Source: Microbacterium forte (GTDB lineage Bacteria > Actinomycetota > Actinomycetes > Actinomycetales > Microbacteriaceae). Taken from it: DNA of 64,000 bases. The position numbers and the translations under genes were made by a program. Below the pieces are notes generated by a model, which ran no database searches, had not been told where the DNA came from, and was given only the letters and a program-made list of their open reading frames with translations. The stretch spans positions 2,232,001 through 2,296,000 of the forward strand of contig NZ_CP116871.1 of the NCBI RefSeq assembly GCF_031885415.1. The letters run 5' to 3'. Of the stretch, positions 1-64,000 are shown piece after piece (positions within the stretch are counted from its first letter, which is position 1; each line of letters starts with the position of its first letter).

Positions 1-729
1 GACTGTCTGATCGACGTGGTCGGGCCGCTCGCGAAGCGCCGATTCGGACCGGGCGTCGACGGCGGCCTGTCGTTCCCGAACCGCATCCGGGCAGGGCTGC
101 TGCGCGCCGATCGGCGGGCCGACCTGGTGAGCTTCGCACGGTTCGAGATGGAGATGAAATGCCGCGCGGTCGTGACGTCGGCCCGGTGGTCGCGGGGTGG
201 CGGCCTGTATCTGACGTTCGACGTCTCGGTCACCCGCGATGGACAGGAAGCCCTCGTGTTCGAACACGGCACGGGGCGTCTGACCTCGTTGCCGGTGTCG
301 ATGGACGGCCTGCCGACCGCTCTGCTCGAAGCAGGGCGCGAGCTGCAGAACGATCAGGTCGAGCTGGTGCTGCGCGACAAGGCCGCAGGGGTCGAGCGTC
401 GCATCGCCTCCGTGCATCCGCGCAGCCTCGGTGCGATCTCGGTCGCGATCGATCCGCTGAAGGTGTTCGGGCCTGCCGACGAGTCACGCGGCGCGAAGCT
501 GTTCGTGACGGTCAGGCGGGCGGGGTGGACGTTCGACGTGCCCCTCACCGCGGATGCCGAGACCCTCGCGGCCGCGGGGCACTCGCCGCTGCTCGCGGGT
601 CGCACGTGCACGCCGGTCGTCGGGCGTGGCGGTTCTGTCGAGCTGCGCCGGCAGTGGCCCGGTGGGCGGCTCAAGGACCTGGCCGGCCGTGCGGTGCGCC
701 GCGTGCGGAGCGGGTCGCGCAAGAAGTGA
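1..729 (+). CDS. C-terminal part of a large envelope-type protein (5' end outside window)
   Basis: The reading frame is open from base 1, and the GTG at 16 is only an internal candidate, so the gene almost certainly begins upstream. About 240 residues are visible. They form a basic, beta-rich domain with motifs such as PNRIRAGLLR near the start and a tail rich in Arg and Lys (VRRVRSGSRKK). No transmembrane segment is visible. The arrangement resembles the C-terminal beta domain that follows the GT-A domain in teichoic-acid or polysaccharide glycosyltransferases, but the catalytic part is not in view, so that assignment is only a guess. It converges on map, with 3 bp between the two stops. Confidence 0.6.
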   Translation, partial: DCLIDVVGPLAKRRFGPGVDGGLSFPNRIRAGLLRADRRADLVSFARFEMEMKCRAVVTSARWSRGGGLYLTFDVSVTRDGQEALVFEHGTGRLTSLPVSMDGLPTALLEAGRELQNDQVELVLRDKAAGVERRIASVHPRSLGAISVAIDPLKVFGPADESRGAKLFVTVRRAGWTFDVPLTADAETLAAAGHSPLLAGRTCTPVVGRGGSVELRRQWPGGRLKDLAGRAVRRVRSGSRKK

Positions 730-732
730 CGA

Positions 733-1521
733 TCAGCGCGGGAGCGTGAGGATCTCGGCTCCGGTCTCGGTGATCGCGATCGTGTGCTCGGTGTGGGCTG
801 TGCGGCAGCCGGTGGCGCTGCGGAGGGTCCAGCCGTCGGCGTCGGTCACCAGCACGTCGGTGTCGACCATGACCCACGGTTCGAGCGCGAGCAGCAGACC
901 AGGGCGCAGCGTGTAGCCACGACCGGGGCGCCCAGCGTTCGCGACGTGCGGGTCCTGATGCATCGTCGAGCCGATGCCATGGCCCCCGAACTCGAGGTTG
1001 ATCGGGTAGCCGGCATCGCCGAGCACCGTGCCGATCGCGTGCGAGAGGTCGCCGATGCGGGCGCCCGGGCGGGCGACGGCGATGGCCGCGGCGAGCGCCC
1101 GTTCGGTCGCGTCGATCATCGCCAGATCCGCGGATGCGGCATCGTCGGTGGATCCGACACTGTCGCCGACCACGAAGCTGATGGCGGCATCCGCCGAGAT
1201 CCCGTGCAGAGTGACCGCGAGATCGAGGGTGAGCAGGTCGCCGTCCGCGAGCGCGTAGTCGTGCGGCATCCCGTGCAGCACCGCATCGTTCACCGCGGTG
1301 CAGACGTAGTGTCCGAAGGGCCCGCGGCCGAACGACGGGGCGTAGTCGACGTAGCAGGACACTGCGCCGGCGTCCTCGATCATCTGCTTCGTCCAGCGGT
1401 CGAGGTCGAGCAGGTTCACGCCGACCGTCGTGCGCTGCTTCAGCGACTGCAGGATGCTGCCGACGAGCGCCCCGGCATCCCTCGCCCGGGCGAGCTGGTC
1501 GTCGTTGAGGATCTCGATCAT
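733..1521 (-). CDS. map: Type I methionine aminopeptidase
   Basis: Removes the N-terminal methionine from nascent proteins in the cytoplasm, using two metal ions. At 262 aa it has the usual single-domain type I length. The five metal ligands are all visible: D100 and D111 (LTLDLAVTLHGISADAA), H181 (GGHGIG), E214 (ALEPW) and E245 (HTEHT). The start is the ATG at 1521, just upstream of the divergent XRE gene, so both share the 76-bp region between them. It lies away from the ribosomal protein/secY cluster, so it is probably one of two or more map paralogues, as is common in actinobacteria. The family call is firm. Confidence 0.95.
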   Translation of the reverse strand: MIEILNDDQLARARDAGALVGSILQSLKQRTTVGVNLLDLDRWTKQMIEDAGAVSCYVDYAPSFGRGPFGHYVCTAVNDAVLHGMPHDYALADGDLLTLDLAVTLHGISADAAISFVVGDSVGSTDDAASADLAMIDATERALAAAIAVARPGARIGDLSHAIGTVLGDAGYPINLEFGGHGIGSTMHQDPHVANAGRPGRGYTLRPGLLLALEPWVMVDTDVLVTDADGWTLRSATGCRTAHTEHTIAITETGAEILTLPR

Positions 1522-1560
1522 TGTGGTCTCCGCATTCGGCGTCGTGGTCAGTCCAATAAC

Positions 1561-1597
1561 TATCCCGGTAATACTATCCCGGTATTAGAATGGGCAC
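1561..1597. promoter_or_regulatory. Divergent map/XRE promoter with palindromic operator
   Basis: A perfect inverted repeat TAATAC-N7-GTATTA lies at 1569-1587, and TATCCCGGTA is repeated directly at 1561-1570 and 1575-1584. The hexamer TAGAAT (1586-1591) is a good -10 for the plus strand. It sits 6 nt before the ATG at 1598, which would make the XRE transcript leaderless. The palindrome overlaps the -10, so autorepression by the XRE protein is likely (inference). Confidence 0.5.
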
Positions 1598-1879
1598 ATG
1601 ATGGTTCGCATGCCCCTGACTCCCGCCGAGGTCGAACGCGGAGAGCGTCTCGGCGCCCTGCTGCGGCGAGCGCGCGGCGAGCGGTCGATGCTGAGCGTCG
1701 CCCTCGACGCGGGCGTCTCACCCGAGACTCTGCGCAAGATCGAGTCGGGTCGGGTCGCGACTCCCGCCTTCTCGACCATCGCGGCGATCGCCGGTGTGCT
1801 GCACCTCTCGCTCGATTCGGTCTGGGCCGAGATCGAGCCGCCGGTGCACGCGATCGGTCGTGCGCAGGTCGCGTCCTGA
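1598..1879 (+). CDS. XRE-family helix-turn-helix regulator
   Basis: A 93-aa DNA-binding protein made almost entirely of one Cro/C1-type HTH (residues about 12-65). It includes the typical LGALLRRAR first helix and AGVSPETLRKIESGR recognition region. The ATG at 1598 is preceded by a -10 hexamer rather than a Shine-Dalgarno sequence; ATGs at 1601 and 1610 are alternatives. The stop is separated by a single base from the start of the SDR gene, so the two are co-transcribed. It probably controls itself, the SDR and perhaps divergent map through the palindrome in the shared promoter. The ligand is unknown. Confidence 0.85.
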   Translation: MMVRMPLTPAEVERGERLGALLRRARGERSMLSVALDAGVSPETLRKIESGRVATPAFSTIAAIAGVLHLSLDSVWAEIEPPVHAIGRAQVAS

Positions 1880-1880
1880 G

Positions 1881-2639
1881 ATGGCGCATGCGCTGATCAC
1901 GGGCAGCTCGCGAGGCATCGGTCGCGCGGTCGCTCAGGCGTTCGCCCGCCGAGGCGACCATGTCGTCGTGCACTACGGCCGCGATCGGGATGCCGCAGAG
2001 CAGACCCTCGCCTCACTCGAGGGATCGGGGCACGCGGTCATCGGCGGCGACCTCGGGGATCCGGTCGAGGCGCAGCGCGTGGTCGAGGAGGCCGTCGCCG
2101 CCCTGGGTTCGCTCGACATCCTCGTGAACAACGCCGCGGTCGCGCCGAGCGCTGCCAACGCGCATCGCGTCGACTCGGCGTCGTATGCCGAGTGGCAGGC
2201 CGCCTGGTCTGCGATGGTGTCGGTCAACCTGCTCGGGGCGTCGAACGTGACCATTCTCGTCGCGCAGCACCTGATCGAGCGCGGATCCGGCGGGGCGATC
2301 GTCAACGTCGGGTCGCGTGGAGCGTTTCGCGGCGAGGCCGACCACCCCGCATACGCCGCGACGAAGGCGGGGCTGCAGGCGTTCGGCCAGTCGATGGCCC
2401 TCGTTCTCGCCCCGCATGGCATCTCGGTGACCTCCGTCGCTCCCGGCATGGTGGCGACCGAGCGACAGTCGGCGAAGCTCGAGAGCGAGCAGGGCGACAG
2501 CATCCGCGGGCAGAGCCCGTTCGGTCGCGTCGGCACCCCCGAAGAGGTGGCGGATGCCGTCGCCTACCTCACGTCTTCCTCGGCGGTATGGGCTTCGGGC
2601 ACCGTGCTCGACCTCAACGGGGCGTCGTACTTCCGCTGA
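1881..2639 (+). CDS. SDR-family NAD(P)-dependent oxidoreductase
   Basis: A 252-aa classical short-chain dehydrogenase. The Rossmann motif TGSSRGIG is at residues 7-14, NNAA near 89, the catalytic Ser in NVGSRGAF, and YAATK supplies the Tyr and Lys. The C-terminus (SGTVLDLNG) is typical of FabG-like enzymes. The start is the ATG at 1881, one base after the XRE stop; a longer frame upstream lies within the XRE gene and was discarded. The substrate cannot be read from sequence. Co-transcription with the XRE regulator suggests an inducible detoxification or catabolic role (inference). Confidence 0.9.
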   Translation: MAHALITGSSRGIGRAVAQAFARRGDHVVVHYGRDRDAAEQTLASLEGSGHAVIGGDLGDPVEAQRVVEEAVAALGSLDILVNNAAVAPSAANAHRVDSASYAEWQAAWSAMVSVNLLGASNVTILVAQHLIERGSGGAIVNVGSRGAFRGEADHPAYAATKAGLQAFGQSMALVLAPHGISVTSVAPGMVATERQSAKLESEQGDSIRGQSPFGRVGTPEEVADAVAYLTSSSAVWASGTVLDLNGASYFR

Positions 2640-2656
2640 GCTCGCCGCTCCCTCGG

Positions 2657-2742
2657 CCCCGCACACCCTCGGGCACACACCCTCGGTCTCGCACACTCGG
2701 GCAGACACCCTCGGGCTCGCACACCCTGGGGCTCGCACACCT
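2657..2742. repeat. Degenerate tandem repeat, unit about 16-20 bp
   Basis: Five imperfect units of the form CCCTCGGGCTCGCACA follow one another after the SDR gene. No start codon or ribosome site favours translation, and the tract is bounded by the nested hairpin element at 2745. Confidence 0.6.
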
Positions 2743-2744
2743 TG

Positions 2745-2813
2745 GGGAGGAGATCTGTCCGCGGGGAGGAGACTTCGCGCGAATCTCTCCTCCCGAGGGG
2801 CAGATCTCCTCCC
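2745..2813. repeat. Nested-palindrome element, copy 1 (GGAGGAGA family)
   Basis: The outer arms GGGAGGAGATCTG (2745-2757) and CAGATCTCCTCCC (2801-2813) are perfect inverted repeats. Inside are GGGAGGAGA (2764-2772) and TCTCCTCCC (2786-2794), and inside those the palindrome TTCGCGCGAA (2774-2783). The whole could form a cruciform or a long RNA hairpin. It lies between the convergent SDR and ArsR genes, so it may also end transcription from both. Two further copies occur at 4621-4689 and 4774-4842. Confidence 0.75.
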
Positions 2814-2849
2814 GAGCGGCGAGCTCGCTCCCCGCGCGCGGACCGGTGT

Positions 2850-3155
2850 TCAGGCCCGGAGAACGGACTCGAGCAGCCCAGGGAACAGCGCGTCGAGATC
2901 GTCGCGCCGCAGCGTCAGCAGCCGTCGCCGACCGTTGGCCTCATTGCGGATCACACCCGCCTCACGCAGCACCTTCATGAAGTGCGACTTGGTCGACTTG
3001 GGGAGGTTCGGATCGGTCGAGTGGCACGCGGCCATGTCGAGCGGGCCGTCGGCGAGCTGCCGCGCGATCGCCAGGCGCTCGGGGTCACTGAGCGCGAAGA
3101 GCACGTCGGTGAGCTGGATCTCGGAGCGATCCGGGTGCGGGAGTTCGCCTGGCAT
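2850..3155 (-). CDS. ArsR-family winged-helix regulator
   Basis: A small (101-aa) ArsR/SmtB-type repressor. It has an N-terminal helix (LTDVLFALSDPERLAIARQL), a recognition helix region around STKSHFMKVLREAGVI, and a beta wing (NEANGRRRLLTL). The metal-binding CxC of ArsR proper is absent, so it probably senses something other than arsenite. I chose the ATG at 3155. The TTG at 3176 would extend the protein over a palindrome that looks like an operator. It is divergent from the MFS gene, the classic layout for a repressor and the exporter it controls. Confidence 0.85.
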   Translation of the reverse strand: MPGELPHPDRSEIQLTDVLFALSDPERLAIARQLADGPLDMAACHSTDPNLPKSTKSHFMKVLREAGVIRNEANGRRRLLTLRRDDLDALFPGLLESVLRA

Positions 3156-3156
3156 G

Positions 3157-3221
3157 GTTCGAGAATAGTTGAACAATCCGTGGAACGCGAGTACGCTCCG
3201 ATAGTTCGATGATTCTCGAAC
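3157..3221. promoter_or_regulatory. Paired operator-like palindromes between ArsR and MFS genes
   Basis: Two similar sites lie in the divergent promoter: GTTCGA-N6-TTGAAC (3157-3174) and GTTCGA-N6-TCGAAC (3204-3221). They are 47 bp apart and have the same half-site and spacing, as expected for an ArsR dimer that represses both directions. Confidence 0.55.
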
Positions 3222-3254
3222 TCAGGACTCGAGACCGACCCCGCGGGAGCACGC

Positions 3255-4472
3255 ATGACCACCACGGCACCGATCACCACGACCCCGGGGCCAGCATCCG
3301 CCATCCGCCGCCCGCGGTTCGGATTCGCGCTGGCGATCGTGACGCAGATCGCGATGATGACCGGCGCGAGCGCTCCGTCGCCGTTCTATCCGGTGCTCGC
3401 CGCCGAGATCGGATTCGACGCGATCGTCATCAGCGCGGTCTTCGCCGTCTACGCAATCGCACTGCTGCTCGCGCTGCTCTCGGCCGGCTCCCTCTCCGAT
3501 CACATCGGACGCCGTCCCGTCGCGATCGGCGGGCTCCTGCTGCTCGCCGGCAGCATGCTGCTCTTCTGGCACGCCGACTCGGTCGCGACTCTGATGCTCG
3601 CGCGCATCCTGCAAGGTGCCGCGAGCGGTGTGCTCATCGCAGCACTCTCGGCCGCTGCCCTGGATCTCGCACCCGGCGGACGCTCGAGGGTCGCCGCCCT
3701 CTGGAACGCCCTCAGCCCCGGAATCGGCCTGGCGCTCGGCGCGCTCGTCTCGGGCATCGCACTCGATGTGACCGGCCAACCGCTGCTCGACGTCTTCGCA
3801 CCGCTCACCGTCATCTACCTCGCGCTCGCCGCACTGTTCTTCCTCGCACCCGAGACTGCACCGCTGCATCCTGGGGCGTGGGGGTCGCTGAGTTTCCGGC
3901 TGTCGGTGCCCGCCGGCATCCGCTCGGACTTCTGGCGGGGCGCACCGGCGATCATCGCCGGGTGGGCGACGGGCGGGCTCTTCCTCTCGCTCGGCGCCAA
4001 CATCGTGCGCACCGAGCTCGGCGGCGACGCGCATGTCTGGCAGGGCCTCGCCGTCGCGATGCTGGCGGGCATCGGCGCGATCACCGCGTTCGTGTTCCGC
4101 AATCGCCGACCGCGCACCTCTGTGATCTTCGGCACCGCGGCTCTCGCGACCGGCACGGCACTGTCGCTCATCGCGCTCAGCGTCGAGTCGCTCCCCTTCT
4201 ACCTCGCCGCGACGGCTGTGACCGGCATGGGCTTCGGCACCGCGTTCTCCGGAGTCGTCGCCTCACTCGCACCGCGCATCCCCGCCACCGACCGCGCCGA
4301 CACTTTCGCCGTGATCTACCTGCTCGCGTACCTCGCATTCGGCGTGCCGGCCGTCGTCGCCGGAACCCTGGTCGGCGTGTTCGGGCTCGGCGCGGTGTGC
4401 GTGGGATACGGGGTCGTGGTCATCGTGCTCGCGGTGGTGGCTCTCGTGCTGCGGGTACGCCGCGCGGAGTAG
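3255..4472 (+). CDS. MFS transporter, probable drug/metabolite exporter
   Basis: A 405-aa inner-membrane protein with about 12 hydrophobic segments in two halves. After the second segment comes the MFS loop motif (GSLSDHIGRRPVAIGG), and a related loop follows in the second half. The N-terminus (MTTTAPITTTPGPAS) is a short polar cytoplasmic extension. The start ATG at 3255 has GGGAG 7 nt upstream. It is divergent from the ArsR repressor, with a pair of palindromes between them, which suggests it is induced by the compound it exports. The substrate is unknown. Confidence 0.9.
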   Translation: MTTTAPITTTPGPASAIRRPRFGFALAIVTQIAMMTGASAPSPFYPVLAAEIGFDAIVISAVFAVYAIALLLALLSAGSLSDHIGRRPVAIGGLLLLAGSMLLFWHADSVATLMLARILQGAASGVLIAALSAAALDLAPGGRSRVAALWNALSPGIGLALGALVSGIALDVTGQPLLDVFAPLTVIYLALAALFFLAPETAPLHPGAWGSLSFRLSVPAGIRSDFWRGAPAIIAGWATGGLFLSLGANIVRTELGGDAHVWQGLAVAMLAGIGAITAFVFRNRRPRTSVIFGTAALATGTALSLIALSVESLPFYLAATAVTGMGFGTAFSGVVASLAPRIPATDRADTFAVIYLLAYLAFGVPAVVAGTLVGVFGLGAVCVGYGVVVIVLAVVALVLRVRRAE

Positions 4473-4551
4473 GCGGGCGCGGGGTTGGCGCGCGCGGGCC
4501 CTCACTTTTCGTGAGGCCGCATCGGGGTGCGCAGCGAGAGGACCCGCATCG

Positions 4552-4842
4552 GAGGACCCGCATCACAGAGTGCTCACCTCTTCGGGAGGAGAACTGCGCC
4601 TCAGGAGGAGACCTGCCCCAGGGAGGAGATCTGCTCCTGGGGAGGAGACTTCGCGCGAATCCCTCCTCCCGAAGGGCGGATCTCCTCCCGAGGCGCCGCG
4701 TCCCCGCGGGGCTCACAGCCCTCTTCGGGAGCCCGCATCGAGAGGACCCGCATCACAAGGTGCTCACCTCGTAGGGAGGAGAACTGCGCCTCGGGAGGAG
4801 ACTTCGCGCGAATGCCTCCTCCCGAAGGGCAGATCTCCTCCC
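4552..4842. repeat. Direct duplication carrying nested-palindrome copies 2 and 3
   Basis: A segment beginning GAGGACCCGCATCACA is present at 4552 and again at 4742, 190 bp on. Each copy runs into a GGAGGAGA palindrome like that at 2745: 4621-4689 and 4774-4842. The first copy has about 38 extra bases between the shared flank and the hairpin. The 455 bp between the MFS gene and DUF2975 consist mostly of this. No credible gene is present. Confidence 0.75.
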
Positions 4843-4874
4843 GAAGCGCCACGTCCCGCATCCGCCGACTTCCC

Positions 4875-4898
4875 CTATCGAACGATTAACGATAGATT
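4875..4898 (+). promoter_or_regulatory. Palindrome and -10 upstream of DUF2975/XRE pair
   Basis: CTATCG-N9-CGATAG (4875-4895) is a perfect inverted repeat overlapping a TAGATT -10 candidate (4893-4898), about 30 bp before the gene start. It is a plausible operator for the small XRE protein encoded downstream. Confidence 0.45.
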
Positions 4899-4927
4899 TC
4901 TGTTGTTGCTCGATGAGAGGTGGAGTC

Positions 4928-5416
4928 ATGGGGAAGTCGACGATCGTGGTGTTGAAGGTCGTGATCGTGGTGGCGCTGATCGGATCCGTGGCGGTGCAGG
5001 CGCTCATCGTGCCGCTGCTGTGGATCGACCTCGCGGCCGAAGAGCTGTGGGGCCGGATCGCCTTCGTATCGATCGTGGTTCTCGGCGTCGGCACCCTGCA
5101 GGTCTTCGGCATCTGCGTATGGATGCTGCTGACGAAAGTGCGCCGCGGATCGATCTTCTCGACCTCGTCGTTCCGCTACATCGACGTGATCATCGGAGCG
5201 ATCCTCGCGGCCGCGGCACTCGCCTGGATCCTCGCGGCGATACTCGCCCCGGGCTCGGCCGCGCCGGGCCTCGTGGCGCTCATCGGCGGCGCGGGCGTCG
5301 TGCTCGGCGGCATCGCCCTGCTGGTCGTCGTCATGAAGGCGCTGCTGCGACAGGCCATCGAGCGCGACACCGAAGCACAGTCGCTGCGCTCGGAGCTCGA
5401 CAACGAGGTGATCTGA
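4928..5416 (+). CDS. DUF2975 membrane protein
   Basis: A 162-aa integral membrane protein with four hydrophobic segments: roughly residues 8-30, 45-70, 85-115 and 120-142. This is the usual topology of DUF2975. The start is the ATG at 4928, preceded by GAGAGGTGG; the in-frame ATG at 4913 lacks a ribosome site. Its stop overlaps the start of a small XRE gene by one base. This DUF2975/XRE pairing is widely conserved, and the membrane protein may regulate its partner's activity. No biochemical function is known to me. Confidence 0.85.
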   Translation: MGKSTIVVLKVVIVVALIGSVAVQALIVPLLWIDLAAEELWGRIAFVSIVVLGVGTLQVFGICVWMLLTKVRRGSIFSTSSFRYIDVIIGAILAAAALAWILAAILAPGSAAPGLVALIGGAGVVLGGIALLVVVMKALLRQAIERDTEAQSLRSELDNEVI

Positions 5417-5619
5417 TGCCCGTCGTCGTGGATATCGACGTGATGATGGCGCGGCGCAAGATGGGTGTCGGCGAGCTGGCCGAGCGCATCGGCATCACCC
5501 CCACGAACCTCGCTGTGCTCAAGAACGGGCGCGCGAAGGCCGTGCGCTTCTCGACCCTCGACGCTCTGTGCGAGGTCTTGGAGTGTCAGCCGGGCGACAT
5601 CCTGCGCTGGGAGGCGTGA
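5416..5619 (+). CDS. Small XRE (YozG-like) DNA-binding protein
   Basis: 67 aa, almost entirely a helix-turn-helix. It contains MMARRKMGVGELAERIGIT, a recognition helix NLAVLKNGRAKAVRFSTL, and ends with the family's LECQPGDILRWE. The start overlaps the DUF2975 stop (TGATG), so translation is coupled. It likely binds the palindrome upstream of the pair and autoregulates the operon (inference from layout). Confidence 0.9.
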   Translation: MPVVVDIDVMMARRKMGVGELAERIGITPTNLAVLKNGRAKAVRFSTLDALCEVLECQPGDILRWEA

Positions 5620-5676
5620 GGGTCGGGAGGCCTGCGACGCGGATGCGACGCACGCGCAGCACCGGATGCCGGATGC

Positions 5677-6546
5677 CTACCGCCCCGCGAGCAACTCCCG
5701 CAGCCGTTCGGCCTCGCCCTCGGCCATCCCGTATCCGTGCTCGGGCCCCGGGTACACGCCCTCGCGCACCTCGCTCGCGTACGCCGCGACTCCGGCCACA
5801 GACACAGACCGCACATCGGCATAGCGCTTGACGAACTTGGCGGCCCCGCCGGCATAGATCCCCAGCAGGTCGTGGAAGACGAGCACCTGGCCGTCGGCAT
5901 CCGTTCCGGCTCCGATGCCGATCAGCGGAATGCGCAGCAGGGGCGCGAGCACCGCGGTGACCTCCGACGGCACCGCTTCGATGACGATCAGTGAGACTCC
6001 GGCGTCCTGCAGGGCGAGGGCATCGTCGATCACGGTGAGTGCGGCGTCGGCGGTGCGTCCCTGCGCACGGTACCCGCCGAGCGACGTGGCTGTCTGCGGC
6101 GTCAGTCCGACGTGCCCGACGACGGGGATTCCGGCATTCACGAGCGCGCGGGCACGATCGACCGTGGCGCCGCCGCGTTCGATCTTGACGAGGTCGACTC
6201 CCGCCTCTTTGACGAAGCGCTGCGCGGTCGCGATGGCGATCTCGTCCGACGCCTCGTACGACCCGAAGGGGAGATCGCCGACGAGCAGCGGCGTGGTGAG
6301 TCCTCGCCGCACCGCCTTCGTGAGCATCAGCATCTCGTCGGTCGTGACGGGCACCGTGCTGTCATAGCCGAGCACCGTCATCGCGGCCGAGTCGCCGACG
6401 AGCACCATGTCGACGCCGGCATCCTCGACGATCTGCGCGCTCGGAAAGTCGTACGCGGTGACCATGACGATGGGTTCGCGGGCATGCTTCTTCACGTCGA
6501 GATCGCGCAGGGTGAGGCGCTTGGTCGGGGCGGCGTGAGCGCTCAT
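5677..6546 (-). CDS. panB: 3-methyl-2-oxobutanoate hydroxymethyltransferase
   Basis: Transfers a one-carbon unit from methylene-tetrahydrofolate to 2-oxoisovalerate, the first step of pantoate synthesis, in the cytoplasm. At 289 aa it matches the family. Visible signatures are the N-terminal [10 protein letters not shown] with the metal-binding [34 protein letters not shown] and VGHVGLTPQ, then [18 protein letters not shown] near the C-terminus. It is the last gene of the pan operon; its ATG overlaps the panD stop (ATGA). The gene order panC-panD-panB with overlaps implies tight coupling. Confidence 0.97.
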
Positions 6547-6929
6547 CGGGTCGCCACCAGTTCACCGACGGCGTCGTCGACGCGGACGATGGCGTTCGAC
6601 CGATCCACGTGCACGACGACAGGTTCGTAGTCGGCGAGGTCTTCGGGCGAGTAGTCGGCATAGGAGATGACGATGATCGTGTCGCCGGAGTGCACGAGGC
6701 GGGCGGCGGCACCGTTGACCTGGATGACGCCGGACCCACGTTCGCCGACCAGCGTGTAGGTCTCGAAGCGCGAGCCGTTGTCGACGTCGACGACGTGCAC
6801 CTGCTCGTGCGGCAGGATGTCAGCGGCCTCGAGCAGGTCGGGGTCGACGGTGATCGAGCCGACGTAGTGGAGGTCACTGCCCGTGACGGTGGCGCGGTGG
6901 ATCTTCGACTTCAGCATGGTGCGTCGCAT
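6543..6929 (-). CDS. panD: Aspartate 1-decarboxylase proenzyme
   Basis: Makes beta-alanine from aspartate for pantothenate synthesis. The 128-aa proenzyme self-cleaves between Gly24 and Ser25 (LHYVGS) to form the pyruvoyl group. Lys9 (LKSK) and the Tyr of [16 protein letters not shown] are the conserved active-site elements. The ATG at 6929 overlaps the panC stop by one base (TGATG); longer upstream readings in this frame run antiparallel to nothing useful and were discarded. Length and motif spacing match characterised PanD. Confidence 0.97.
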
Positions 6930-7840
6930 CAGGCATCTCCCTTTCCGTCGGTGTTCGTGCTGGTCTCGGTGGTCGTGCTGGTCTCGGTGGTCGATGTGAG
7001 AGTCAGCAGGTGGTTGTCGATCAGCCGGGCAGCGCCGACGCGCGCGGCGACGAGCAGCAGCGCGTCGCGGTCGAGCACCGCCACCGGCCGCAGGGTCTCG
7101 GCATCCCGGAGTTCCAGGTATTCGGCGTCGATTCCGGCCGCCGAGAGCACAGCGTGGGCGGAGGAGAGGATGCTGTCGCCGTCGCGCTCCCCCGATCGGT
7201 GCGCCGCGTCGGCGGCATCGAGGGCGCGGTTGAGCGCGGTCGCCTGGGCGCGAGCATCCGCGTCGAGGTAGACGTTGCGCGAGCTCATCGCGAGCCCGTC
7301 TGCTTCGCGCACGATCGGGCACGCCACGACGCGCACGTCGAGGTCGAGGTCGCGCACGACCCGGCGCACGACCAGCACCTGCTGCGCATCCTTCTGACCG
7401 AAATAGGCGACGTCGGGCTGGACGATGCCGAACAGCTTGGTGACGACGGTGGCGACGCCGTCGAAGTGGTGGGGTCCGCGGCTCGCTCCGTCGAGCACCT
7501 CGGTGATGCCCGCGACGTGGATGTTCGTGGCGAACCCATCGGGGTAGATCTCGGCCCTATGCGGTGCGAACAGGATGTCGACGCCTTCGGCCTCGGCGAG
7601 CGAGGCGTCGTGGGCCTCGTCGCGCGGGTAGGTGCTGAGGTCTTCGTTCGCGGCGAACTGGGTCGGATTGACGAACAGCGAGACGACGACGAGGTCGTTC
7701 TCCGTTCGCGCCGCCCGCATGAGCGAGAGGTGCCCCTCGTGGAACGCGCCCATCGTCGGCACGAGTCCGACCGAGCGGCCCGCTGCCTTGGCGTCGCGAA
7801 CCGCGGCTCGCACCTCGGCGATCGTGCGGAGGATTCTCAT
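6929..7840 (-). CDS. panC: Pantoate--beta-alanine ligase with a low-complexity tail
   Basis: ATP-dependent joining of pantoate and beta-alanine. The 303-aa protein has the nucleotidyltransferase motif [15 protein letters not shown] (HEGH at 34-37), [16 protein letters not shown], and the SSRNVYL loop, all as in the family. The last 25 or so residues are Thr/Ser-rich ([11 protein letters not shown]) and come from an 18-bp unit repeated exactly at 6957-6974 and 6975-6992. That tail is not part of the conserved fold. It overlaps the upstream Rossmann gene (ATGA) and panD, so the four genes form one operon. Confidence 0.97.
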
Positions 7841-8628
7841 GCCTGTGGCTCCTCGGTGACGGCGGTCTGTTGGGTGGCCGCGTGATCGGCGGTCGTGTGG
7901 GCGGTCGCATGTGGCGCGCGTCCGGCGACCGCGCGGGTGGCGGTGGCGAGCGCGTCGAAGAGGTCTCGGTAGTCGCCGGATGCTGCGCGCTGCCGCGCCA
8001 CGGTGGCCTCGTCACCGCGGGCGATCGGCCCCGTGAGCGAGGATGCCGCGCCGCGCGCCGCCCAGTTGTCGACCGTCTGTCGCACGAGTGGTGCGAGGTA
8101 GGCGCGGTCGATGCCTGCATCCTTCGCGAGGTGTTCAGCGGCATCGAGCACGGTCAGCACGAAGTTCGAGGCGAAGGATGCGGCGGCGTGATACTCCCCG
8201 CGGTGGGCGTCGTCGACGTGGAAGGGGTTCGCACCGATCACCCGCGCGAGCGCTTCAGCCGCCTCGAGCGCCTCGGGCGTGCGCCCATCGACGGCGACGC
8301 CGATGCCGCGGAAGACCTCGCTCGTCTCCTTGCCGGTGAAGGTCTGGAGCGGGTGGAGGCTGAAGTCGACGTCGGTGAGCGGCGTCGCACCGGAGACGTG
8401 CGCCACCAGCCGCGCGTGGGGGCGGGCGGCGAAGGCCACCGGTGCGATGGCGGAGTCCGGGACGCAGAGCAGCGCGATGTCGGCATCCGGCATCGAGTCC
8501 TCCCGGCGCAGAGGCCCCCGGACGACAAGGCCCGCCGCGCGCAACGCCCGTGCGAGTACGCCGCCGAGACGGCCGGCGCCGACGATGGCGATGGTCGTGT
8601 CAGGGGCGAGAGCAGGGGTTCTGTGCAT
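7837..8628 (-). CDS. Rossmann-like DUF2520 protein of the pantothenate operon
   Basis: 263 aa. The N-terminal half is a Rossmann fold (TIAIVGAGRLGGVLARALRAAG) with LLCVPDSAI and HVSGATPL. The C-terminal half is helical and matches the DUF2520 pattern (FSLHPLQTF, AAASFASNFVLTVLDAAE). The start is the ATG at 8628 (MHRTP); the longer frame lacks a ribosome site. It is translationally coupled to panC. Position and fold suggest a ketopantoate reductase-like role replacing PanE, which is not otherwise in this operon, but the activity is inferred. The last 25 residues are Ala/Thr-rich. Confidence 0.85.
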   Translation of the reverse strand: MHRTPALAPDTTIAIVGAGRLGGVLARALRAAGLVVRGPLRREDSMPDADIALLCVPDSAIAPVAFAARPHARLVAHVSGATPLTDVDFSLHPLQTFTGKETSEVFRGIGVAVDGRTPEALEAAEALARVIGANPFHVDDAHRGEYHAAASFASNFVLTVLDAAEHLAKDAGIDRAYLAPLVRQTVDNWAARGAASSLTGPIARGDEATVARQRAASGDYRDLFDALATATRAVAGRAPHATAHTTADHAATQQTAVTEEPQA

Positions 8629-8797
8629 GTCGATTCCCGGCCGAGACGTGCGGCGCGGATGGGATGAGTATCCGCCCGAGACGGGGTGCGCGCAAAATCT
8701 GAGAGCGATGTGCACACCGTTTCGCGTGTATGGGTTGCAGAAATCATCAACTATCGCGCTGCGAGCCGTGCTTATTGATTCGGCTCAACTTCCGCCC

Positions 8798-8845
8798 GGT
8801 CGTCGAGCGAGGCCGGCGAAGCCGCCCGAGACGAGACGCCCCGAA
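8798..8845 (+). repeat. GGTCGTTGAGCGAG-family element, single forward arm
   Basis: The sequence reads GGTCGTCGAGCGAGGCCGGC then GAAGCCGCCCGAGACGAGACG. It is a diverged copy of the dispersed intergenic element described at 26027. The rest of the 240-bp gap (8629-8868) is the pan operon promoter region, with nothing else I can recognise. Confidence 0.75.
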
Positions 8846-8868
8846 CGCTGCGACGCCGCAGTCCCGAG

Positions 8869-9339
8869 TTACAGGTAGTACGTGCGCGAGACCAGTCCAC
8901 CGTCTTCGCGGACCCACTCGATCGTGACGCCGCGCACCGCTGGACCTCCCAGAGTCCGAACCAGAAGCACCTCGAACGACGCTGTCGGCGGCACGTCGAG
9001 CGGAAGCTGCTCGCTCAACGTCACCTCGATGCCGGCCGTCGCCGTGATGCCTGACACGGTCAGAACCTCCCCGCTCGTGTTGCGGAAGCTCCCGACCCGT
9101 CCATCGCTGCGGAACATCCACGGCTCCGGCTCGGCAACCGACGACGCCCGGAGGCTGCGGCCACCCGGCTGTGCCGTCGGCTCGCGGTTGAGCGCCTCCC
9201 CGATCTCGCGCACCCCGCCCTTCGCGGACAGGCTGTTGATGAATGCGATGACAGCGACGGTCGACGCCGCGATGGATGCCACGGCGCCGAGCCACGAGGG
9301 CACGACGACGCCCCAGAAGTCGGTCGGCACGGGTTCCAT
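8869..9339 (-). CDS. Membrane-anchored hypothetical protein
   Basis: 156 aa, unrecognised. One hydrophobic segment near the N-terminus (VVVPSWLGAVASIAASTVAVIAFI, residues about 11-34) would anchor it. The rest is a soluble, beta-rich domain: residues about 80-150 read like an immunoglobulin-type sandwich (RNTSGEVLTVSGITAT, VRGVTIEWVRED). No lipobox or signal cleavage site is clear. It stands alone, with repeat elements on both sides. Coding is supported by codon bias and a stop-free frame, not by known homologues. Confidence 0.65.
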   Translation of the reverse strand: MEPVPTDFWGVVVPSWLGAVASIAASTVAVIAFINSLSAKGGVREIGEALNREPTAQPGGRSLRASSVAEPEPWMFRSDGRVGSFRNTSGEVLTVSGITATAGIEVTLSEQLPLDVPPTASFEVLLVRTLGGPAVRGVTIEWVREDGGLVSRTYYL

Positions 9340-9395
9340 GACCGCACTCTATCCGCGGCCGCCGACACCGGACAGGGGGGCTCAGCTCGATGACG

Positions 9396-9515
9396 GGCCC
9401 TCGCCGCGTTTCGTCTCAGTCGACTTCGTCGTCTTCGCTCAACGACCGGGGACTTCGCTCAACGACCGGGGGACGTCACTCAACGACCGGGGACGTCGCT
9501 CAACGACCCGGGGAA
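9396..9515 (-). repeat. GGTCGTTGAGCGAG-family reverse arm with a 20-bp tandem tail
   Basis: CGTTTCGTCTCAGTCGACTT at about 9407 opens a reverse-oriented element. Its 3' tip CGCTCAACGACCGGGGACTT is then repeated about four times at 20-21 bp spacing (9436-9455, 9456-9476, 9477-9496, 9497-9515). This looks like local slippage of the element's end. The remaining bases to 9588 hold the SulP promoter region and a TGGAG ribosome site. Confidence 0.75.
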
Positions 9516-9588
9516 CGGCAGGCCCCCGCATCCGCCGTACCCTTAACTGTTCTGCCCCACCCCCGGGCACCTTCTCTGGAGCATCCCC

Positions 9589-11091
9589 ATGTCTGCAACT
9601 GCGGTCGACGATCGTGCCCGCTATCGGGCGAACCCGACGGTTCTCGAAGCGCTGAAGAGTCCGAGGATGCTGACGCGTGAGGTGCTCGCGGGTCTGGTCG
9701 TGGGTCTCGCGCTGATTCCCGAAGCGATCGCGTTCTCGGTGATCGCGGGCGTCGACCCGAAGGTGGGACTGTTCTCGTCGTTCATCATGGCGGTGTCGAT
9801 CGCCTTCCTCGGTGGGCGTCCGGCGATGGTGACCGCGGCGACCGGAGCCGTCGCGCTCGTGATCGCCCCGGTCGCGCCGACGTACGGGATGGACTACTTC
9901 ATCGCGACGGTGATCCTCGCCGGCATCTTCCAGGTCATCCTCGGGGTGCTGGGTGTCGCGAAGCTGATGCGCTTCATCCCCCGCAGCGTCATGGTCGGGT
10001 TCGTGAACGCGCTGGCGATCTTCGTGTTCAGCTCGCAGTTCCCGCAGCTGATCGATGCGCCGTGGCTGGTCTACCCGCTGGTCGCGCTGGGAATCGTCGT
10101 GATGATCGTGATGCCGAAGATCACCACGATCGTGCCGGCGCCGCTCGTGTCGGTGATCATCGTGACCGCTGTGGTGATGGCGTTCGCGATCACGGTGCCG
10201 ACGGTCGGCGATCAGGGCGAGCTGCCCAAGAGTCTGCCCGAGCTGTTCATCCCGAACGTGCCGCTGACGTGGGAGACGTTCACGATCATCGCGCCGTTCG
10301 CGCTCGGGGTGGCGCTGGTCGGACTCATGGAGTCGCTGCTCACCGCCAAGCTCGTCGACGAGATCACCGACACCCACTCGAACAAGACGCGGGAGTCGTG
10401 GGCTCAGGGCGTGGCGAACATCCTCTCCGGAACCTTCGGAGGCATGGGCGGATGCGCCGTCATCGGCCAGACCATGATCGGCGTCAAGGCCTCGGGCGCC
10501 CGCACCCGCATCTCGACGTTCTGCGCCGGCATCTTCCTGTTCCTGCTGGTCGTCGTCTTCGGCGACTTCGTGAGCACGATCCCCATGGCCGCCCTCGTCG
10601 CCGTGATGATCATGGTCGCCATCGGAGCGTTCGACTGGCACAGCGTCAAGCCGTCGACCCTCAAGCGGATGCCGAAGAGCGAGACGTTCGTGATGGTGGC
10701 GACCGTCGTGCTCGTGCTCATCACCCACAACCTCGCGGTCGGCGTCGTCGGCGGAGTGCTGGTCGCGTCGGTGCTGTTCGTGCGGAGGGTCGCGCATTTC
10801 GTGTCGGTGAGCCGGACCCTGTCGGATGCCGGCGACGCCGTCACCTACACGGTGACCGGCGAGCTGTTCTTCGCCTCGAGCAACGACCTGACGACCCTGT
10901 TCTCGTACCCGGAGGATCCCGACCGCGTCGTCATCGACCTCACCGGATCGCACATCTGGGACGCCTCGACGGTCGCAGCTCTGGATGCGATCGAGACGAA
11001 GTACACCGCGCTCGGCAAGACGGTCGAGATCATCGGGATGAACGACAGCAGCCAGCGGATGCGGGGAAGGCTCACCGGCGGGTTCGAGTAG
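9589..11091 (+). CDS. SulP/SLC26-family anion permease with STAS domain
   Basis: A 500-aa inner-membrane transporter. About 10-12 hydrophobic segments cover residues 25-405, starting with the family signature GLVVGLALIPEAIAFSVIAG. MGGCAVIGQTMIGVKASGART is the conserved half-helix region. A short C-terminal STAS domain (about 415-500) ends in HIWDASTVAALDAIETKY, with the D-x-S that is the usual regulatory site. The substrate could be sulfate, bicarbonate or a dicarboxylate. The start ATG at 9589 has TGGAG upstream. It is a single gene, followed by an inverted repeat pair. Confidence 0.93.
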   Translation: MSATAVDDRARYRANPTVLEALKSPRMLTREVLAGLVVGLALIPEAIAFSVIAGVDPKVGLFSSFIMAVSIAFLGGRPAMVTAATGAVALVIAPVAPTYGMDYFIATVILAGIFQVILGVLGVAKLMRFIPRSVMVGFVNALAIFVFSSQFPQLIDAPWLVYPLVALGIVVMIVMPKITTIVPAPLVSVIIVTAVVMAFAITVPTVGDQGELPKSLPELFIPNVPLTWETFTIIAPFALGVALVGLMESLLTAKLVDEITDTHSNKTRESWAQGVANILSGTFGGMGGCAVIGQTMIGVKASGARTRISTFCAGIFLFLLVVVFGDFVSTIPMAALVAVMIMVAIGAFDWHSVKPSTLKRMPKSETFVMVATVVLVLITHNLAVGVVGGVLVASVLFVRRVAHFVSVSRTLSDAGDAVTYTVTGELFFASSNDLTTLFSYPEDPDRVVIDLTGSHIWDASTVAALDAIETKYTALGKTVEIIGMNDSSQRMRGRLTGGFE

Positions 11092-11107
11092 TCCCGCGCC
11101 GAGCATC

Positions 11108-11219
11108 CCCGGTCGTTGAGCGAGCACGGCGGAGCCGCGCGAGACGAAACGCACCTCGCCGGGTCCGTCGGGCCACCACGTTTCGTCTCAGGCGACTACG
11201 TCGTCTTCGCTCAACGAAC
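11108..11219. repeat. Inverted pair of GGTCGTTGAGCGAG elements between convergent genes
   Basis: A forward arm (11111-11147, ending GAGACGAAACG) and a reverse arm (11179-11218, CGTTTCGTCTC to CGCTCAACGA) face each other across about 30 bp. Transcribed in either direction they would form a long hairpin. They lie exactly between the 3' ends of sulP and gudD, so they may act as a bidirectional terminator (inference). Confidence 0.8.
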
Positions 11220-11232
11220 GACAGGCGCCCGT

Positions 11233-12555
11233 TCAGCGCACCAGAGAGGGCCGCTTGCTGTCGAACTCCCAGCCAGGCACGAGGTACTGCATGCCGATGG
11301 CGTCGTCCCTGGCTCCCAGCCCGTGTTCGACATACAGCTCATGCGCCTCGGCGAGCCGAGCGCGGTCGATCGTCACGCCGAGCCCCGGGCGGTCGGGCAC
11401 CCGCACCGCCCCGTCTCTGATCTCGGGCGCATCGACCGTCAGCTGCTGGCCGTCCTGCCAGATCCAATGCGTGTCGAGTGCGGTGATCTCGCCGGGCGCC
11501 GCTGCGCCGACCTGTGTGAACATCGCCAGCGAGATGTCGAAGTGGTTGTTCGAGTGCGACCCCCATGTCAGGTCGAAGTCGTGGCACAGCTGCGCCACCC
11601 GCACGGAACCGGCCATGGTCCAGAAATGCGGATCCGCGAGCGGGATGTCGACGGCGTCGGAGCGGATCGCATGCGCCATCTCTCGCCAGTCCGTCGCGAT
11701 CATGTTCGTCGCTGTTCGCAGACCGGTGCGCCGACGGAACTCCGCCATCACTTCTCGACCCGAGAATCGGCCTTCCGCGCCGCACGGATCCTCGGCGTAG
11801 GCGAGCACATCGGCCAGGCGGCGGCCGATGCGCACCGCATCCTCGAGCAGCCACCCGCCGTTCGGGTCGAGCGTGATGCGCGCTTCGGGAAACCGTTCGG
11901 CGAGCGCGGTGACGACGTCGGCCTCGACCTCGCCGTCGAGCACGCCGCCTTTGAGCTTGAAGTCCGAGAACCCGTAGCGGATCTGCGCGGCTTCGGCCAG
12001 GCGCACGATGCCATCGGCCGTCATGGCCTCTTCGCGCCGCACGCTCTCCCACCCGTCGCCGCTCTCGCGCAGATAGGGGAGGTCGGTGCGGTCAGCATCG
12101 CCGATGAAGAACAGATACCCCAGCATCGGCACACTGTCGCGCTGCTGGCCGTCGCCGAGAAGCTCCGCGACCGGCACGCCGAGGTGCTGGGCGTGCAGAT
12201 CGAGGAGCGCCGACTCGATGCCGGTGACGGCGTGCACGGTCGTGCGCAGATCGAACGTCTGCTGCCCTCGACCGCCCGCGTCGCGGTCGGCGAAGCGGGT
12301 CGCGATCGCCCGCAGCAGCGAGCGGTATCGGCCGACCGGCTGGCCCGCGAGGAACTCCGCGGCCTCGGCGATGGTGCCGCGGATCGACTCGCCGCCGGGG
12401 ACCTCGCCGAGCCCCTCCCGTCCGTCCGAGTCCGTCGCGATGACGATGTTGCGTGTGAAGAACGGCCCGTGCGCGCCCGAGAGGTTCAGCAGCATCGAGT
12501 CGTGGCCGGCGACCGGGACGACCTCGATCCTCTCGATCGTGGGCACGGAGGTCAT
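11233..12555 (-). CDS. gudD: Glucarate dehydratase
   Basis: Converts D-glucarate (and often L-idarate) to 5-dehydro-4-deoxyglucarate. The 440-aa enolase-superfamily protein carries the complete glucarate dehydratase set: K-x-K in DFKLKGG, metal ligands in LDPNGG, AEDPCG and ATNMIATDW, and the Asp/His dyad in LADPHFW and WGSHSNNHF. The ATG at 12555 overlaps the dehydrogenase stop by 4 bp; a far longer upstream frame only shadows that gene. It forms an operon with the dehydrogenase and kdgD, covering hexarate to 2-oxoglutarate. Confidence 0.95.
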
Positions 12556-14138
12556 GCCGACACCTCGCGCCGCCCGTCGACGAGACGCGACACGTGCCAG
12601 GGGTTGGCGTCGCGCAGCACCTCGGGCAGCAGCCCGTCGGGGATGTTCTGATACGCCACCGGGCGCAGGAAGCGCTCGATCGCGAGGCTTCCGACGCTCG
12701 TCGTGCGCGAGTCGCTGGTGGCGGGGAACGGGCCCCCGTGCACCATCGCGTGCCCGACCTCGACCCCGGTGGGCCATCCGTTCGCGAGGATGCGCCCGAC
12801 TTTGCGCTCGAGCACCGGAAGGAGCGCGGCGGCGAGTTCGTGATCGTCGGCGCTCAGCTGCAGCGTGGCGGTCAGCTGACCCTCGAGCCGTGAGGCGGCC
12901 TCCACCAGCTCGGCGGCGTCGCCGTAGCGCACCACCAGGGACGCGGCCCCGAAGATCTCCTCGTTCAGCACGGGATTCTCTTCGAACGACGAGAGCTCGG
13001 CGGCGTGGATCACCGGCGCCGGAGCGTGCGGCCCCTCGCCGTCGGTTCCCCGCGCGAGCACCTCGGCGTTCTCGTCTCTGGTCGCGACGCCGTCGCGCCA
13101 CGCGTGCGCGATGCTCGGCGAGAGCATGGTCTGCCCTGTGGCCGCACGCAGGGATTCCGACACGGCCCGCAGGAACGCCTCGCCCTCGGCGCCACGAGGG
13201 ACGAAGACGACACCGGGCTGCGTGCACAGCTGCCCGCTCGACCCCGTCGCACTCTGCACGTACCCCGCGGCGAGCGCCTCGACGTCGCCGTGCAGGGCCC
13301 CCGGCAGGATGAACACCGGGTTGACCGAGCTCATCTCGGCGTAGACGGGAATCGGCACCGGCCGCGCCTGTGCCGTGCGCACGAGCGCGAGACCGCCCTC
13401 GCGTGATCCGGTGAACCCGACGGCGTGGATGTCGGGGTCGGCGACGAGCGCCTGCCCGACGCTGCGTCCGGGACCGAAGATGTGCGAGAACACTCCGGGG
13501 TGCAGTCCGTGCGCGTCGATGGCGCGTGCGATCGCCGATGCGACGAGCTCGCTCGTGCCGGGATGCGAGCTGTGCGCCTTGAACACGACCGGGCACCCGG
13601 CGGCCAACGCGGATGCGGTGTCTCCCCCGGCAGTCGAGAACGCGAGCGGGAAGTTCGATGCCCCGAACACGGCCACCGGCCCGAGCGCGATCTTGCGCTG
13701 GCGGATGTCGACACGCGGAAGAGGTGTGCGGTCCGGCTGCGCCGGGTCGATCCGCACGCCGCGGTGCTCTCCGGCACGCACGACGTCGGCGAACAGCCGC
13801 AGCTGCCCGGTGGTCCGAGCACGCTCACCGAGGAGTCGCGCCTGCGGCAACCCGGTCTCCTGCATCGCCCGCGCGATCAGCGTGTCGCCGATCGCGTCGA
13901 TCTCGTCGGCGATCGATTCGAGGAACGCCGCGTGAGCCTCGGGGGCGAGTCGGGAGAACGACGTGAAGGCCTCGGCCGCGGCGGCGGTCGCCGCGCGGAG
14001 CTGCTCGACGTCGATCTGCGAGTAGGGGGGTTCGAGCTGCTCGTCGGTGGCCGGGGCGATGGCGTACAGCGCGGTGCCGGTGCCGGGCACCGAACGTCCG
14101 GCGATCGACGAATGCCCGGTGAGGATGGCGGTGGTCAT
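12552..14138 (-). CDS. 2,5-dioxovalerate (alpha-ketoglutaric semialdehyde) dehydrogenase
   Basis: A 528-aa aldehyde dehydrogenase of the long KGSD type. It oxidises 2,5-dioxovalerate, the product of the kdgD enzyme, to 2-oxoglutarate with NAD(P). Visible are [20 protein letters not shown] (start of the cofactor domain), [20 protein letters not shown], the catalytic Glu in [11 protein letters not shown] and the catalytic Cys in [10 protein letters not shown]. The ATG at 14138 has AAGGAG upstream. It sits between kdgD and gudD in one minus-strand operon, which fixes the substrate better than sequence alone. Confidence 0.93.
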
Positions 14139-14186
14139 GTCACACTCCTTGAGTCGACGGCGGTGGTGCCGAGAGGATCGGCGAGG

Positions 14187-15122
14187 TCAGACTGGAACGG
14201 CGGCGAGCAGGCCGGCGCGCTCGAGAAGCTGCGCCAGATCGGCGTCGTCCTGCGCCGACAGGTCGTGCAGCGGCGGGCGCACGGGGCCGACGCCGTGTCC
14301 GGTCAGACGGAGACCCGCCTTGACGATCGAGACGCCGAATCCCTTCCCTCGATTGCGGATCGCGATGTACGGCAGCACGAAGCGCCCCAGCTTCTCGGTC
14401 ACCGCGGCCCGGTCCTGAGCGCGCACATCGCGGTAGAACTCGAGCGCGAACTCGGGGACGAAGTTGAACATCGCCGACGAGTACGTGCTCATGCCCATCT
14501 GCAGCAGCGGCAGCGCGTAGGTCTCTGCGGTGGGCAGACCGCCCAGGTAGAACAGGCGCTCGCCGTTGCGCACGTAGACCGATGCCAGGTGCTCGATGTC
14601 GCCCGTGGCGTCCTTGAACCCCACGACGTTCTCGTGCCGTTCGGCGAGGATCGCCATCGTCTCGGCCGAGTAGATGGCGTTGCCGCGGTTGTAGACGATG
14701 ATCGCGAGCTTCGTCGCCGCGGCGATCGCCGAGACGTGCTCGACGAGACCCGCCTGGTCGCACTCGGTGAGGTAGGGGGGCAGCACGAGGATCCCCTCCG
14801 CGCCGGCCTCCTCGGCCGCCCGGGCGTTCGCGATCGCGTGCCGGGTCCAGCCGCCGGCCGAGGCGAGCACCGGAACCTCGGGTCGCGACGACTGCACGGC
14901 CGCGCGGACGACTGCTGCGGACTCGGCCGCATCGAGACTGAACCCCTCGCCGGTGCCACCGGCGGCGAAGAGACCAGCCACCCCGAAGCTCGCCTGCCAT
15001 TCCACGTGCTCGCGGTAGCGCTTCTCGTCGAATTCGAGCTCCGGCGTGAACGCCGTCGCGGGGAACGAGAGAAGACCTTCGCGAAGGTGGTCGGCCAGCT
15101 CGGTGGGCGTGAATCGTGCCAC
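14187..15122 (-). CDS. kdgD: 5-dehydro-4-deoxyglucarate dehydratase
   Basis: A DHDPS-superfamily (beta/alpha)8 enzyme that dehydrates and decarboxylates 5-dehydro-4-deoxyglucarate to 2,5-dioxovalerate. It is about 311 aa from the GTG at 15122, which has CAGGAG upstream; a longer frame to 15170 lacks this. GGTGEGFSLDAAE is the substrate loop, IIVYNRGNAIYS holds the Tyr, and VGFKDATGD the Schiff-base Lys. It is the first gene of the kdgD-dehydrogenase-gudD operon, with the proposed LysR motif about 80 bp upstream. Confidence 0.93.
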   Translation of the reverse strand: MARFTPTELADHLREGLLSFPATAFTPELEFDEKRYREHVEWQASFGVAGLFAAGGTGEGFSLDAAESAAVVRAAVQSSRPEVPVLASAGGWTRHAIANARAAEEAGAEGILVLPPYLTECDQAGLVEHVSAIAAATKLAIIVYNRGNAIYSAETMAILAERHENVVGFKDATGDIEHLASVYVRNGERLFYLGGLPTAETYALPLLQMGMSTYSSAMFNFVPEFALEFYRDVRAQDRAAVTEKLGRFVLPYIAIRNRGKGFGVSIVKAGLRLTGHGVGPVRPPLHDLSAQDDADLAQLLERAGLLAAVPV

Positions 15123-15191
15123 GGTGCACTCCTGGGGTGTCGCGCCGGTATCCGGCTCGGATCTGAACAATCGTCACGCTATGCGTGAAAC

Positions 15192-15229
15192 GATGCGCCT
15201 ACAAACCAAATGGTGGATGGATCAATGCG
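15192..15229. promoter_or_regulatory. Proposed LysR box A, upstream of kdgD
   Basis: The 26-mer at 15202-15227 begins CAAACCAAA and ends GGATCAATG, preceded by GATGCGC. It matches sites at 16251 and 23238 in length and in both ends. It lies about 80 bp before the kdgD GTG, where an activator would bind. Confidence 0.5.
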
Positions 15230-15238
15230 CCGTCTGCA

Positions 15239-16216
15239 TCAGAGTGCCGACATCTCCGCCACCGGTGTCGGCAGCGGCCGACCGTCGAGGTGGGCCCGCA
15301 GGTTCGCGAGTGTGAGGTCTCGCATGTCGATCCTGGTCTCGTGCGTGCCGCTGCCGACGTGGGGCAGCAGCGTGACGTCATCGCGGATGAGCCGCGTGGG
15401 CACGTACGGCTCATGCGCGAACACGTCGAGGCCGGCTCCCGCGATCCGACCGTCCTCGAGAGCGGCGATCAGTGCATCCTCATCGACGACCGAGCCGCGT
15501 GCGATGTTCACCAGGAAGGCGTCGGGTCCAAGCGCGTCGATCACCTCGGCATCCACGAGGTTCTCGGTCGCCGCCCCACCGGGAACCGCGATGACCACGA
15601 CGTCCGATCGGCGCGCGAGGTCGACGGCCGATGCCACGTGCTCCCACGGCACGCCCTCGACAGGACGTCGGGTCGTGTACAGGATCGTCGTGTCGAAGGC
15701 GGCGGCGCGTCTGGCGATCGCCTGCCCGATGCGGCCGAGGCCGAGCACGCCGACCGTGCTGCCCGAGAAACGACGCGTGAGCGGAAACCCTCCCGACTCC
15801 CACGCGCCGTCGCGCAGGAACCGCTCGGAGGCGCCGAACCGGCGGAAGACATCGAGCATGAGCCCGAGCGCCGTGTCGGCGACGCAGTCGGTGAGCACGT
15901 CGGGCGTGTGGGTCACCCGGATGCCGCGGGCGACCGCCTGGGCGACATCCGTCGTGTCGTATCCGACGCCGAAGTTGGTCACGATCTCGAGGTTCGGGAG
16001 GGCGGCCATCAGCTCGGAGGGAACGCCGTTGCGACCGCTCGTGACGACGGCGCGCACCTTCGCGGCATCCGTCGGGTCGAGGGCTACGAGGTCGTCGGGC
16101 AGGCGCACCACGGAGTACTCGTCCTGCAGCGTCCGCTCGAGAGAATCGAGCAGCGGCCCCGCCTGAGCGACGGAGCCGGGAGCGAACGGAGCGGAGGTTT
16201 CGGGAGAGTTGGTCAT
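15239..16216 (-). CDS. D-isomer-specific 2-hydroxyacid dehydrogenase
   Basis: A 325-aa NAD(P)-dependent dehydrogenase. The cofactor motif is GVLGLGRIGQAIARR, followed by the catalytic Arg in NIARGSVVDEDAL, the Glu in HEP and the His in LLPHVGSGT. This matches GhrB/hydroxypyruvate-glyoxylate reductase-like enzymes of the family. It lies next to the hexarate operon and diverges from the importer, with a shared LysR-like box between. It may reduce an oxo-acid intermediate or oxidise a sugar acid; the substrate is not readable. The start is the ATG at 16216. Confidence 0.9.
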   Translation of the reverse strand: MTNSPETSAPFAPGSVAQAGPLLDSLERTLQDEYSVVRLPDDLVALDPTDAAKVRAVVTSGRNGVPSELMAALPNLEIVTNFGVGYDTTDVAQAVARGIRVTHTPDVLTDCVADTALGLMLDVFRRFGASERFLRDGAWESGGFPLTRRFSGSTVGVLGLGRIGQAIARRAAAFDTTILYTTRRPVEGVPWEHVASAVDLARRSDVVVIAVPGGAATENLVDAEVIDALGPDAFLVNIARGSVVDEDALIAALEDGRIAGAGLDVFAHEPYVPTRLIRDDVTLLPHVGSGTHETRIDMRDLTLANLRAHLDGRPLPTPVAEMSAL

Positions 16217-16250
16217 GGCGCGAGACTACGTCCGGCCAACGATGCAGTTC

Positions 16251-16276
16251 CATAAGCGAAGTTGCATGGATTGATG
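16251..16276. promoter_or_regulatory. Proposed LysR box B, divergent promoter of dehydrogenase and importer
   Basis: A 26-bp site beginning CATAAGCGAA and ending GGATTGATG. It has the same 3' half as boxes A and C, and the following GCGCCG is shared with box A. It lies 35 bp upstream of the dehydrogenase start and 200 bp upstream of the binding-protein gene. Confidence 0.5.
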
Positions 16277-16476
16277 CGCCGCAAGCATCTATGGGGTGAG
16301 ACCGGCGTAATCTCGCGGATCGCGACTCGGCCGACGGATGCCGCACGGCACCGGCCCTCGGCAGCGGCCGCCGGTGCGGCCTTCGCACCTGTTGACGCTC
16401 GGGAGGCGGTCTGCGACATTCACAACGGGCCGACAGCCAACGAGGGCCGCGGCCGTCCCCTACCTGGAGGAACCCG

Positions 16477-18045
16477 ATGAAGCTTTCTTCCCCCCGACGC
16501 AGAGGCACCCGGGCAGCCGCGGTCACTGCCGGAATCGCATCGATCGCACTGCTGGCTTCGTGCTCCGTCGCCAACTCGGAGTCGGAAGGCGGCGGCGAGG
16601 GCGGCACGGGCGACACCCTCCGTGTCGTGCTCACGCAGGAGCCCCCGACCCTCGAGGCGTGCGACGCCAACCTCACCTCCACCGGCGTCGTCGTGCGCAG
16701 CACGGTCACCGAGCCGCTGGTCGAGCGCAACCCCTCGACGGGCGAGCTCGAACCGCTGCTGGCCACCGAGTGGGAGCAGACCGGCGACACGGAGTGGACG
16801 TTCACCGTCCGCGATGACGTCACCTTCCAGGACGGCACGCCGTTCGATGCCGAGGCAGCCGCCTACTCCATCGATCGCGCCGTGAACGGCGACCTCGGCT
16901 GCAACGTCGAGGGCTACATCTTCGGCGACGACGACCTCGAGGTCGAGGCGACCGACGCCACCACGCTCACGGTCACCACCCCGAGCCCCGACCCGATCCT
17001 CCCCCTGAAGCTGTCGTTCATCGAGATCGTCTCGCCCGAGACCTCGAACACGGAGTTCGTGCGCGAGCCGGTCGGCACCGGTCCCTACGCGATCGGCGAG
17101 TGGCAGGCCGGCACGAAGCTGACGCTCGAGCGCAACGACGACTACTGGGGCGACGCCCCGCAGTTCGCCGACGTCGAGTACCAGTGGCGCTCCGAGGGCA
17201 CCGTCCGTGCCGCGATGATCACCAGCGGCGAAGCCGACATCGCCCTCGGCCTCAGTGCCGAGGACGGCATCGGAGACCTGGGCGTGAGCTACCCGAACAA
17301 CGAGACGATCGCCCTGCGCTTCTCGGGCCAGACGGCTCCGCTCGACGACATCCGCATCCGTCAGGCGATCAACTACGCCATCGATCGCGAGGGCATCGTC
17401 TCGTCGCTCTACCCCGATGGCGACAAGGTGGCCGCGCAGCTGATCCCCGAGGGCATCGTCGGATTCAACGCCGACCTCGAGCCGTGGGAGTACGACCCCG
17501 AGAAGGCGAAGGCCCTGGTCGAGGAGGCTGCGGCCGACGGCGTCGCAGTCGACACGAAGATCCTCATGCCTGTGCGCACCGCGCAGTTCCCGAAGGTCAG
17601 CGAACTCGGCGAGGTGCTGCGCGAGCAGCTGGCGGCCGCAGGGCTGAACGTCGAGCTGCGCATGGTCGACACCACTCAGCACCTGCAGTACCAGCTGAGT
17701 CCGTTCGTCACGAACGAGGGTCCGATCTCGATGCTCATCCAGCACGGCAACCAGGCAGGTGACGCGCAGTTCACGGTCGAGCAGTACATGCTCACGGGCG
17801 GCGCACAGGCCGAGTTCGGCGACCCGGCCCTGGACGAGCTCATCACCACCGCGCGGACCCTCACCGGCGACGAGCGCCAGGCCGCATACGAAGAGGTGTT
17901 CGCCTACGAGCGCGAGAACGTGGTGGCCCTGGCCCCGATCGCGCACCAGACGGTCATGCTCGGTCTCGCCGACCGGGTGACCTACGAGCCCAACTCGTCG
18001 ACCGGCGACGAGCTGCGCATCAAGGAGGTCTCGCTCGCGGGCTGA
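16477..18045 (+). CDS. Peptide-family ABC importer, substrate-binding lipoprotein
   Basis: A 522-aa SBP_bac_5 (DppA/OppA-type) protein with a lipoprotein signal peptide ending LLASC. Typical motifs are EPPTLEACDAN near the start, LATEWEQTGDTEWTFTVRDDVTFQDGTPF, and LERNDDYWG. The ATG at 16477 has GGAGG 6 nt upstream. It is followed by two permeases in the same direction; the paired ATPase is at 24310. Its position inside a hexarate locus suggests a sugar-acid or uronide oligomer rather than peptides (inference from context). Confidence 0.93.
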   Translation: MKLSSPRRRGTRAAAVTAGIASIALLASCSVANSESEGGGEGGTGDTLRVVLTQEPPTLEACDANLTSTGVVVRSTVTEPLVERNPSTGELEPLLATEWEQTGDTEWTFTVRDDVTFQDGTPFDAEAAAYSIDRAVNGDLGCNVEGYIFGDDDLEVEATDATTLTVTTPSPDPILPLKLSFIEIVSPETSNTEFVREPVGTGPYAIGEWQAGTKLTLERNDDYWGDAPQFADVEYQWRSEGTVRAAMITSGEADIALGLSAEDGIGDLGVSYPNNETIALRFSGQTAPLDDIRIRQAINYAIDREGIVSSLYPDGDKVAAQLIPEGIVGFNADLEPWEYDPEKAKALVEEAAADGVAVDTKILMPVRTAQFPKVSELGEVLREQLAAAGLNVELRMVDTTQHLQYQLSPFVTNEGPISMLIQHGNQAGDAQFTVEQYMLTGGAQAEFGDPALDELITTARTLTGDERQAAYEEVFAYERENVVALAPIAHQTVMLGLADRVTYEPNSSTGDELRIKEVSLAG

Positions 18046-18080
18046 CCGCGAGCGAGAGTGAGAGTGAGAGGCGGGCGACC

Positions 18081-19070
18081 ATGTGGACCTACCTGAGAAA
18101 ACGAATCCTGCAGAGCGCGCTGCCGCTGATCGCAGTCGTCCTGGGTGTCTTCGTGCTCGCCCGCCTCACCGGCGATCCGTCGCAGCTGTACCTGCCGCTG
18201 AACGCGACCGATCAGATGCGCGAGGACTTCGCGGCCCGCAACGGCTTCGACCAGCCGCTGTGGAAGCAGATGGGCGACTACTTCCTCGGCGTCCTGCAGC
18301 TCGACTTCGGTCAGTCGCTGCGCACCGGTGAACCCGCAGCCGAGATGGCGCTGCGCGCCTTCCCCGCCACCCTGCAGCTCGCCGCGGTCACGATGGTCCT
18401 GGCGATCGTCATCGCCGTGGCGCTCGGCAGCTGGGCGTCGCTGAAGCCGAACGGCATCGCCGACCGCATCGTGAGCTTCTTCTCGATGACGGCGGCGAGC
18501 GTGCCCGACTTCTGGGTGGCCATCCTCGGCATCTGGATCTTCGCGATCACGCTGGGCTGGCTGCCGACCTCCGGCACCGACGGAGCGCTCGTCTGGATCC
18601 TCCCGGTCGCGACGCTCATGCTGCGTCCGGTCGGAGTGCTCGCCCAGGTCGTGCGCGGGTCGATGGTGACGGTGCTGGGTCAGCCCTACATCCAGGTCGC
18701 CCGCAGCCGCGGTGCAGGGCAGATGCACATCGTCTCGAAGCATGCGCTGCGCAACGCCGCAGCCCCCGCCCTCACCGTGGCAGGCGACCTGACCGTCGGC
18801 CTCATCAACGGCGCCGTGGTCGTCGAGTCGATCTTCGGCTGGCCCGGCATCGGCAAGCTCATGATCGACTCGATCCTGCAGCGCGACTTCGCGGTGCTGC
18901 AGGCCGCGGTGCTGATCACAGCACTGGCGATCTTCGCTTTGAACATCATCATCGACCTCGGTTATGCACTGCTCGACCCGCGAGTCAGGCCGACGTCCGG
19001 CTCTCGCGCCCGTCGTCGCGGCCCGGGGGCGCTCTCCGACACGAAGGCAGAGGTGCTGACGAATGTCTGA
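18081..19070 (+). CDS. Peptide-family ABC importer permease (DppB type)
   Basis: A 329-aa permease with six predicted membrane segments. It has the DppB-family N-terminal helix followed by a periplasmic loop (GDPSQLYLPLNATDQM) and the ATPase-contact EAA-like loop (YIQVARSRGAGQMHIVSKHA). The C-terminus (YALLDPRVRP) is characteristic. Its last 8 bases overlap the next permease, so the two subunits are translated together. The Arg-rich C-terminal tail is cytoplasmic. Confidence 0.93.
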   Translation: MWTYLRKRILQSALPLIAVVLGVFVLARLTGDPSQLYLPLNATDQMREDFAARNGFDQPLWKQMGDYFLGVLQLDFGQSLRTGEPAAEMALRAFPATLQLAAVTMVLAIVIAVALGSWASLKPNGIADRIVSFFSMTAASVPDFWVAILGIWIFAITLGWLPTSGTDGALVWILPVATLMLRPVGVLAQVVRGSMVTVLGQPYIQVARSRGAGQMHIVSKHALRNAAAPALTVAGDLTVGLINGAVVVESIFGWPGIGKLMIDSILQRDFAVLQAAVLITALAIFALNIIIDLGYALLDPRVRPTSGSRARRRGPGALSDTKAEVLTNV

Positions 19071-20031
19071 CAACAACGCATCGACAGTCACCGTCCTCAC
19101 TCAGAAGGCGCGCGGAGCACGGTCGTCCGGCCGCGCCAACCTCTGGCAGCTGCTGTGGAAGGACAAGGTCGCCGCATCCGCCGCCATCATCCTCGCGTTC
19201 ATCGTGCTCACCGCGATCGTCGGTCCCCCGCTGTTCGGCGAGATCGCGCAGCGGCAGGATCTCGGGGCGCGCAACATGCCGCCGTTCAGCTTCCAGCTCG
19301 GCTGGGAGTACGCACTCGGCAGTGACTCGCTGGGACGCAGCCTGCTCGCCCGCATCATCACCGCGGCAGGCACCACCCTGGGTGTCGCCGCCGCGGCCGT
19401 GGTCGTCTCCGCGATCGTCGGATCGATCTGGGGCATGTGGGCCGGATTCCACCGCGGATGGCGCGAGTCGGTGTCGATGCGCATCGCCGACGTCATCATG
19501 AGCTTCCCCTCGCTGCTGCTCGCCGTCGTTATCCTCTACGTCTTCAACCCGAGCGCGGCGAACATCGTGCTCGTGCTCGCGATCACACGCATCCCTCTCT
19601 ACCTGCGCACCGCGCGAGCGGATGCCGCCGAGCTGCGCTCCCGGATGTTCGTCGATGCCGCGACGAACTTCGGAGCCACGAACCGCGCCATCGTCTTCCG
19701 GCACATCGTCCCGAACGTGCTGCCGACTCTCGTCACGCTCGCCACGCTCGAGTTCTGCTACGTGATGCTGGCCGAGTCGTCGCTGAGCTTCCTCGGCATC
19801 GGCATCCAGCCGCCCGACGTCAGTTGGGGCCTCATGGTCTCGCAGGGGCGCCAGTACCTCGCCGAGGCGTGGTGGCAGTCGGTGCTCCCGGGTCTTGCGA
19901 TCGTGATCACCACGGTCTGCGCCAACGTGCTGGCCGCGTGGCTGCGTCTTGCGACGGACCCTGGCCAGCGCTGGCGCCTGCAGAGCAAGAAGCGTCGTCG
20001 TGTGATCGGCTCGATCGCCGCGCGCAGCTGA
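19063..20031 (+). CDS. Peptide-family ABC importer permease (DppC type)
   Basis: A 322-aa partner of the upstream permease. It has the N-terminal cytoplasmic stretch and first helix typical of OppC_N, the motif LGSDSLGRSLLARII, the EAA loop (VDAATNFGATNRAIVFRHIVPN), and ISFLGIG-like SLSFLGIGIQPPDVSWG. About six membrane segments. The gene overlaps the DppB-type gene and is followed after 7 bp by the TauE/SafE gene, so all four are probably one transcript. Confidence 0.93.
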   Translation: MSDNNASTVTVLTQKARGARSSGRANLWQLLWKDKVAASAAIILAFIVLTAIVGPPLFGEIAQRQDLGARNMPPFSFQLGWEYALGSDSLGRSLLARIITAAGTTLGVAAAAVVVSAIVGSIWGMWAGFHRGWRESVSMRIADVIMSFPSLLLAVVILYVFNPSAANIVLVLAITRIPLYLRTARADAAELRSRMFVDAATNFGATNRAIVFRHIVPNVLPTLVTLATLEFCYVMLAESSLSFLGIGIQPPDVSWGLMVSQGRQYLAEAWWQSVLPGLAIVITTVCANVLAAWLRLATDPGQRWRLQSKKRRRVIGSIAARS

Positions 20032-20038
20032 GCCCCTG

Positions 20039-20764
20039 GTGACGGTCCTCGAGTTCACGCTGCTGGGTGCGGTGATCCTCGCCGCCGCCTGCATGCAGGG
20101 CTCGATCGGATTCGGCATGGGCATGCTGGCTGCCCCATTCATCGCCCTCATAGACGCCACGCTGCTGCCGGTGCTCGTGATCATGCTGGCGATGGTCGTG
20201 ACGCTGATCGTGGTGGTGATGGATCGCGCAGCGCTCGACCTGCGAGGCGCCGGCTGGGCGCTGGCAGGCCGCGTGCCGGGAACCGTCGTCGGAGCGGGGC
20301 TCGTCGCCGTCATGTCGACGACCGCGCTGTCATGGGCGGTCGCCGGCGTCGTGCTGCTGGGCGTCGTCATGTCGCTGCGCGGCTGGCACCCGCGGGTGAC
20401 CAGGACGACCCAGGCGGTGGCGGGGGCGCTGTCGGGCCTCATGGGAACGACGACGTCTGTGGGCGGCACACCGATGGCGATCATCTGGCAGGGGTCAGAG
20501 GGGCCGCGGTTGCGCGGCACGATGTCGGCGTTCTTCCTCGTCGGGTCGTCGCTGTCGCTCGTGGCCCTGTTCCTGTGGGGCGCGGTCCCCGCGCATGCGC
20601 TCGCCACCGCCGCCTGGATGGCGCCGTTCGCCGTGGGCGGCGTGGTGCTGTCGCGGTTCGTGAACAGGTTCCTCAATCGGCGGCGCACGCGCGCGATCGC
20701 CCTCGGGGCGTCCGCTCTGGGCGCCGTGACGCTGATCGTCACCCGCCTGGTCGAGATGTTCTGA
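20039..20764 (+). CDS. TauE/SafE-family membrane permease
   Basis: A 241-aa membrane protein with about eight hydrophobic segments. The first contains the family-like GSIGFGMGMLAAPFIALI, and a repeated half carries GTTTSVGGTPMAII. Members of this family move sulfite, sulfonates or organic acid anions. The GTG at 20039 lies 7 bp after the preceding stop, so it is the last gene of the importer operon. Within a hexarate locus it may export or import an organic acid; substrate unknown. Confidence 0.85.
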   Translation: MTVLEFTLLGAVILAAACMQGSIGFGMGMLAAPFIALIDATLLPVLVIMLAMVVTLIVVVMDRAALDLRGAGWALAGRVPGTVVGAGLVAVMSTTALSWAVAGVVLLGVVMSLRGWHPRVTRTTQAVAGALSGLMGTTTSVGGTPMAIIWQGSEGPRLRGTMSAFFLVGSSLSLVALFLWGAVPAHALATAAWMAPFAVGGVVLSRFVNRFLNRRRTRAIALGASALGAVTLIVTRLVEMF

Positions 20765-20826
20765 CCGGATGCCGAGGCGCTCAGCGACCGTCGGTCCTCC
20801 TGCTCAGCGAGCCTCGGTCCTCCTGC

Positions 20827-21834
20827 TCAGCGCACCTGACGCTCGAGGGGAAGACCGGCGTCGAGCAGGTCGATGTTGCGGGCGATGTCGGCGGCGCGCG
20901 CGGTGAAGACCTCGCTGGCGTGACCCGAGTGGTGCGGGGTCAGCACCACCCGGTCGAGCGCGGCGAACCTCTGCACGACAGGAGGCGCCTCGGTGCCCTG
21001 CGGTGCATCCCACCACACGTCGATCGCCGCCCCTCCGATGCGCCCCTCGGCGAGGGCTGCGTACAGGGCGTCCTCGTCGATGAGCGCGCCACGGGCGACG
21101 TTGACGATCAGTGCGTCGGCGTGCAGCTGCACGAGCGCGTCGGCATCGATCATCCCGCGCGTGCTCTCGGTGAGGGGTGCGGTGACCACGACCACATCGC
21201 TCTCGCGCAGCATCGGATGCAGCTGCTCGTCGCCGTACACGCGGTCGAGCAGCTCGCTGCCGGGTCCGCCCGCGTCCGGATGCCGGCGCAGGGCGACCAC
21301 GCGCATTCCGAACGCCTTCGCGAGGTGGGCGACGGAGCGGCCGATCTCGCCATAGCCGATGAGCCCCAGGGTGCTGCCGGCGAGCGATCGGTTGTACGGC
21401 ACGCCCGCCGGAGGAGAACCCGGCACGGTGGCGATCGTGCGCCACTCTCCCCGGCGCATCTCGGCGTCGGCCTCGAGCGCTCGACGGCGCAGCATGAGCG
21501 CCGTCATGATCACGTGCTCGGCGATCGCGGGGCCGTGATGACCGGTGTTGCACAGCGGCACACCATCGGGCACGGCTTCGGCATCGATCCGGTCGACTCC
21601 GGCACCCGTCGCGTGCACGAGCCGCACGTGATCGGCACCGGCCATGTCGTCGGTCGTGAGCCGCGAGCAGATCACCACGTCGGCACCGTCGATCGCGGCG
21701 CGCGCGGAGCCAGGCACGCCAGGATCCGCGAACACCCACTCGTGCGGCCGCTCGGTGCGGCGCAGATCGTCGGCGAACGCCGACATGATCGCGTCGGTGA
21801 CCGCGATGCGCAACGGACGGCTCGCCGCGCTCAC
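20827..21834 (-). CDS. Second D-2-hydroxyacid dehydrogenase
   Basis: A 335-aa NAD(P)-dependent dehydrogenase, distinct from that at 15239. Motifs are LGLIGYGEIGRSVAHLAKAFG (cofactor), NVARGALIDEDALYAAL (Arg), DVWWDAPQG, where the usual D-V-F/W-E-x-E-P Glu position is altered, and TPHHSGHASE for the catalytic His. The GTG at 21834 overlaps the upstream dehydratase stop (GTGA); the very long frame upstream is a shadow of that gene. Probably acts on a product of the co-transcribed enolase-family enzyme. Confidence 0.88.
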   Translation of the reverse strand: MSAASRPLRIAVTDAIMSAFADDLRRTERPHEWVFADPGVPGSARAAIDGADVVICSRLTTDDMAGADHVRLVHATGAGVDRIDAEAVPDGVPLCNTGHHGPAIAEHVIMTALMLRRRALEADAEMRRGEWRTIATVPGSPPAGVPYNRSLAGSTLGLIGYGEIGRSVAHLAKAFGMRVVALRRHPDAGGPGSELLDRVYGDEQLHPMLRESDVVVVTAPLTESTRGMIDADALVQLHADALIVNVARGALIDEDALYAALAEGRIGGAAIDVWWDAPQGTEAPPVVQRFAALDRVVLTPHHSGHASEVFTARAADIARNIDLLDAGLPLERQVR

Positions 21835-23144
21835 CAGCGGGGACTTTCCAGCACGTATCCGGGGTCGACCCGCTGCATGTAGCCGGTGTCGTCGCGCTCG
21901 CGGATGCCGCCGTCGAGGTACTGCCGATGCAGCCGCGCCAGCGCCTCGGGGTCGAGGTCGACGCCGAGGCCCGGTGCGGTCGGCACCGCCAGCGACCCGT
22001 CGACGAAGCTCAGTGCGCCCGGCGCGATGACGTCCTCGTCCTCGCGCTTCCACGGCCAGTGCGTGTCGCATGCGTATCCGACGCCGGGAGTGGCCGCGGC
22101 CAGGTGGGTCATCGCGGCGAGGCTGATGCCGAGGTGCGAGTTCGAGTGCATCGAGAGCCCCCACCCGAGAGTCTCGGCGAACCCGGCGAGCAGGCGTGAA
22201 CGCTCGAGGCCACCCCAGAAGTGGTGGTCGGAGAGCACGATGTCGATCGCGCCGAGGCGCACCGCCTCGGGAATGTGCGAGAACGCCACCACGCACATGT
22301 TGGTCGCGAGCGGCAGATCCGTGTGGCGGCGCACCTCGGCCATGCCCGCAAGGCCCGGGGTGGGGTCTTCGAGGTACTCGAGCACGTCCTTCAGCGCGTC
22401 GGCGACCCGCAGCGAGGTCTGGACGGTCCAGGCGCCGTTCGGATCGATGCGCAGCGGGTGATCGGGAAACTCCTCGCGCAGCGCCAGGATCGCCGCGATC
22501 TCGTCGTCGGGCGCGAAGACCCCGGCCTTGAGCTTGAGCGCGGTGAAGCCGTAGGCGTCGACGATGCGCCGCGCCTGCGCGACGATCCCCTCGGGCGTGA
22601 GGGCTTCGCCCCACTCGTCGACGGACCCTCCCGGATGACCCGCCCACTTGTAGAAGAGGTAGCCGCTGAACGGCACGGCATCGCGCACGCGCCCGCCCAG
22701 CAGCTCGCTGGCCGGCACCCCGAGCAGCTTTCCGCGGATGTCGACGGTGGCGACATCGAACGGCGAGAGCACCCGGTCGCCCGTGCTGGTGCCCGTGACC
22801 ATGCCCGACATGCCATGCCCACCACGGATGCCGTCGCCGGCCACGCTGCGTTCGACCCGCGCGCGCAGATCATTGGTCGCGAACACGTCGCATCCCAGCA
22901 CCGCGTCGGCGGCGACCCTCAGCCGCTGCAGGTGCGCGCTGTCGCCATAGGTCTCGCCGAGCCCAACGACCCCCGACTCGGTGGTCACCTGAACGATGGC
23001 GCGCAGCGCCAGGGGCTCATGCACGCCGACGGTGTTGAGCAAGGGCGGGTCGTGGAAGGCCACGGGCGTGATGCGGACGGACCGCACCGCGTTCTCGGCC
23101 AGCCGCGTGGCAGCAGGGACAGACAGCAGGAGCTCTTCGGACAT
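21831..23144 (-). CDS. Second glucarate dehydratase-family enolase-superfamily enzyme
   Basis: A 437-aa paralogue of the gene at 11233. All active-site elements are present: KLK in TALKLKAGVF, metal ligands in IDPNGAW, LEDPTPG and ATNMCVVAF, Asp in LSDHHFWGG and His in SMHSNSHLG. The start is the ATG at 23144, with GGAGG 4 nt upstream; ATG at 23198 lacks one. It is coupled to the dehydrogenase downstream and divergent from LysR. The two paralogues probably act on different hexarates (for example galactarate and glucarate); which does which is not readable. Confidence 0.92.
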   Translation of the reverse strand: MSEELLLSVPAATRLAENAVRSVRITPVAFHDPPLLNTVGVHEPLALRAIVQVTTESGVVGLGETYGDSAHLQRLRVAADAVLGCDVFATNDLRARVERSVAGDGIRGGHGMSGMVTGTSTGDRVLSPFDVATVDIRGKLLGVPASELLGGRVRDAVPFSGYLFYKWAGHPGGSVDEWGEALTPEGIVAQARRIVDAYGFTALKLKAGVFAPDDEIAAILALREEFPDHPLRIDPNGAWTVQTSLRVADALKDVLEYLEDPTPGLAGMAEVRRHTDLPLATNMCVVAFSHIPEAVRLGAIDIVLSDHHFWGGLERSRLLAGFAETLGWGLSMHSNSHLGISLAAMTHLAAATPGVGYACDTHWPWKREDEDVIAPGALSFVDGSLAVPTAPGLGVDLDPEALARLHRQYLDGGIRERDDTGYMQRVDPGYVLESPRW

Positions 23145-23237
23145 CACGCCTCCGTTGGTGAGACTCCGGGGACTCCGCATCAGCGGATTCCGCGTCATCG
23201 AGTTTCTCCGACACTATGGTGGGGACAGATGCGCAGA

Positions 23238-23263
23238 CAAACCAAAAGTCGCACTGATTGATG
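23238..23263. promoter_or_regulatory. Proposed LysR box C, between the dehydratase and lysR
   Basis: This 26-mer begins CAAACCAAAA and ends TGATTGATG. GATGCGC lies just upstream, as at box A. It sits 15 bp before the lysR ATG and 94 bp before the divergent dehydratase start, the standard place for LysR autoregulation plus activation. Confidence 0.55.
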
Positions 23264-23277
23264 TCGGGAGTGGATCG

Positions 23278-24186
23278 ATGATCTCGCTGGTACAGCTCGA
23301 ATGCTTCATCGCCGTGGCCGAAGAACTGCACTTCGGGGCGGCGGCGACACGGCTGAAGATGACCCAGCCGCCACTCAGTCGTCAGATCCAGCAGCTGGAG
23401 CGCGAGCTCTCGACCAGGCTGTTCGACCGCACCAGTCGTCGCGTGGCGCTGACCCAGGCCGGGCGCGCGCTGCTTCCCAACGCGCGCCGCCTCCTCGACC
23501 TCGCGGCGAAGGCCGTCTCGGATGTGCGCTCCGTCGGCGAGGGCGCGGCCGGCACCGTCACTATCGCATACACGGCGATGGCGGGCCAGGCGGTCGTGCC
23601 CGATCTGCTGCGCCGCGCGTCAGCCGAACTGCCCGGCGTCACGCTGCTGCTGCGCGAGCTCGTCTCCCTCGACCAGGTGGAGGAGCTCGAGAAGGGCACG
23701 GTCGACATCGGCCTGATGCGGCCGCTGCTCGCCCGACCGCAGATCAGCAGTCGCGCGGTCTACCGCGAGCGCCTGTCGGTGGCTCTTCCGAGCGATTCGG
23801 CCCTCGCGCAGCGCGGCGAGCCGCTGAAGCTCATCGACCTCAAAGACGAGTCGCTGCTCATGTACTCGCCGAGCGGCGCACGGTACTTCCACGACCTGCT
23901 GCTGTCGATGTTCGTGGCGAGCGGGGTGCATCCGCACATCGTGCAGTACGCCGGGCAGGTGCCCGCGCTGCTCGCGATGGTGAGCGCCGGCATCGGGTTC
24001 ACGCTGGTGCCGGAGTCGGCCGAGCGGATCTCCCCCGACTCGGTGACGCTGCTGCCGATCAGCGACGCCGATCCGTCGTCGCGGGTGAACAGCGTCGAAC
24101 TCGACATCGCGTGGAACGCGGAGTCTCACAATCCGCTCGTCGAACGACTGCTGAGCCTGGTCGACGAGGTGGATGACTCCGCGTGA
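23278..24186 (+). CDS. LysR-family transcriptional regulator
   Basis: 302 aa. The N-terminal winged HTH (residues 1-60) reads LVQLECFIAVAEELHFGAAA then PPLSRQIQQLERELSTRLFD, and is followed by the linker helix and a periplasmic-binding-like effector domain (about 90-295). I used the ATG at 23278; an upstream in-frame extension crosses the divergent promoter and is not protein-like. It diverges from the second dehydratase. With three matching boxes in the locus, it is the likely activator of the whole hexarate regulon, probably with a sugar-acid effector. Confidence 0.92.
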   Translation: MISLVQLECFIAVAEELHFGAAATRLKMTQPPLSRQIQQLERELSTRLFDRTSRRVALTQAGRALLPNARRLLDLAAKAVSDVRSVGEGAAGTVTIAYTAMAGQAVVPDLLRRASAELPGVTLLLRELVSLDQVEELEKGTVDIGLMRPLLARPQISSRAVYRERLSVALPSDSALAQRGEPLKLIDLKDESLLMYSPSGARYFHDLLLSMFVASGVHPHIVQYAGQVPALLAMVSAGIGFTLVPESAERISPDSVTLLPISDADPSSRVNSVELDIAWNAESHNPLVERLLSLVDEVDDSA

Positions 24187-24309
24187 TCGATGCAGCGAGC
24201 GCATAGCCCAATGCCGATGTAGGGCTTGATCAGGATGAATCCGCACGCCTAGCGTGAACGGAAGATGATCAGTGCTGATGGCACGACCCGTGCTCGATGA
24301 GGAGGACGC

Positions 24310-26016
24310 ATGCCGAACGACGTCGCCGCGACCGCCGATGAGTCCGCTCGACTCGGCGAGTCCGTGAACCCGACGCCCAGCGGGCAACGCGCCGCGCGTG
24401 ACGACATCCTGCGTGTCGAAGACCTGCGCGTCGCCTACCGGATCGGCGACCGAGAGGTCGATGCGGTGCGGGGCGTCGACCTGAGCGTGGGTCGCGGCGA
24501 GGTGGTCGCGATCGTGGGCGAGTCGGGCTCGGGCAAGAGCACCGTCGCGCAGTCGATCATGAATCTTCTCGCTCCGAACGCCGAAGTGGTGAGCGGGCGC
24601 ATCGAGTTCGAGGGCGAAGACCTCATCCCACTGAGCGAGCGCCGCTGGCGCAGCATCCGCGGACGCCTGATCGGGCTGGTGCCGCAGGATCCGGCACTGT
24701 CTCTCAATCCCGTGCGGCGCGTGGGCGTGCAGGTGGCGGAGCCGCTGCTCGTGCACGGACTCGCGACGAAGCACGACGCCCACGATCGCGCGATCGAACT
24801 GCTCGAGATGGCGGGGCTGACGTATCCGGCCGAGCGGGCGAAGCAGTACCCGCATCAGTTCTCGGGTGGCATGAAGCAGCGCGCGCTGATCGCGGGAGCA
24901 CTGGCCGCGCAGCCGAGCCTGATCATCGCCGATGAGCCCACGAGCGCGCTCGATGTGACGGTGCAGAAGCAGATCCTCGACCATCTCGCGAACCTGACCC
25001 GAGAACTCGGAACGGCGATCCTGCTCATCACCCACGATCTGGGGATGGCGGCCGAACGGGCCGACCGGGTCATCGTCATGAAGCAGGGCGAGATCGTCGA
25101 CTCGGGGCCCGCAGAGCAGGTGATGAACGCTCCGACGCACGAGTACACGCGCAAGCTCATCGCCGCAGCGCCCCGGTTGAGCGCGCACGAGCGGCGGACC
25201 GCATCGACCACGGCCCGCATCGAGTTCGGCGGCGAGCCGATCGTGCGGGTGACCGAGCTGACCAAGATCTTCCCGCTGCCCAAGGGCGCAGGCGACCGCC
25301 GCACACTCACGGCCGTCGACGCCGTCTCACTCGAGGTGCGCCGCGGCGAGACGCTCGCCGTCGTGGGCGAATCCGGATCGGGCAAGAGCACGCTCGCGCG
25401 ACTCGTGCTGCGCCTCGAGGAGCCGACGTCGGGATCGATCTCCTTCGCCGGCGAGGACATCACGCACCTCAAGGGCGAGAAGCTGCGTCAGCTGCGGCGG
25501 CGGTTCCAGATGGTCTACCAGAGCCCGTTCGACTCGCTGAACCCGCGCATGACGATCGAGCAGCTCATCACCGAGCCGCTGCTGTCGTTCGGCGAGGGCG
25601 ATCGACAGTCACGATCGAAGCGCGCTCTCGAGCTGTCGGAGCAGGTCGCTCTCCCCGACGGGATGCTCGGCCGCTTCCCCGACGAGCTCTCCGGCGGCCA
25701 GCGACAGCGCGTGGCGATCGCCCGCGCCCTCGCGCTCGACCCCGAGTTCCTCGTGCTCGATGAGGCGGTCTCGGCGCTCGACGTGTCGGTGCAGGCGCAG
25801 ATCCTCGCCCTGCTCGACGAGCTGCAGCGCGAGCGCGAGCTGACCTACCTCTTCATCACGCACGACCTCGGAGTCGTCGCCGAGACGGCCGACCGCGTCG
25901 CCGTTCTCAAGAACGGAAAGCTCGTCGAGTGCGGTGACGCGACGCAGATCTTCACGGCTCCGCAGGAGGAGTACACCCGGATGCTGATCGAGGCCGTGCC
26001 CGCGTTCTCCGCCTGA
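24310..26016 (+). CDS. Fused double ATPase of a peptide-family ABC importer (DppD-DppF type)
   Basis: 568 aa with two complete ABC ATPase domains. Domain 1 (about 25-265) has GESGSGKSTVAQSIM, FSGGMKQRALIAGAL and IIADEPTSALD; domain 2 (about 300-560) has GESGSGKSTLARLVL, LSGGQRQRVAIARAL and LVLDEAVSALD. Each ends in the oligopeptide-type C-terminal region. In domain 2 the Walker B/Q-loop order is normal (D-E-A). GAGGAGG precedes the ATG. It must energise the permeases at 18081 and 19063, from which it is separated by the TauE, dehydrogenase, dehydratase and lysR genes. Confidence 0.94.
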   Translation: MPNDVAATADESARLGESVNPTPSGQRAARDDILRVEDLRVAYRIGDREVDAVRGVDLSVGRGEVVAIVGESGSGKSTVAQSIMNLLAPNAEVVSGRIEFEGEDLIPLSERRWRSIRGRLIGLVPQDPALSLNPVRRVGVQVAEPLLVHGLATKHDAHDRAIELLEMAGLTYPAERAKQYPHQFSGGMKQRALIAGALAAQPSLIIADEPTSALDVTVQKQILDHLANLTRELGTAILLITHDLGMAAERADRVIVMKQGEIVDSGPAEQVMNAPTHEYTRKLIAAAPRLSAHERRTASTTARIEFGGEPIVRVTELTKIFPLPKGAGDRRTLTAVDAVSLEVRRGETLAVVGESGSGKSTLARLVLRLEEPTSGSISFAGEDITHLKGEKLRQLRRRFQMVYQSPFDSLNPRMTIEQLITEPLLSFGEGDRQSRSKRALELSEQVALPDGMLGRFPDELSGGQRQRVAIARALALDPEFLVLDEAVSALDVSVQAQILALLDELQRERELTYLFITHDLGVVAETADRVAVLKNGKLVECGDATQIFTAPQEEYTRMLIEAVPAFSA

Positions 26017-26026
26017 CGCCAGCCGC

Positions 26027-26358
26027 GGTCGTTGAGCGAGCACGGCGAAGCCGAGCGAGACGAAACGCCCCCGCACCGGCCCACCACGTTTCGTCTCAGT
26101 CGACTTCGTCGTCTTCGCTCAACGAACGGCATACCGCCCCGGTCGTTGAGCGAGCACGGCGAAGCCGAGCGAGACGAAACGCCCCCCATCGAACGGCATC
26201 CCCGGTCGTTGAGCGAGCACGGCGGAGCCGAGCGAGACGAAACGCTCCCACACCGGCCCACCACGTTTCGTCTCAGTCGACTTCGTCGTCTTCGCTCAAC
26301 GAACGGCATACCGCCCCCGGTCGTTGAGCGAGCACGGCGAAGCCGAGCGAGACGACAC
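26027..26358. repeat. Cluster of six GGTCGTTGAGCGAG elements in alternating orientation
   Basis: Forward arms start near 26027, 26139, 26205 and 26318; reverse arms start near 26088 and 26266. Forward arms read GGTCGTTGAGCGAGCACGGC then GAAGCCGAGCGAGACGAAAC; reverse arms read CGTTTCGTCTCAGTCGACTT then CGTCGTCTTCGCTCAACGA. The unit forward-reverse-forward is itself repeated, so the cluster grew by duplication. This is the largest cluster in the window and fills most of the gap before the next operon. Confidence 0.85.
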
Positions 26359-26531
26359 GCCCCCAACGCACGGCGCAACGTTCACTTCGCACTCCCCCTG
26401 CGTTCACTTCCGCCGCCTATCTTGAGTGCGGTCGCGCGAACGCGGCTAAGAAACAGACAGATCGTTGTACATAAACCACAACTCCGGGGTAAAGTCGGAT
26501 CAGACATACCTCGATGACGAGAAAGGCGACC

Positions 26532-27605
26532 ATGGTCGACATCCGAAAGAAGCGCTGGTCTCTCCTGGGAATCGCTGCGGTGGCGGCCGTGACCCTGACC
26601 GGCTGCGCAGGCGGCAGCACCGAGACCGACGGCGGCTCGAGCGACGGCGGGTCGGATGCGACCCTCATCGTCTACACCAACTCGAACAGCGACGGCCGCG
26701 GTGAGTGGATCACCGAGAAGGCAGCAGATGCCGGCATCGACATCGAGATCGTGGGCCTCGGCGGCGCCGACCTCACCAACCGCATCATCGCCGAGAAGAA
26801 CAACCCGGTCGGCGATGTGGTGTTCGGTCTGAACAACATGTTCTTCGAACAGCTCAAGGCCGAAGAGGCGATCACCGCCTACGAGCCCGAGTGGAGCGGA
26901 GAGGTTCCCGCCGACGCGGGCGACCCGGCCGACGGCGCCTTCTGGCCGCTCGTCGAGCAGGCCATCGTCACGGTCTACGACGAGAACACGACCACCGACG
27001 CCCCCTCCGAGGAGGAGGACCTCTGGACCGAGGAGTACGCCGGCCGCTACGAGGTCAACCCGGCACTGGGCCAGGCCACCCCGCAGCTCGTGCTCGCCAG
27101 CATCCTGTCCCGTCACCTCGATGAGGACGGCGACCTGGGCGTCAGCGACGAGGGCTGGGAGCTCGTCGAGGCGTACTACGCCAACGGCTCGCCCGCGGTC
27201 GAGGGCACCGACCTCTATGCCCGCATCACGCGTGACGAGATCGACTACGGCGTGCTCCCCTCGAGCGGCATCGCCGCCCGTGACGAGGAGTACGGCACCA
27301 AGACCGGCATGATCGTTCCCGACTACGGCGTGCCGTACGTCACCGAGCAGATCGCGCAGATCAACGGAACCGGCAACGAGGCCAAGGCGCAGGAGTTCAT
27401 CGACTGGTTCGGCAGTGCCGAGGTGCAGGGCGAGTTCGCCGCCGAGTTCAACTCGATGCCCGTCAACGAGGGCGCGGTCGAGCAGGCCAACCCCGAGGTC
27501 GTCGAGCTCATGGGCACCCTCGACCGTCAGGACATCGACTTCGGCTTCGTGAGCGAGAACCTCGGAGCGTGGGTCGAGAAGGTCACGCTCGAGTACATCG
27601 GCTGA
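26532..27605 (+). CDS. ABC importer substrate-binding lipoprotein (ferric/phosphonate-type family)
   Basis: 357 aa with a lipoprotein signal (AAVTLTGC). The mature part has the SBP_bac_1/6-type opening LIVYTNSNSDGRGEWITEKAAD and ends in IEQANPEVVELMGTLDRQDIDF-like helices. The start is the ATG at 26532; an in-frame ATG at 26514 has no ribosome site. It is followed by an ATPase and a fused permease, giving the arrangement of iron, thiamine or 2-aminoethylphosphonate importers. The iron-binding Tyr pair of FbpA proteins is not evident to me, so an organic phosphate or phosphonate ligand is possible. Confidence 0.9.
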   Translation: MVDIRKKRWSLLGIAAVAAVTLTGCAGGSTETDGGSSDGGSDATLIVYTNSNSDGRGEWITEKAADAGIDIEIVGLGGADLTNRIIAEKNNPVGDVVFGLNNMFFEQLKAEEAITAYEPEWSGEVPADAGDPADGAFWPLVEQAIVTVYDENTTTDAPSEEEDLWTEEYAGRYEVNPALGQATPQLVLASILSRHLDEDGDLGVSDEGWELVEAYYANGSPAVEGTDLYARITRDEIDYGVLPSSGIAARDEEYGTKTGMIVPDYGVPYVTEQIAQINGTGNEAKAQEFIDWFGSAEVQGEFAAEFNSMPVNEGAVEQANPEVVELMGTLDRQDIDFGFVSENLGAWVEKVTLEYIG

Positions 27606-27646
27606 TCGAACCGAACCCCTCTTCACCACCTAGCCGGAAAGACAGC

Positions 27647-28663
<1,017 letters not shown>

Positions 28664-28664
28664 C

Positions 28665-30548
28665 ATGTCGACTCCCCAGAACTCGCAGAACTCCCCGAAC
28701 CCCACAGACCCCGCGGTCCCGCCGTCAGCGGCCGTGACCGGAGAAGCCGGCTCCTTGACGACCCACGCGGTCGTCGAGGGTCAGACGCCGGGACCGCGGC
28801 CCCGTAAAAGAGGAAAGCCCGGCAGCGTGAAGGCGATGCTGCGCTCGCCGCTCGCCTGGATCACGGGCATCATCGTGATCTGGTTCGCAGCAGCCTTCCT
28901 CGTGCTGCCGAACGCCGCCCTGCTCGGCGTCACCTTCTTCCCCGACGGGCAGTTCAGCATCCGCGCCGTCGAGAAGCTGTTCGGCAGCGAGCGCGCACTG
29001 AAGACGCTCGGCAACAGCTTCCTGCTCGCCGTCACCCTGTCGATCACGGTCAACGTGGTCGGCGTGTTCATCGTGCTGGTGACGAAGTACTTCCAGGTGC
29101 GCGGCGCGAAGATCCTCTGGCTCGGCTATGCCACGACCCTGATCTACGGCGGCATCGTGCTGGCCGCCGGATACAACTTCATCTACGGTCGGTTCGGGTT
29201 CTTCACGAACATGATGGTCAACGTGTGGCCCGACATGGACCGCGACTGGTTCTCGGGATACTTCGCGGTCGTCTTCGTGATGACCTTCGCGACCACGACG
29301 AACCACATGCTGTTCCTCTCGTCCTCGCTCGGCAAGGTCGACTACGCGTCGATCGAGGCGGCCAAGCTGATGGGCGCCTCGACCTGGACCATCCTGCGCC
29401 GCATCGTGCTGCCGGTCATGAAGCCGATGCTGTTCGCCGTCACGGTGCTCACGTTCCTCATCGGGCTCGGCGCGCTGACCGCTCCGCTCGTGCTCGGCGG
29501 GCCAGACTTCCAGACCGTCGCGCCGCTGATCATCGATCTCTCGCGCAGCCCCATCACGCGGGACATCGCAGCCCTGCTGGCGATCGTGCTCGGCATTGCG
29601 ACGATCATCCTGCTCGCGATCATGAACCGCTTCGAGAAGTCGGGCGTGTACTTCTCGGTCGCGAAGGTCGCAACGCCGATCCAGAAGCAGAAGATCCGCA
29701 ACCCGTTCGCGAATGTCGTCGTGCACGTCATCGCCTACCTGCTGTGGGTGATCTACCTGATCCCGGTCGTGCTGATCATCATCTTCTCGTTCGTCGATGC
29801 GCGCAGCATCCTCGCCGGGTCGATCACCCTCGACAGCTTCACGCTCGACAACTACGTCACCGTGTTCTCGAGCGCCGAGGCGATCCGTCCGTTCATCGTC
29901 AGCGTCGTCTACAGCGCCGTGGCGTCGATCGTCGTGGTCGGCGGTCTGCTGTTCGTGGCGCGGATGCTGCAGAAGCACCGCAACCTGCTGACGACCGCGA
30001 TCGAGTACGTGCTGCACATCCCGTGGATCCTGCCGATCGTGCTGATCGCGCTCGCGCTCGTGACCGCGTTCGACGAGCCGCGGGCGATCGTCGGCGGACT
30101 CGTGCTGACCGGCACGCCGATCCTGCTGCTCATCGCCTACATCTGCGTGAAGATCCCGTTCACGCTGCGCCTGCTGAAGGCCGGGTTCGCGTCGGTGCCC
30201 GACTCGCTCGAAGACGCCTCGCGCATCCTCGGGGCGAAGTCGCTGACGACGTTCCGCAAGGTGCTGGTTCCGCTGGTGCTGCCGACCGCTGCGGCGATCA
30301 CGGCACTGAACTTCAACAGCCTGCTCGACGACTACGACGCGGCGATCTTCCTCTACCACCCGCTGTTCAAGCCGCTGGGTGTGGCGATCCAAGAGAGCAC
30401 GCGCGGCGAGAACAATCTCGACGCGATGCCGATCACGTTCGTCTATACAGTGCTGCTCATGATCATCATGGGTGTCACCATGTATCTCGTGTATGGACGA
30501 GGTTCGCGCGCCGGAGCGCCCCGCAAGGCCAAGAAGGCGCGCGCGTGA
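28665..30548 (+). CDS. Fused double permease of the ABC importer
   Basis: 627 aa with two six-helix permease units in one chain (about 60-330 and 360-615). The ATPase-contact loops are EAAKLMGASTWTILRRIVLP in the first half and EDASRILGAKSLTTFRKVLVP in the second. The first 50 residues are a polar, Pro-rich cytoplasmic extension. FbpB-type iron and AepP/PhnV-type phosphonate importers have such fused permeases. The stop overlaps the LacI gene start (GTGA), so regulator and importer are co-transcribed. Confidence 0.94.
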   Translation: MSTPQNSQNSPNPTDPAVPPSAAVTGEAGSLTTHAVVEGQTPGPRPRKRGKPGSVKAMLRSPLAWITGIIVIWFAAAFLVLPNAALLGVTFFPDGQFSIRAVEKLFGSERALKTLGNSFLLAVTLSITVNVVGVFIVLVTKYFQVRGAKILWLGYATTLIYGGIVLAAGYNFIYGRFGFFTNMMVNVWPDMDRDWFSGYFAVVFVMTFATTTNHMLFLSSSLGKVDYASIEAAKLMGASTWTILRRIVLPVMKPMLFAVTVLTFLIGLGALTAPLVLGGPDFQTVAPLIIDLSRSPITRDIAALLAIVLGIATIILLAIMNRFEKSGVYFSVAKVATPIQKQKIRNPFANVVVHVIAYLLWVIYLIPVVLIIIFSFVDARSILAGSITLDSFTLDNYVTVFSSAEAIRPFIVSVVYSAVASIVVVGGLLFVARMLQKHRNLLTTAIEYVLHIPWILPIVLIALALVTAFDEPRAIVGGLVLTGTPILLLIAYICVKIPFTLRLLKAGFASVPDSLEDASRILGAKSLTTFRKVLVPLVLPTAAAITALNFNSLLDDYDAAIFLYHPLFKPLGVAIQESTRGENNLDAMPITFVYTVLLMIIMGVTMYLVYGRGSRAGAPRKAKKARA

Positions 30549-31573
30549 GTGGTGCATCGTCTTCGGATGCTCCGGGGCTGCGCGTCACGGTCAGCGATGT
30601 GGCCGCGGCTGCCGGGGTCTCCCGAGCGACGGCGACCAGGGCGCTGAAGGGCGAGGGGCGATTCGCGCCCGAGACCCAGGAGCGGATTCTCGCCGAGGCC
30701 GAACGCCTCGGATACGTGCGCAACACGATGGCCGCCGAGCTCGCCGCCGGTCGCACCGGCACGGTCGGGCTGATGCTGCGCGACGCGAGCAACCCGGCAT
30801 ACGGTCTGCTGTTCTCGCGGTTGCAGGATGAGGCGCACAGGCGTGGCCTCGACCTCGTGACCGTGACGATCGGCGCCGACGTGCAGGGCGCCGAGCAGGT
30901 CAATGCGCTGCACCGGCTGCTCGGCATGCGCGTCGCAGGACTGATCGTCGCGACCGGTGGCATCACGGCCGCACAGCTCGAGCCGTTCGCCGACCAGGTG
31001 CCGATCGTGCGCGCGGGTCGGGTCGAGACGGCGGAACGGATTCACACCGCGCACTATGACGATCCGGAGCACGGGCGTCTTTTGGCTTCGCATGTTTTGT
31101 CGTTGGGGCATCGGCGCGTGGTGGTGCTCTCCGGCGCGGAGGACGTGTCGTTCGCTGAGCATCTGCGGGCGTCGGCGATGGAGTCGACGTTGGTTGCCGG
31201 CGGGGCGTCGGTGACTCTGGTGTCTGCGGGAGCGGCGCCGACCGATGGGGTGGATGAGGCGCTGGAGGCCGTGCGCGATGGGGCCACGGCCGTGATGTGC
31301 GCGTCGGACTATCGGCAGCTCGCGGTCATGCGCGCTCTGCGTGATGCGGGGTTGTCTGTGCCTGGGGACGTGAGCGTGACGGGGTGCGACGGCATCCTGC
31401 CCGGTGCCGACCTGCTGGGGCTGACGACGCTGCGGATTCCGGTCGAGGCCGTTGCCGCGGCGGCGGTGGAGACGATGCAGCTTCTTCTGAGTTCTGACGC
31501 CGACTCTGCGCCGACCGTCAGGCAGCCGTTCGTCGGAACCCTCGTGCCCGGGTCGACCGCCGCGGCCGTCTGA
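30545..31573 (+). CDS. LacI-family transcriptional regulator
   Basis: 342 aa. The HTH is VSDVAAAAGVSRATATRALK (residues about 14-33), followed by the hinge (YVRNTMAAELAAGRTGTVG) and a Peripla_BP-like sensor domain (about 70-335). The start is the GTG at 30545, overlapping the permease stop. From about 31080 the codon choice becomes visibly richer in T (TTG, TCG, GTT, TTT) than the first half, and the phosphodiesterase downstream shares that style. It probably represses its own importer operon in response to the imported compound. Confidence 0.92.
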   Translation: MSGASSSDAPGLRVTVSDVAAAAGVSRATATRALKGEGRFAPETQERILAEAERLGYVRNTMAAELAAGRTGTVGLMLRDASNPAYGLLFSRLQDEAHRRGLDLVTVTIGADVQGAEQVNALHRLLGMRVAGLIVATGGITAAQLEPFADQVPIVRAGRVETAERIHTAHYDDPEHGRLLASHVLSLGHRRVVVLSGAEDVSFAEHLRASAMESTLVAGGASVTLVSAGAAPTDGVDEALEAVRDGATAVMCASDYRQLAVMRALRDAGLSVPGDVSVTGCDGILPGADLLGLTTLRIPVEAVAAAAVETMQLLLSSDADSAPTVRQPFVGTLVPGSTAAAV

Positions 31574-31613
31574 CTTCTGTCCTGTACTTGTTCGTCGTCT
31601 CACTGGAAGAGAA

Positions 31614-32507
31614 ATGATCCTCACCGAACACTCTCGCCCATCGCACACCTTCGTGCACATCTCCGATACGCACCTTCCCGGTGAACGCGCGCCACTCTAT
31701 GGAAGCGGGGCGGATGCCGATGCGAACCTTGCTTCTGTGTTGTCGCGGTTGGTGTCCTCGGGGCTTCGCCCTGACGCCCTGTTGTTCACGGGGGATCTCG
31801 CTGATCGAGGCGACGCGTCGTCGTATCGGCGGTTGCGGGAGTTAGTTCTGCCCGCTGTTTCTGCTTTGGGCTGCGATGTGGTCTGGGCTATGGGCAACCA
31901 CGACGAGCGCGGGGCGATGCGGGCGGAGTTGGGGCTCGCCGGTGGCGCTTCGGATGCCGTCGTCGAGGTGCGGTGGTTCGGTGGGATGCGCGTGATCGTG
32001 CTGGATTCGACGGTTCCCGGGCAGCACTTGGGGCGGGTAGATAAGGCGCAGCTGGAGTGGCTCGCGGCTGAGCTTTCTACGCCCGCGCCGGAGGGTTCGC
32101 TGCTGCTGATCCATCACCCGCCGCTGCCGACCGTGCTCGACCTTGCGGTCACGGTGGAGCTGCGGGAGCAGGCTTCCCTTGCTGAGGTGTTGCGTGGTTC
32201 GGATGTGCGGGGGATCCTGTCGGGGCACGTGCACCACCCGTCGTTCGGGACGTTCGCAGGGATCCCGGTGGCGGCCGCATCGTCGAGTGCGTACGGGCAG
32301 GATCTGGCTCAACCCGTCGGAGCGACGCGGGGGCAGGATGCGGCGCAGGGGTACAACCTCGTGCACGTCTACGACGGGACGATCGTGCACTCGGTCGTGG
32401 GGCTCGAGGTCGGAGCGGATGTCGGGGAGCCGGTTGCGGCAGACGAGGCTGGGAGGCGGATCGCTGGGCGTGGGATCTCTTGGCGGGAGCGATCCCCTGG
32501 TCGTTGA
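31614..32507 (+). CDS. Calcineurin-like phosphodiesterase (CpdA/GpdQ type)
   Basis: 297 aa. The binuclear metallophosphoesterase motifs are complete: HISDTHLP, FTGDLADRG, MGNHDERG, and the paired His motifs LIHHPP and SGHVHHPS. Family members hydrolyse cAMP or glycerophosphodiesters in the cytoplasm. GGAAGAGAA precedes the ATG. The final residues (RSPGR) and the TGA stop fall inside a GGTCGTTGA repeat arm, so the repeat supplies the stop codon. Co-directional with the importer and LacI genes, it may act on what the importer brings in, such as a glycerophosphodiester (inference). Confidence 0.92.
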   Translation: MILTEHSRPSHTFVHISDTHLPGERAPLYGSGADADANLASVLSRLVSSGLRPDALLFTGDLADRGDASSYRRLRELVLPAVSALGCDVVWAMGNHDERGAMRAELGLAGGASDAVVEVRWFGGMRVIVLDSTVPGQHLGRVDKAQLEWLAAELSTPAPEGSLLLIHHPPLPTVLDLAVTVELREQASLAEVLRGSDVRGILSGHVHHPSFGTFAGIPVAAASSSAYGQDLAQPVGATRGQDAAQGYNLVHVYDGTIVHSVVGLEVGADVGEPVAADEAGRRIAGRGISWRERSPGR

Positions 32508-32541
32508 ACGAGCCCGGCGAAGCCGAGAAAAACGAAACGAG
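32499..32541 (+). repeat. GGTCGTTGAGCGAG-family element fused to a gene end
   Basis: A forward arm GGTCGTTGAACGAGCCCGGC then GAAGCCGAGAAAAACGAAAC, diverged in its second half. Its first bases encode the last codons and the stop of the phosphodiesterase gene. Confidence 0.75.
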
Positions 32542-32580
32542 CCGAACGCGGACGACGCCGCTCACCTTGGACGTGAGGAG

Positions 32581-33159
32581 TCAGCGCACAGCAAGAAGGC
32601 GCGGCAGCCTATCCGCGGCTGCGGCGTAGGCCTCGTCGACCGAAAACCCTGGCACGGGCACTCGAACCATCCGATAGCCCATCAGCGGCGCCACGAGGTC
32701 GCGCAAGAGATCGTTGTACGCGCGTTGACGAGCCCGGCCATGCGACCCGGGAAAGCCCATCGCAACCTTTGACGCTCGGTATCTGTCGGATTTGGGACTC
32801 CACCGTCCACACAGTTCGGCGTAACGGTCACGATCGACCGAGCCGCTAGGCGCCGCCCGAAGTGTGAGCAGTCGGAATGAAGTGAAGTGCTGCATCTCGT
32901 CCACCTCCACCATCGTTCTGGATTCGAGGTGAAGGAGATCGCTCGGCAACGAACCCCAGCGCTTGGAACGTTGCTCGTCTTCGTTGCCGCCGAGATCATC
33001 GAATGCCCGCTGCAACACCGGCGTCGCCGATGCGGCCGCCTTCGGGAGGCTGAAATGACCGTGAGTATTGAGCCAGTCGACTCGCGGCATCGCCACGAGT
33101 ACGACCCCGTTCGTGGCGGCGGCCCCCGCGACCGCTCGCTCCACGTCACCGACAGCCAC
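32581..33159 (-). CDS. Putative PD-(D/E)XK-like nuclease domain protein
   Basis: 192 aa, not assigned to a named family. The central segment has E at ESRTMVEVDEMQHFTSFR: the E-V-D-E-x-Q-H pattern resembles the active-site strand of PD-(D/E)XK-fold nucleases (DUF559/Vsr-like, where E-x-D-x-x-Q-H occurs). A C-terminal basic helix region (GRARQRAYNDLLRDLV) follows. The GTG start at 33159 overlaps the stop of the 71-aa gene upstream (TAGTG), so they form an operon. GC is lower than the preceding genes. Function is inferred from one motif. Confidence 0.6.
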   Translation of the reverse strand: MAVGDVERAVAGAAATNGVVLVAMPRVDWLNTHGHFSLPKAAASATPVLQRAFDDLGGNEDEQRSKRWGSLPSDLLHLESRTMVEVDEMQHFTSFRLLTLRAAPSGSVDRDRYAELCGRWSPKSDRYRASKVAMGFPGSHGRARQRAYNDLLRDLVAPLMGYRMVRVPVPGFSVDEAYAAAADRLPRLLAVR

Positions 33160-33374
33160 TAGATGGCCTTCTGATCACCCTGCGTGCGACGCGGCACATT
33201 TTGACGAACGTCTGCGGCCTGCTGCTCATCCAAGACCCACAAGGCATTCTTCGGGTGCTCCGGGTATTTTTTCCTCAAGTATCTCCGGACAACGATCCCC
33301 GGACGGCTTTCGCCTTCGTATCCGAGCTCATCGGCCAGTTCGCGAGGGGTGTAAGTGGTCATGTCGTTGACCAT
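33159..33374 (-). CDS. Small hypothetical protein, operon partner of the nuclease-like gene
   Basis: 71 aa, basic. It begins MTTYTPRELADELGYE and looks like a short helix-turn-helix or Lsr2-type C-terminal DNA-binding module (RELADELGYEGESRPGIVVRRYLRKKYPEHP). It overlaps the next gene by one base. The pair may be a two-gene unit, with a DNA-binding and a nuclease-like protein, at the edge of the accessory region. The start is the ATG at 33374 or the internal ATG five codons in. Confidence 0.6.
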   Translation of the reverse strand: MVNDMTTYTPRELADELGYEGESRPGIVVRRYLRKKYPEHPKNALWVLDEQQAADVRQNVPRRTQGDQKAI

Positions 33375-33562
33375 ACTCGATGCCTTCGTTGACCGCAGTG
33401 GACTCCGATGTTTCGCGTGAACAGCATTTTGTTCGTGGTGCCATCGGTGCTCACGCCCGCTCTCAATGAGCTCAACCAGAACTTTGGTCGACGTCTGCTG
33501 ACGCAGAATCTCGGAAGCCTAGGGCGGTGCGGATGACGCAGCCGTCCCAATAGGATTCGGAC

Positions 33563-35407
33563 ATGGGACACAAGGAACCAATGACGATTGCCAGCGCTCT
33601 CCGACAGATCCAGGATCGCACGCTCATTCTTCCCGCGATCCAGCGGGAGTTCGTGTGGAAACCTTCGCAAGTGATTCGAGTTTTCGATTCGGTGATGCGT
33701 GGGTACCCCGTCGGTAGCTTCCTGTCTTGGAAGGTTCTGCCGGAGACCATTAGTGAGTTCAAGTTCTATGGCTTCATGCGCGACTACAACGCCTTCGACA
33801 ACCGCCACAACCCAGTCGTCGATATTCCCACAGACCGTGAGGTAGTCGCGATCTTGGATGGTCAGCAGAGGCTGACGTCGCTGAACATCGGTCTCCGCGG
33901 TACATACGCCTATAAGAACCATGGCGGATGGGCCAACAAGTCTTGGTCGTACCCGGAACGCCAGCTCTACCTGAATCTCGCGGGTGAGGCACCGGAGAAC
34001 GAGCTCGGCCTCAAGTACCACTTCCAGTTCCTTACGGGCAAGGACGTCGACGCGTCGCGTGATGACGACAGCAAGATCTGGCTGCCCGTGCCCGAAGTCT
34101 TCGAGGCGTCGGAGATGTCCTCCCTGATCCAGCTCCTGGCGAAGTACGGCGTGGGCAATGATCCCGTCGCTTCCGGGCTCGTCAGCAAGCTGTGGGATGC
34201 GATCCATAAAACAGCTAGCCTCCATTTCTATGAAGAGACCGAGCAGGACATCGAGCGTGTCTTGGACATCTTCGTGCGCGTGAACTCCGGCGGGACGGTG
34301 CTGTCGTACAGCGATCTCCTCCTCTCGATCGCCACTGCGCAATGGGACGGCGATGCGCGTGCGGCCGTCCATGGCTTGGTGGATGAACTCAACCAGACGG
34401 GAAACGGCTTCGGCTTCTCTCGTGACACAGTGCTCAAGTCAGGGTTGGTGATCGCCGACGTCGGCGATATCGGATTCAAGGTCAAGAACTTCACTTCGGC
34501 CAACATGGCGAAGCTCGAGGCGGGATGGGACTCACTGAGCACCTCTCTCCAGGTCGCAGTCGGGCTGCTGAGCGACTTCGGGCTGTCCGGCGGGTCGCTC
34601 ACGGCGGACAGCGTTCTGATCCCCGTCGCGTACTACGTGCACCACCGTGGGCTAGGCCACGCTTATCGGGAATCACCGAAAACCCGGGAGGATCGGGAGG
34701 CCCTGCGTTCATGGGTGTTGCGCTCACTGATCGTGCGCGGGATCTGGGGATCCGGGCTCGACACGTTGCTGCGCGATCTGCGCGAGATCATCCGGTCCGA
34801 GGGTGACGAAGCGTTCCCTGTTGCCGCCATCGAGCGTGCGATGGCACGCCGCGGTAAGTCTCTCGCGGTCACGGACGCGCTCGTCGACGACGTCCTTAGC
34901 CTTGAGTACGGGCGACCCCGAACCTTCGCCGTGCTGGCCGCACTGTTCCCCCACGTCGACACACGCAACCAGTTCCACGTCGATCACATCTTCCCGTCTG
35001 CACTCCTCGACCCGAAGAAGCTGAATCGTCAGGTGAATGAGGACGGAGGACTGGCCTTCTCTCCGTCTCAGGTCGACGAACTCGTAGAACTGAAGAACCA
35101 GTTGCCGAACCTTGAACTTCTCCCCGGCCTGGAGAACATCGGAAAGCTGGCAGCCACTCCTGCAGCATGGCTGGCTGGCGAGTACTCCTCGTCAGAGGAG
35201 CGGGCTTCGTTCCTCGAAAGGAACGCCCTACCTTCCATCCTTCCGAGTTCCGCGGAAGAGTTCGTTGCCTTCTTTGATAAGCGCAGATCCAACCTCGAGG
35301 CGCGCATTGTCAAGATGCTGACGCCGACGACCCACCTTCCCGGAGGAATTTCGCAAACGTCGTCCGATTTTGACGAGGAACTGGTCGAGGGCGATGACAC
35401 CGACTGA
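33563..35407 (+). CDS. DUF262 and HNH (DUF1524-like) protein, GmrSD-like
   Basis: 614 aa. The N-terminal DUF262 domain has the conserved LPAIQREFVW (24-33) and the nucleotide-cleaving motif ILDGQQRLTSL with DGQQR at 99-103. The C-terminal region has an HNH-type motif HVDHIFP (about 472-478) followed by NQLPNLELLPGLEN (N-Q-x-P-N-L is typical of DUF1524). Such proteins are NTP-stimulated type IV restriction enzymes that cut modified phage DNA, and also occur in other defence systems. It is a single polypeptide here. The ATG at 33563 is the likely start; no good Shine-Dalgarno sequence is visible. Confidence 0.9.
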   Translation: MGHKEPMTIASALRQIQDRTLILPAIQREFVWKPSQVIRVFDSVMRGYPVGSFLSWKVLPETISEFKFYGFMRDYNAFDNRHNPVVDIPTDREVVAILDGQQRLTSLNIGLRGTYAYKNHGGWANKSWSYPERQLYLNLAGEAPENELGLKYHFQFLTGKDVDASRDDDSKIWLPVPEVFEASEMSSLIQLLAKYGVGNDPVASGLVSKLWDAIHKTASLHFYEETEQDIERVLDIFVRVNSGGTVLSYSDLLLSIATAQWDGDARAAVHGLVDELNQTGNGFGFSRDTVLKSGLVIADVGDIGFKVKNFTSANMAKLEAGWDSLSTSLQVAVGLLSDFGLSGGSLTADSVLIPVAYYVHHRGLGHAYRESPKTREDREALRSWVLRSLIVRGIWGSGLDTLLRDLREIIRSEGDEAFPVAAIERAMARRGKSLAVTDALVDDVLSLEYGRPRTFAVLAALFPHVDTRNQFHVDHIFPSALLDPKKLNRQVNEDGGLAFSPSQVDELVELKNQLPNLELLPGLENIGKLAATPAAWLAGEYSSSEERASFLERNALPSILPSSAEEFVAFFDKRRSNLEARIVKMLTPTTHLPGGISQTSSDFDEELVEGDDTD

Positions 35408-35589
35408 GGCCCGAGGTCTCCGAGCTGGTTGCTCCGAGCGTGGTGATCTGCGGGGAGAGGCCACATGTATCTGATCAACCGAAGGCCTCGCGCAAACTAA
35501 GCGCATCGCTTGGAGGGGCTGACTGTGGCCCGGATGAGTGACTCCGACCATCCGGGCCGGATCGATTCCGGACGTGGCCACTGGCGGCG

Positions 35590-35863
35590 TCACGGAATCA
35601 CAACCACCTTGCCTGCGATCTGCCCTTCAACGGCCTCCGCGTGCGGGGCCGGAAGCTCAGTGAGCGAAGTGCGTCGAGTGACCTCCAGAGCGAACGCTCC
35701 GCTGTCGACGTGCGGCACGAGCTCGGCAAGCTTCTCCGCATCACGCCGAACGAACACCACCACAGACCGCACGCCACGCTCGGCGTCATCCGGCGCCGGC
35801 ATCCAGGCCGTGGAGCTCACGACGACTCCCCCGTCGCGCACGAGTTGTACCAGGAAGGCCTTC
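35590..35863 (-). pseudogene. C-terminal fragment of a zinc-type/quinone oxidoreductase
   Basis: The minus-strand frame from about 35863 to the TGA at 35590 reads VRDGGVVVSSTAWMPAPD...VVVFVRRDAEKLAELVPHVD...AVEGQIAGKVVVIP. This is the C-terminal part of an MDR-superfamily NAD(P)H:quinone oxidoreductase (H-A-E-A-V-E-G ... G-K-V-V-V). No N-terminal cofactor domain follows upstream; at about 35864 the sequence changes to a MarR fragment on the other strand. It is a truncated remnant. Confidence 0.7.
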
Positions 35864-35865
35864 AC

Positions 35866-36314
35866 CGAGGTGAGCAGTCTGCTGCGGCATGCGGTCGAGA
35901 AGCAGCTGCGCGACGTCGGCAAGCTCAGCTACGTGCAGTTCCAGCGGCTCGCGCGGCTCGGCGACGCTCCGGACCGTTCGCAGCGGATGACGGACCTTGC
36001 GGATGGCGTCGTGTATAGCCGGAGCGGGTTGACGTATCAGGCACAGTCCTTGGAGGAACGTGGGCTCGTCACGCGCGGGCCGTCACCGGAGGATGAGCGC
36101 AGCGCCATCGTCACGATCACGGACGAAGGGCGGGACGTGTTGGTGAAGGTGTTCCCTGGGCACATCGAGGCGGTGAAGACATACCTGTTTGAGTCGCTAA
36201 GCACAGAGGGTTGTAGAGATGCTCGCGAAGGTGAGGACTCAGGTGAGCGGGCATCTGCGGGCGGAACCGCCTCGGAGTGCGGCGCCCAGCCGTCGGGCCA
36301 CGAAGCCCCACTAA
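35866..36314 (+). pseudogene. Truncated and frameshifted MarR-family regulator
   Basis: From about 35866 the plus strand encodes LLRHAVEKQLRDVGKLSYVQ, then MTDLADGVVYSRSGLTYQAQ and PSPEDERSAIVTITDEGRDV, the winged helix of a MarR protein. The N-terminal helix and start codon are missing. Near 36205-36215 the frame slips: the continuation VVEMLAKVRTQVSGHLRAE and its natural stop (36312-36314) are in another frame. The fragment abuts the oxidoreductase remnant head to head, as in a MarR/oxidoreductase divergent pair joined by a deletion. Confidence 0.7.
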
Positions 36315-36357
36315 CCGTGGCCTGCGCACAGTCCGACGTCGACGGGCGACGACGACG

Positions 36358-36768
36358 TCAGCGTTCGAGGACCGCGCGCACCTCGGTGAGCGACCGCCCG
36401 AGCTTGGCGACGCGCGCCGCGAGGTCGGAGGTGACCTGGACGACGGTCGCCCCGTGAGACATCCATCGGCTCCCACTCTGCCTGAGATCCAGACCCGGAA
36501 GCACCTCCGCCTGCGGCAGCTCGGGGAGGCCTAGGGCGGCCCGAGCGTCAGCCCCGAGCATCCCGACGAGCCATGCTTCGCCGAGCGCGTCCTGTGCTGC
36601 CCGGTACCGATGCAAGGTCGTCGTCCGGCTGCCGCTCGTCGGAACCCATGTATCCCAGTCGACCGCCGACCCGTCTGACCTTCTTTGTCGTTTCGTCTTC
36701 TCACTGGAAGAGGAAGAGGTGAGGTTCAGTGACCTTGACGCCTCCACCGGCGCGTTAGGTCCGCCCAA
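36358..36768 (-). CDS. Hypothetical protein
   Basis: 136 aa, unrecognised. It would start at a TTG (36768), 14 bp inside the 3' end of the HEPN-like gene. An internal run of Ser (LTSSSSSEKTKRQRRS) separates a short N-terminal stretch from a helical part (ALGEAWLVGMLGADARAALG, VTSDLAARVAKLGRSLTEVR). The C-terminal half reads like a real protein. It might be a distal fragment rather than a full gene. Confidence 0.4.
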   Translation of the reverse strand: MGGPNAPVEASRSLNLTSSSSSEKTKRQRRSDGSAVDWDTWVPTSGSRTTTLHRYRAAQDALGEAWLVGMLGADARAALGLPELPQAEVLPGLDLRQSGSRWMSHGATVVQVTSDLAARVAKLGRSLTEVRAVLER

Positions 36769-37498
36769 TCCGCTTGGGCGTCTGGGCGTCGCCGAGTCTC
36801 TGGTCTGGCACCGGAATGCCGCTTCGTCTGATCACTCGCAGGCCATGAACAGAAATACTGGCTGGGGGCCACTGAAGCGGGCGGGAATCTCTGGCTACCG
36901 TCGACGCAACTGTTACAATTCCCGTCGCCATGGTGATTGCGTTCATGATCGACGTCAGATTGGACCAGTAACTTGCCGCTACCTCAGTCCAGCCCCAGAT
37001 GTCACGAGGCGTGACAGACCCGTCGTTCTCGCGGTAGAGATGCAGTCGCCCGCCGCCACTCGGCGTGCGGTGGGCAACCTGATTTCGGAAAGCGCGCAGG
37101 GCTTTCGTCGTGAGAAACATCCGATCTAGCGCGACCAAATTCTCGCCATATTCGAGTTCTGTGCGGCAAGCGGTTTGCGAGAGGGTATGGATTATCTTCT
37201 GCGAGAGATCATCGATGCGGTCCCACGAGACGTACGTCTCCTTAATCCCATCGGCTCTGCGTTGGTCTCTATTGTGTTCGCTGGTGAAAGCCTCCAGAGA
37301 CTTGAGGTTTTTACCGACGAGAACTCGCTTGCCCTCGTAGTACAGCATCTCCAGGTATCGTCGGGACTCGTCTTCTGCGCTTGATGCCTCGTACACGAAG
37401 TCCCCCAGCAGGGCCGCCAACCGCCTATTGTCAAGTCCTATCGGACGGCTTCGTCGGAATCGATCGTACTGAGCATATTCGTCCATAGATGTCATCAT
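36755..37498 (-). CDS. HEPN-like hypothetical protein
   Basis: 247 aa, mostly helical. KALRAFRNQVAHRTPS contains R138-N-Q-V-A-H143, which fits the R-x4-6-H motif of HEPN ribonuclease domains, with the usual polar residue after Arg. An N-terminal basic stretch (YDRFRRSRPIGLDNRRL) precedes it. The C-terminal 80 residues include WTEVAASYWSNLTSIMNAI, of unknown fold. It lies between the MarR fragments in the accessory region, beside restriction-type genes. No toxin-antitoxin partner such as MNT is evident. The identification rests on one short motif. Confidence 0.55.
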   Translation of the reverse strand: MMTSMDEYAQYDRFRRSRPIGLDNRRLAALLGDFVYEASSAEDESRRYLEMLYYEGKRVLVGKNLKSLEAFTSEHNRDQRRADGIKETYVSWDRIDDLSQKIIHTLSQTACRTELEYGENLVALDRMFLTTKALRAFRNQVAHRTPSGGGRLHLYRENDGSVTPRDIWGWTEVAASYWSNLTSIMNAITMATGIVTVASTVARDSRPLQWPPASISVHGLRVIRRSGIPVPDQRLGDAQTPKRIGRT

Positions 37499-37584
37499 CT
37501 CAGCTCGCGCTCGATCAACGTGCTGGTCGTTCCCGCGCGCGCCGGGCCGTCGCTGCCGTCCATTGATCGCAATTCAGGAGAGTG

Positions 37585-37690
37585 TGGGCTGTTACCGGAG
37601 GACGAGCGCAGTACGATCGTCACCACTACGGATGAAGAGCGGGCGGTGCTGGCCAAGCTCGTCCCTCACCAGGCGCTCGCTGGGCGGCAC
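37585..37690 (+). pseudogene. Second MarR gene fragment
   Basis: A plus-strand stretch reads LPEDERSTIVTTTDEERAVL, closely resembling the wing region of the MarR fragment at 36086-36140 (PEDERSAIVTITDEGRDVL). No start or downstream domain remains. The rest of the gap from 37700 to 38330 has stops in all long frames with real-looking codon use; I see no intact gene there. Confidence 0.55.
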
Positions 37691-38330
37691 CCTCAACGAC
37701 CCGAGCAATCCGTCTTCGTGCCGGCGCACAGCGCCTCGATGCCGTCTGTCTACGCGTAGATATCGTCGATCTCCGCCTTCGCATGCCGCCTCGACGTTCC
37801 CCTCATCGAGCAGAGTGAGGCAGTTCGCCTTGCCATCGAAACTGAGGTCACGATCGCGGAGTCGCGATCGAGATCAGCTTCTCCCACCTCGGCGCTAGTG
37901 GTAGCGGCGCGGTCGTCGTATTGGTGATTCCGCACACACCGGCCGCCGTCGGTAGCCGATTGTGAACGCGTTCCCTGAAGATCTGCTGCGCCATCTTGAA
38001 GAGGAGAGTCGTGAACTGCTGACGCAGCCTCTCCGGCTCGGAACCTATCAGACACGCGTCCACGGCTTGGCACTCTTGCGGTTCGGCGCGCCGAGATCGG
38101 CACAGACGTGCCGGACGACGCCGTTCGTGAGTAACTACGATGGGCGTGTCGGTGACAGCGTAGTAACCTCCCCCGCATGAGCCCGCGAACGGCTCTTGAA
38201 CGCCCCGTGATGATGGCGACGGGGCCCGCCGGACGACCCTGGCGTGATGTGTCACGAATCTGCGCTGAGCCATCCGCTGGAGTAACCGACAGACGCAGCC
38301 GGCGCGACATGATGGCGCGGCCAGGACCCT

Positions 38331-38359
38331 TTGTCGGGAGCCTCCCGTAGTCTTACCTT
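38331..38359 (+). promoter_or_regulatory. Promoter and palindrome upstream of the methyltransferase operon
   Basis: TTGTCG (38331-38336) and TACCTT (38354-38359) are 17 bp apart and form a plausible -35/-10. A perfect palindrome CGGGAG-C-CTCCCG (38335-38347) fills the spacer, a position where a bound protein or a cytosine methylation would block the promoter. GAAAGGGGC follows as a ribosome site before the ATG at 38381. Confidence 0.45.
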
Positions 38360-38380
38360 AGCGAAAGGGGCTCTACTGCC

Positions 38381-39355
38381 ATGAGAGTTGTCTCACTGTT
38401 TTCAGGCGCCGGCGGCTTGGACCTAGGCCTGATCACCGCAGGCCACGAAGTCATCTGGGCGAACGACTACGACGCAGACGCGGTCGAGACTTACAAGCTG
38501 AACATCGGTGACCACATCGTGCACGGCGCGATCGAAACGATCACGTCAGATGAGATCCCCGAAGCGGATGCCATCGTGGGCGGCTTCCCTTGCCAAGGAT
38601 TTTCGCAAGCCAATCGTCATCGCGCTCTCACGGACCCTCGCAACCTCCTCTACCGTGAGTTCGTGCGAGTTCTCGAAGACAAGCAACCCAGCTTCTTCGT
38701 CGCTGAGAATGTGAGAGGCCTCGCCAGCTTGGCCGGGGGGCAGGCGATGCAGAGCATCTCCCGAGGGTTCGAGGCTGCAGGATATCGTGTCCGCTCCAAG
38801 ATCCTGAACGCAGCGGACTACGGTGTGCCCCAAAATCGCCAACGTCTGATCTTTATGGGAACCAGGGAGGACATTTCTCCTGAAGCGGATTTGGTCCACC
38901 CCGTCGCCACGCATGCATCGAAGCCGCAAGGCACAGAGCTCGAGCACGTAACGGTGCGGCACGCACTGCATGACATCCCGGATCCCGAGATGTTCCCGGA
39001 CGCCGTTCCAAATCAGGAGTTCTCGAGGTACAAGTTCGTCGAACGGAATTTCACCGGTCACCGATCGACCGATTGGGATAAACCGTCTCCTACAATTCTC
39101 GCGCGAGGAAACGGTGGAGGTGGTGTTAACGCAACACCTCATCCTGACGGGGGACGGCGCATGAGCGTCCGTGAAAGTGCAACTATCCAATGCTTCCCCG
39201 ACGACTTTCGCTTCATAGGCCGGCTAGGATCGGCCTATCGCCAGGTGGGAAACGCGGTGCCTGTGAAGCTGGGTCGCGCTATAGGCCTTTCTCTCATGTC
39301 TTCAGAAGAAAATTTACGAATTCCCCCCGCTAGCATACGATCGGTAATGGCGTGA
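38381..39355 (+). CDS. DNA (cytosine-5) methyltransferase 1
   Basis: 324 aa with the full set of C5 motifs in order: I (LFSGAGGLDLG), IV with the catalytic C71 (GGFPCQGFSQAN), VI (AENVRGL), VIII (QNRQRLIFMG), IX region (SVRESATIQCFP) and X (YRQVGNAVPVKLG). The target recognition domain between VIII and IX is short. It modifies one cytosine in the recognition site to protect host DNA from the HNH enzyme two genes downstream. The gene overlaps the second methyltransferase by 4 bp. Confidence 0.96.
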   Translation: MRVVSLFSGAGGLDLGLITAGHEVIWANDYDADAVETYKLNIGDHIVHGAIETITSDEIPEADAIVGGFPCQGFSQANRHRALTDPRNLLYREFVRVLEDKQPSFFVAENVRGLASLAGGQAMQSISRGFEAAGYRVRSKILNAADYGVPQNRQRLIFMGTREDISPEADLVHPVATHASKPQGTELEHVTVRHALHDIPDPEMFPDAVPNQEFSRYKFVERNFTGHRSTDWDKPSPTILARGNGGGGVNATPHPDGGRRMSVRESATIQCFPDDFRFIGRLGSAYRQVGNAVPVKLGRAIGLSLMSSEENLRIPPASIRSVMA

Positions 39356-40341
39356 ATATGAGTTTTAGAGTGGTGTCCCTCTTCGCGGGCGCGGGCGGTC
39401 TTGACCTTGGCTTCAAGCAGACTGGAGGATTTAGGACAGTTTGGGCTAACGACAACGACCCCGACGCAGTCTCGACGTTCTCGAGCAATTTTGACGTGTC
39501 GGCGAAATTGGGCGACATTCGCAGTATTAGTTCGAGCGAGATCCCCGATTGCGACGTCGTGATAGGTGGATTCCCTTGTCAGGGTTTTTCCGTGGCGAAC
39601 ACAGGGCGACGCGTCGACGACGCGCGCAATGCATTGTACCTGGAAATGCTCCGAGTAGTTCGCGATAAGCGACCACTCGCGTTCGTGGCTGAGAATGTGA
39701 AGGGCCTCAAGCAAATGGCGAAGGGCGAAGTACTGCGGCGAATTCTTGATGACTTTCGCGAATTGGGATATGACGTACAATATCAACTTGTCAATGCGGC
39801 TGATTACGGCGTGCCCCAAAGGCGAGAACGCGTAATCATCGTGGGCACTCGCGCGGACGAGGGAATCACCTTCAACTTTCCCGATGCCACTCATAGCCCA
39901 CAAGGAGGAAACGGCAAATCGCGATGGATAACATCCGGAGAGGCCCTATCGGAAATCCCCGATCCAGATTCCGACAACGATCTCCTAAACCATACCTACT
40001 CGCGCTACAAGCTCCGCTTCAATGGGTACATCGGAAATCGGTCTGTCGATCCAGACCTTCCTGCCCCCACTGTTACGGGTCGCGGTGATAACCGGGGCGG
40101 CGTTGTTGTACTTCACCACCCTTCCAATACTCGCAGAATGTCCGTCCGGGAACTCGCGACCATCCAGTCTTTCCCACTAGATTTCTACTTCAGCTGCAAT
40201 CAGTCTGCCGCGTATCGCCTCATCGGTAATGCGGTGCCTCCCGCTCTCGGGAACGCAGTAGGAGGCGCGCTACTTCGTGCCCTGTCTGATGCTCTCGTTG
40301 TTCCGGATTCGGACGTGAAGACTTATGCCTTCGCCGGTTGA
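39352..40341 (+). CDS. DNA (cytosine-5) methyltransferase 2
   Basis: 329 aa counted from the GTG at 39352 (an ATG at 39358 is equally possible). C5 motifs: I (LFAGAGGLDLG), IV with catalytic C76 (GGFPCQGFSVAN), VI (AENVKGL), VIII (QRRERVIIVG), IX (SVRELATIQSFP) and X (YRLIGNAVPPALG). It is clearly paralogous to the first enzyme, but its target recognition segment differs, and its base composition is more AT-rich. Two C5 enzymes in one system usually mean an asymmetric site with each strand methylated separately. Confidence 0.96.
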   Translation: MNMSFRVVSLFAGAGGLDLGFKQTGGFRTVWANDNDPDAVSTFSSNFDVSAKLGDIRSISSSEIPDCDVVIGGFPCQGFSVANTGRRVDDARNALYLEMLRVVRDKRPLAFVAENVKGLKQMAKGEVLRRILDDFRELGYDVQYQLVNAADYGVPQRRERVIIVGTRADEGITFNFPDATHSPQGGNGKSRWITSGEALSEIPDPDSDNDLLNHTYSRYKLRFNGYIGNRSVDPDLPAPTVTGRGDNRGGVVVLHHPSNTRRMSVRELATIQSFPLDFYFSCNQSAAYRLIGNAVPPALGNAVGGALLRALSDALVVPDSDVKTYAFAG

Positions 40342-41554
40342 GGCCCCCGCTCTTCCGTTCGAAGAGTTCAAATGGCGTTGGGCGTCGAAGATGCCCAACG
40401 AAGGTCTTAACCGTCCTGATGTATTTCTGGGCGTATTGCGTGCGCTACGCCAGAACGAGGGCCGTGCACGATCCTCGCCTGAGCTCCACCAAAGCTTGAC
40501 GGAACTACAGACCAGCCTCGGCGCGCAATACGGATTGGACCTGGCTCGGACTGGCGACCGCAACCTGCTCCGAAACGCCGGCCAGTATTGGACGACGCTT
40601 GGCGTCCTCAAGCGGACGCCCCTAATCGACCTAACGGATCTGGGGCGAGAATACGCCGACGGCCTGATCAGTCCTCGGCAGTTCGCCGTTCACACGATCG
40701 TCAGTCTTTACCTGCCAAGCTCTTCCTATAACGAGCCCGAGCATCAAGCTTGGTCGGGGGCTGGGATCAGGTTTCGGCCGCTCCTTCTCATACTCGAGAT
40801 AATCCACGGCCTCGGTGCTTTCGGTGCGAGCACAGGCTACATTACGGATTTCGAGCTACGCCGAATCGTTCAGCCGCTGTCGGCCACCAGACCCGAGGCG
40901 TCCTACATCGCTGACGCGATCCGCCAGTACCGTGAAGGCCAACTCGACATAAGCTCCTGGCCGCGTACGACCACGCAGTCGAACGATTCAAGATCATCAC
41001 GGGAGTTTCTGCGTTTTCTCACGGAGTACGATTTCCTCGTACACGATGGGTCCCTGGGCGAGGGGCAACGCTACCGCCTCGGCGACATCGATGGCGCGGA
41101 TATCGGGTTGCTCGTTTCAATCGGATCAAATACTTCAACCACGGATGAAACGTCAACCGAATCGGTCGCATACGTTGCTACAACTCTTGAGCGGCGCCGA
41201 GCCACCAGATCCGTGCTCGAACGTCCGGGGCAACGACAGTTTCGCTTCGAAGTTTTCGACCGGGCGAACAAGACTTGTCTTATTACTGGCAGCACGGTGG
41301 TGACAGTGCTAGAAGCGGCGCACATCAGGCCCTACTCGATCTCGGGCCTCGATGACCCTTCTAATGGGCTCTGTCTCAGGGCAGACATTCATAGTCTGTT
41401 CGACAGTAACAAAGTCCGCATCGACCCTACAGGCGAGATCCACTACGCCACGGAACTGCGACGCGACGTTCACTACGCACAACTGCCCTCACGAGTCGAA
41501 CTTCCTGCTTATGTATCTCCCGCGCACGTCAAGTGGCGATGGGACTACTACTGA
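40325..41554 (+). CDS. HNH-type restriction endonuclease
   Basis: 409 aa. The C-terminal third holds an HNH domain: CLITGSTVV (about 318), AAHIRPYS (His about 333), DDPSNGLCL and HSLFDSNKV. The N-terminal two thirds (TDLGREYADGLISPRQFAVH, LLILEIIHGLGAFGAS) look like a winged-helix target-recognition region found in several HNH restriction enzymes. The ATG at 40325 lies 17 bp inside the second methyltransferase gene, so translation is coupled and restriction follows modification. The cut site is unknown. Confidence 0.88.
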   Translation: MPSPVEAPALPFEEFKWRWASKMPNEGLNRPDVFLGVLRALRQNEGRARSSPELHQSLTELQTSLGAQYGLDLARTGDRNLLRNAGQYWTTLGVLKRTPLIDLTDLGREYADGLISPRQFAVHTIVSLYLPSSSYNEPEHQAWSGAGIRFRPLLLILEIIHGLGAFGASTGYITDFELRRIVQPLSATRPEASYIADAIRQYREGQLDISSWPRTTTQSNDSRSSREFLRFLTEYDFLVHDGSLGEGQRYRLGDIDGADIGLLVSIGSNTSTTDETSTESVAYVATTLERRRATRSVLERPGQRQFRFEVFDRANKTCLITGSTVVTVLEAAHIRPYSISGLDDPSNGLCLRADIHSLFDSNKVRIDPTGEIHYATELRRDVHYAQLPSRVELPAYVSPAHVKWRWDYY

Positions 41555-41784
41555 GCGGATCGGCTCAACTCGCCGTGTCGAGCGCACGCCAGAAGGCTCG
41601 AGCCGCGCGCGGCGCACAAACAACATCTTTTGGTCACTCGCGTTATGGGGGACGGGACCCGTCACGTAAGTCACCCCCAAGCGCCATACCCGGATGACAA
41701 CCGTCGTCAACAGTTTCGGGATCCGAATAGACTCTGAGTTAATAGACGCATCGTTGCGAAACACAAGCCTCAAGGAGCTCGATT

Positions 41785-42786
41785 ATGGCCCTCACCGCAC
41801 ACTCCACCATCGGCGACTGGCTGAACGACCCGACCGGCGGGCCACTCATCCGCGCACTCTTCGAGCAGACGGGCGCCGACCCCGAGCTCCTCACCCCCGT
41901 ACTCGGACTCCCGCTGCAGCAGCTCGTCGCCATGAGCCAGGGCGCGATGCCGCAGTCAATCGTCGATGACCTCGTGCGCGCAGCCAACGGCGGCGAGATC
42001 CCCGAGCCCGGCGAGTCCGAGGGCTGGACCGAGAAGCCCACCACCGGACGTTTCGCCGGCAAGACCGTGATAGTCACGGGCGCAGCATCCGGAATCGGCA
42101 AGGCCACCGCATCCCGCATCGCCCGCGAAGGTGGACGAGTCATCGCCTCCGACATCGCCGGCGACAAGCTCGACGCGCTGAAGGCCGAGCTGCCGGATGC
42201 CGACATCACCACCGTCGCCGGCGACCTCACCAAGCAGGACGCGATCGACGCCGTCATCGCCGCCGCAGGCGACCGCATCGACGCCCTCGCGAACGTCGCC
42301 GGCATCAACGACGACTTCTCTCCCGCAGACGAGACGACGGATGCCGTCTGGGACCGCGTCATCGCCATCAACCTCACCGCCCCCTTCAAGCTCATGCGCG
42401 CGGTGCTGCCGATCATGGAGAAGGCCGGCCGCGGCTCGATCCTCAACGTCTCGAGCGAAGCGGGTCTGCGCGGCAACTCGTCGGGCAACGCCTACACGGC
42501 CAGCAAGCACGGCATCATCGGCGTCACGAAGTCCGCGGCGTTCATGTACGGGCCGAAGGGCATCCGCGTGAACTCCGTCGCTCCCGGCGGCGTCGCCACC
42601 GGCATCCCGATGCCCCCGAACATGTCGGAGTACGGCTCCGGTCGTCTCGCTCCGTTCCAGCAGGCGATCCCGACGGTTGCGACTGCCGAGCACCTCGCCG
42701 CGTCGATCACGTTCCTGCTGTCGGACGACGCAGTGAACATCAACGGTGCGGTGCTGGCATCCGATGGGGGATGGTCGGTGCAGTAA
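41785..42786 (+). CDS. SDR oxidoreductase with an N-terminal helical domain
   Basis: 333 aa. Residues about 1-80 are a helical extension (HSTIGDWLNDPTGGPLIRAL, LPLQQLVAMSQGAMP) whose function I do not know. The classical SDR domain follows: VTGAASGIGKATA, NVAG (replacing NNAG), NVSSEAG and YTASK. The ending GAVLASDGGWSV is typical. GC returns to the genomic norm here, marking the end of the restriction region. AGGAG lies before the ATG. In 41555-41784 I see only a promoter-like AT-rich stretch. Confidence 0.9.
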   Translation: MALTAHSTIGDWLNDPTGGPLIRALFEQTGADPELLTPVLGLPLQQLVAMSQGAMPQSIVDDLVRAANGGEIPEPGESEGWTEKPTTGRFAGKTVIVTGAASGIGKATASRIAREGGRVIASDIAGDKLDALKAELPDADITTVAGDLTKQDAIDAVIAAAGDRIDALANVAGINDDFSPADETTDAVWDRVIAINLTAPFKLMRAVLPIMEKAGRGSILNVSSEAGLRGNSSGNAYTASKHGIIGVTKSAAFMYGPKGIRVNSVAPGGVATGIPMPPNMSEYGSGRLAPFQQAIPTVATAEHLAASITFLLSDDAVNINGAVLASDGGWSVQ

Positions 42787-42789
42787 GCG

Positions 42790-43065
42790 TCAGTCTTGGA
42801 GGCCGGCACGGCTGCCGTGCCGGCCTTCGAACTCACCGATCGCTCGACGCGCCTTGCGCAGCTCGAAGATCCCGGCGCCCACTCCGGCGCCGAAGACCAC
42901 GAGGCTGATCCACCGATAGACCGCGCTCGGATCCAGCGCGATCGCGACGACCCATCCTGCGAGCAGGACAGTCGAGAACACGATCGTGTAGAGCGCGAAG
43001 TTCTTGCGGCGTTGCAACGCGATGCGCTGCTGAATCAGGGAGGGCTCGGCGGTGGGCTCGCTCAT
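42790..43065 (-). CDS. Small two-helix membrane protein
   Basis: 91 aa, unrecognised. Two hydrophobic segments (about 23-43 and 50-67: LYTIVFSTVLLAGWVVAIAL and ISLVVFGAGVGAGIFEL) are flanked by a basic N-terminal loop (QRRKNFA) and a C-terminal basic tail. It converges on the SDR gene, with 3 bp between stops. The start is the ATG at 43065. Confidence 0.75.
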   Translation of the reverse strand: MSEPTAEPSLIQQRIALQRRKNFALYTIVFSTVLLAGWVVAIALDPSAVYRWISLVVFGAGVGAGIFELRKARRAIGEFEGRHGSRAGLQD

Positions 43066-43139
43066 GGGGCGAGCCTAGACCGCTCCATCGCTCGAAGGCT
43101 CAGGTCGCCGCCTCTCACGACGGATGACAGACTGACCCC

Positions 43140-43451
43140 ATGCCCGAGCGTCCGGAGATTGTCTGCATCTGCGGATCCATGCGATTCCTCGACGACATGC
43201 GTGCGGTGAGCCAGAGCCTGGCTCTTGCGGGCCACATCGTCCTCCGGCCCTCCGAGATCGACGGCCCGATCACCGACGCACAGAAGGCCGCGCTCGGTGA
43301 GTTGCATCTGCGCCGAATCGATCTCGCCGACCGCGTCGAGGTCGTGAACCGGGGCGAGCACTACGGCGAATCGACGCTCCGCGAGATCGCCTACGCAGAA
43401 GCCGCGGGCAAGCCCGTAACCTTCGTCGGCCTCGCCTGGGGCTCGCAGTAG
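43140..43451 (+). CDS. Nucleoside 2-deoxyribosyltransferase-like (DUF4406-type) protein
   Basis: 103 aa, one small Rossmann-like domain. ICGSMRF after the first strand, the D of RIDLADRV and GESTLREIAYAEAAGKPV fit the DUF4406/nucleoside deoxyribosyltransferase-like fold (the G-E-S/T-x-x-E-I-x-Y-A motif binds the base or phosphate). The ATG at 43140 follows a 75-bp gap. It may act on a modified nucleotide; no partner gene clarifies this. Confidence 0.75.
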   Translation: MPERPEIVCICGSMRFLDDMRAVSQSLALAGHIVLRPSEIDGPITDAQKAALGELHLRRIDLADRVEVVNRGEHYGESTLREIAYAEAAGKPVTFVGLAWGSQ

Positions 43452-43483
43452 TCCTCACATCTCCGCCGCCTACCCTGGCTCTC

Positions 43484-43864
43484 ATGAAGAAGCTCCCCAC
43501 GCTCGCGTCGCTGGCCGTCGGCATCCTGGTGCTCTCCGGATGCTCGCAGGCGTCGACCATCGCCGCCTGCGGTCAGATCGCCGCTCAGGCCGCGCAGGTG
43601 ACCGGTGTGATCGGCAGCGTCAGCTCGCCGACTCCCGAGGCCGCGCAGGCAGCGCTCGACGAGGTCAAGAACGTCGCCGAGAACATCCGCGGTGTCGACG
43701 GACCCAAGGAGTTCGTCACGCTCCGCGACTCGTGGACGACGAGCATCGACGCATTCGCTGCCGAGGGCGAGAAGGCCATCGCGGGTGATATCACAGGCCT
43801 GGACGCGGCGACGACAGAGATGCGCGCGGCGACCGACGCGATGCTCGCGTACTGCACGACCTAA
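43484..43864 (+). CDS. Small secreted lipoprotein
   Basis: 126 aa. The signal peptide ends in LVLSGC, a clear lipobox, giving a lipid-anchored mature protein of about 107 residues. The mature chain is helical, with Ala-rich amphipathic stretches (AQAALDEVKNVAENIRG) and two further Cys (C29 and the near-terminal C124) that could pair. Function unknown. It is co-directional with the preceding gene, 32 bp away. Confidence 0.8.
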   Translation: MKKLPTLASLAVGILVLSGCSQASTIAACGQIAAQAAQVTGVIGSVSSPTPEAAQAALDEVKNVAENIRGVDGPKEFVTLRDSWTTSIDAFAAEGEKAIAGDITGLDAATTEMRAATDAMLAYCTT

Positions 43865-43874
43865 CCGCAGCCCG

Positions 43875-44123
43875 TCACTCGTCCCATCGAACGCTCATCG
43901 CAGTCTCGAAGCTGCCATCGATCACCCGTCCCCCTTCGAACCCGGATTCCTCGTCCACCGGGTTCTCCGACGCACCCTCGGCGTGGCAAGTCCGCCGCAT
44001 CGGCCGACTCGCTCGTCTGCCAGTAGTCGACGACGCGAATCGCGCCGTGGTCGCGACGCACCGCCGCCATCCGCGCCCGAAGTCGAGATAGGCGCCCTTG
44101 CTTTCCGTTGGCGCCGGGACCAT
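43875..44123 (-). pseudogene. Possible degraded gene with frameshifts
   Basis: In the 410 bp between the lipoprotein and the reverse transcriptase, protein-like segments appear on the minus strand in two frames: KGAYLDFGRGW (frame ending 43875), then AAVRRDHGAIRVVDYWQTSE (frame ending 43861), then SGFEGGRVIDGSFETAMSV (first frame again). Two compensating shifts would give one continuous protein of about 80 aa. I do not recognise it. Sequencing error is an alternative. Confidence 0.35.
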
Positions 44124-44275
44124 CGTGGGATGTCGGCGGCGACCATGCTCGGCTCCCGTGAGCGGCGTCGAGTACTCGCGGTCGCGGTATCCGCCAGCGC
44201 CCTCGGCCGATCAGGGCGGTCTAGAGCGCGATGCCGACCCGGTAGCGCGAGCTACTCGTTGCGGAAGGCATGACG

Positions 44276-45826
44276 CTACTTAGCGAGGTCCTCCTCGCCG
44301 TAAAGATAGACGGGGGCTCGGCCGGAGACGGCTCGAAGGCCATGAGTGCTCACGGCTAACCTGATCACTGAGGCGATCTTTCTCACGCTTGGAATGCGTA
44401 GGTCGATGGAGTCACCAGTCCGAGACGAAACGGTTTGGAAGCCGATCAGCTGATGCCTGCCGACGCCATGGGGGGCGGGCGTGCGTAGTCTCGCAGCCCG
44501 AAGTAGCCGCGCTCTCTTTCGCATAGCCAGCCAGATCTGAGATGCGATCCACTCATCGAGATGACGGAGCCCCTCCGCGTCGTCCACCAGCGGAAAGAAG
44601 GACATGACGCCTTCAAAGGACATCGGCGGGATGGCGCCTCTTTGAAACTTGCGAACCTCCTTCTCGGTGAGGGGGCCGTAAAGGTATCGGCGGAGTTGCC
44701 AGAGCAAAGTCACGTAGTCGCGATCTACCGAACTCAGGCGGGATGGCTCCTGTGTTCCCGCGAGCGGCTCGAGCAAGAGGTTATTGAAGATCAGCGCGCC
44801 GACACGCCGCTTGATCCGGTCGACCGATGCTGGCTTCATCTGCACTGAGCGAAGGCCAATGCGGTGCCCGAGGTAGTCGACCTCCTTCGTCGCAGCCATT
44901 TCGACGTGCACGGTCTCGGACTTGGTCAGTAGACGGATACCCGGGCTCTTCTTGACGTTGATCGGAGAACCTATACGCGCCGACGCCTCATGCAATATAG
45001 ACGCGGCCGCACCAACCTTCCCGTAGTCCGTACTCCAGATGAGTGTGTCGTCGGCGTATCGAACGAACCCCACGCCAAGACGTTCGAGCCCACGATCCAG
45101 ATCGGCCGCCGCGATGTTCGCCAGGAACAGACTTAGCGATGTGCCCTGGGGGATGCCTTGGGAGCGAGCTCTTCCCGCAATCATCCCGCTGCTCGTGGCA
45201 ACGTATGGCTCTGGAGTCTTTAAGAACTGCTCGATGACGTGATGCTCGAGCGGAGTGCGCGTTAGCCCGAGCTTGTCGAGCATTTCCAGGAGATAGTCGT
45301 GGTCGACGGTGTCGAAGAACCTGCTGAAATCGTACTCAGCGACAAATAGACGGTGCTCTCGAGCAAGCTCAGTGGTGATGTAGGAGATGGCGTCGTGCGG
45401 CCCGACGTCTGGACGGTATGCATACGCACGCGCGCTCAGCCGAGCGAGGTTCTTTCTCGTCAGCGATCGGAGCATCCGATTCGAAATAACCTCGTCCGCG
45501 ATCTGGAAAGTGCTGATGAGCCTCTCGCCCCCGTCCGCCTTGGGAACATAGAACCCAGCTGGGGGACGCGGCTCATAGCTTCGGTCACGCAGTCTCTCCG
45601 TGATTGCGTGCCCAATCCGATGACGGCGCGAGCGGACGATGTATGGGTTGAATCCAGGATCGATGTCCCAGGTTTCGGGTCGGTGCAACGGAAGCCGTTC
45701 GGGGCGTCCAGTGCTTCGCCGACTCCGCCGGCGGTTCTCGTCATACACGGACTTTGCATAGGTCTCGTGCTCGACGATCAATCGAGTTGACGTCTCCAAG
45801 AGCCGCTCATCCAGCTGCCACCACAT
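44276..45826 (-). CDS. Stand-alone reverse transcriptase (candidate defence RT)
   Basis: 516 aa from the ATG at 45826, which has GAAGGAG 7 nt upstream; a longer frame to 45880 lacks a ribosome site. RT motifs are all intact: fingers FYVPKADGGERLISTFQIAD (about 92-111), motif A VAEYDFSRFFDTVDH (D166), motif B GIPQGTSLSLFLANI (224-238), motif C VRYADD (YADD 257-260), motif D INVKKSPGIR, and motif E VDYLGHRI. About 175 further residues form a C-terminal domain I cannot name. It has no HNH or maturase endonuclease, and lacks the VTG and NAxxH marks of retrons. It resembles the unknown-group/DRT enzymes. Confidence 0.9.
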   Translation of the reverse strand: MWWQLDERLLETSTRLIVEHETYAKSVYDENRRRSRRSTGRPERLPLHRPETWDIDPGFNPYIVRSRRHRIGHAITERLRDRSYEPRPPAGFYVPKADGGERLISTFQIADEVISNRMLRSLTRKNLARLSARAYAYRPDVGPHDAISYITTELAREHRLFVAEYDFSRFFDTVDHDYLLEMLDKLGLTRTPLEHHVIEQFLKTPEPYVATSSGMIAGRARSQGIPQGTSLSLFLANIAAADLDRGLERLGVGFVRYADDTLIWSTDYGKVGAAASILHEASARIGSPINVKKSPGIRLLTKSETVHVEMAATKEVDYLGHRIGLRSVQMKPASVDRIKRRVGALIFNNLLLEPLAGTQEPSRLSSVDRDYVTLLWQLRRYLYGPLTEKEVRKFQRGAIPPMSFEGVMSFFPLVDDAEGLRHLDEWIASQIWLAMRKRARLLRAARLRTPAPHGVGRHQLIGFQTVSSRTGDSIDLRIPSVRKIASVIRLAVSTHGLRAVSGRAPVYLYGEEDLAK

Positions 45827-45844
45827 GCGCTCTCCTTCGGACGA

Positions 45845-46042
45845 GGCTGGGAGCGGCGGCGCCGCCCCCAGCCGCAGCATCGAGTCCAGGCAAAATGTGC
45901 TTCACGCAGGTTGTCGACTCGCGAAGACAACCCCAGTGGTGGCGGGGCGGTGATCAACCGGGATCCGCTACCAAAATGGACTGGCGCCTAGTTCCGCTTG
46001 GAACCTATGCGAGATAGTAGCGGAAGGCGGCGGGCCTTTCGC
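45845..46042 (-). other. Hairpin-rich upstream region of the RT gene (possible ncRNA)
   Basis: The 330-bp gap between the divergent RT and HEPN-like genes holds four stems: GGCTGGG...CCCAGCC with GGCGGCGCCGCC inside (45845-45873), GGTTGTC-N10-GACAACC (45909-45932), GTTCC-GCTT-GGAAC (45991-46004) and GCGGAAGGC...GCCTTTCGC (46020-46042, one G-T pair). I see no open reading frame with a ribosome site. The density of stems is compatible with a structured RNA template or cofactor made in the RT direction, but this is inference. Confidence 0.45.
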
Positions 46043-46155
46043 AGTCCCACGGGGTCGCCCCACTCAGTACCGACCGGGTCACTCAATCGATCAGTTCGTG
46101 CGTAGGCGACGGGTGCGATGATTCGAGACAGAGGGCGCAGATCAGAGGTGGAGAC

Positions 46156-46821
46156 TTGGACGACGCAGCAACGGGACCTTCATTGAGCGGGGAGAGCTCG
46201 AGCTTCCTCGGCCCGCATGAGCGAGCCGTGGTGATCCAGACTCCGTCCTCGGTCTCTCTGCGCGACCTCGCCAGTTACGAGCGGGATTTCGAGCTCGCGG
46301 CGGGATACCTACGTCAGTACCTATCCGGTGACATCGAGGTTGACCGCACGTTCGCATCTCCCCTAGACGCGCTCTGGACCGCGGCAGTAGTCATCTATGC
46401 GCGCGCGTTCTCAAAGGGAGTGAGAGTTACGGACGGGCCGTCCGTCGACCAGCTGTCATCTGCAGATCGAGAGTTGCATGATTACGTCATAGATCTGCGA
46501 AACAAGTATCTTGCTCACTCCGTCAACGGATTTGAGCACACCGATGTCGTAGCGTTTCTAGTCGATTCGCCGCACCACCCCCGCGCGCTAGGAGGGATCG
46601 GAACGATCCACACAGCGCTGAGCAGGATGGAGCGGAGCTCCTGCGAGCGTTTCCTTTCGCTCTGCGAATCACATCTGGATGGGCTTCAAAAGCGATCAAG
46701 TGCCCTACATCGTCAGATCGCAGAGGAACTCATCGCAACCGGCGCGGCGAACGTCTACGCGCTGCCGGACCACACATCCCCGATTATCGATCAACGGGCA
46801 TCTCGATCTCGACGCAAGTGA
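46156..46821 (+). CDS. HEPN-like hypothetical protein divergent from the RT
   Basis: 221 aa. The central helix pair includes VIDLRNKYLAHSVNGFE, with R115-N-K-Y-L-A-H121, fitting the HEPN R-x4-6-H motif and resembling AbiV/AbiU2-like or DUF4145-like proteins (R-N-K-x-x-A-H). The rest is helical (ASYERDFELAAGYLRQYL, MERSSCERFLSLCES). It starts at TTG 46156 after GAGGTGGAG. It shares the hairpin-rich region with the RT on the other strand. Whether it works with the RT is not known. Confidence 0.6.
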   Translation: MDDAATGPSLSGESSSFLGPHERAVVIQTPSSVSLRDLASYERDFELAAGYLRQYLSGDIEVDRTFASPLDALWTAAVVIYARAFSKGVRVTDGPSVDQLSSADRELHDYVIDLRNKYLAHSVNGFEHTDVVAFLVDSPHHPRALGGIGTIHTALSRMERSSCERFLSLCESHLDGLQKRSSALHRQIAEELIATGAANVYALPDHTSPIIDQRASRSRRK

Positions 46822-46869
46822 CCACAATTCGTCACACGAGCCGCCGTCCACGTTGGATGGTGCCGTCAC

Positions 46870-47439
46870 CTACCGGGCGATGCCTCGCAGCAGCCGCGTC
46901 ACCGTCTCCTCGACCCGCTCTGCACTCAACGGCTGACCGATCAACGCCGCGTACGACGCCATGGCGATGAGCTGGTCGGCGATCGCGTCGGCATCCACGT
47001 CTGCCCGCACCTGACCGTCGACCAGTCCACGCGCGATCCGTTCGGCGACCCACGAGCGGATCGGAGCCGCGAGACGCTCGTTGAGCGCCAGGCCGAGTTC
47101 GTGGTCGGTGGCGGTCACCGCGATCAGCGCCCGGGCGAGTGCGACACCTTCGGGCCTTGCGAGCCCGTCTGATATGGCCGAGAACCACGCATGCAGGTCG
47201 GCCCGGATGTCGTCGCTCATCGCGACGGCGGGGTCGGCCCCTGGCAGGTCTCCTTCGAGCAGCGCCTCTCCGAGGATCGCCGCCTTCGACGGCCACCAGC
47301 GGTAGATCGTCTGCTTGGCGACTCCCGCTGTCTCAGCGAGCCCCTCGATCGTCACCGCTTCGTAGGCACCGGCCACCACGGCAGCGCGCATCGCCTCGAG
47401 CACGGACTGGCGCGCGGCTTCACTTCGGGGACGGGGCAC
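46870..47439 (-). CDS. TetR-family regulator
   Basis: 189 aa. The N-terminal HTH reads TIEGLAETAGVAKQTIYRWWPSK (residues about 29-51), with the usual YRWWPSK of this subfamily; the remainder is a ligand-binding helical domain. The GTG at 47439 is the likely start. It is followed by nothing on the same strand, and the RibD-like gene upstream lies 27 bp before its start on the same strand, so the two may be co-transcribed. The ligand is unknown. Confidence 0.9.
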   Translation of the reverse strand: MPRPRSEAARQSVLEAMRAAVVAGAYEAVTIEGLAETAGVAKQTIYRWWPSKAAILGEALLEGDLPGADPAVAMSDDIRADLHAWFSAISDGLARPEGVALARALIAVTATDHELGLALNERLAAPIRSWVAERIARGLVDGQVRADVDADAIADQLIAMASYAALIGQPLSAERVEETVTRLLRGIAR

Positions 47440-47466
47440 CTGAACAGGCTACCGAGCCGAACACCC

Positions 47467-48027
47467 TCAGCTGCGCGGGCGGTAGGTGTGCGCGACCGCT
47501 CCCGACGCGAACTCCCGTCGCTCGACGAGCTCGAGCCGCGTCCGCTCACTGAGCCCGTCGAGCAGCCTCGGCCCGTGCCCGGCGATGATCGGATGCATGA
47601 CGAAGGTGTACTCGTCGATCAGCCCCAGCTCGGCCAACGCGAGAGGGAGGGTCACGCCGCCCACCGACAGCCCCTCGCCCGGCTGATTCTTGAGCGCGCG
47701 AATCGCCTCGGCCAGGTCACCCTGAACGAGCTCGGCGTTCCAGTCGACCGCATCCAGCGTGCGCGAAACGACGTGCTTCGGCACGCGGTCGATGGCCTCG
47801 GCGAACGGGATCTCCCATTCCTGCATCCAGTCGGGCCACACTCCGGATGCCGGGCGACGCCACGCACCCTGCATCATCTCGTAGGTCGTTCGGCCGTAGA
47901 TGACGGCATCCGCTCGCTCCATCTCAGACGTCCAGAAGCCCATCAGCTCCTCATCCGGAGCGACGCCCGCCTCGTGGTGGACACATCCATCGAGAGTGAC
48001 GTTGATCGAGTAGCGCAGTGGTCTCAT
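47467..48027 (-). CDS. Dihydrofolate reductase-fold (RibD C-terminal) protein
   Basis: 186 aa, a stand-alone RibD_C/DHFR-like domain. Motifs include MRPLRYSINVTLDGCVHHE at the N-terminus, ADAVIYGRTTYEMM, and LSVGGVTLPLALAELGLIDEY. Most such proteins are NADPH-dependent reductases of unknown substrate and are not folate enzymes. The start is the ATG at 48027. The TetR gene downstream, only 27 bp away, may control it. Confidence 0.9.
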   Translation of the reverse strand: MRPLRYSINVTLDGCVHHEAGVAPDEELMGFWTSEMERADAVIYGRTTYEMMQGAWRRPASGVWPDWMQEWEIPFAEAIDRVPKHVVSRTLDAVDWNAELVQGDLAEAIRALKNQPGEGLSVGGVTLPLALAELGLIDEYTFVMHPIIAGHGPRLLDGLSERTRLELVERREFASGAVAHTYRPRS

Positions 48028-48170
48028 CTCGCCGATCTCCTTCGATGCGGGCGGTGGTTTTGCAGGATGGGACTCAGATTACTTTCGGGGGTCGACCGCT
48101 GGAAGCCCACGATCCAACTGCGGAGGCGCGCTCGAAACGCGGCCGCCGCCAGCTAGCCACCACTGACGAC

Positions 48171-48491
48171 TCAGGCCCGGTTTCCCATTCGGAGCTCGTG
48201 CGCCTGCTGGGCACGAACCTCTTCAGCATGGCGCGCTGCATCTGCATCGGTATGGGCCCCGAGGGCCGAGCGGGTCTGGAGCCCCACAGCACGCGCGTGC
48301 ATAGCGAGCAGACCCGCGAGGACACCGATACCGATGAGCGTCGAGCCAATGGACAGGCTGAAGCCGGCGGTGCGCAACTGCTCCGAATCAATGTCGAGCA
48401 AAGATCTGCTCGGCCACGACAGGTACCCGTCGATTGCAAAACCGGCACCGACGACCAGCGCGATGATCGTCGTCCAAACCAGAAGTCTCAT
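48171..48491 (-). CDS. Small membrane protein
   Basis: 106 aa, unrecognised. Two hydrophobic segments (about 4-22, WTTIIALVVGAGFAIDGYL, and 46-64, LSIGSTLIGIGVLAGLLAM) are followed by a polar, Ala/His-rich tail (HTDADAARHAEEVRAQQAHE) that may be a short coiled coil in the cytoplasm. It is 143 bp from the RibD-like gene on the same strand. Confidence 0.65.
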   Translation of the reverse strand: MRLLVWTTIIALVVGAGFAIDGYLSWPSRSLLDIDSEQLRTAGFSLSIGSTLIGIGVLAGLLAMHARAVGLQTRSALGAHTDADAARHAEEVRAQQAHELRMGNRA

Positions 48492-48576
48492 GGACGGATC
48501 CTATTGGGCGACCAGCCGCGGCGATCCGGAGCAAGCCCCCTGTTCCGCACGCGCCGGCCGCTCTAGTGTGACCGGC

Positions 48577-48963
48577 ATGTTGAAGATCGTGTCGATCGTG
48601 ATCCGCGTGAACGACCTCCCGGCGCAGTCGCTCTTCTGGCAGGCGGCCCTCGACTATGTCGAGCGCGAACCGGCATCCGACGACTGGGTCGTGCTGAAGC
48701 CGCGCGACGCGGACGCCCCCTGCATCGCGCTCGACGCCCACCATTCGGAGCGGGTACTGCCGCCGCGCATCCACCTCGACATCTACGCCGAGGATCAGGA
48801 TGCCGAAGTGCGCCGCCTGGCCGAACTCGGCGCCCGGGAGGTGCACTGGGACAACCTGCCCGACGATGCCGACTACGTGATCATGGAAGACCCCGAGGGC
48901 AACCGTTTCTGTGTCGTGGACCGACCGGACTGGGCGGGGTGGGAGCGGGCTCGGGCCGAGTGA
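48577..48963 (+). CDS. VOC-family (glyoxalase/bleomycin-resistance fold) protein
   Basis: 128 aa in two babbb modules. The first reads IVSIVIRVNDLPAQSLFWQA; the second holds HLDIYAEDQDAEVRRLAELG and ends MEDPEGNRFCVVDR, the common C-terminal signature. The start is the ATG at 48577; the longer frame upstream crosses the divergent gene. Members bind metal and serve as dioxygenases, lyases or drug-binding proteins. The role here is not readable. A strong hairpin follows. Confidence 0.9.
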   Translation: MLKIVSIVIRVNDLPAQSLFWQAALDYVEREPASDDWVVLKPRDADAPCIALDAHHSERVLPPRIHLDIYAEDQDAEVRRLAELGAREVHWDNLPDDADYVIMEDPEGNRFCVVDRPDWAGWERARAE

Positions 48964-49000
48964 CGCACCCCCTCGTCGGCACTCAGATCGCCAGACGTTG

Positions 49001-49044
49001 TCGAGCGGACCCCGGGAGAGTGCGAGCGCTCGAGGTCCGCTCGA
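49001..49044. terminator. Long hairpin after the VOC gene
   Basis: TCGAGCGGACC (49001-49011) pairs perfectly with GGTCCGCTCGA (49034-49044). The 22-nt loop holds another palindrome, CGAGCGCTCG (49023-49032). No U-run follows, so it would be a hairpin-only terminator of the kind common in high-GC actinobacteria. The remaining gap to 49314 shows only a promoter-like AT-richer stretch around 49240-49260 (GATATA). Confidence 0.55.
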
Positions 49045-49314
49045 ACGGTCGGGAGACATGTCAATCGGCGCCTTTGCCCGCCTTCGCGACCGCATGACGT
49101 AGCAAAGCACACATACGAGGACAGTGCAGTATCTTGCATCGCCGTCCGACCGGGGAGTGCGACGCGGTCCCACTCCGGCGCCGACGCTCTCGCCGACCGA
49201 GGCGCCATTCCGGTCTGAATCGTTACTTGTCCGACGCGTCCAGCAACCGATATACAGGTCAAAGCGCTCTGGGGGCGCTGGCGATTCGTCGCCTCACTGT
49301 CGAGGGGAACTCTC

Positions 49315-50283
49315 ATGTCACTGCCGCCTGCCTCCTGGCATCCAGATCCGCAGAATCCGCATCAGCTGCGCTGGTGGGACGGCCATCGCTGGACGGATGC
49401 CACATCGCCCTCGCCGGCTGCTGCCGTGACATCGCAGCTGTCGCACCCCGCTCCGGCCGCAGCATCCGTCGCATCGAAGCGACGCAGCGGGTGGCGCACG
49501 GCCGGCATCATCATCGGCGCACTCGTGGTCGGCGGGGTACTGGCCCGTGTGTCGCCGATCGCGATCCTCCTGGTGGCCACGGCGATGGTCGGGATCGCCC
49601 TCTATGTGATGGCCGCTCGCCCTCTGCCGGCACTGGGACTGCGGTCACGGATGTCGGGTGTGGTCGCCCTGGGTATGGCCGCTCTTCTGGTCACGGGTGG
49701 CGGCATCGCCAGCGCGAACGGCGGAGGCACTCCGACGGCATCCGAACCTCAGAACTTCGCGGCCGTGGCGACATCGACTCCGAAGCCCAGCCCGACCCCC
49801 ACGCCGACCACGTTCGAGACCGCGACCGAAGAGGTGCCCGTGCCGTTCGAGGCGGCCACGGTCGACGACCCGCAGCTCGATCAGGGCGCAACAGCACTCG
49901 TCTCCGCCGGTGTGAACGGTGTGAAGGTGATCACATACCGCGTGACCATGGTCGACGGTGTGGAAGTGTCTCGCGAGGTCGTCAGCGAAGCTGTCTCGTT
50001 GCAGCCGGTCAACGAGGTGACAGCGATCGGAAGCAAGGCTCCCGCACCGGTTGCCGTGCCCGCTCCTGCGCCCGCACCGGTGCCCGCACCGGTGCCGCTC
50101 GTGCAGCAGGGCGGTGGTGGCTGCGACTCGAACTACACCGGTGCATGCGTGCCGATCTCCAGTGACGTCGACTGCGCTGGCGGCAGCGGGAACGGACCGG
50201 CGTATGTGCAGGGCCCGGTGCAGATCGTCGGCTCGGACATCTACGACCTCGACCGCGACGGAGACGGGATCGCCTGCGACTAG
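49315..50283 (+). CDS. DUF2510-G5-Excalibur surface protein
   Basis: 322 aa. Residues 5-32 are a DUF2510 motif (PASWHPDPQNPHQLRWWDG). Hydrophobic segments at about 62-76, 82-100 and 114-132 follow. A Thr/Pro-rich linker (PKPSPTPTPTTF) leads to a G5 domain (about 170-241), then a Pro/Ala linker, then an Excalibur calcium-binding domain (about 268-322) with four Cys and DLDRDGDGIAC. The architecture suggests a membrane-anchored cell-surface protein, with the G5 and Excalibur domains facing the wall. GAGGGGAA precedes the ATG. Confidence 0.9.
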   Translation: MSLPPASWHPDPQNPHQLRWWDGHRWTDATSPSPAAAVTSQLSHPAPAAASVASKRRSGWRTAGIIIGALVVGGVLARVSPIAILLVATAMVGIALYVMAARPLPALGLRSRMSGVVALGMAALLVTGGGIASANGGGTPTASEPQNFAAVATSTPKPSPTPTPTTFETATEEVPVPFEAATVDDPQLDQGATALVSAGVNGVKVITYRVTMVDGVEVSREVVSEAVSLQPVNEVTAIGSKAPAPVAVPAPAPAPVPAPVPLVQQGGGGCDSNYTGACVPISSDVDCAGGSGNGPAYVQGPVQIVGSDIYDLDRDGDGIACD

Positions 50284-50286
50284 TCT

Positions 50287-50763
50287 CTAGTCTCCCGCCT
50301 CGAGCGACCGGTAGAAGTAGAACGCGCGCTCGCCGGAGTCCGGGTCGACGCCACTGAACCCGTGCCGCTCGTAGAAGCGCATCGCTCCGGCGTCCGACTC
50401 GTCGACGTTGATCTCGATCGCCGCGACGCCGAGCTCGCGGCAGATCTCGACCATGTGCTGCAGGATCGCACTGCCGATTCCGGTGCCCCGCTGCTCGGGC
50501 TCGACGTACATCTCGTCGAGCAGCGCGACGGGCCCGTCAGACCACACGTTCGAGCGCAGGGTCACGAGGGCGACGCCGACCGCGGGTTCGCCTCCGAGCA
50601 CGGCGAACGTCGATGATTCAGCGAGCAGCACCTGCAGGCGTTGTGCGAGAACCTCGGCGCCGGGAGTCTCGGTGTCGAACTCCGTGTTGAACGCGTGCAG
50701 CATCACGGCGAGGCGGTCGGCGTCCGAGGGATCGGCCCGTCGGATGCGGGGAGTCGGGGTCAT
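50287..50763 (-). CDS. GNAT-family N-acetyltransferase
   Basis: 158 aa. Acetyl-CoA-dependent acetyltransferase fold, with the pyrophosphate-binding motif EPEQRGTGIGSAILQHMV (Q/R-x-x-G-x-G) and the C-terminal strand EINVDESDAGAMRFYERHGF. The substrate could be an amino group on a small molecule or protein. It converges on the Excalibur gene, with 3 bp between stops. The start is the ATG at 50763. Confidence 0.92.
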   Translation of the reverse strand: MTPTPRIRRADPSDADRLAVMLHAFNTEFDTETPGAEVLAQRLQVLLAESSTFAVLGGEPAVGVALVTLRSNVWSDGPVALLDEMYVEPEQRGTGIGSAILQHMVEICRELGVAAIEINVDESDAGAMRFYERHGFSGVDPDSGERAFYFYRSLEAGD

Positions 50764-50784
50764 GCGGGGGCGCCTTTCTTGTGT

Positions 50785-50930
50785 CGTGGTGCGTTTCGTC
50801 TCGGGCCGCTCCGCGGGCCTCGCTCAACGGACAGATCACGGTCGTTGAGCGAAGACGACGAAGTCGACTGAGACGAAACGTCGACCGCGGGGGCGTTTCG
50901 TCTCGGCCTCGCTCGACGAGCGAGGTCCGC
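50785..50930. repeat. GGTCGTTGAGCGAG-family elements (three arms)
   Basis: A reverse arm (about 50790-50828, GTTTCGTCTCGGGCCGCTCC to CTCAACG), a forward arm (50839-50880, GGTCGTTGAGCGAAGACGAC to GAGACGAAACG) and a partial reverse arm (50893-50921). They fill the gap between the gnd stop and the GNAT start on the minus strand. Confidence 0.8.
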
Positions 50931-50944
50931 GGCACCCTCAGCGA

Positions 50945-52006
50945 TCAGGCGCTGTCCGAGTCGGCCTTTCGCGACCCGGCCTCGAGCACGTCGCCGGCCG
51001 GAAGCTCCTGGTGTCCGCCGAACTGCAGGCGCATCGCCGACAGCACCTGGTTCGCGAACTTGTCTTCGTCGCGCGAGGCGAAGCGCTCGAACAGTGACGC
51101 CGCGAGCACCGGCACGGGCACGCCCACGTCGACAGCGGCCTTGACCGTCCAGCGGCCCTCGCCGGAATCGGAGACCCGACCGGCGAGACCGTCGAGCTGC
51201 GGATTCTCTGCCAGCGCGGCGGCCGTCAGGTCGAGCAGCCACGACGAGATGACGGACCCTCGGCGCCACAGCTCTGCGACCTTCGACGTGTCGATCGGGA
51301 ACTGGTAGAACTCGGGCTCCTCCAGCGGGGCGATCTCGGCCGAGTGCTCGGCCTCGCGCACTCCGGCATCCGCGTTGTGCAGCAGGTTGAGGCCCTCGGC
51401 GATCGACGCCATGATGCCGTATTCGATGCCGTTGTGCACCATCTTCACGAAGTGCCCCGCGCCCGACGGCCCGCAGTGCAGATAGCCCTGCTCCTCGGGG
51501 GTGAGATCTCCCGTGCGCCCGGGAGTGCGCTCGATCTCGCCGACCCCCGGAGCGATCGTGCGCAGCACCGGCTCGATGCGCTGCACGGCCTCGTCCGGTC
51601 CGCCGACCATCAGGCAGTATCCGCGGTCGAGCCCGAACACTCCGCCGCTCGTGCCGACATCGACGTAGTGGATGCCGCGCTCACGGAAGGCCTTCGCCCG
51701 CCGCACGTCGTCGCGATAGTTCGAGTTGCCGCCGTCGATCAGGATGTCGCCCTCGTCGAGCACCTCCGCGACCTGGTCGGCCACCGCTCCCGTGAGCGAT
51801 GCGGGCACCATCATCCATACAGCCCGCGGCGCTTCGAGCTTCGACGCCAGGTCGGCCATGCTGTCTGCACCCACGGCTCCCTCGGCGACCAGCGCCTGCA
51901 CCGCATCGGCATTCACGTCATAGACCACGCACTCGTGCCCCGCCCGCATGAGGCGGCGCACAATGTTGGCACCCATCCGACCGAGTCCGATCATCGCCAG
52001 CTGCAT
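50945..52006 (-). CDS. gnd: 6-phosphogluconate dehydrogenase, decarboxylating (short NAD-type)
   Basis: 353 aa, the short class (GntZ/YqeC-like) rather than the 470-aa Gnd. The cofactor motif is MIGLGRMGANIVRRLMRAGH, substrate-binding DVGTSGGVFGLDRGYCLMVGG, and the catalytic Lys/His region GPSGAGHFVKMVHNGIEYG. It oxidises 6-phosphogluconate to ribulose 5-phosphate and CO2. AAGGGA precedes the ATG. The gene stands alone, flanked by repeats. Confidence 0.94.
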   Translation of the reverse strand: MQLAMIGLGRMGANIVRRLMRAGHECVVYDVNADAVQALVAEGAVGADSMADLASKLEAPRAVWMMVPASLTGAVADQVAEVLDEGDILIDGGNSNYRDDVRRAKAFRERGIHYVDVGTSGGVFGLDRGYCLMVGGPDEAVQRIEPVLRTIAPGVGEIERTPGRTGDLTPEEQGYLHCGPSGAGHFVKMVHNGIEYGIMASIAEGLNLLHNADAGVREAEHSAEIAPLEEPEFYQFPIDTSKVAELWRRGSVISSWLLDLTAAALAENPQLDGLAGRVSDSGEGRWTVKAAVDVGVPVPVLAASLFERFASRDEDKFANQVLSAMRLQFGGHQELPAGDVLEAGSRKADSDSA

Positions 52007-52128
52007 GAGAATCCCTTCGTCCCCGCCCCCGATGGGCCGAGTCGGGGCAATCCTGGCACGGGTTCAGGGGTGGCTCAATGCCGTGGCGCGGTGGGCGCTC
52101 GATACGGGGTCGATGATGCACCGCTGGC

Positions 52129-52280
52129 CTCGGTTTGCGGTGCAGAAGTGACCTCGCACGCATCGGGCACTCGGTGCGGGGTCGAAAACGCATCCGAACG
52201 GCCGTCTTTCGATGTGAAAGTGACCCCGCACGCGGCCGGCGCCCGGGTTCCGATGCGGAAGTGACCCCGCACGAACCCCA
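52129..52280. repeat. Three dispersed copies of a GAAGTGACCCCGCACG motif
   Basis: GTGCAGAAGTGACCTCGCAC lies near 52138, GTGAAAGTGACCCCGCAC near 52214 and GCGGAAGTGACCCCGCAC near 52256. An inverted copy GGTGCGGGGTC near 52171 could pair with the first. The tract (gnd start to PatB start, 348 bp) otherwise holds only the divergent promoter region. Confidence 0.6.
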
Positions 52281-52354
52281 CCTCGGTGAGGGCCGCGTCC
52301 GGACAGCCTTCCGCATCCGGGCCGAGGGCTCCCGGTGGATGGAAGGATTGAAGA

Positions 52355-53524
52355 ATGACCACCGGAACGTTCGACCAGATCACGCAAGACGACCTGCGAG
52401 CGGCAGGCAGCCTGAAATGGACGAACTTCCCCGACATGATCGGCGCGTTCGTCGCCGAGATGGACTTCGGACTCGCCCCCGCGATCAACAGCGCGGTGAA
52501 GGATGCGTTGGATCTGGGTGTCACCGGCTACCTGCCCGAGAAGCTCGCCAAGGACCTCTCGCAGGCCACGGCGCGCTGGTACTCGGATTCGTATGGGTGG
52601 GAGATCTCGCCCGAGCGGGTGCACCATGTGCCCGATGTGATCGCCGCGTTCGAGCTGGCGATAGAGCACTTCACGACTCCCGGCTCGGCGATCATCGTGC
52701 CGACGCCCGCATACATGCCGTTCCTCCTGGTGCCGCCGATGCATGACCGTCGAGTGATCGAGGTGCCGAGCATCGAGGTCGACGGACGCTGGGTCATGGA
52801 CCTGGATGCCGTCGCCCAGGCGTTCCGCGACGGCGGCGAGATGCTGGTGCTCTGCAACCCGCACAACCCCCTCGGCACCGTGGCGACCCGTGACGAGCTG
52901 CTCGCGATCGCCTCGGTCGTGACGGATGCCGGAGGCCGGGTGTTCTCCGACGAGATCCACGCCCCCATCGTCTACGCGCCGGCTCAGCACATTCCCTACG
53001 CATCGGTGTCGGAGGCGGCGGCGTCGCACACGCTGACCGCGACGTCGGCGTCGAAGGCGTGGAACCTCGCAGGCCTCAAGTGCGCGCAGGTCATCCTCTC
53101 GAACGATGCAGACGCCGCGCTCTGGGAGAGCCTCGGATTCTGGGCAGGGCACGGCACCTCGACGCTCGGCGTCGTCGCGAACATCGCCGCCTACACGGGC
53201 GGCCGCGAGTGGCTCGACGAGGTGGTCGACTACCTCGACGGCAACCGGCGGATGCTGGCGCAGCTCGTCGACGAGAAGCTGCCCGGCGTGCGGATGATCG
53301 TGCCCGAGGGCAGCTACATCGCGCTTCTCGACTTCCGCGAGACCGAGGTGACCGGAGATCTCGGCGAGTGGTTCCGTGAGCACGCCGGGGTCGCGATGAC
53401 GGACGGTGCCGCCTGTGGTGAGGCAGCGATCGGATACACGCGCTTCGTCTTCGCGCTCCCCCGACCGGTCATGGTCGAGGCGGTCGACCGGATCGCCGCC
53501 GCACTGCGCGACCGGGCCGTCTGA
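52355..53524 (+). CDS. PatB/MalY-type PLP-dependent C-S lyase or aminotransferase
   Basis: 389 aa, fold-type I PLP enzyme. MIGAFVAEMDFGLAPAI, GYLPEK, VPTPAYMPFL, LCNPHNPLGTV and SDEIHAPIVY are conserved PatB/MalY motifs; SASKAWNLAGLKCAQ holds the PLP-binding Lys. Members act as cystathionine beta-lyases or other C-S lyases. Its closest relative in this window is the gene at 61860. The ATG at 52355 has GGAAGG upstream. No methionine-cycle neighbours help to fix the substrate. Confidence 0.92.
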   Translation: MTTGTFDQITQDDLRAAGSLKWTNFPDMIGAFVAEMDFGLAPAINSAVKDALDLGVTGYLPEKLAKDLSQATARWYSDSYGWEISPERVHHVPDVIAAFELAIEHFTTPGSAIIVPTPAYMPFLLVPPMHDRRVIEVPSIEVDGRWVMDLDAVAQAFRDGGEMLVLCNPHNPLGTVATRDELLAIASVVTDAGGRVFSDEIHAPIVYAPAQHIPYASVSEAAASHTLTATSASKAWNLAGLKCAQVILSNDADAALWESLGFWAGHGTSTLGVVANIAAYTGGREWLDEVVDYLDGNRRMLAQLVDEKLPGVRMIVPEGSYIALLDFRETEVTGDLGEWFREHAGVAMTDGAACGEAAIGYTRFVFALPRPVMVEAVDRIAAALRDRAV

Positions 53525-53525
53525 G

Positions 53526-53790
53526 CGCGTTTCGTCTCGCTCCGCTCGCTCAACGACCGGTGCTGCTCTTCCGCTCTCAGTCGCTGGCCGAGGACGGCAC
53601 CCCTCCCCACCCCGGTCATTGAGCGAGGACGGCGCCCCCCTCTCCCCGGTCGTTGAGCGAGGACGGCGCCCCCCTCTCCCCGGTCGTTGAGCGAGGACGG
53701 CGAAGCCGACCGAGACGAAACGCACCCACACCCCCTCCTCCCGGTCGTTGAGCGAGGACGGCGAAGCCGCCCGAGACGAAACGCACCCAC
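53526..53790. repeat. GGTCGTTGAGCGAG-family cluster with three ACGGCGCCCCCCT units
   Basis: A reverse half-element (53528-53562) is followed by a run of forward tips: near 53612, 53651 and 53680, each GGTCGTTGAGCGAGGACGGC or a close variant, with CCCCCTCTCC between. Full forward arms start near 53680 and 53741 and end GAGACGAAACG. Tandem growth of the element is clear. Confidence 0.8.
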
Positions 53791-53838
53791 ACTGCGGACG
53801 GCGGCGATTGTCGGCATCCGCGCGTACGCTCCGGCTGC

Positions 53839-54156
53839 ATGGGATACGTCTACATTCTTCGCTGCTCCGACGGCACGCTCTACGTCGGCAGCACCCGCGA
53901 TCTCACCAAGCGGATCGTCCAGCACCAGGAGGGGATGGGCAGCGAGTACACGAAACGGCGGCTCCCGGTCGAACTCATCTGGAGCAGCGAGCACGCCCGC
54001 ATCGATGACGCCTTCGCATGGGAGAAGCGCCTGCAGGGGTGGAGCCACGCGAAGCGACTGGCGTTCATCGACGGCGGGCTGGATGCGGTGCGTGGGTGGA
54101 GCGTGCGGGAGCGGCGCGAGCGGGCGGCTCGGGGGAAGCGTCCCGCGGTGAGGTAG
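53839..54156 (+). CDS. GIY-YIG nuclease superfamily protein (UPF0213 type)
   Basis: 105 aa. GYVYILRCSDGTLYVGSTRD gives the G-x-Y-x-x-x-Y-x-G core, followed by the Arg of the catalytic helix in the next segment, and E at AWEKRLQGWSHAKRLAFID. These single-domain proteins (UPF0213/YhbQ-type) are common, are often basic, and have no fully established role; some relatives act in DNA repair. The C-terminal tail is Arg/Lys-rich (RRERAARGKRPAVR). The ATG is at 53839. Confidence 0.92.
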   Translation: MGYVYILRCSDGTLYVGSTRDLTKRIVQHQEGMGSEYTKRRLPVELIWSSEHARIDDAFAWEKRLQGWSHAKRLAFIDGGLDAVRGWSVRERRERAARGKRPAVR

Positions 54157-54158
54157 CG

Positions 54159-54204
54159 CGTTTCGTCTCGGGCGGCTCCGCCGGCCTCGCTCAACGACCG
54201 GGGG
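54159..54204 (-). repeat. GGTCGTTGAGCGAG-family reverse element
   Basis: GTTTCGTCTCGGGCGGCTCC then GCCGGCCTCGCTCAACGACC. The motif begins 2 bp after the GIY-YIG stop. Confidence 0.8.
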
Positions 54205-54218
54205 CGAAGGCGCTCACC

Positions 54219-54235
54219 GGGGGGGGGGGGGGGGG
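54219..54235 (+). repeat. Homopolymer run of 17 G
   Basis: A run of 17 consecutive G residues immediately follows CTCACC, 16 bases after the repeat element. It is about 280 bp before the mannan operon's proposed operator. Confidence 0.9.
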
Positions 54236-54265
54236 ACGAAAGCTCCGGCGGGAATCCGGAACACC

Positions 54266-54313
54266 GCATCCGCATCCGCATCCGCATCCGCATCCGCATC
54301 CGCATCCGCATCC
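54266..54313 (+). repeat. Hexanucleotide repeat, 8 units of GCATCC
   Basis: Eight perfect copies of GCATCC in tandem, 48 bp. The unit is a common genomic word in this DNA, but a tandem run of eight is unusual. The remaining bases to 54500 carry nothing I can assign. Confidence 0.9.
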
Positions 54314-54500
54314 GCCAGACCATCGCCGATCCCAGGCGCGCAGCTGCGCCAGGCGACGCTGGGCTCCCGTGACGCCGAGCATCATCGCGCCGGTGACCAT
54401 GCACGATTCGGACCCCGGGCCAGAACCAGACGAATAGGTATACTTATTCCCAGGGAGCAGCGCCCAGAATCGCGGGATTCCAGCCATCTCGTACATAACT

Positions 54501-54526
54501 AAACATATAAATAGATTTAATCTGCA
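54501..54526 (+). promoter_or_regulatory. AT-rich operator/promoter of the mannan operon
   Basis: An AT-rich stretch around 54500 includes ATTTAATCTGCA (54515-54526), identical at 11 of 12 positions (R at the tenth) to ATTTAATCTACA (61795-61806) upstream of the regulator. AGATTTAATCT (54513-54523) is a perfect palindrome around a central T. TATAAAT (54506-54512) could serve as a -10. It lies 64 bp before the GH125 start. Confidence 0.55.
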
Positions 54527-54589
54527 TTCCGGGCTACACTCGGCGATGTCGTCCAGAGCGGGGCGACCTCAGGTTCACCGAGGAGCATC

Positions 54590-55930
54590 GTGGCTCAGAC
54601 CCATTCGGACTTCATCCACTCCGTCGCAGAGCGCGTGCGATCGCGCACAGACGAGGCGACAGCGGCCATGTTCGAGCGCTGCTTCGAGAACACCCTCGGC
54701 ACCACCCTGCGCGAGATGCCCGACGGCACCCTGTTCATGCTGACGGGCGACATCCCCGCGATGTGGCTGCGCGACTCGACCGCCCAGCTCGGCCCGTACC
54801 TGCACTTCGCTGCCGAGGACCAGACCATCAGCGACATGATCGCCGCGGTGTCGCGCCGGCAGATCGAGTACGTGCTGCTCGACCCGTATGCCAACGCCTT
54901 CAACGCCGCACCCGACGGCAGCGGACACCAGAGCGACCGCACCGAGCAGTCGCCCTGGATCTGGGAGCGCAAGTACGAGGTCGACTCCCTCTGCTACCCC
55001 GTGCAGCTCGCACACGACCTGTGGGCGACGACGGGCCGCGCCGACCATCTCGGCGACTCCTTCGCCCGTGCCGCACGCGTGATCATCGAGCTCTGGCGCA
55101 CCGAGCAGGACCACGAGGCCCACTCGACGTACCGGTTCGAGCGCTTCGACTGCCCGCCCAGCGACACACTCGTGCGCGAGGGGCGCGGCAGCGAGACGGC
55201 GCCGACGGGCCTCACCTGGTCGGCGTTCCGCCCGAGCGACGACGCCTGCGAGTACGGCTACAACGTGCCGGGGAACATGTTCGCCGCAGTCGAGCTGCAG
55301 CACATCGAGAGCATCGCGATCGAGGTGCTGCACGACGAAGACCTCGCGGCGAGCGCTCGCGACCTGCGCGCCGACATCGAGCGCGGCATCGCCGAGCACA
55401 CGGTCGTCACGAGCCCTTCGGGCGACGACATCTATGCCTACGAGGTCGACGGTCGCGGCGGCATCCTGCTTCTCGACGACGCGAATGTGCCGAGCCTGCT
55501 GTCGCTGCCGCTGATCGGCTGGTGCGGAACGGACGATCCGCTCTACCTCGCAACCCGCCGCTTCATCCTGAGCACCGCGAATCCGGTCTTCTTCACGGGC
55601 ACCCTCGCCTCGGGAACCGACTCGAGCGGCCTCGGCAGCCCGCACACCCCGGTCGACCACGTCTGGCCGATCGGCCTCTGCATCGAAGCGCTCACGACTG
55701 ACGATCGGGCCGAGAAGGAGCGCATCCTGCGGCTGCTGCTCGAGACGGATGCCGGAACCGGCCTCATGCACGAGTCGTTCCTCGTCACCGATCCATCTGT
55801 CTTCACCCGGGAGTGGTTCTCGTGGGCGAACGCGATGTTCTGCGAACTCGTGCTCGACATGACCGGACTCGCCACTCCCCGTCGAGAGCCCGTCCGCCGC
55901 GAGCCCCTCACCGAAGCGCGACCGGCATGA
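54590..55930 (+). CDS. GH125 exo-alpha-1,6-mannosidase
   Basis: 446 aa, cytoplasmic (no signal peptide). The GH125 signature LTGDIPAMWLRDSTAQLGPYL is at about residues 49-68, with WERKYEVDSLCYP, EYGYNVPGNMFAAVEL and a C-terminal REWFSWANAMFCELVLD. GH125 enzymes remove terminal alpha-1,6-mannose with inversion. AGGAG precedes the GTG at 54590. It is the first gene of a five-gene operon (GH125, two permeases, binding protein, GH76) and overlaps the next gene by 4 bp. It probably trims mannose from imported alpha-1,6-manno-oligosaccharides, perhaps made by the GH76 enzyme. Confidence 0.93.
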   Translation: MAQTHSDFIHSVAERVRSRTDEATAAMFERCFENTLGTTLREMPDGTLFMLTGDIPAMWLRDSTAQLGPYLHFAAEDQTISDMIAAVSRRQIEYVLLDPYANAFNAAPDGSGHQSDRTEQSPWIWERKYEVDSLCYPVQLAHDLWATTGRADHLGDSFARAARVIIELWRTEQDHEAHSTYRFERFDCPPSDTLVREGRGSETAPTGLTWSAFRPSDDACEYGYNVPGNMFAAVELQHIESIAIEVLHDEDLAASARDLRADIERGIAEHTVVTSPSGDDIYAYEVDGRGGILLLDDANVPSLLSLPLIGWCGTDDPLYLATRRFILSTANPVFFTGTLASGTDSSGLGSPHTPVDHVWPIGLCIEALTTDDRAEKERILRLLLETDAGTGLMHESFLVTDPSVFTREWFSWANAMFCELVLDMTGLATPRREPVRREPLTEARPA

Positions 55931-56889
55931 GCGCCACGACCACGGACGCTCCGGCATCCGTCGACGAGTCCCGCCCGACGAACACGGGGCCCACACCCGG
56001 CAAGCCGCGCAAGTCCCGCAACCCCAGCGCGAGGCAGATGACCTGGAACGCCTGGCTGTTCCTGCTCGTGCCCGGCGTGCTGTTCGTCGTCTTCATGGCG
56101 CTGCCGATCGTCATCGCGCTCGTGCTGAGCCTCACCGACTACGCGATCGTCGGCGACTTCGAGTGGCTGGGCATCCAGAACTACCTCGACATCGCGGTCG
56201 ACCCGTTCTTCTGGATCGCCCTGCGCAACACCGCGTACTACACGGTGCTGTACGTGCCGGCGGGTCTCGTCGTCGCCCTCGGCACCGCCCTGCTTCTCAA
56301 TCGCCGCCACCGTGCGGTGCGCCTGTTCCGCACCCTCTTCTACATCCCCGTCGTCGCCTCGACAGTGGCGACCGCGACGATCTGGTTCTGGATGCTGAAC
56401 CCGCAGAACGGTCTGCTGAACGTGGCGCTCAGCTGGTTCGGCATCGACGGGCCCGCGTGGCTGTACGAGTCGCAGTGGGCGATGATCGCGATCGTCATGA
56501 TGAGCGTCTGGGCCGGGTTCGGCGCCAACATGATCATCTTCCTCGGGGGCCTGCAGGGAGTGCCCGGGGAGCTCTACGAAGCGGCCCGCCTCGACGGGGC
56601 GAACGCCTGGCAGCAGTTCCGCTACGTGACGCTCCCGTCGCTCACGCGCACGACGTTCCTCGTGTCGACGCTGCTCATCATCGGCGCGTTCCAGGTCTTC
56701 GACCAGGCCTATGTGCTGACGAAGGGCGGACCGGGCAACTCGACCGTCACGATGGTCTATTACATCTACAACAAGGGCTTCGGCGCGCTCGAGATGGGCT
56801 ACGCGTCGGCCCTGTCGTTCGTGCTCTTCCTGATCATCCTCGTGTTCTCGCTTCTGAACGCGAAGCTCAACAACCGGAAGGGCGTCTGA
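55927..56889 (+). CDS. Sugar ABC importer permease 1
   Basis: 320 aa, MalF-like. After a polar 40-residue N-terminus come six membrane segments; the EAA loop reads YEAARLDGANAWQQFRYVTLP. The ATG at 55927 overlaps the GH125 stop (ATGA). It makes a heterodimer with the next permease and, with the binding protein, forms a CUT1-type importer. No ATPase gene is in the operon, so a shared MsiK-like ATPase elsewhere must energise it, as is usual in actinobacteria. Confidence 0.93.
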   Translation: MSATTTDAPASVDESRPTNTGPTPGKPRKSRNPSARQMTWNAWLFLLVPGVLFVVFMALPIVIALVLSLTDYAIVGDFEWLGIQNYLDIAVDPFFWIALRNTAYYTVLYVPAGLVVALGTALLLNRRHRAVRLFRTLFYIPVVASTVATATIWFWMLNPQNGLLNVALSWFGIDGPAWLYESQWAMIAIVMMSVWAGFGANMIIFLGGLQGVPGELYEAARLDGANAWQQFRYVTLPSLTRTTFLVSTLLIIGAFQVFDQAYVLTKGGPGNSTVTMVYYIYNKGFGALEMGYASALSFVLFLIILVFSLLNAKLNNRKGV

Positions 56890-57845
56890 TGACGAACACG
56901 CTCAGCGGTGGCCGCGCCATCGAGACCGCGCTGGCCGCCAGCGCCCCGGTGGCCGCGCCTCTGCCCTCTCGCCGCAAGCCGACGACCCGAAAGCGCATCG
57001 CGACGGTCGGCTGGTACATCGGCGTCATCCTGATCAGCGTCGTCACCGTCGCCCCGCTCGTCTGGACGATCTCGACCTCGTTGAAGCCCGCCACCGAGAT
57101 CCTCTCGGGCGCGCTCAACCTGATCCCCGCGAACGCCACACTCGAGAACTACCTGCAGGTGTTCGAGGAGGTGCCGTTCGGCCGCTACTTCGTGAACTCG
57201 CTCGTGCTCGGCATCGGCGGGGCCGTGACGAACATCTTCTTCGGCGCCCTCGGCGGCTATGCGCTGGCCAAGCTGCAGTTCAAGGGCCGCGCGGCGGTCT
57301 TCGCGGTGTTCCTCTCGTCGCTCATGATCCCCGGCATCATCACGATGATCCCGTCGTTCCTGATCCTGCGCTCGATCCCGTTCGCCGGCGGCAATGACGT
57401 CTTCGGACAGGGCGGTCTCGGCCTGATCAACACCTACTGGGCCGTGATCATCCCCGGTGCCGCCGGAGCCTTCGCCGTGTTCTTCATGAAGCAGTTCTTC
57501 GAGACGCTTCCCGACGAGCTGGGCGAAGCGGCCCGCATCGACGGCGCGAGCGAGTTCCGCATCTTCGCGATCATCTACTTCCCCCTCGCCAAGGCCGGGC
57601 TCGCTGTGCTGGGCATCATCAGCTTCCAGGCCGGATGGAACAACTTCCTCTGGCCGCTGATCGTGCTCAACAGCCAGGACATGATGACCGTCCAGGTCGG
57701 CCTCGCCTCGTTCGTCAACAACTACGAGACCGCTTTCGGTCCCCTCATGGCCGGCACCGTGATCGCCAGCCTCCCGGTGCTGCTCGTGTTCCTCTTCGCG
57801 CAGCGCTACATCATCGAGGGCGTCGCCCACGTCGGGTCGAAGTGA
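56889..57845 (+). CDS. Sugar ABC importer permease 2
   Basis: 318 aa, MalG-like, six membrane segments. Its EAA loop is GEAARIDGASEFRIFAIIYFPL. The first 45 residues are a polar cytoplasmic extension (RRKPTTRKRIATVG). The ATG overlaps the stop of the first permease by one base (TGATG). A 59-bp gap with AAGGAG follows, before the binding protein. Partner of the 55927 gene. Confidence 0.93.
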   Translation: MTNTLSGGRAIETALAASAPVAAPLPSRRKPTTRKRIATVGWYIGVILISVVTVAPLVWTISTSLKPATEILSGALNLIPANATLENYLQVFEEVPFGRYFVNSLVLGIGGAVTNIFFGALGGYALAKLQFKGRAAVFAVFLSSLMIPGIITMIPSFLILRSIPFAGGNDVFGQGGLGLINTYWAVIIPGAAGAFAVFFMKQFFETLPDELGEAARIDGASEFRIFAIIYFPLAKAGLAVLGIISFQAGWNNFLWPLIVLNSQDMMTVQVGLASFVNNYETAFGPLMAGTVIASLPVLLVFLFAQRYIIEGVAHVGSK

Positions 57846-57904
57846 TCCACCGGTTTTCCCTTTCCCACCACACCCACCACACGCATCACACCAAGGAGAT
57901 TTCG

Positions 57905-59155
57905 ATGAAGAAGCACCTGAGAGTCCTGACCGTGTTCGCCACGGCATCCCTCGTCGTGACCGTCGCCGGCTGTGCATCCGGCAGCGACGCCGGCGGCGGC
58001 GACGGCCCCGAGCCCGTCGTCATGTGGGGCTCGTGGTCCGGCGACCAGGTCGACCAGCTCGAAGCCCAGGCCGAACGGTTCAACGAGTCGCAGGACGACT
58101 ACGAGGTCTCGTACGTGCCGCAGGAGCTCGTCGAGGAGAAGCTCCTCACCTCGCTCGCCGGCGGTCAGGTTCCTGACGTCGTGCTCTGGGACCGCTATCA
58201 GACCTCGCTCTACGCACCCAAGGGAGCACTCGCCCCGATCGACGAGTTCATGGAAGAGGATGCCGTCGACACGAGCATCTTCTACGAGCCGGCGCTCGGC
58301 GAGATGGAGGTCGATGGCGAGCTCTACGGCCTGCCGCTGCTCGTCGACAACCGGTCGCTGCTCTTCAACCAGACGCTGCTGACGGATGCCGGAGTCACCG
58401 CACCCACCGACTGGGACGAGCTGAAGACCGCCGCCGAGGCGCTCACCGTGAAGGACGGCGGCAAGCTGACGCAGGCCGGCCTCGACCTCAGCGACCCCGG
58501 CCTGTTCAACATGTACCTCGCGCAGGCGGGCGGTCAGCTGCTCAACGACGACCAGACGAAGACCGCGTTCAACAGCCCTGAGGGCCTCGAGGTGCTGAAC
58601 TTCTGGCAGTGCCTGCTCGATGCGGGCGTCTACGAGCAGGGCTTCGGCGACACGGGAGACTCGTTCGCCGAGAGCCGCACGGCCATGAAGCTCGACGGGC
58701 CCTGGGCGCTCTCGACCCTCGACAAGGTCGACGGCCTCGAATACGGCGTCGTGCAGCCGCCCGCCGGACCGAACGGCGACCAGGGCGCCTACATGGGCGG
58801 CTTCGGACTCGTCATCCCCGAGGGCGCGAAGAACGCCGAAGGCGCGTGGGAGTTCATGAAGTGGTGGACGACCGAGGCCGAGAACGGCGTCGCGTTCGGT
58901 GAGATCTCGGGCTGGATCCCGGCCAACATCGAGGCCGCGAACGACCCGTTCTTCACCGAGGACGAGCACTACGCCGCCTTCATCGAGACGATGAACTACG
59001 CGCAGACCCGCCCCAACGTGCAGGGCTTCTCGGACGTCGAGGGCAAGGCGCTCGTGCCCGCGCTCGAGCGGTTCCTGTCTGGCGAGATCTCGGCCGAGCA
59101 GGCGCTGAAGGATGCCCAGGAGCAGGGCGACCAGCTTCTCGAACAGAACCGCTGA
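57905..59155 (+). CDS. Sugar-binding lipoprotein of the mannan importer
   Basis: 416 aa. The signal peptide ends at VTVAGC, a lipobox. The mature chain is SBP_bac_1 type: VVMWGSWSGDQVDQLEAQAERFNES, then VPDVVLWDRYQTSLYA. Trp-rich stretches later (WEFMKWWTTEAE, GWIPANIE) would line the sugar site. AAGGAG lies 7 nt before the ATG. The likely ligand is an alpha-1,6-manno-oligosaccharide, from the two glycosidases in the operon. Confidence 0.92.
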   Translation: MKKHLRVLTVFATASLVVTVAGCASGSDAGGGDGPEPVVMWGSWSGDQVDQLEAQAERFNESQDDYEVSYVPQELVEEKLLTSLAGGQVPDVVLWDRYQTSLYAPKGALAPIDEFMEEDAVDTSIFYEPALGEMEVDGELYGLPLLVDNRSLLFNQTLLTDAGVTAPTDWDELKTAAEALTVKDGGKLTQAGLDLSDPGLFNMYLAQAGGQLLNDDQTKTAFNSPEGLEVLNFWQCLLDAGVYEQGFGDTGDSFAESRTAMKLDGPWALSTLDKVDGLEYGVVQPPAGPNGDQGAYMGGFGLVIPEGAKNAEGAWEFMKWWTTEAENGVAFGEISGWIPANIEAANDPFFTEDEHYAAFIETMNYAQTRPNVQGFSDVEGKALVPALERFLSGEISAEQALKDAQEQGDQLLEQNR

Positions 59156-59227
59156 CCCCCGTCGGATCGCGCAGCCGTCTCAGGCGGCCGCGCGATCCGC
59201 CGCCATCCACCCTCAGGAAAAGGACAC

Positions 59228-60433
59228 ATGACCAGCACTTCCGCGCAGACCTGGTCGGCCCGTGCCGACACCGCGCAGCAGAGCCTCGACCACTTCTTCG
59301 GTGTTCCCGGCATCCAGTTCCTCGCGAACAGCCACCCGCATGACCGCGGCAACACCGAGGTCTTCAACTACTGGTGGCTCGCCCACGTGATCGACGCCCG
59401 GGTGGATGCCTGGGTGCGCACCGACGACGACGCCTGGATCGCGCAGGCGATCACCGCACGCGACAACATCGTCGAGCGCAACGGCGGGCAGCTCTTCAAC
59501 GACTACTTCGACGACATGCTGTGGTTCGCTCTCGCGCTCGAGCGCGTGCACCGGGCGACCGCCGAGCGGCAGTACCTCGACGAGGCGATCGCGATCTGGG
59601 ATCACGTCATCGCCGAGGGCTGGAACGAGACTCTCGGGTGGAGCCTCGCCTGGCGCAAACAGCAGCTCGCCTACAAGAACACTCCGGCGAACGGGCCGCT
59701 CGTGATCCTCGGGGTGCGATTGAGTCGCCTCGACACGTCGCGCGACTATCTGTCGTATGCGCGGCGGGCCTTCGACTGGCTGACCGCGAACCTGGTCGGC
59801 GACGACGGCTTCGTCGAAGACGGCATCAACCGCACCGGTGACGGCGCCGTCGACACCCAGTGGCGCTTCACCTACAACCAGGGGCTCTATGTCGGCGCCG
59901 CGGTCGAACTGTTCCGCGCCACGGGCGACGACGTCTTCTTGCAGCGGGCCGTGCAGACGGCGATCACCGCGGTGCGCGAGCTGAGCGACGGGACGGTCTT
60001 CCCCGACGAGGGAGACGGCGGCGACGAAGGCCTCTTCAAGGGCGTCTACTATCGCTACCTCGGTGAGCTGCTGGCGGTTCTGACCGAGTCGGACTCCTTC
60101 GCCCCGGAGCGGGTCGAGCTCGATGGCTTCGTGCGAGCCGGCACCGATGCGCTGTGGCAGAACGGCCTGGTCGACGAGCACCTGCGCCCGGGCAACGACT
60201 GGTCGCAGCCGCCGGTCGAGTGGATCCCCTACTCGACGATGGTCAGCGCGATCTTCGCCGTCGAGCAGCGGGCACGACTCGAGGCTCGAGAGGTCGGCGG
60301 TGTTGTCGGCGGTGTTGTCGGCGCTTCGGTCGGTGCTGCGGGAGCCGGGGCTGAGGCTCCGGCGGGTGCGGCTCCGTTGGGTGCGGCTCAGGTGGGTGCG
60401 GCTCAGGTGGGTGCGGCGCGCGTAGCACGCTGA
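59228..60433 (+). CDS. GH76 endo-alpha-1,6-mannanase, intracellular, with repetitive tail
   Basis: 401 aa. The GH76 catalytic pair is D95-D96 in NDYFDDMLWF; FNYWWLAHVIDARVDAW and WRFTYNQGLYVGAAVELF are further family-like motifs. There is no signal peptide, so it acts in the cytoplasm on imported chains. Residues about 356-401 are a low-complexity tail (VGGVVGGVVGASVG, then AAQVGAAQVGAARVAR) from 12- and 15-bp DNA repeats. It is the last gene of the operon. A 15-bp unit near 60372-60418 is nearly identical twice, so tail length may vary between strains. Confidence 0.92.
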   Translation: MTSTSAQTWSARADTAQQSLDHFFGVPGIQFLANSHPHDRGNTEVFNYWWLAHVIDARVDAWVRTDDDAWIAQAITARDNIVERNGGQLFNDYFDDMLWFALALERVHRATAERQYLDEAIAIWDHVIAEGWNETLGWSLAWRKQQLAYKNTPANGPLVILGVRLSRLDTSRDYLSYARRAFDWLTANLVGDDGFVEDGINRTGDGAVDTQWRFTYNQGLYVGAAVELFRATGDDVFLQRAVQTAITAVRELSDGTVFPDEGDGGDEGLFKGVYYRYLGELLAVLTESDSFAPERVELDGFVRAGTDALWQNGLVDEHLRPGNDWSQPPVEWIPYSTMVSAIFAVEQRARLEAREVGGVVGGVVGASVGAAGAGAEAPAGAAPLGAAQVGAAQVGAARVAR

Positions 60434-60545
60434 GACCGGCTCCATGATCCGCCCGTGGGCTTCGGCCTGCGGGTGGATCGCTGCGTTCGGGGGGTCTCCG
60501 CGTCCGACCGGATCTCGGCCTGCGGGGGCGGGGCAGCGGTCTCGT

Positions 60546-60617
60546 ATTCAGCATGATCGGCCGGGATCAGCGCCTCTACGACGGTTTCGAGCCGCGAATC
60601 CGAGATCCGTGCTGAAT
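60546..60617. terminator. Long inverted repeat between convergent GH76 and GntR-LacI genes
   Basis: ATTCAGCA (60546-60553) pairs with TGCTGAAT (60610-60617), and GATC follows each arm on the inner side. The intervening 56 bases contain no gene. It may act as a bidirectional terminator, though the loop is long. Confidence 0.35.
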
Positions 60618-60648
60618 TGTGAACGCGCAGCCGGTCAGACGCGACGAG

Positions 60649-61764
60649 TCAGCCGCGCGGAGCGGCCGACGACGAACCGAGGATGAGCTCCGTGGGCAGC
60701 ACGACCTTCTCGATCTCGCTCGGTGCGCTGATCTGGCGCCTCACCGACTCGACGGCCTTCTCGCCGAGAGTGCGCTGTTGCTGGCGGATGTGGGTGTAGC
60801 GGAACAGCCGTGTGTCGAACGTGGCATCCGGGTGGTCGAAGCAGACGATCGAGATGTCCGCCGGAACCTCGAGCCCGAGTCTGTGGCATGCCTCGCGTAG
60901 CATCAGCGCGATGTTGTACTCGGCCGCGACGTAGCCGGTGATGTCGGGATGCTCTTCGATGAACGCGACCAACCGGGCGATGTCCTGCTCGATGGTGTCG
61001 GCGCTGCCGGGCACGGTCGAGCCGATCGAGCGCAGCTCGGCGCTGTTCTCGAGGGGCAGATGGTTGGAGGCGTGAGCGTGGATGTACCCGTTGCGCCGAT
61101 CGTCGCTCGATGAGACGTGGCTGGTCGAGCTCACGAATCCGATGGTCTTGTGTCCGAGGTCCAGCAGGTGCTCGGTCGCAGCGCGCCCACCCGCGAGGTT
61201 GTCGGAGCAGACGGCCGAGACCGGGATCCCGTCGAAGAGGCGGTCGAGGATCACGACGGGGAACTTCTTGGCGACCAGTTCGAGGGCGGCGGGCGGGATG
61301 TACTCAGACGAGCTCGGAAGCAGGATCAGGCCCTCGACACCGGCGCCGACCAGGGCGCGGATGCAGGCGTCCTCGTCGGCGAGGTCGCCTCCGGATCGCT
61401 TGAAGACGACATGGGTGTCGGCGCCGGTCGCCGCGAGGATGCCCTCGATCACCTTGTTGCCGAAGCTGTCGTCGAAGCTGGTGATCACGCACCCGATCAG
61501 AGAGGGGCTGCGGTCGGCGTCGTTCTGCGCACGGGCGGGAGCCTGCGGCGCCGTGGGCGTGAGGCTGGTGACCACCGTGCCGATTCGCGGGCGGCGCATG
61601 ATCAGACCGTCGGTGCGCAGAAGATCGAGCGCCCGTTTGATCGTGATGGGGCTGACATCGAACCGGCTCGACAGCTCCGCCTCGGACGGCATCCGGTCGC
61701 CGACCGCGTACTCGCCCCGCAAGATCGACTCGCGCAACGCTTCGTACACCTGCTTGTAGAGCAC
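60649..61764 (-). CDS. GntR-LacI hybrid regulator of the mannan operon
   Basis: 371 aa. The N-terminal GntR winged helix (residues 1-70: MLYKQVYEALRESILRGEYA, PSEAELSSRFDVSPITIKRA, GTVVT) is fused to a LacI-type sugar-sensing domain (about 90-365: VILDRLFDGIPVSAVCSDN, HLLDLGHKTIGFVSS). This AraR-like architecture is usual for sugar catabolism repressors. It starts at ATG 61764, close to the proposed operator at 61795. It converges on the GH76 gene, so it most likely represses both itself and the operon. Confidence 0.93.
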   Translation of the reverse strand: MLYKQVYEALRESILRGEYAVGDRMPSEAELSSRFDVSPITIKRALDLLRTDGLIMRRPRIGTVVTSLTPTAPQAPARAQNDADRSPSLIGCVITSFDDSFGNKVIEGILAATGADTHVVFKRSGGDLADEDACIRALVGAGVEGLILLPSSSEYIPPAALELVAKKFPVVILDRLFDGIPVSAVCSDNLAGGRAATEHLLDLGHKTIGFVSSTSHVSSSDDRRNGYIHAHASNHLPLENSAELRSIGSTVPGSADTIEQDIARLVAFIEEHPDITGYVAAEYNIALMLREACHRLGLEVPADISIVCFDHPDATFDTRLFRYTHIRQQQRTLGEKAVESVRRQISAPSEIEKVVLPTELILGSSSAAPRG

Positions 61765-61794
61765 GTCTGTCCGATCGTTTCAGCCAATAGTTAT

Positions 61795-61806
61795 ATTTAA
61801 TCTACA
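61795..61806 (-). promoter_or_regulatory. Operator candidate upstream of the GntR-LacI gene
   Basis: ATTTAATCTACA, 30 bp before the regulator's start, matching the site at 54515. The bases around it (TAGTTATATTTAATCTA) are imperfectly palindromic and the only AT-rich stretch in the region. Confidence 0.5.
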
Positions 61807-61859
61807 GGCTTCGTGAACGGATGTCGCGCCGTATGCCACCTCGCCGCCGCGGGAACGAT

Positions 61860-63044
61860 TCACCGCGCGAGAACGGCATCCCCCATCGCCGCGAACGCCT
61901 CGCGCAGGATCGGCCGGGGAGTCGCGAACACGACGCGTACGAAGTCCTCGTACCCGCGTCCGAGCAGCGCCCCCTCGGTCAGCACGACTCCGGCGTGGTC
62001 GCGGAAGAAGGCGGCCGGCGCGCCCTCGATGCCCAGCGCGCTCGTGTCGATCCAGCCGATGTAGGTCGCATCCGGTTCGCGATAGATCGCGCCGGGAAGA
62101 TGTTTGGCGACGAGCGACCCCAGAAGGTGCCGCGTCTCGGAGAGATACGCGAGCACCCCGTCGAGCCATGGCTTGCCCTCGCGATAGGCCGCGGTCGACG
62201 CGACCACGCCGAGCGTCGCTGCGCCGTGCTGCACCGAGAACCCGAACCGGCGGTAGAGCTCCTGGTCGGCGTCATTGGACGTGATCAGCTGAGCGGTCTT
62301 GAGCCCGGGGATGTTCCATGCCTTCGACGCGCTCGTGCCGGTGACGGTGTGCGCGGCCGTGGCCTCAGACACCGACGCATAGGGGATGAACGGCCGGCCG
62401 TCGAAGCGCAGCGGCGCGTGGATCTCATCCGCGAACACCCGACCGCCGTGGCGCTCCACGATCTCGGCGAGCGCCTCGAGCTCGGCTCTCTCGACGACGG
62501 TTCCGGTCGGGTTGTGCGGGTTGCAGAGCACGAGCGTGCGGGCACCGGCGGCGAACGCCTCATCGATGCGCTGCAGGTCGTGATGCCAGCGTCCGTCGAC
62601 CTCGACACCGGGGATCTCGATCACCGGATGACCGATCGCGGGCAGATATGTCAGGAACGGCATATATGCGGGAGTGGGCACGATGACCGGTGATCCCGCG
62701 GGTGCGTACTCCTCCACCGCGACGCGCAGCGCGGCCATCACGTCGGACACCGGATGCACGCGCTCCGGATCGATCGCCCAGTCGTACTCCCGCTGCATCC
62801 ACTCGGCGGTCGCCTCACCGAGCCGGGCGGCCAGCGGGGGCGACAGGTATCCGAGGTTCTCTTCATCGATCGCTCGGTGCATGGCATCGGCGATCACGGG
62901 CGCGACGCCGAAGTCCATCTCGGCGACCCACGCGCCGATGCGTCCAGGGTGCAGACTCCACTTGCGGCTCTCAGGTCGATCGAGGTCGAACCTCGTGCGG
63001 GAGTCGAACGGATGCGGGTCAGTGCGCGCGCGGTGATCGGTCAT
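61860..63044 (-). CDS. Second PatB/MalY-type PLP-dependent lyase/aminotransferase
   Basis: 394 aa and paralogous to the gene at 52355: GAWVAEMDFGVAPVIADAMH, GYLSPPLAARLGEATAEW, VPTPAYMPFLTYLP, LCNPHNPTGTVVE, ADEIHAPLRF, and the PLP Lys in TSASKAWNIPGLKTAQ. It probably cleaves a C-S bond of an S-substituted cysteine. The start is the ATG at 63044. It is divergent in context from the sugar regulator and followed by nothing on its strand. A gap of 198 bp separates it from the DUF849 gene, and I see no gene in that gap. Confidence 0.92.
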   Translation of the reverse strand: MTDHRARTDPHPFDSRTRFDLDRPESRKWSLHPGRIGAWVAEMDFGVAPVIADAMHRAIDEENLGYLSPPLAARLGEATAEWMQREYDWAIDPERVHPVSDVMAALRVAVEEYAPAGSPVIVPTPAYMPFLTYLPAIGHPVIEIPGVEVDGRWHHDLQRIDEAFAAGARTLVLCNPHNPTGTVVERAELEALAEIVERHGGRVFADEIHAPLRFDGRPFIPYASVSEATAAHTVTGTSASKAWNIPGLKTAQLITSNDADQELYRRFGFSVQHGAATLGVVASTAAYREGKPWLDGVLAYLSETRHLLGSLVAKHLPGAIYREPDATYIGWIDTSALGIEGAPAAFFRDHAGVVLTEGALLGRGYEDFVRVVFATPRPILREAFAAMGDAVLAR

Positions 63045-63242
63045 GGCGAGCGGCTCTCAGCAGCCCGCGAACCGACATCGAGCAGCGCCACCGGCACGAC
63101 GGGTGCTCACGCGGTCACCCGTCGCAGGTCGACCGGCGCGGTCGGTGGTCGTGATCTCAGACACGAGTACTCCTTCACAGCGTGAGCTTCCACACTAAGG
63201 AAGGTCCTGTCGTCGTGCGATTCTCGTTTCGGTGAGTGACGG

Positions 63243-63983
63243 TCAGGATGCCGCGTCGCGTCGGCCGGCGAAGGCGATCCCGCTCGCCGTGCGCACCAGC
63301 GTCGCGTTGTCGGGAGCGGTCCGCCCGTCGGGGAGGGAGAGCGTGTCTTCGAGTCCGATGCGCGAATCGAGTTCGAGCTCGACGGCGAGCGTGAACGCGG
63401 GCCACGCCGATCGCAGTTCCCCATGCAGCAGGATCGGGATGATCGGCTCGTCGAGCCGCACGTGCGCGATCAGCCCCTCGGCGTGGCGACGAACGACTTC
63501 GACGGCCTCGTCGGGCAGTTCGATGAGCACGCGTGTGCATCGGCTGCGGACAGGCGACTGAGTCCAGGCCTCGAGCCCAGTCGCGTCCCAGATGCCCGCT
63601 TCGACTCCGACTCCTCGGCTGAGCAGCAGCTCGGCCACGTCGTCAGCGCCGGCCTCGTGCCAGTTGACAGATGCGAAGTCCGGGAGGTCCGTCCACTCCG
63701 AGATCGCGGCCAGCCGCCGCTCGACATCGGGCTCGATCCACGCTCCGGTCGTCACACCGATCGGCGCCTCGGGGCACGCGGCCCTCAAAGCCCGCAGCCA
63801 CCGCCCGACGTCAGCGGCAGCCAGGCTGTCGCGCCCCGCGGCATCCTTCGGGTGCACATGGATCTCGGTCGCTCCCGCGGCCACGGCCCGCGCCGCATCA
63901 GCTGCGGAGAGGGCTGCGTCGGCGCTCAGTGCCGGATGCTCTGTTGCCGAACGGGCGCCGTTGATGCAGGCCTGCAACAGCAT
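63243..63983 (-). CDS. Beta-keto acid cleavage enzyme (DUF849/BKACE)
   Basis: 246 aa. The BKACE fold is a (beta/alpha)8 barrel with a zinc site. GATEIHVHPKDAAGRDSL gives the first metal His pair (H-V-H), and DFASVNWHEAG and VGVEAGIWDATGLE give the conserved E-x-G and neighbouring residues. Family members cleave 3-keto acids with acetyl-CoA, as in 3-keto-5-aminohexanoate cleavage; this one is shorter than usual (about 270-300), so the C-terminus may be simplified. The ATG is at 63983, 17 bp from the window end. Confidence 0.88.
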   Translation of the reverse strand: MLLQACINGARSATEHPALSADAALSAADAARAVAAGATEIHVHPKDAAGRDSLAAADVGRWLRALRAACPEAPIGVTTGAWIEPDVERRLAAISEWTDLPDFASVNWHEAGADDVAELLLSRGVGVEAGIWDATGLEAWTQSPVRSRCTRVLIELPDEAVEVVRRHAEGLIAHVRLDEPIIPILLHGELRSAWPAFTLAVELELDSRIGLEDTLSLPDGRTAPDNATLVRTASGIAFAGRRDAAS

Positions 63984-64000
63984 CCGTCGGTCTGATCGGT

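Follow-up and report, generated by a model that had tools for sequence, protein, structure and literature searches.

Organization of the locus

The window, a 64,000-nucleotide stretch of the Microbacterium forte genome, contains a gene for a reverse transcriptase (RT), a structured noncoding RNA (ncRNA) directly upstream of it on the same strand, and a divergently oriented gene for a HEPN-like protein (Table 1). All three lie within a 3,012-bp stretch, and in G1159, a genome of the same genus, the matches to the two flanking genes are only 24 bp apart. Among 99 genomes of the genus the left flanking gene was found in G1159 and in the window's own genome alone, so that the site is seen in a single relative. 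The third-position GC of the RT gene (0.70) and of the HEPN-like gene (0.65) is low against that of the flanking TetR (0.82) and lipoprotein (0.88) genes. The simplest reading is that one piece, carrying RT, ncRNA and HEPN-like gene together, was gained; the relative may instead have lost it, or there may have been two gains rather than one.

Table 1. Features of the locus, in coordinates of the window
Feature	Position	Strand	Basis
Stretch of 3.0 kb (3,012 bp) with RT, ncRNA and HEPN-like gene	43859..46870	.	24 bp instead in same-genus G1159
DRT9 (UG28) RT, 516 aa	44276..45826	-	PADLOC Drt9, PDB 9ioa and tree
Y507-L-Y509, expected priming tyrosines	44300..44308	-	Y-x-Y near the C-terminus in 15 of 16 DRT9 proteins
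YADD active-site codons, residues 257-260	45047..45058	-	invariant in 10 aligned DRT9 proteins
DRT9 ncRNA as aligned, ends approximate	45827..46009	-	covariation; held-out L047 found
Terminal hairpin GGCTGGG/CCCAGCC before the RT, helix 6	45845..45873	-	11 pairs, 8 changed on both sides
U4 tract, expected poly-dA template	45892..45895	-	three U invariant in 9/9; unpaired in consensus fold
Internal stem-loop GGTTGTC/GACAACC, helix 5	45909..45932	-	6 pairs, 5 changed on both sides
5' stem-loop, helix 1	45990..46005	-	6 pairs, 3 changed on both sides, 98.1% of cells paired
Possible -10 box TACTAT of a putative ncRNA promoter	46014..46019	-	TANNNT aligned in 9/9 upstream regions
Divergent HEPN-like gene, probable passenger	46156..46821	+	RNKYLAH motif; not found at the other actinobacterial DRT9 loci tested

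No convincing direct or inverted repeat pair was found at the ends of this cassette. Its left part of about 0.4 kb (43865-44275) has a GC content of 0.66-0.68 and no convincing gene, and three short ORFs there have no Pfam match. No gene of the cassette was recognised as SLATT, a gene that is only occasional in DRT9 (PMC12483538). Elsewhere in the window, at 39352-41554 on the forward strand, a cytosine-methyltransferase gene (PADLOC MTase_II, 331 bits) is followed by an HNH endonuclease-like gene (PADLOC HNH, 37 bits). The two are likely a restriction-modification pair, situated about 2.7 kb from the 3.0-kb stretch. Nothing in the stretch of G1159 that was compared matches the window between positions 35855 and 41742.

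The reverse transcriptase

The ATG at 45826 is taken as the start of the RT because close relatives begin at the same M/V-W. A mechanical list of ORFs has a longer form of 534 aa starting at 45880, a start that would fall inside the conserved ncRNA. In a profile search the PADLOC Drt9 model matches residues 1-503 of the protein with 583 bits, and the next PADLOC models are a generic RT (106 bits) and UG17 (92 bits). The same Drt9 model gives 484 to 735 bits on 10 other DRT9 proteins from the compared loci. Pfam returns RVT_1 alone, and two NCBIfam models, group II maturase (128 bits over residues 72-329, cut-off 300) and Drt2 (59 bits, cut-off 390), remain below their thresholds. The closest solved structure is that of a DRT9 enzyme, PDB 9ioa (297 bits), with which 9iob, 9nlv, 9nlx, 9vku and 9vma are identical in sequence; 9NLV and 9NLX are SenDRT9 structures (PMC12483538). 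A structure predicted for the RT from a five-sequence alignment had a mean pLDDT of 52.6, too poor for a fold search.

In a maximum-likelihood tree all 16 DRT9 rows are split by a 100/98 branch from the remaining four, three LtrA proteins (group II intron) and one DGR RT. The tree consists of these rows, so that separation from other UG groups and from retrons rests on the profile scores. The window RT groups with the DRT9 of E. coli, apart from the group II intron and DGR RTs, and falls together with L001, L002, L006 and L016. It is nearer to L006, from another family, than to L016, from its own, as expected for horizontal spread.

By profile, closest structure and tree, the RT is assigned to DRT9, a system already known and described in 2025 (PMC12483538, PMC12489045). 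The initial annotation had seen an unknown-group or DRT-type RT, neither a retron nor a group II intron protein. This part of the reading was right. The annotation had further proposed an unassigned candidate defence system, and of this a defence-type RT with a conserved structured RNA stands, the system itself being the known DRT9.

The residues expected of an active enzyme are kept. D166, YADD 257-260 and Q227-G228 of the PQG motif, earlier listed as intact, show no variation in 10 aligned DRT9 proteins. K96, R102 and R138 are likewise invariant (10/10) and align with the published lock residues K98, R104 and R140, and Y23 aligns with Y25 of the N-terminal helix (PMC12489045). The C-terminal domain, previously left without a name, is present and can be named: it is the DRT9 thumb followed by the tail with both tyrosines. 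The one exception to the Y-x-Y tail among the 16 DRT9 proteins is Thioclava L012, which has a single tyrosine at that place. In SenDRT9 the C-terminal Y-x-Y primes synthesis (PMC12483538, PMC12489045); Y507 and Y509 are the counterparts of these tyrosines, and a priming role would be expected for them by analogy.

The upstream RNA and its uridine tract

The leader of the RT gene is identified as the DRT9 ncRNA by comparative evidence and not by single-sequence folding, which is unremarkable (-78.8 kcal/mol, z -1.77; of 200 shuffles, 7 are equally or more stable). The consensus fold of nine aligned upstream regions begins with a 5' stem-loop and ends in a terminal hairpin just before the RT; between these lie an internal stem-loop and a multi-branched part, which a long-range helix closes. 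Aligning homologues for covariation had been suggested as a check in the initial annotation, and in the nine sequences 27 of the 39 pairs are changed on both sides, a count reached by none of 500 shuffles. Pairing extends to 91.9% of 344 cells, again reached by 0/500 shuffles, and falls to 46-48% when the partner is shifted by one column. Both figures are favoured by the fold having been derived from the same alignment. The two stems quoted at the outset, GGCTGGG (45867-45873) with CCCAGCC (45845-45851) and GGTTGTC (45926-45932) with GACAACC (45909-45915), are both present and both belong to covarying helices. Ahead of the RNA, a conserved TANNNT box is a possible -10 element, and its conservation suggests a promoter there.

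An independent check comes from the ncRNA model, which finds L047, a locus left out of the model, with an E-value of 5.9e-9 directly upstream of the L047 RT. In the whole genome of the window the model finds this locus alone, at E 0.001. It has no match in L007, L011, L012, L017, L018, L019 or L020, and the RNAs of E. coli, Hymenobacter, Thioclava and two viral contigs escape this actinobacterial model. What speaks for homology of the RNA across phyla is therefore its position, U tract and terminal hairpin rather than a score. Rfam, searched over 43800-47400 at E up to 1, gave no match.

The unpaired U tract lies just 5' of the closing strand in the consensus fold. In SenDRT9 a U4 at positions 123-126 is established as the template of poly-dA (PMC12483538). 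At the corresponding place in 10 actinobacterial RNAs there are four uridines in eight, including L047, and three in two, the mycobacterial L003 and L004, which read AAUUUCC directly upstream of the RT. From the start of the tract to the RT start codon there are 69 nt in the window and 65 nt in E. coli L019, the distant loci holding several U runs, so that the template there is assigned by position alone. The E. coli L019 tract reads ACUUUUAC; the hairpin after it carries a T run, which the terminal hairpin of the window lacks. A second UUUU of the leader (45973-45976, in the helix 3 region) was rejected as the template, since the four closest relatives have UUU there and the others do not keep it.

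The number of uridines needed for templating is left open by Tang et al. (PMC12483538), and the natural three-U and four-U loci make this requirement directly testable. A mild novelty of the present set lies in its high-GC DRT9 RNAs, two of them with only three template uridines. In the studies drawn on here, the DRT9 systems tested are those of Salmonella, Photobacterium and E. coli. Actinobacterial or mycobacterial DRT9 was not found in a search of an open-access library, and the published member lists, given in supplements, may include actinobacteria.

The locus resembles the DRT9 of Salmonella enterica and E. coli in the homology of the RT over its whole length, including the N-terminal extension, YADD, the lock residues and the tyrosine pair, and in an upstream structured ncRNA with a U4 tract and a terminal hairpin. 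It differs from E. coli DRT9 in that its RNA is high in GC and the actinobacterial model misses the E. coli RNA, the likeness being one of layout, in the hairpin already mentioned, in the divergent gene that adjoins it, and in being known from sequence alone. High-GC members whose RNA has diverged show that the U tract, multi-branched fold and terminal hairpin are kept, as is the tyrosine pair.

Very probably, the RT and its upstream ncRNA constitute a DRT9 antiphage system that would act through poly-dA and abortive infection. The mechanism is modelled on SenDRT9 and E. coli DRT9, in which poly-dA is made on infection and leads to abortive infection (PMC12483538, PMC12489045). By this analogy, the ncRNA would be transcribed from just upstream of the RT gene and fold into a scaffold that is bound by the RT and holds RT oligomers together. 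The unpaired U4 tract would sit at the active site as the template. Upon phage infection, the RT would prime on its own C-terminal tyrosines, Y507 and Y509, and copy the uridines repeatedly into long poly-dA, which would bring about abortive infection.

The divergent gene, alternative readings and distribution

The HEPN hallmark is R-[NDH]-x4-6-H in an all-helical domain. The divergent gene, for which an R-N-x-x-x-A-H at residues 115-121 had been reported, starts with TTG and has RNKYLAH at that place. The motif is kept as R-[ND]-x4-H in homologues from Arthrobacter and Sphingobium, and a Rhodococcus piece ends before it. Searches of Pfam, PADLOC and NCBIfam at E up to 1 gave no match to the protein, so that the label 'HEPN-like' rests on the motif, by which the HEPN assignment is plausible. 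Its predicted structure is all-helical, with a mean pLDDT of 46.6, too poor for a fold search. Residues 60-191 weakly match phrog_8440 (E 5.2e-5), a family without an assigned function, which suggests that the HEPN-like family is also carried by phages.

Relatives of this protein are scarce. At eight other DRT9 loci tblastn gave only chance matches (E 0.48 at L001, 0.66 at L007), and no relative was found in any of nine DRT9 genomes or at L047. In all, these searches covered 10 other actinobacterial DRT9 loci or genomes and in none of them found the gene next to DRT9; L011, L012 and L017-L020, which are not actinobacterial, lie outside this set. Across 396 genomes drawn from the order, tblastn retrieved the protein itself alone, and in a positive control it retrieved its own genome at E 1e-144. 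Only three of 72,556 plasmid records hold relatives, the best in Arthrobacter pZXY21 (38.5% over 85%), and in none of the three is there an annotated RT within about 5 kb.

The initial annotation had counted this gene as part of the system, and the two genes could indeed be read as one module, with the HEPN-like protein co-acting with DRT9 as an RNase, toxin or regulator. They share the stretch missing from the relative's site, a low third-position GC and the intergenic region between their divergent starts. A module is nevertheless very improbable: the neighbour is not kept at the related DRT9 loci tested, its plasmid relatives stand without an annotated RT nearby, and RT and ncRNA suffice for DRT9 in E. 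coli (PMC12489045). The HEPN-like gene was dropped as a DRT9 partner on synteny. An equally improbable elaboration would have an actinobacterial DRT9 branch of its own, with a strongly diverged ncRNA whose minimal template shrinks to three uridines in two mycobacterial loci, and with the HEPN-like protein, gained in the same stretch, as a lineage-specific accessory in this strain, acting on the DRT9 RNA or responding to poly-dA. Because the gene was not found at the other actinobacterial DRT9 loci and genomes tested, it is most likely a mobile orphan, a passenger outside the DRT9 system. For the genome of the window, one defence system is named and the HEPN-like gene is removed from it.

Some other RT systems share the general layout. 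DRT2 (UG2) is also a single RT with an upstream ncRNA (PMC12489045), but its product is an RNA-templated gene for the protein Neo (PMC12483538). DRT10 (UG17) combines an RT, an ncRNA and protein priming, and differs in its SLATT partner, serine primer and tandem-repeat product (PMC12632851). That the window RT is an enzyme of this latter kind, making tandem-repeat DNA from a longer template, is highly improbable. UG17 is the top-scoring other named UG group and DRT10 RNAs are said to resemble those of DRT9 (PMC12632851), but its 92 bits stand against 583 for Drt9, the RT has a Y-x-Y tail in place of the serine primer, the neighbouring HEPN-like protein is without a Pfam match where DRT10 has a SLATT gene, and the template tract is a run of U. 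The maturase match might point to a mobile-element RT, from a group II intron or otherwise, whose leader forms hairpins by chance; this reading can be set aside almost entirely, being refuted at the sequence level by the Drt9 score, the leader covariation and the tree, with the maturase score under its cut-off, RVT_1 the sole Pfam match and no Rfam match in the region.

At E 1e-60 or better, Drt9 was present in 5 of 396 genomes drawn from the order, 1 of 396 from the phylum and 2 of 398 from the family, draws that overlap and each include the window's own genome. A draw around the genome of L003 gave 3 of 201, two of them already known (L001 and L003). The profile matched 3 of 14 control genomes at a loose cut-off and 0 of 14 at E 1e-60. 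With the window RT as query, no relative was found among viral contigs, nor among phages at E 1e-20; an alignment query recovered two DRT9 loci from the viral contigs. At E 1e-4, 21 phage records match, none over 80% of the query. At least 5000 plasmid records match at E 1e-6, and the best 30 of these are a Hymenobacter DRT9 followed by 29 annotated group II intron RTs or unannotated proteins.

On the Thioclava plasmid (L012), where DRT9 scores 484 bits, a SLATT-domain gene (L012:4364-4999) overlaps the end of the RT. By eye, a 998-aa ORF upstream in L002 is restriction-modification-like and an ORF downstream in L047 is cytosine-methyltransferase-like. The E. coli DRT9 of two genomes (L019, L020) lies beside an integrase next to the tmRNA gene, and the L018 stretch has relatives in 3 of 5426 E. 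coli genomes.
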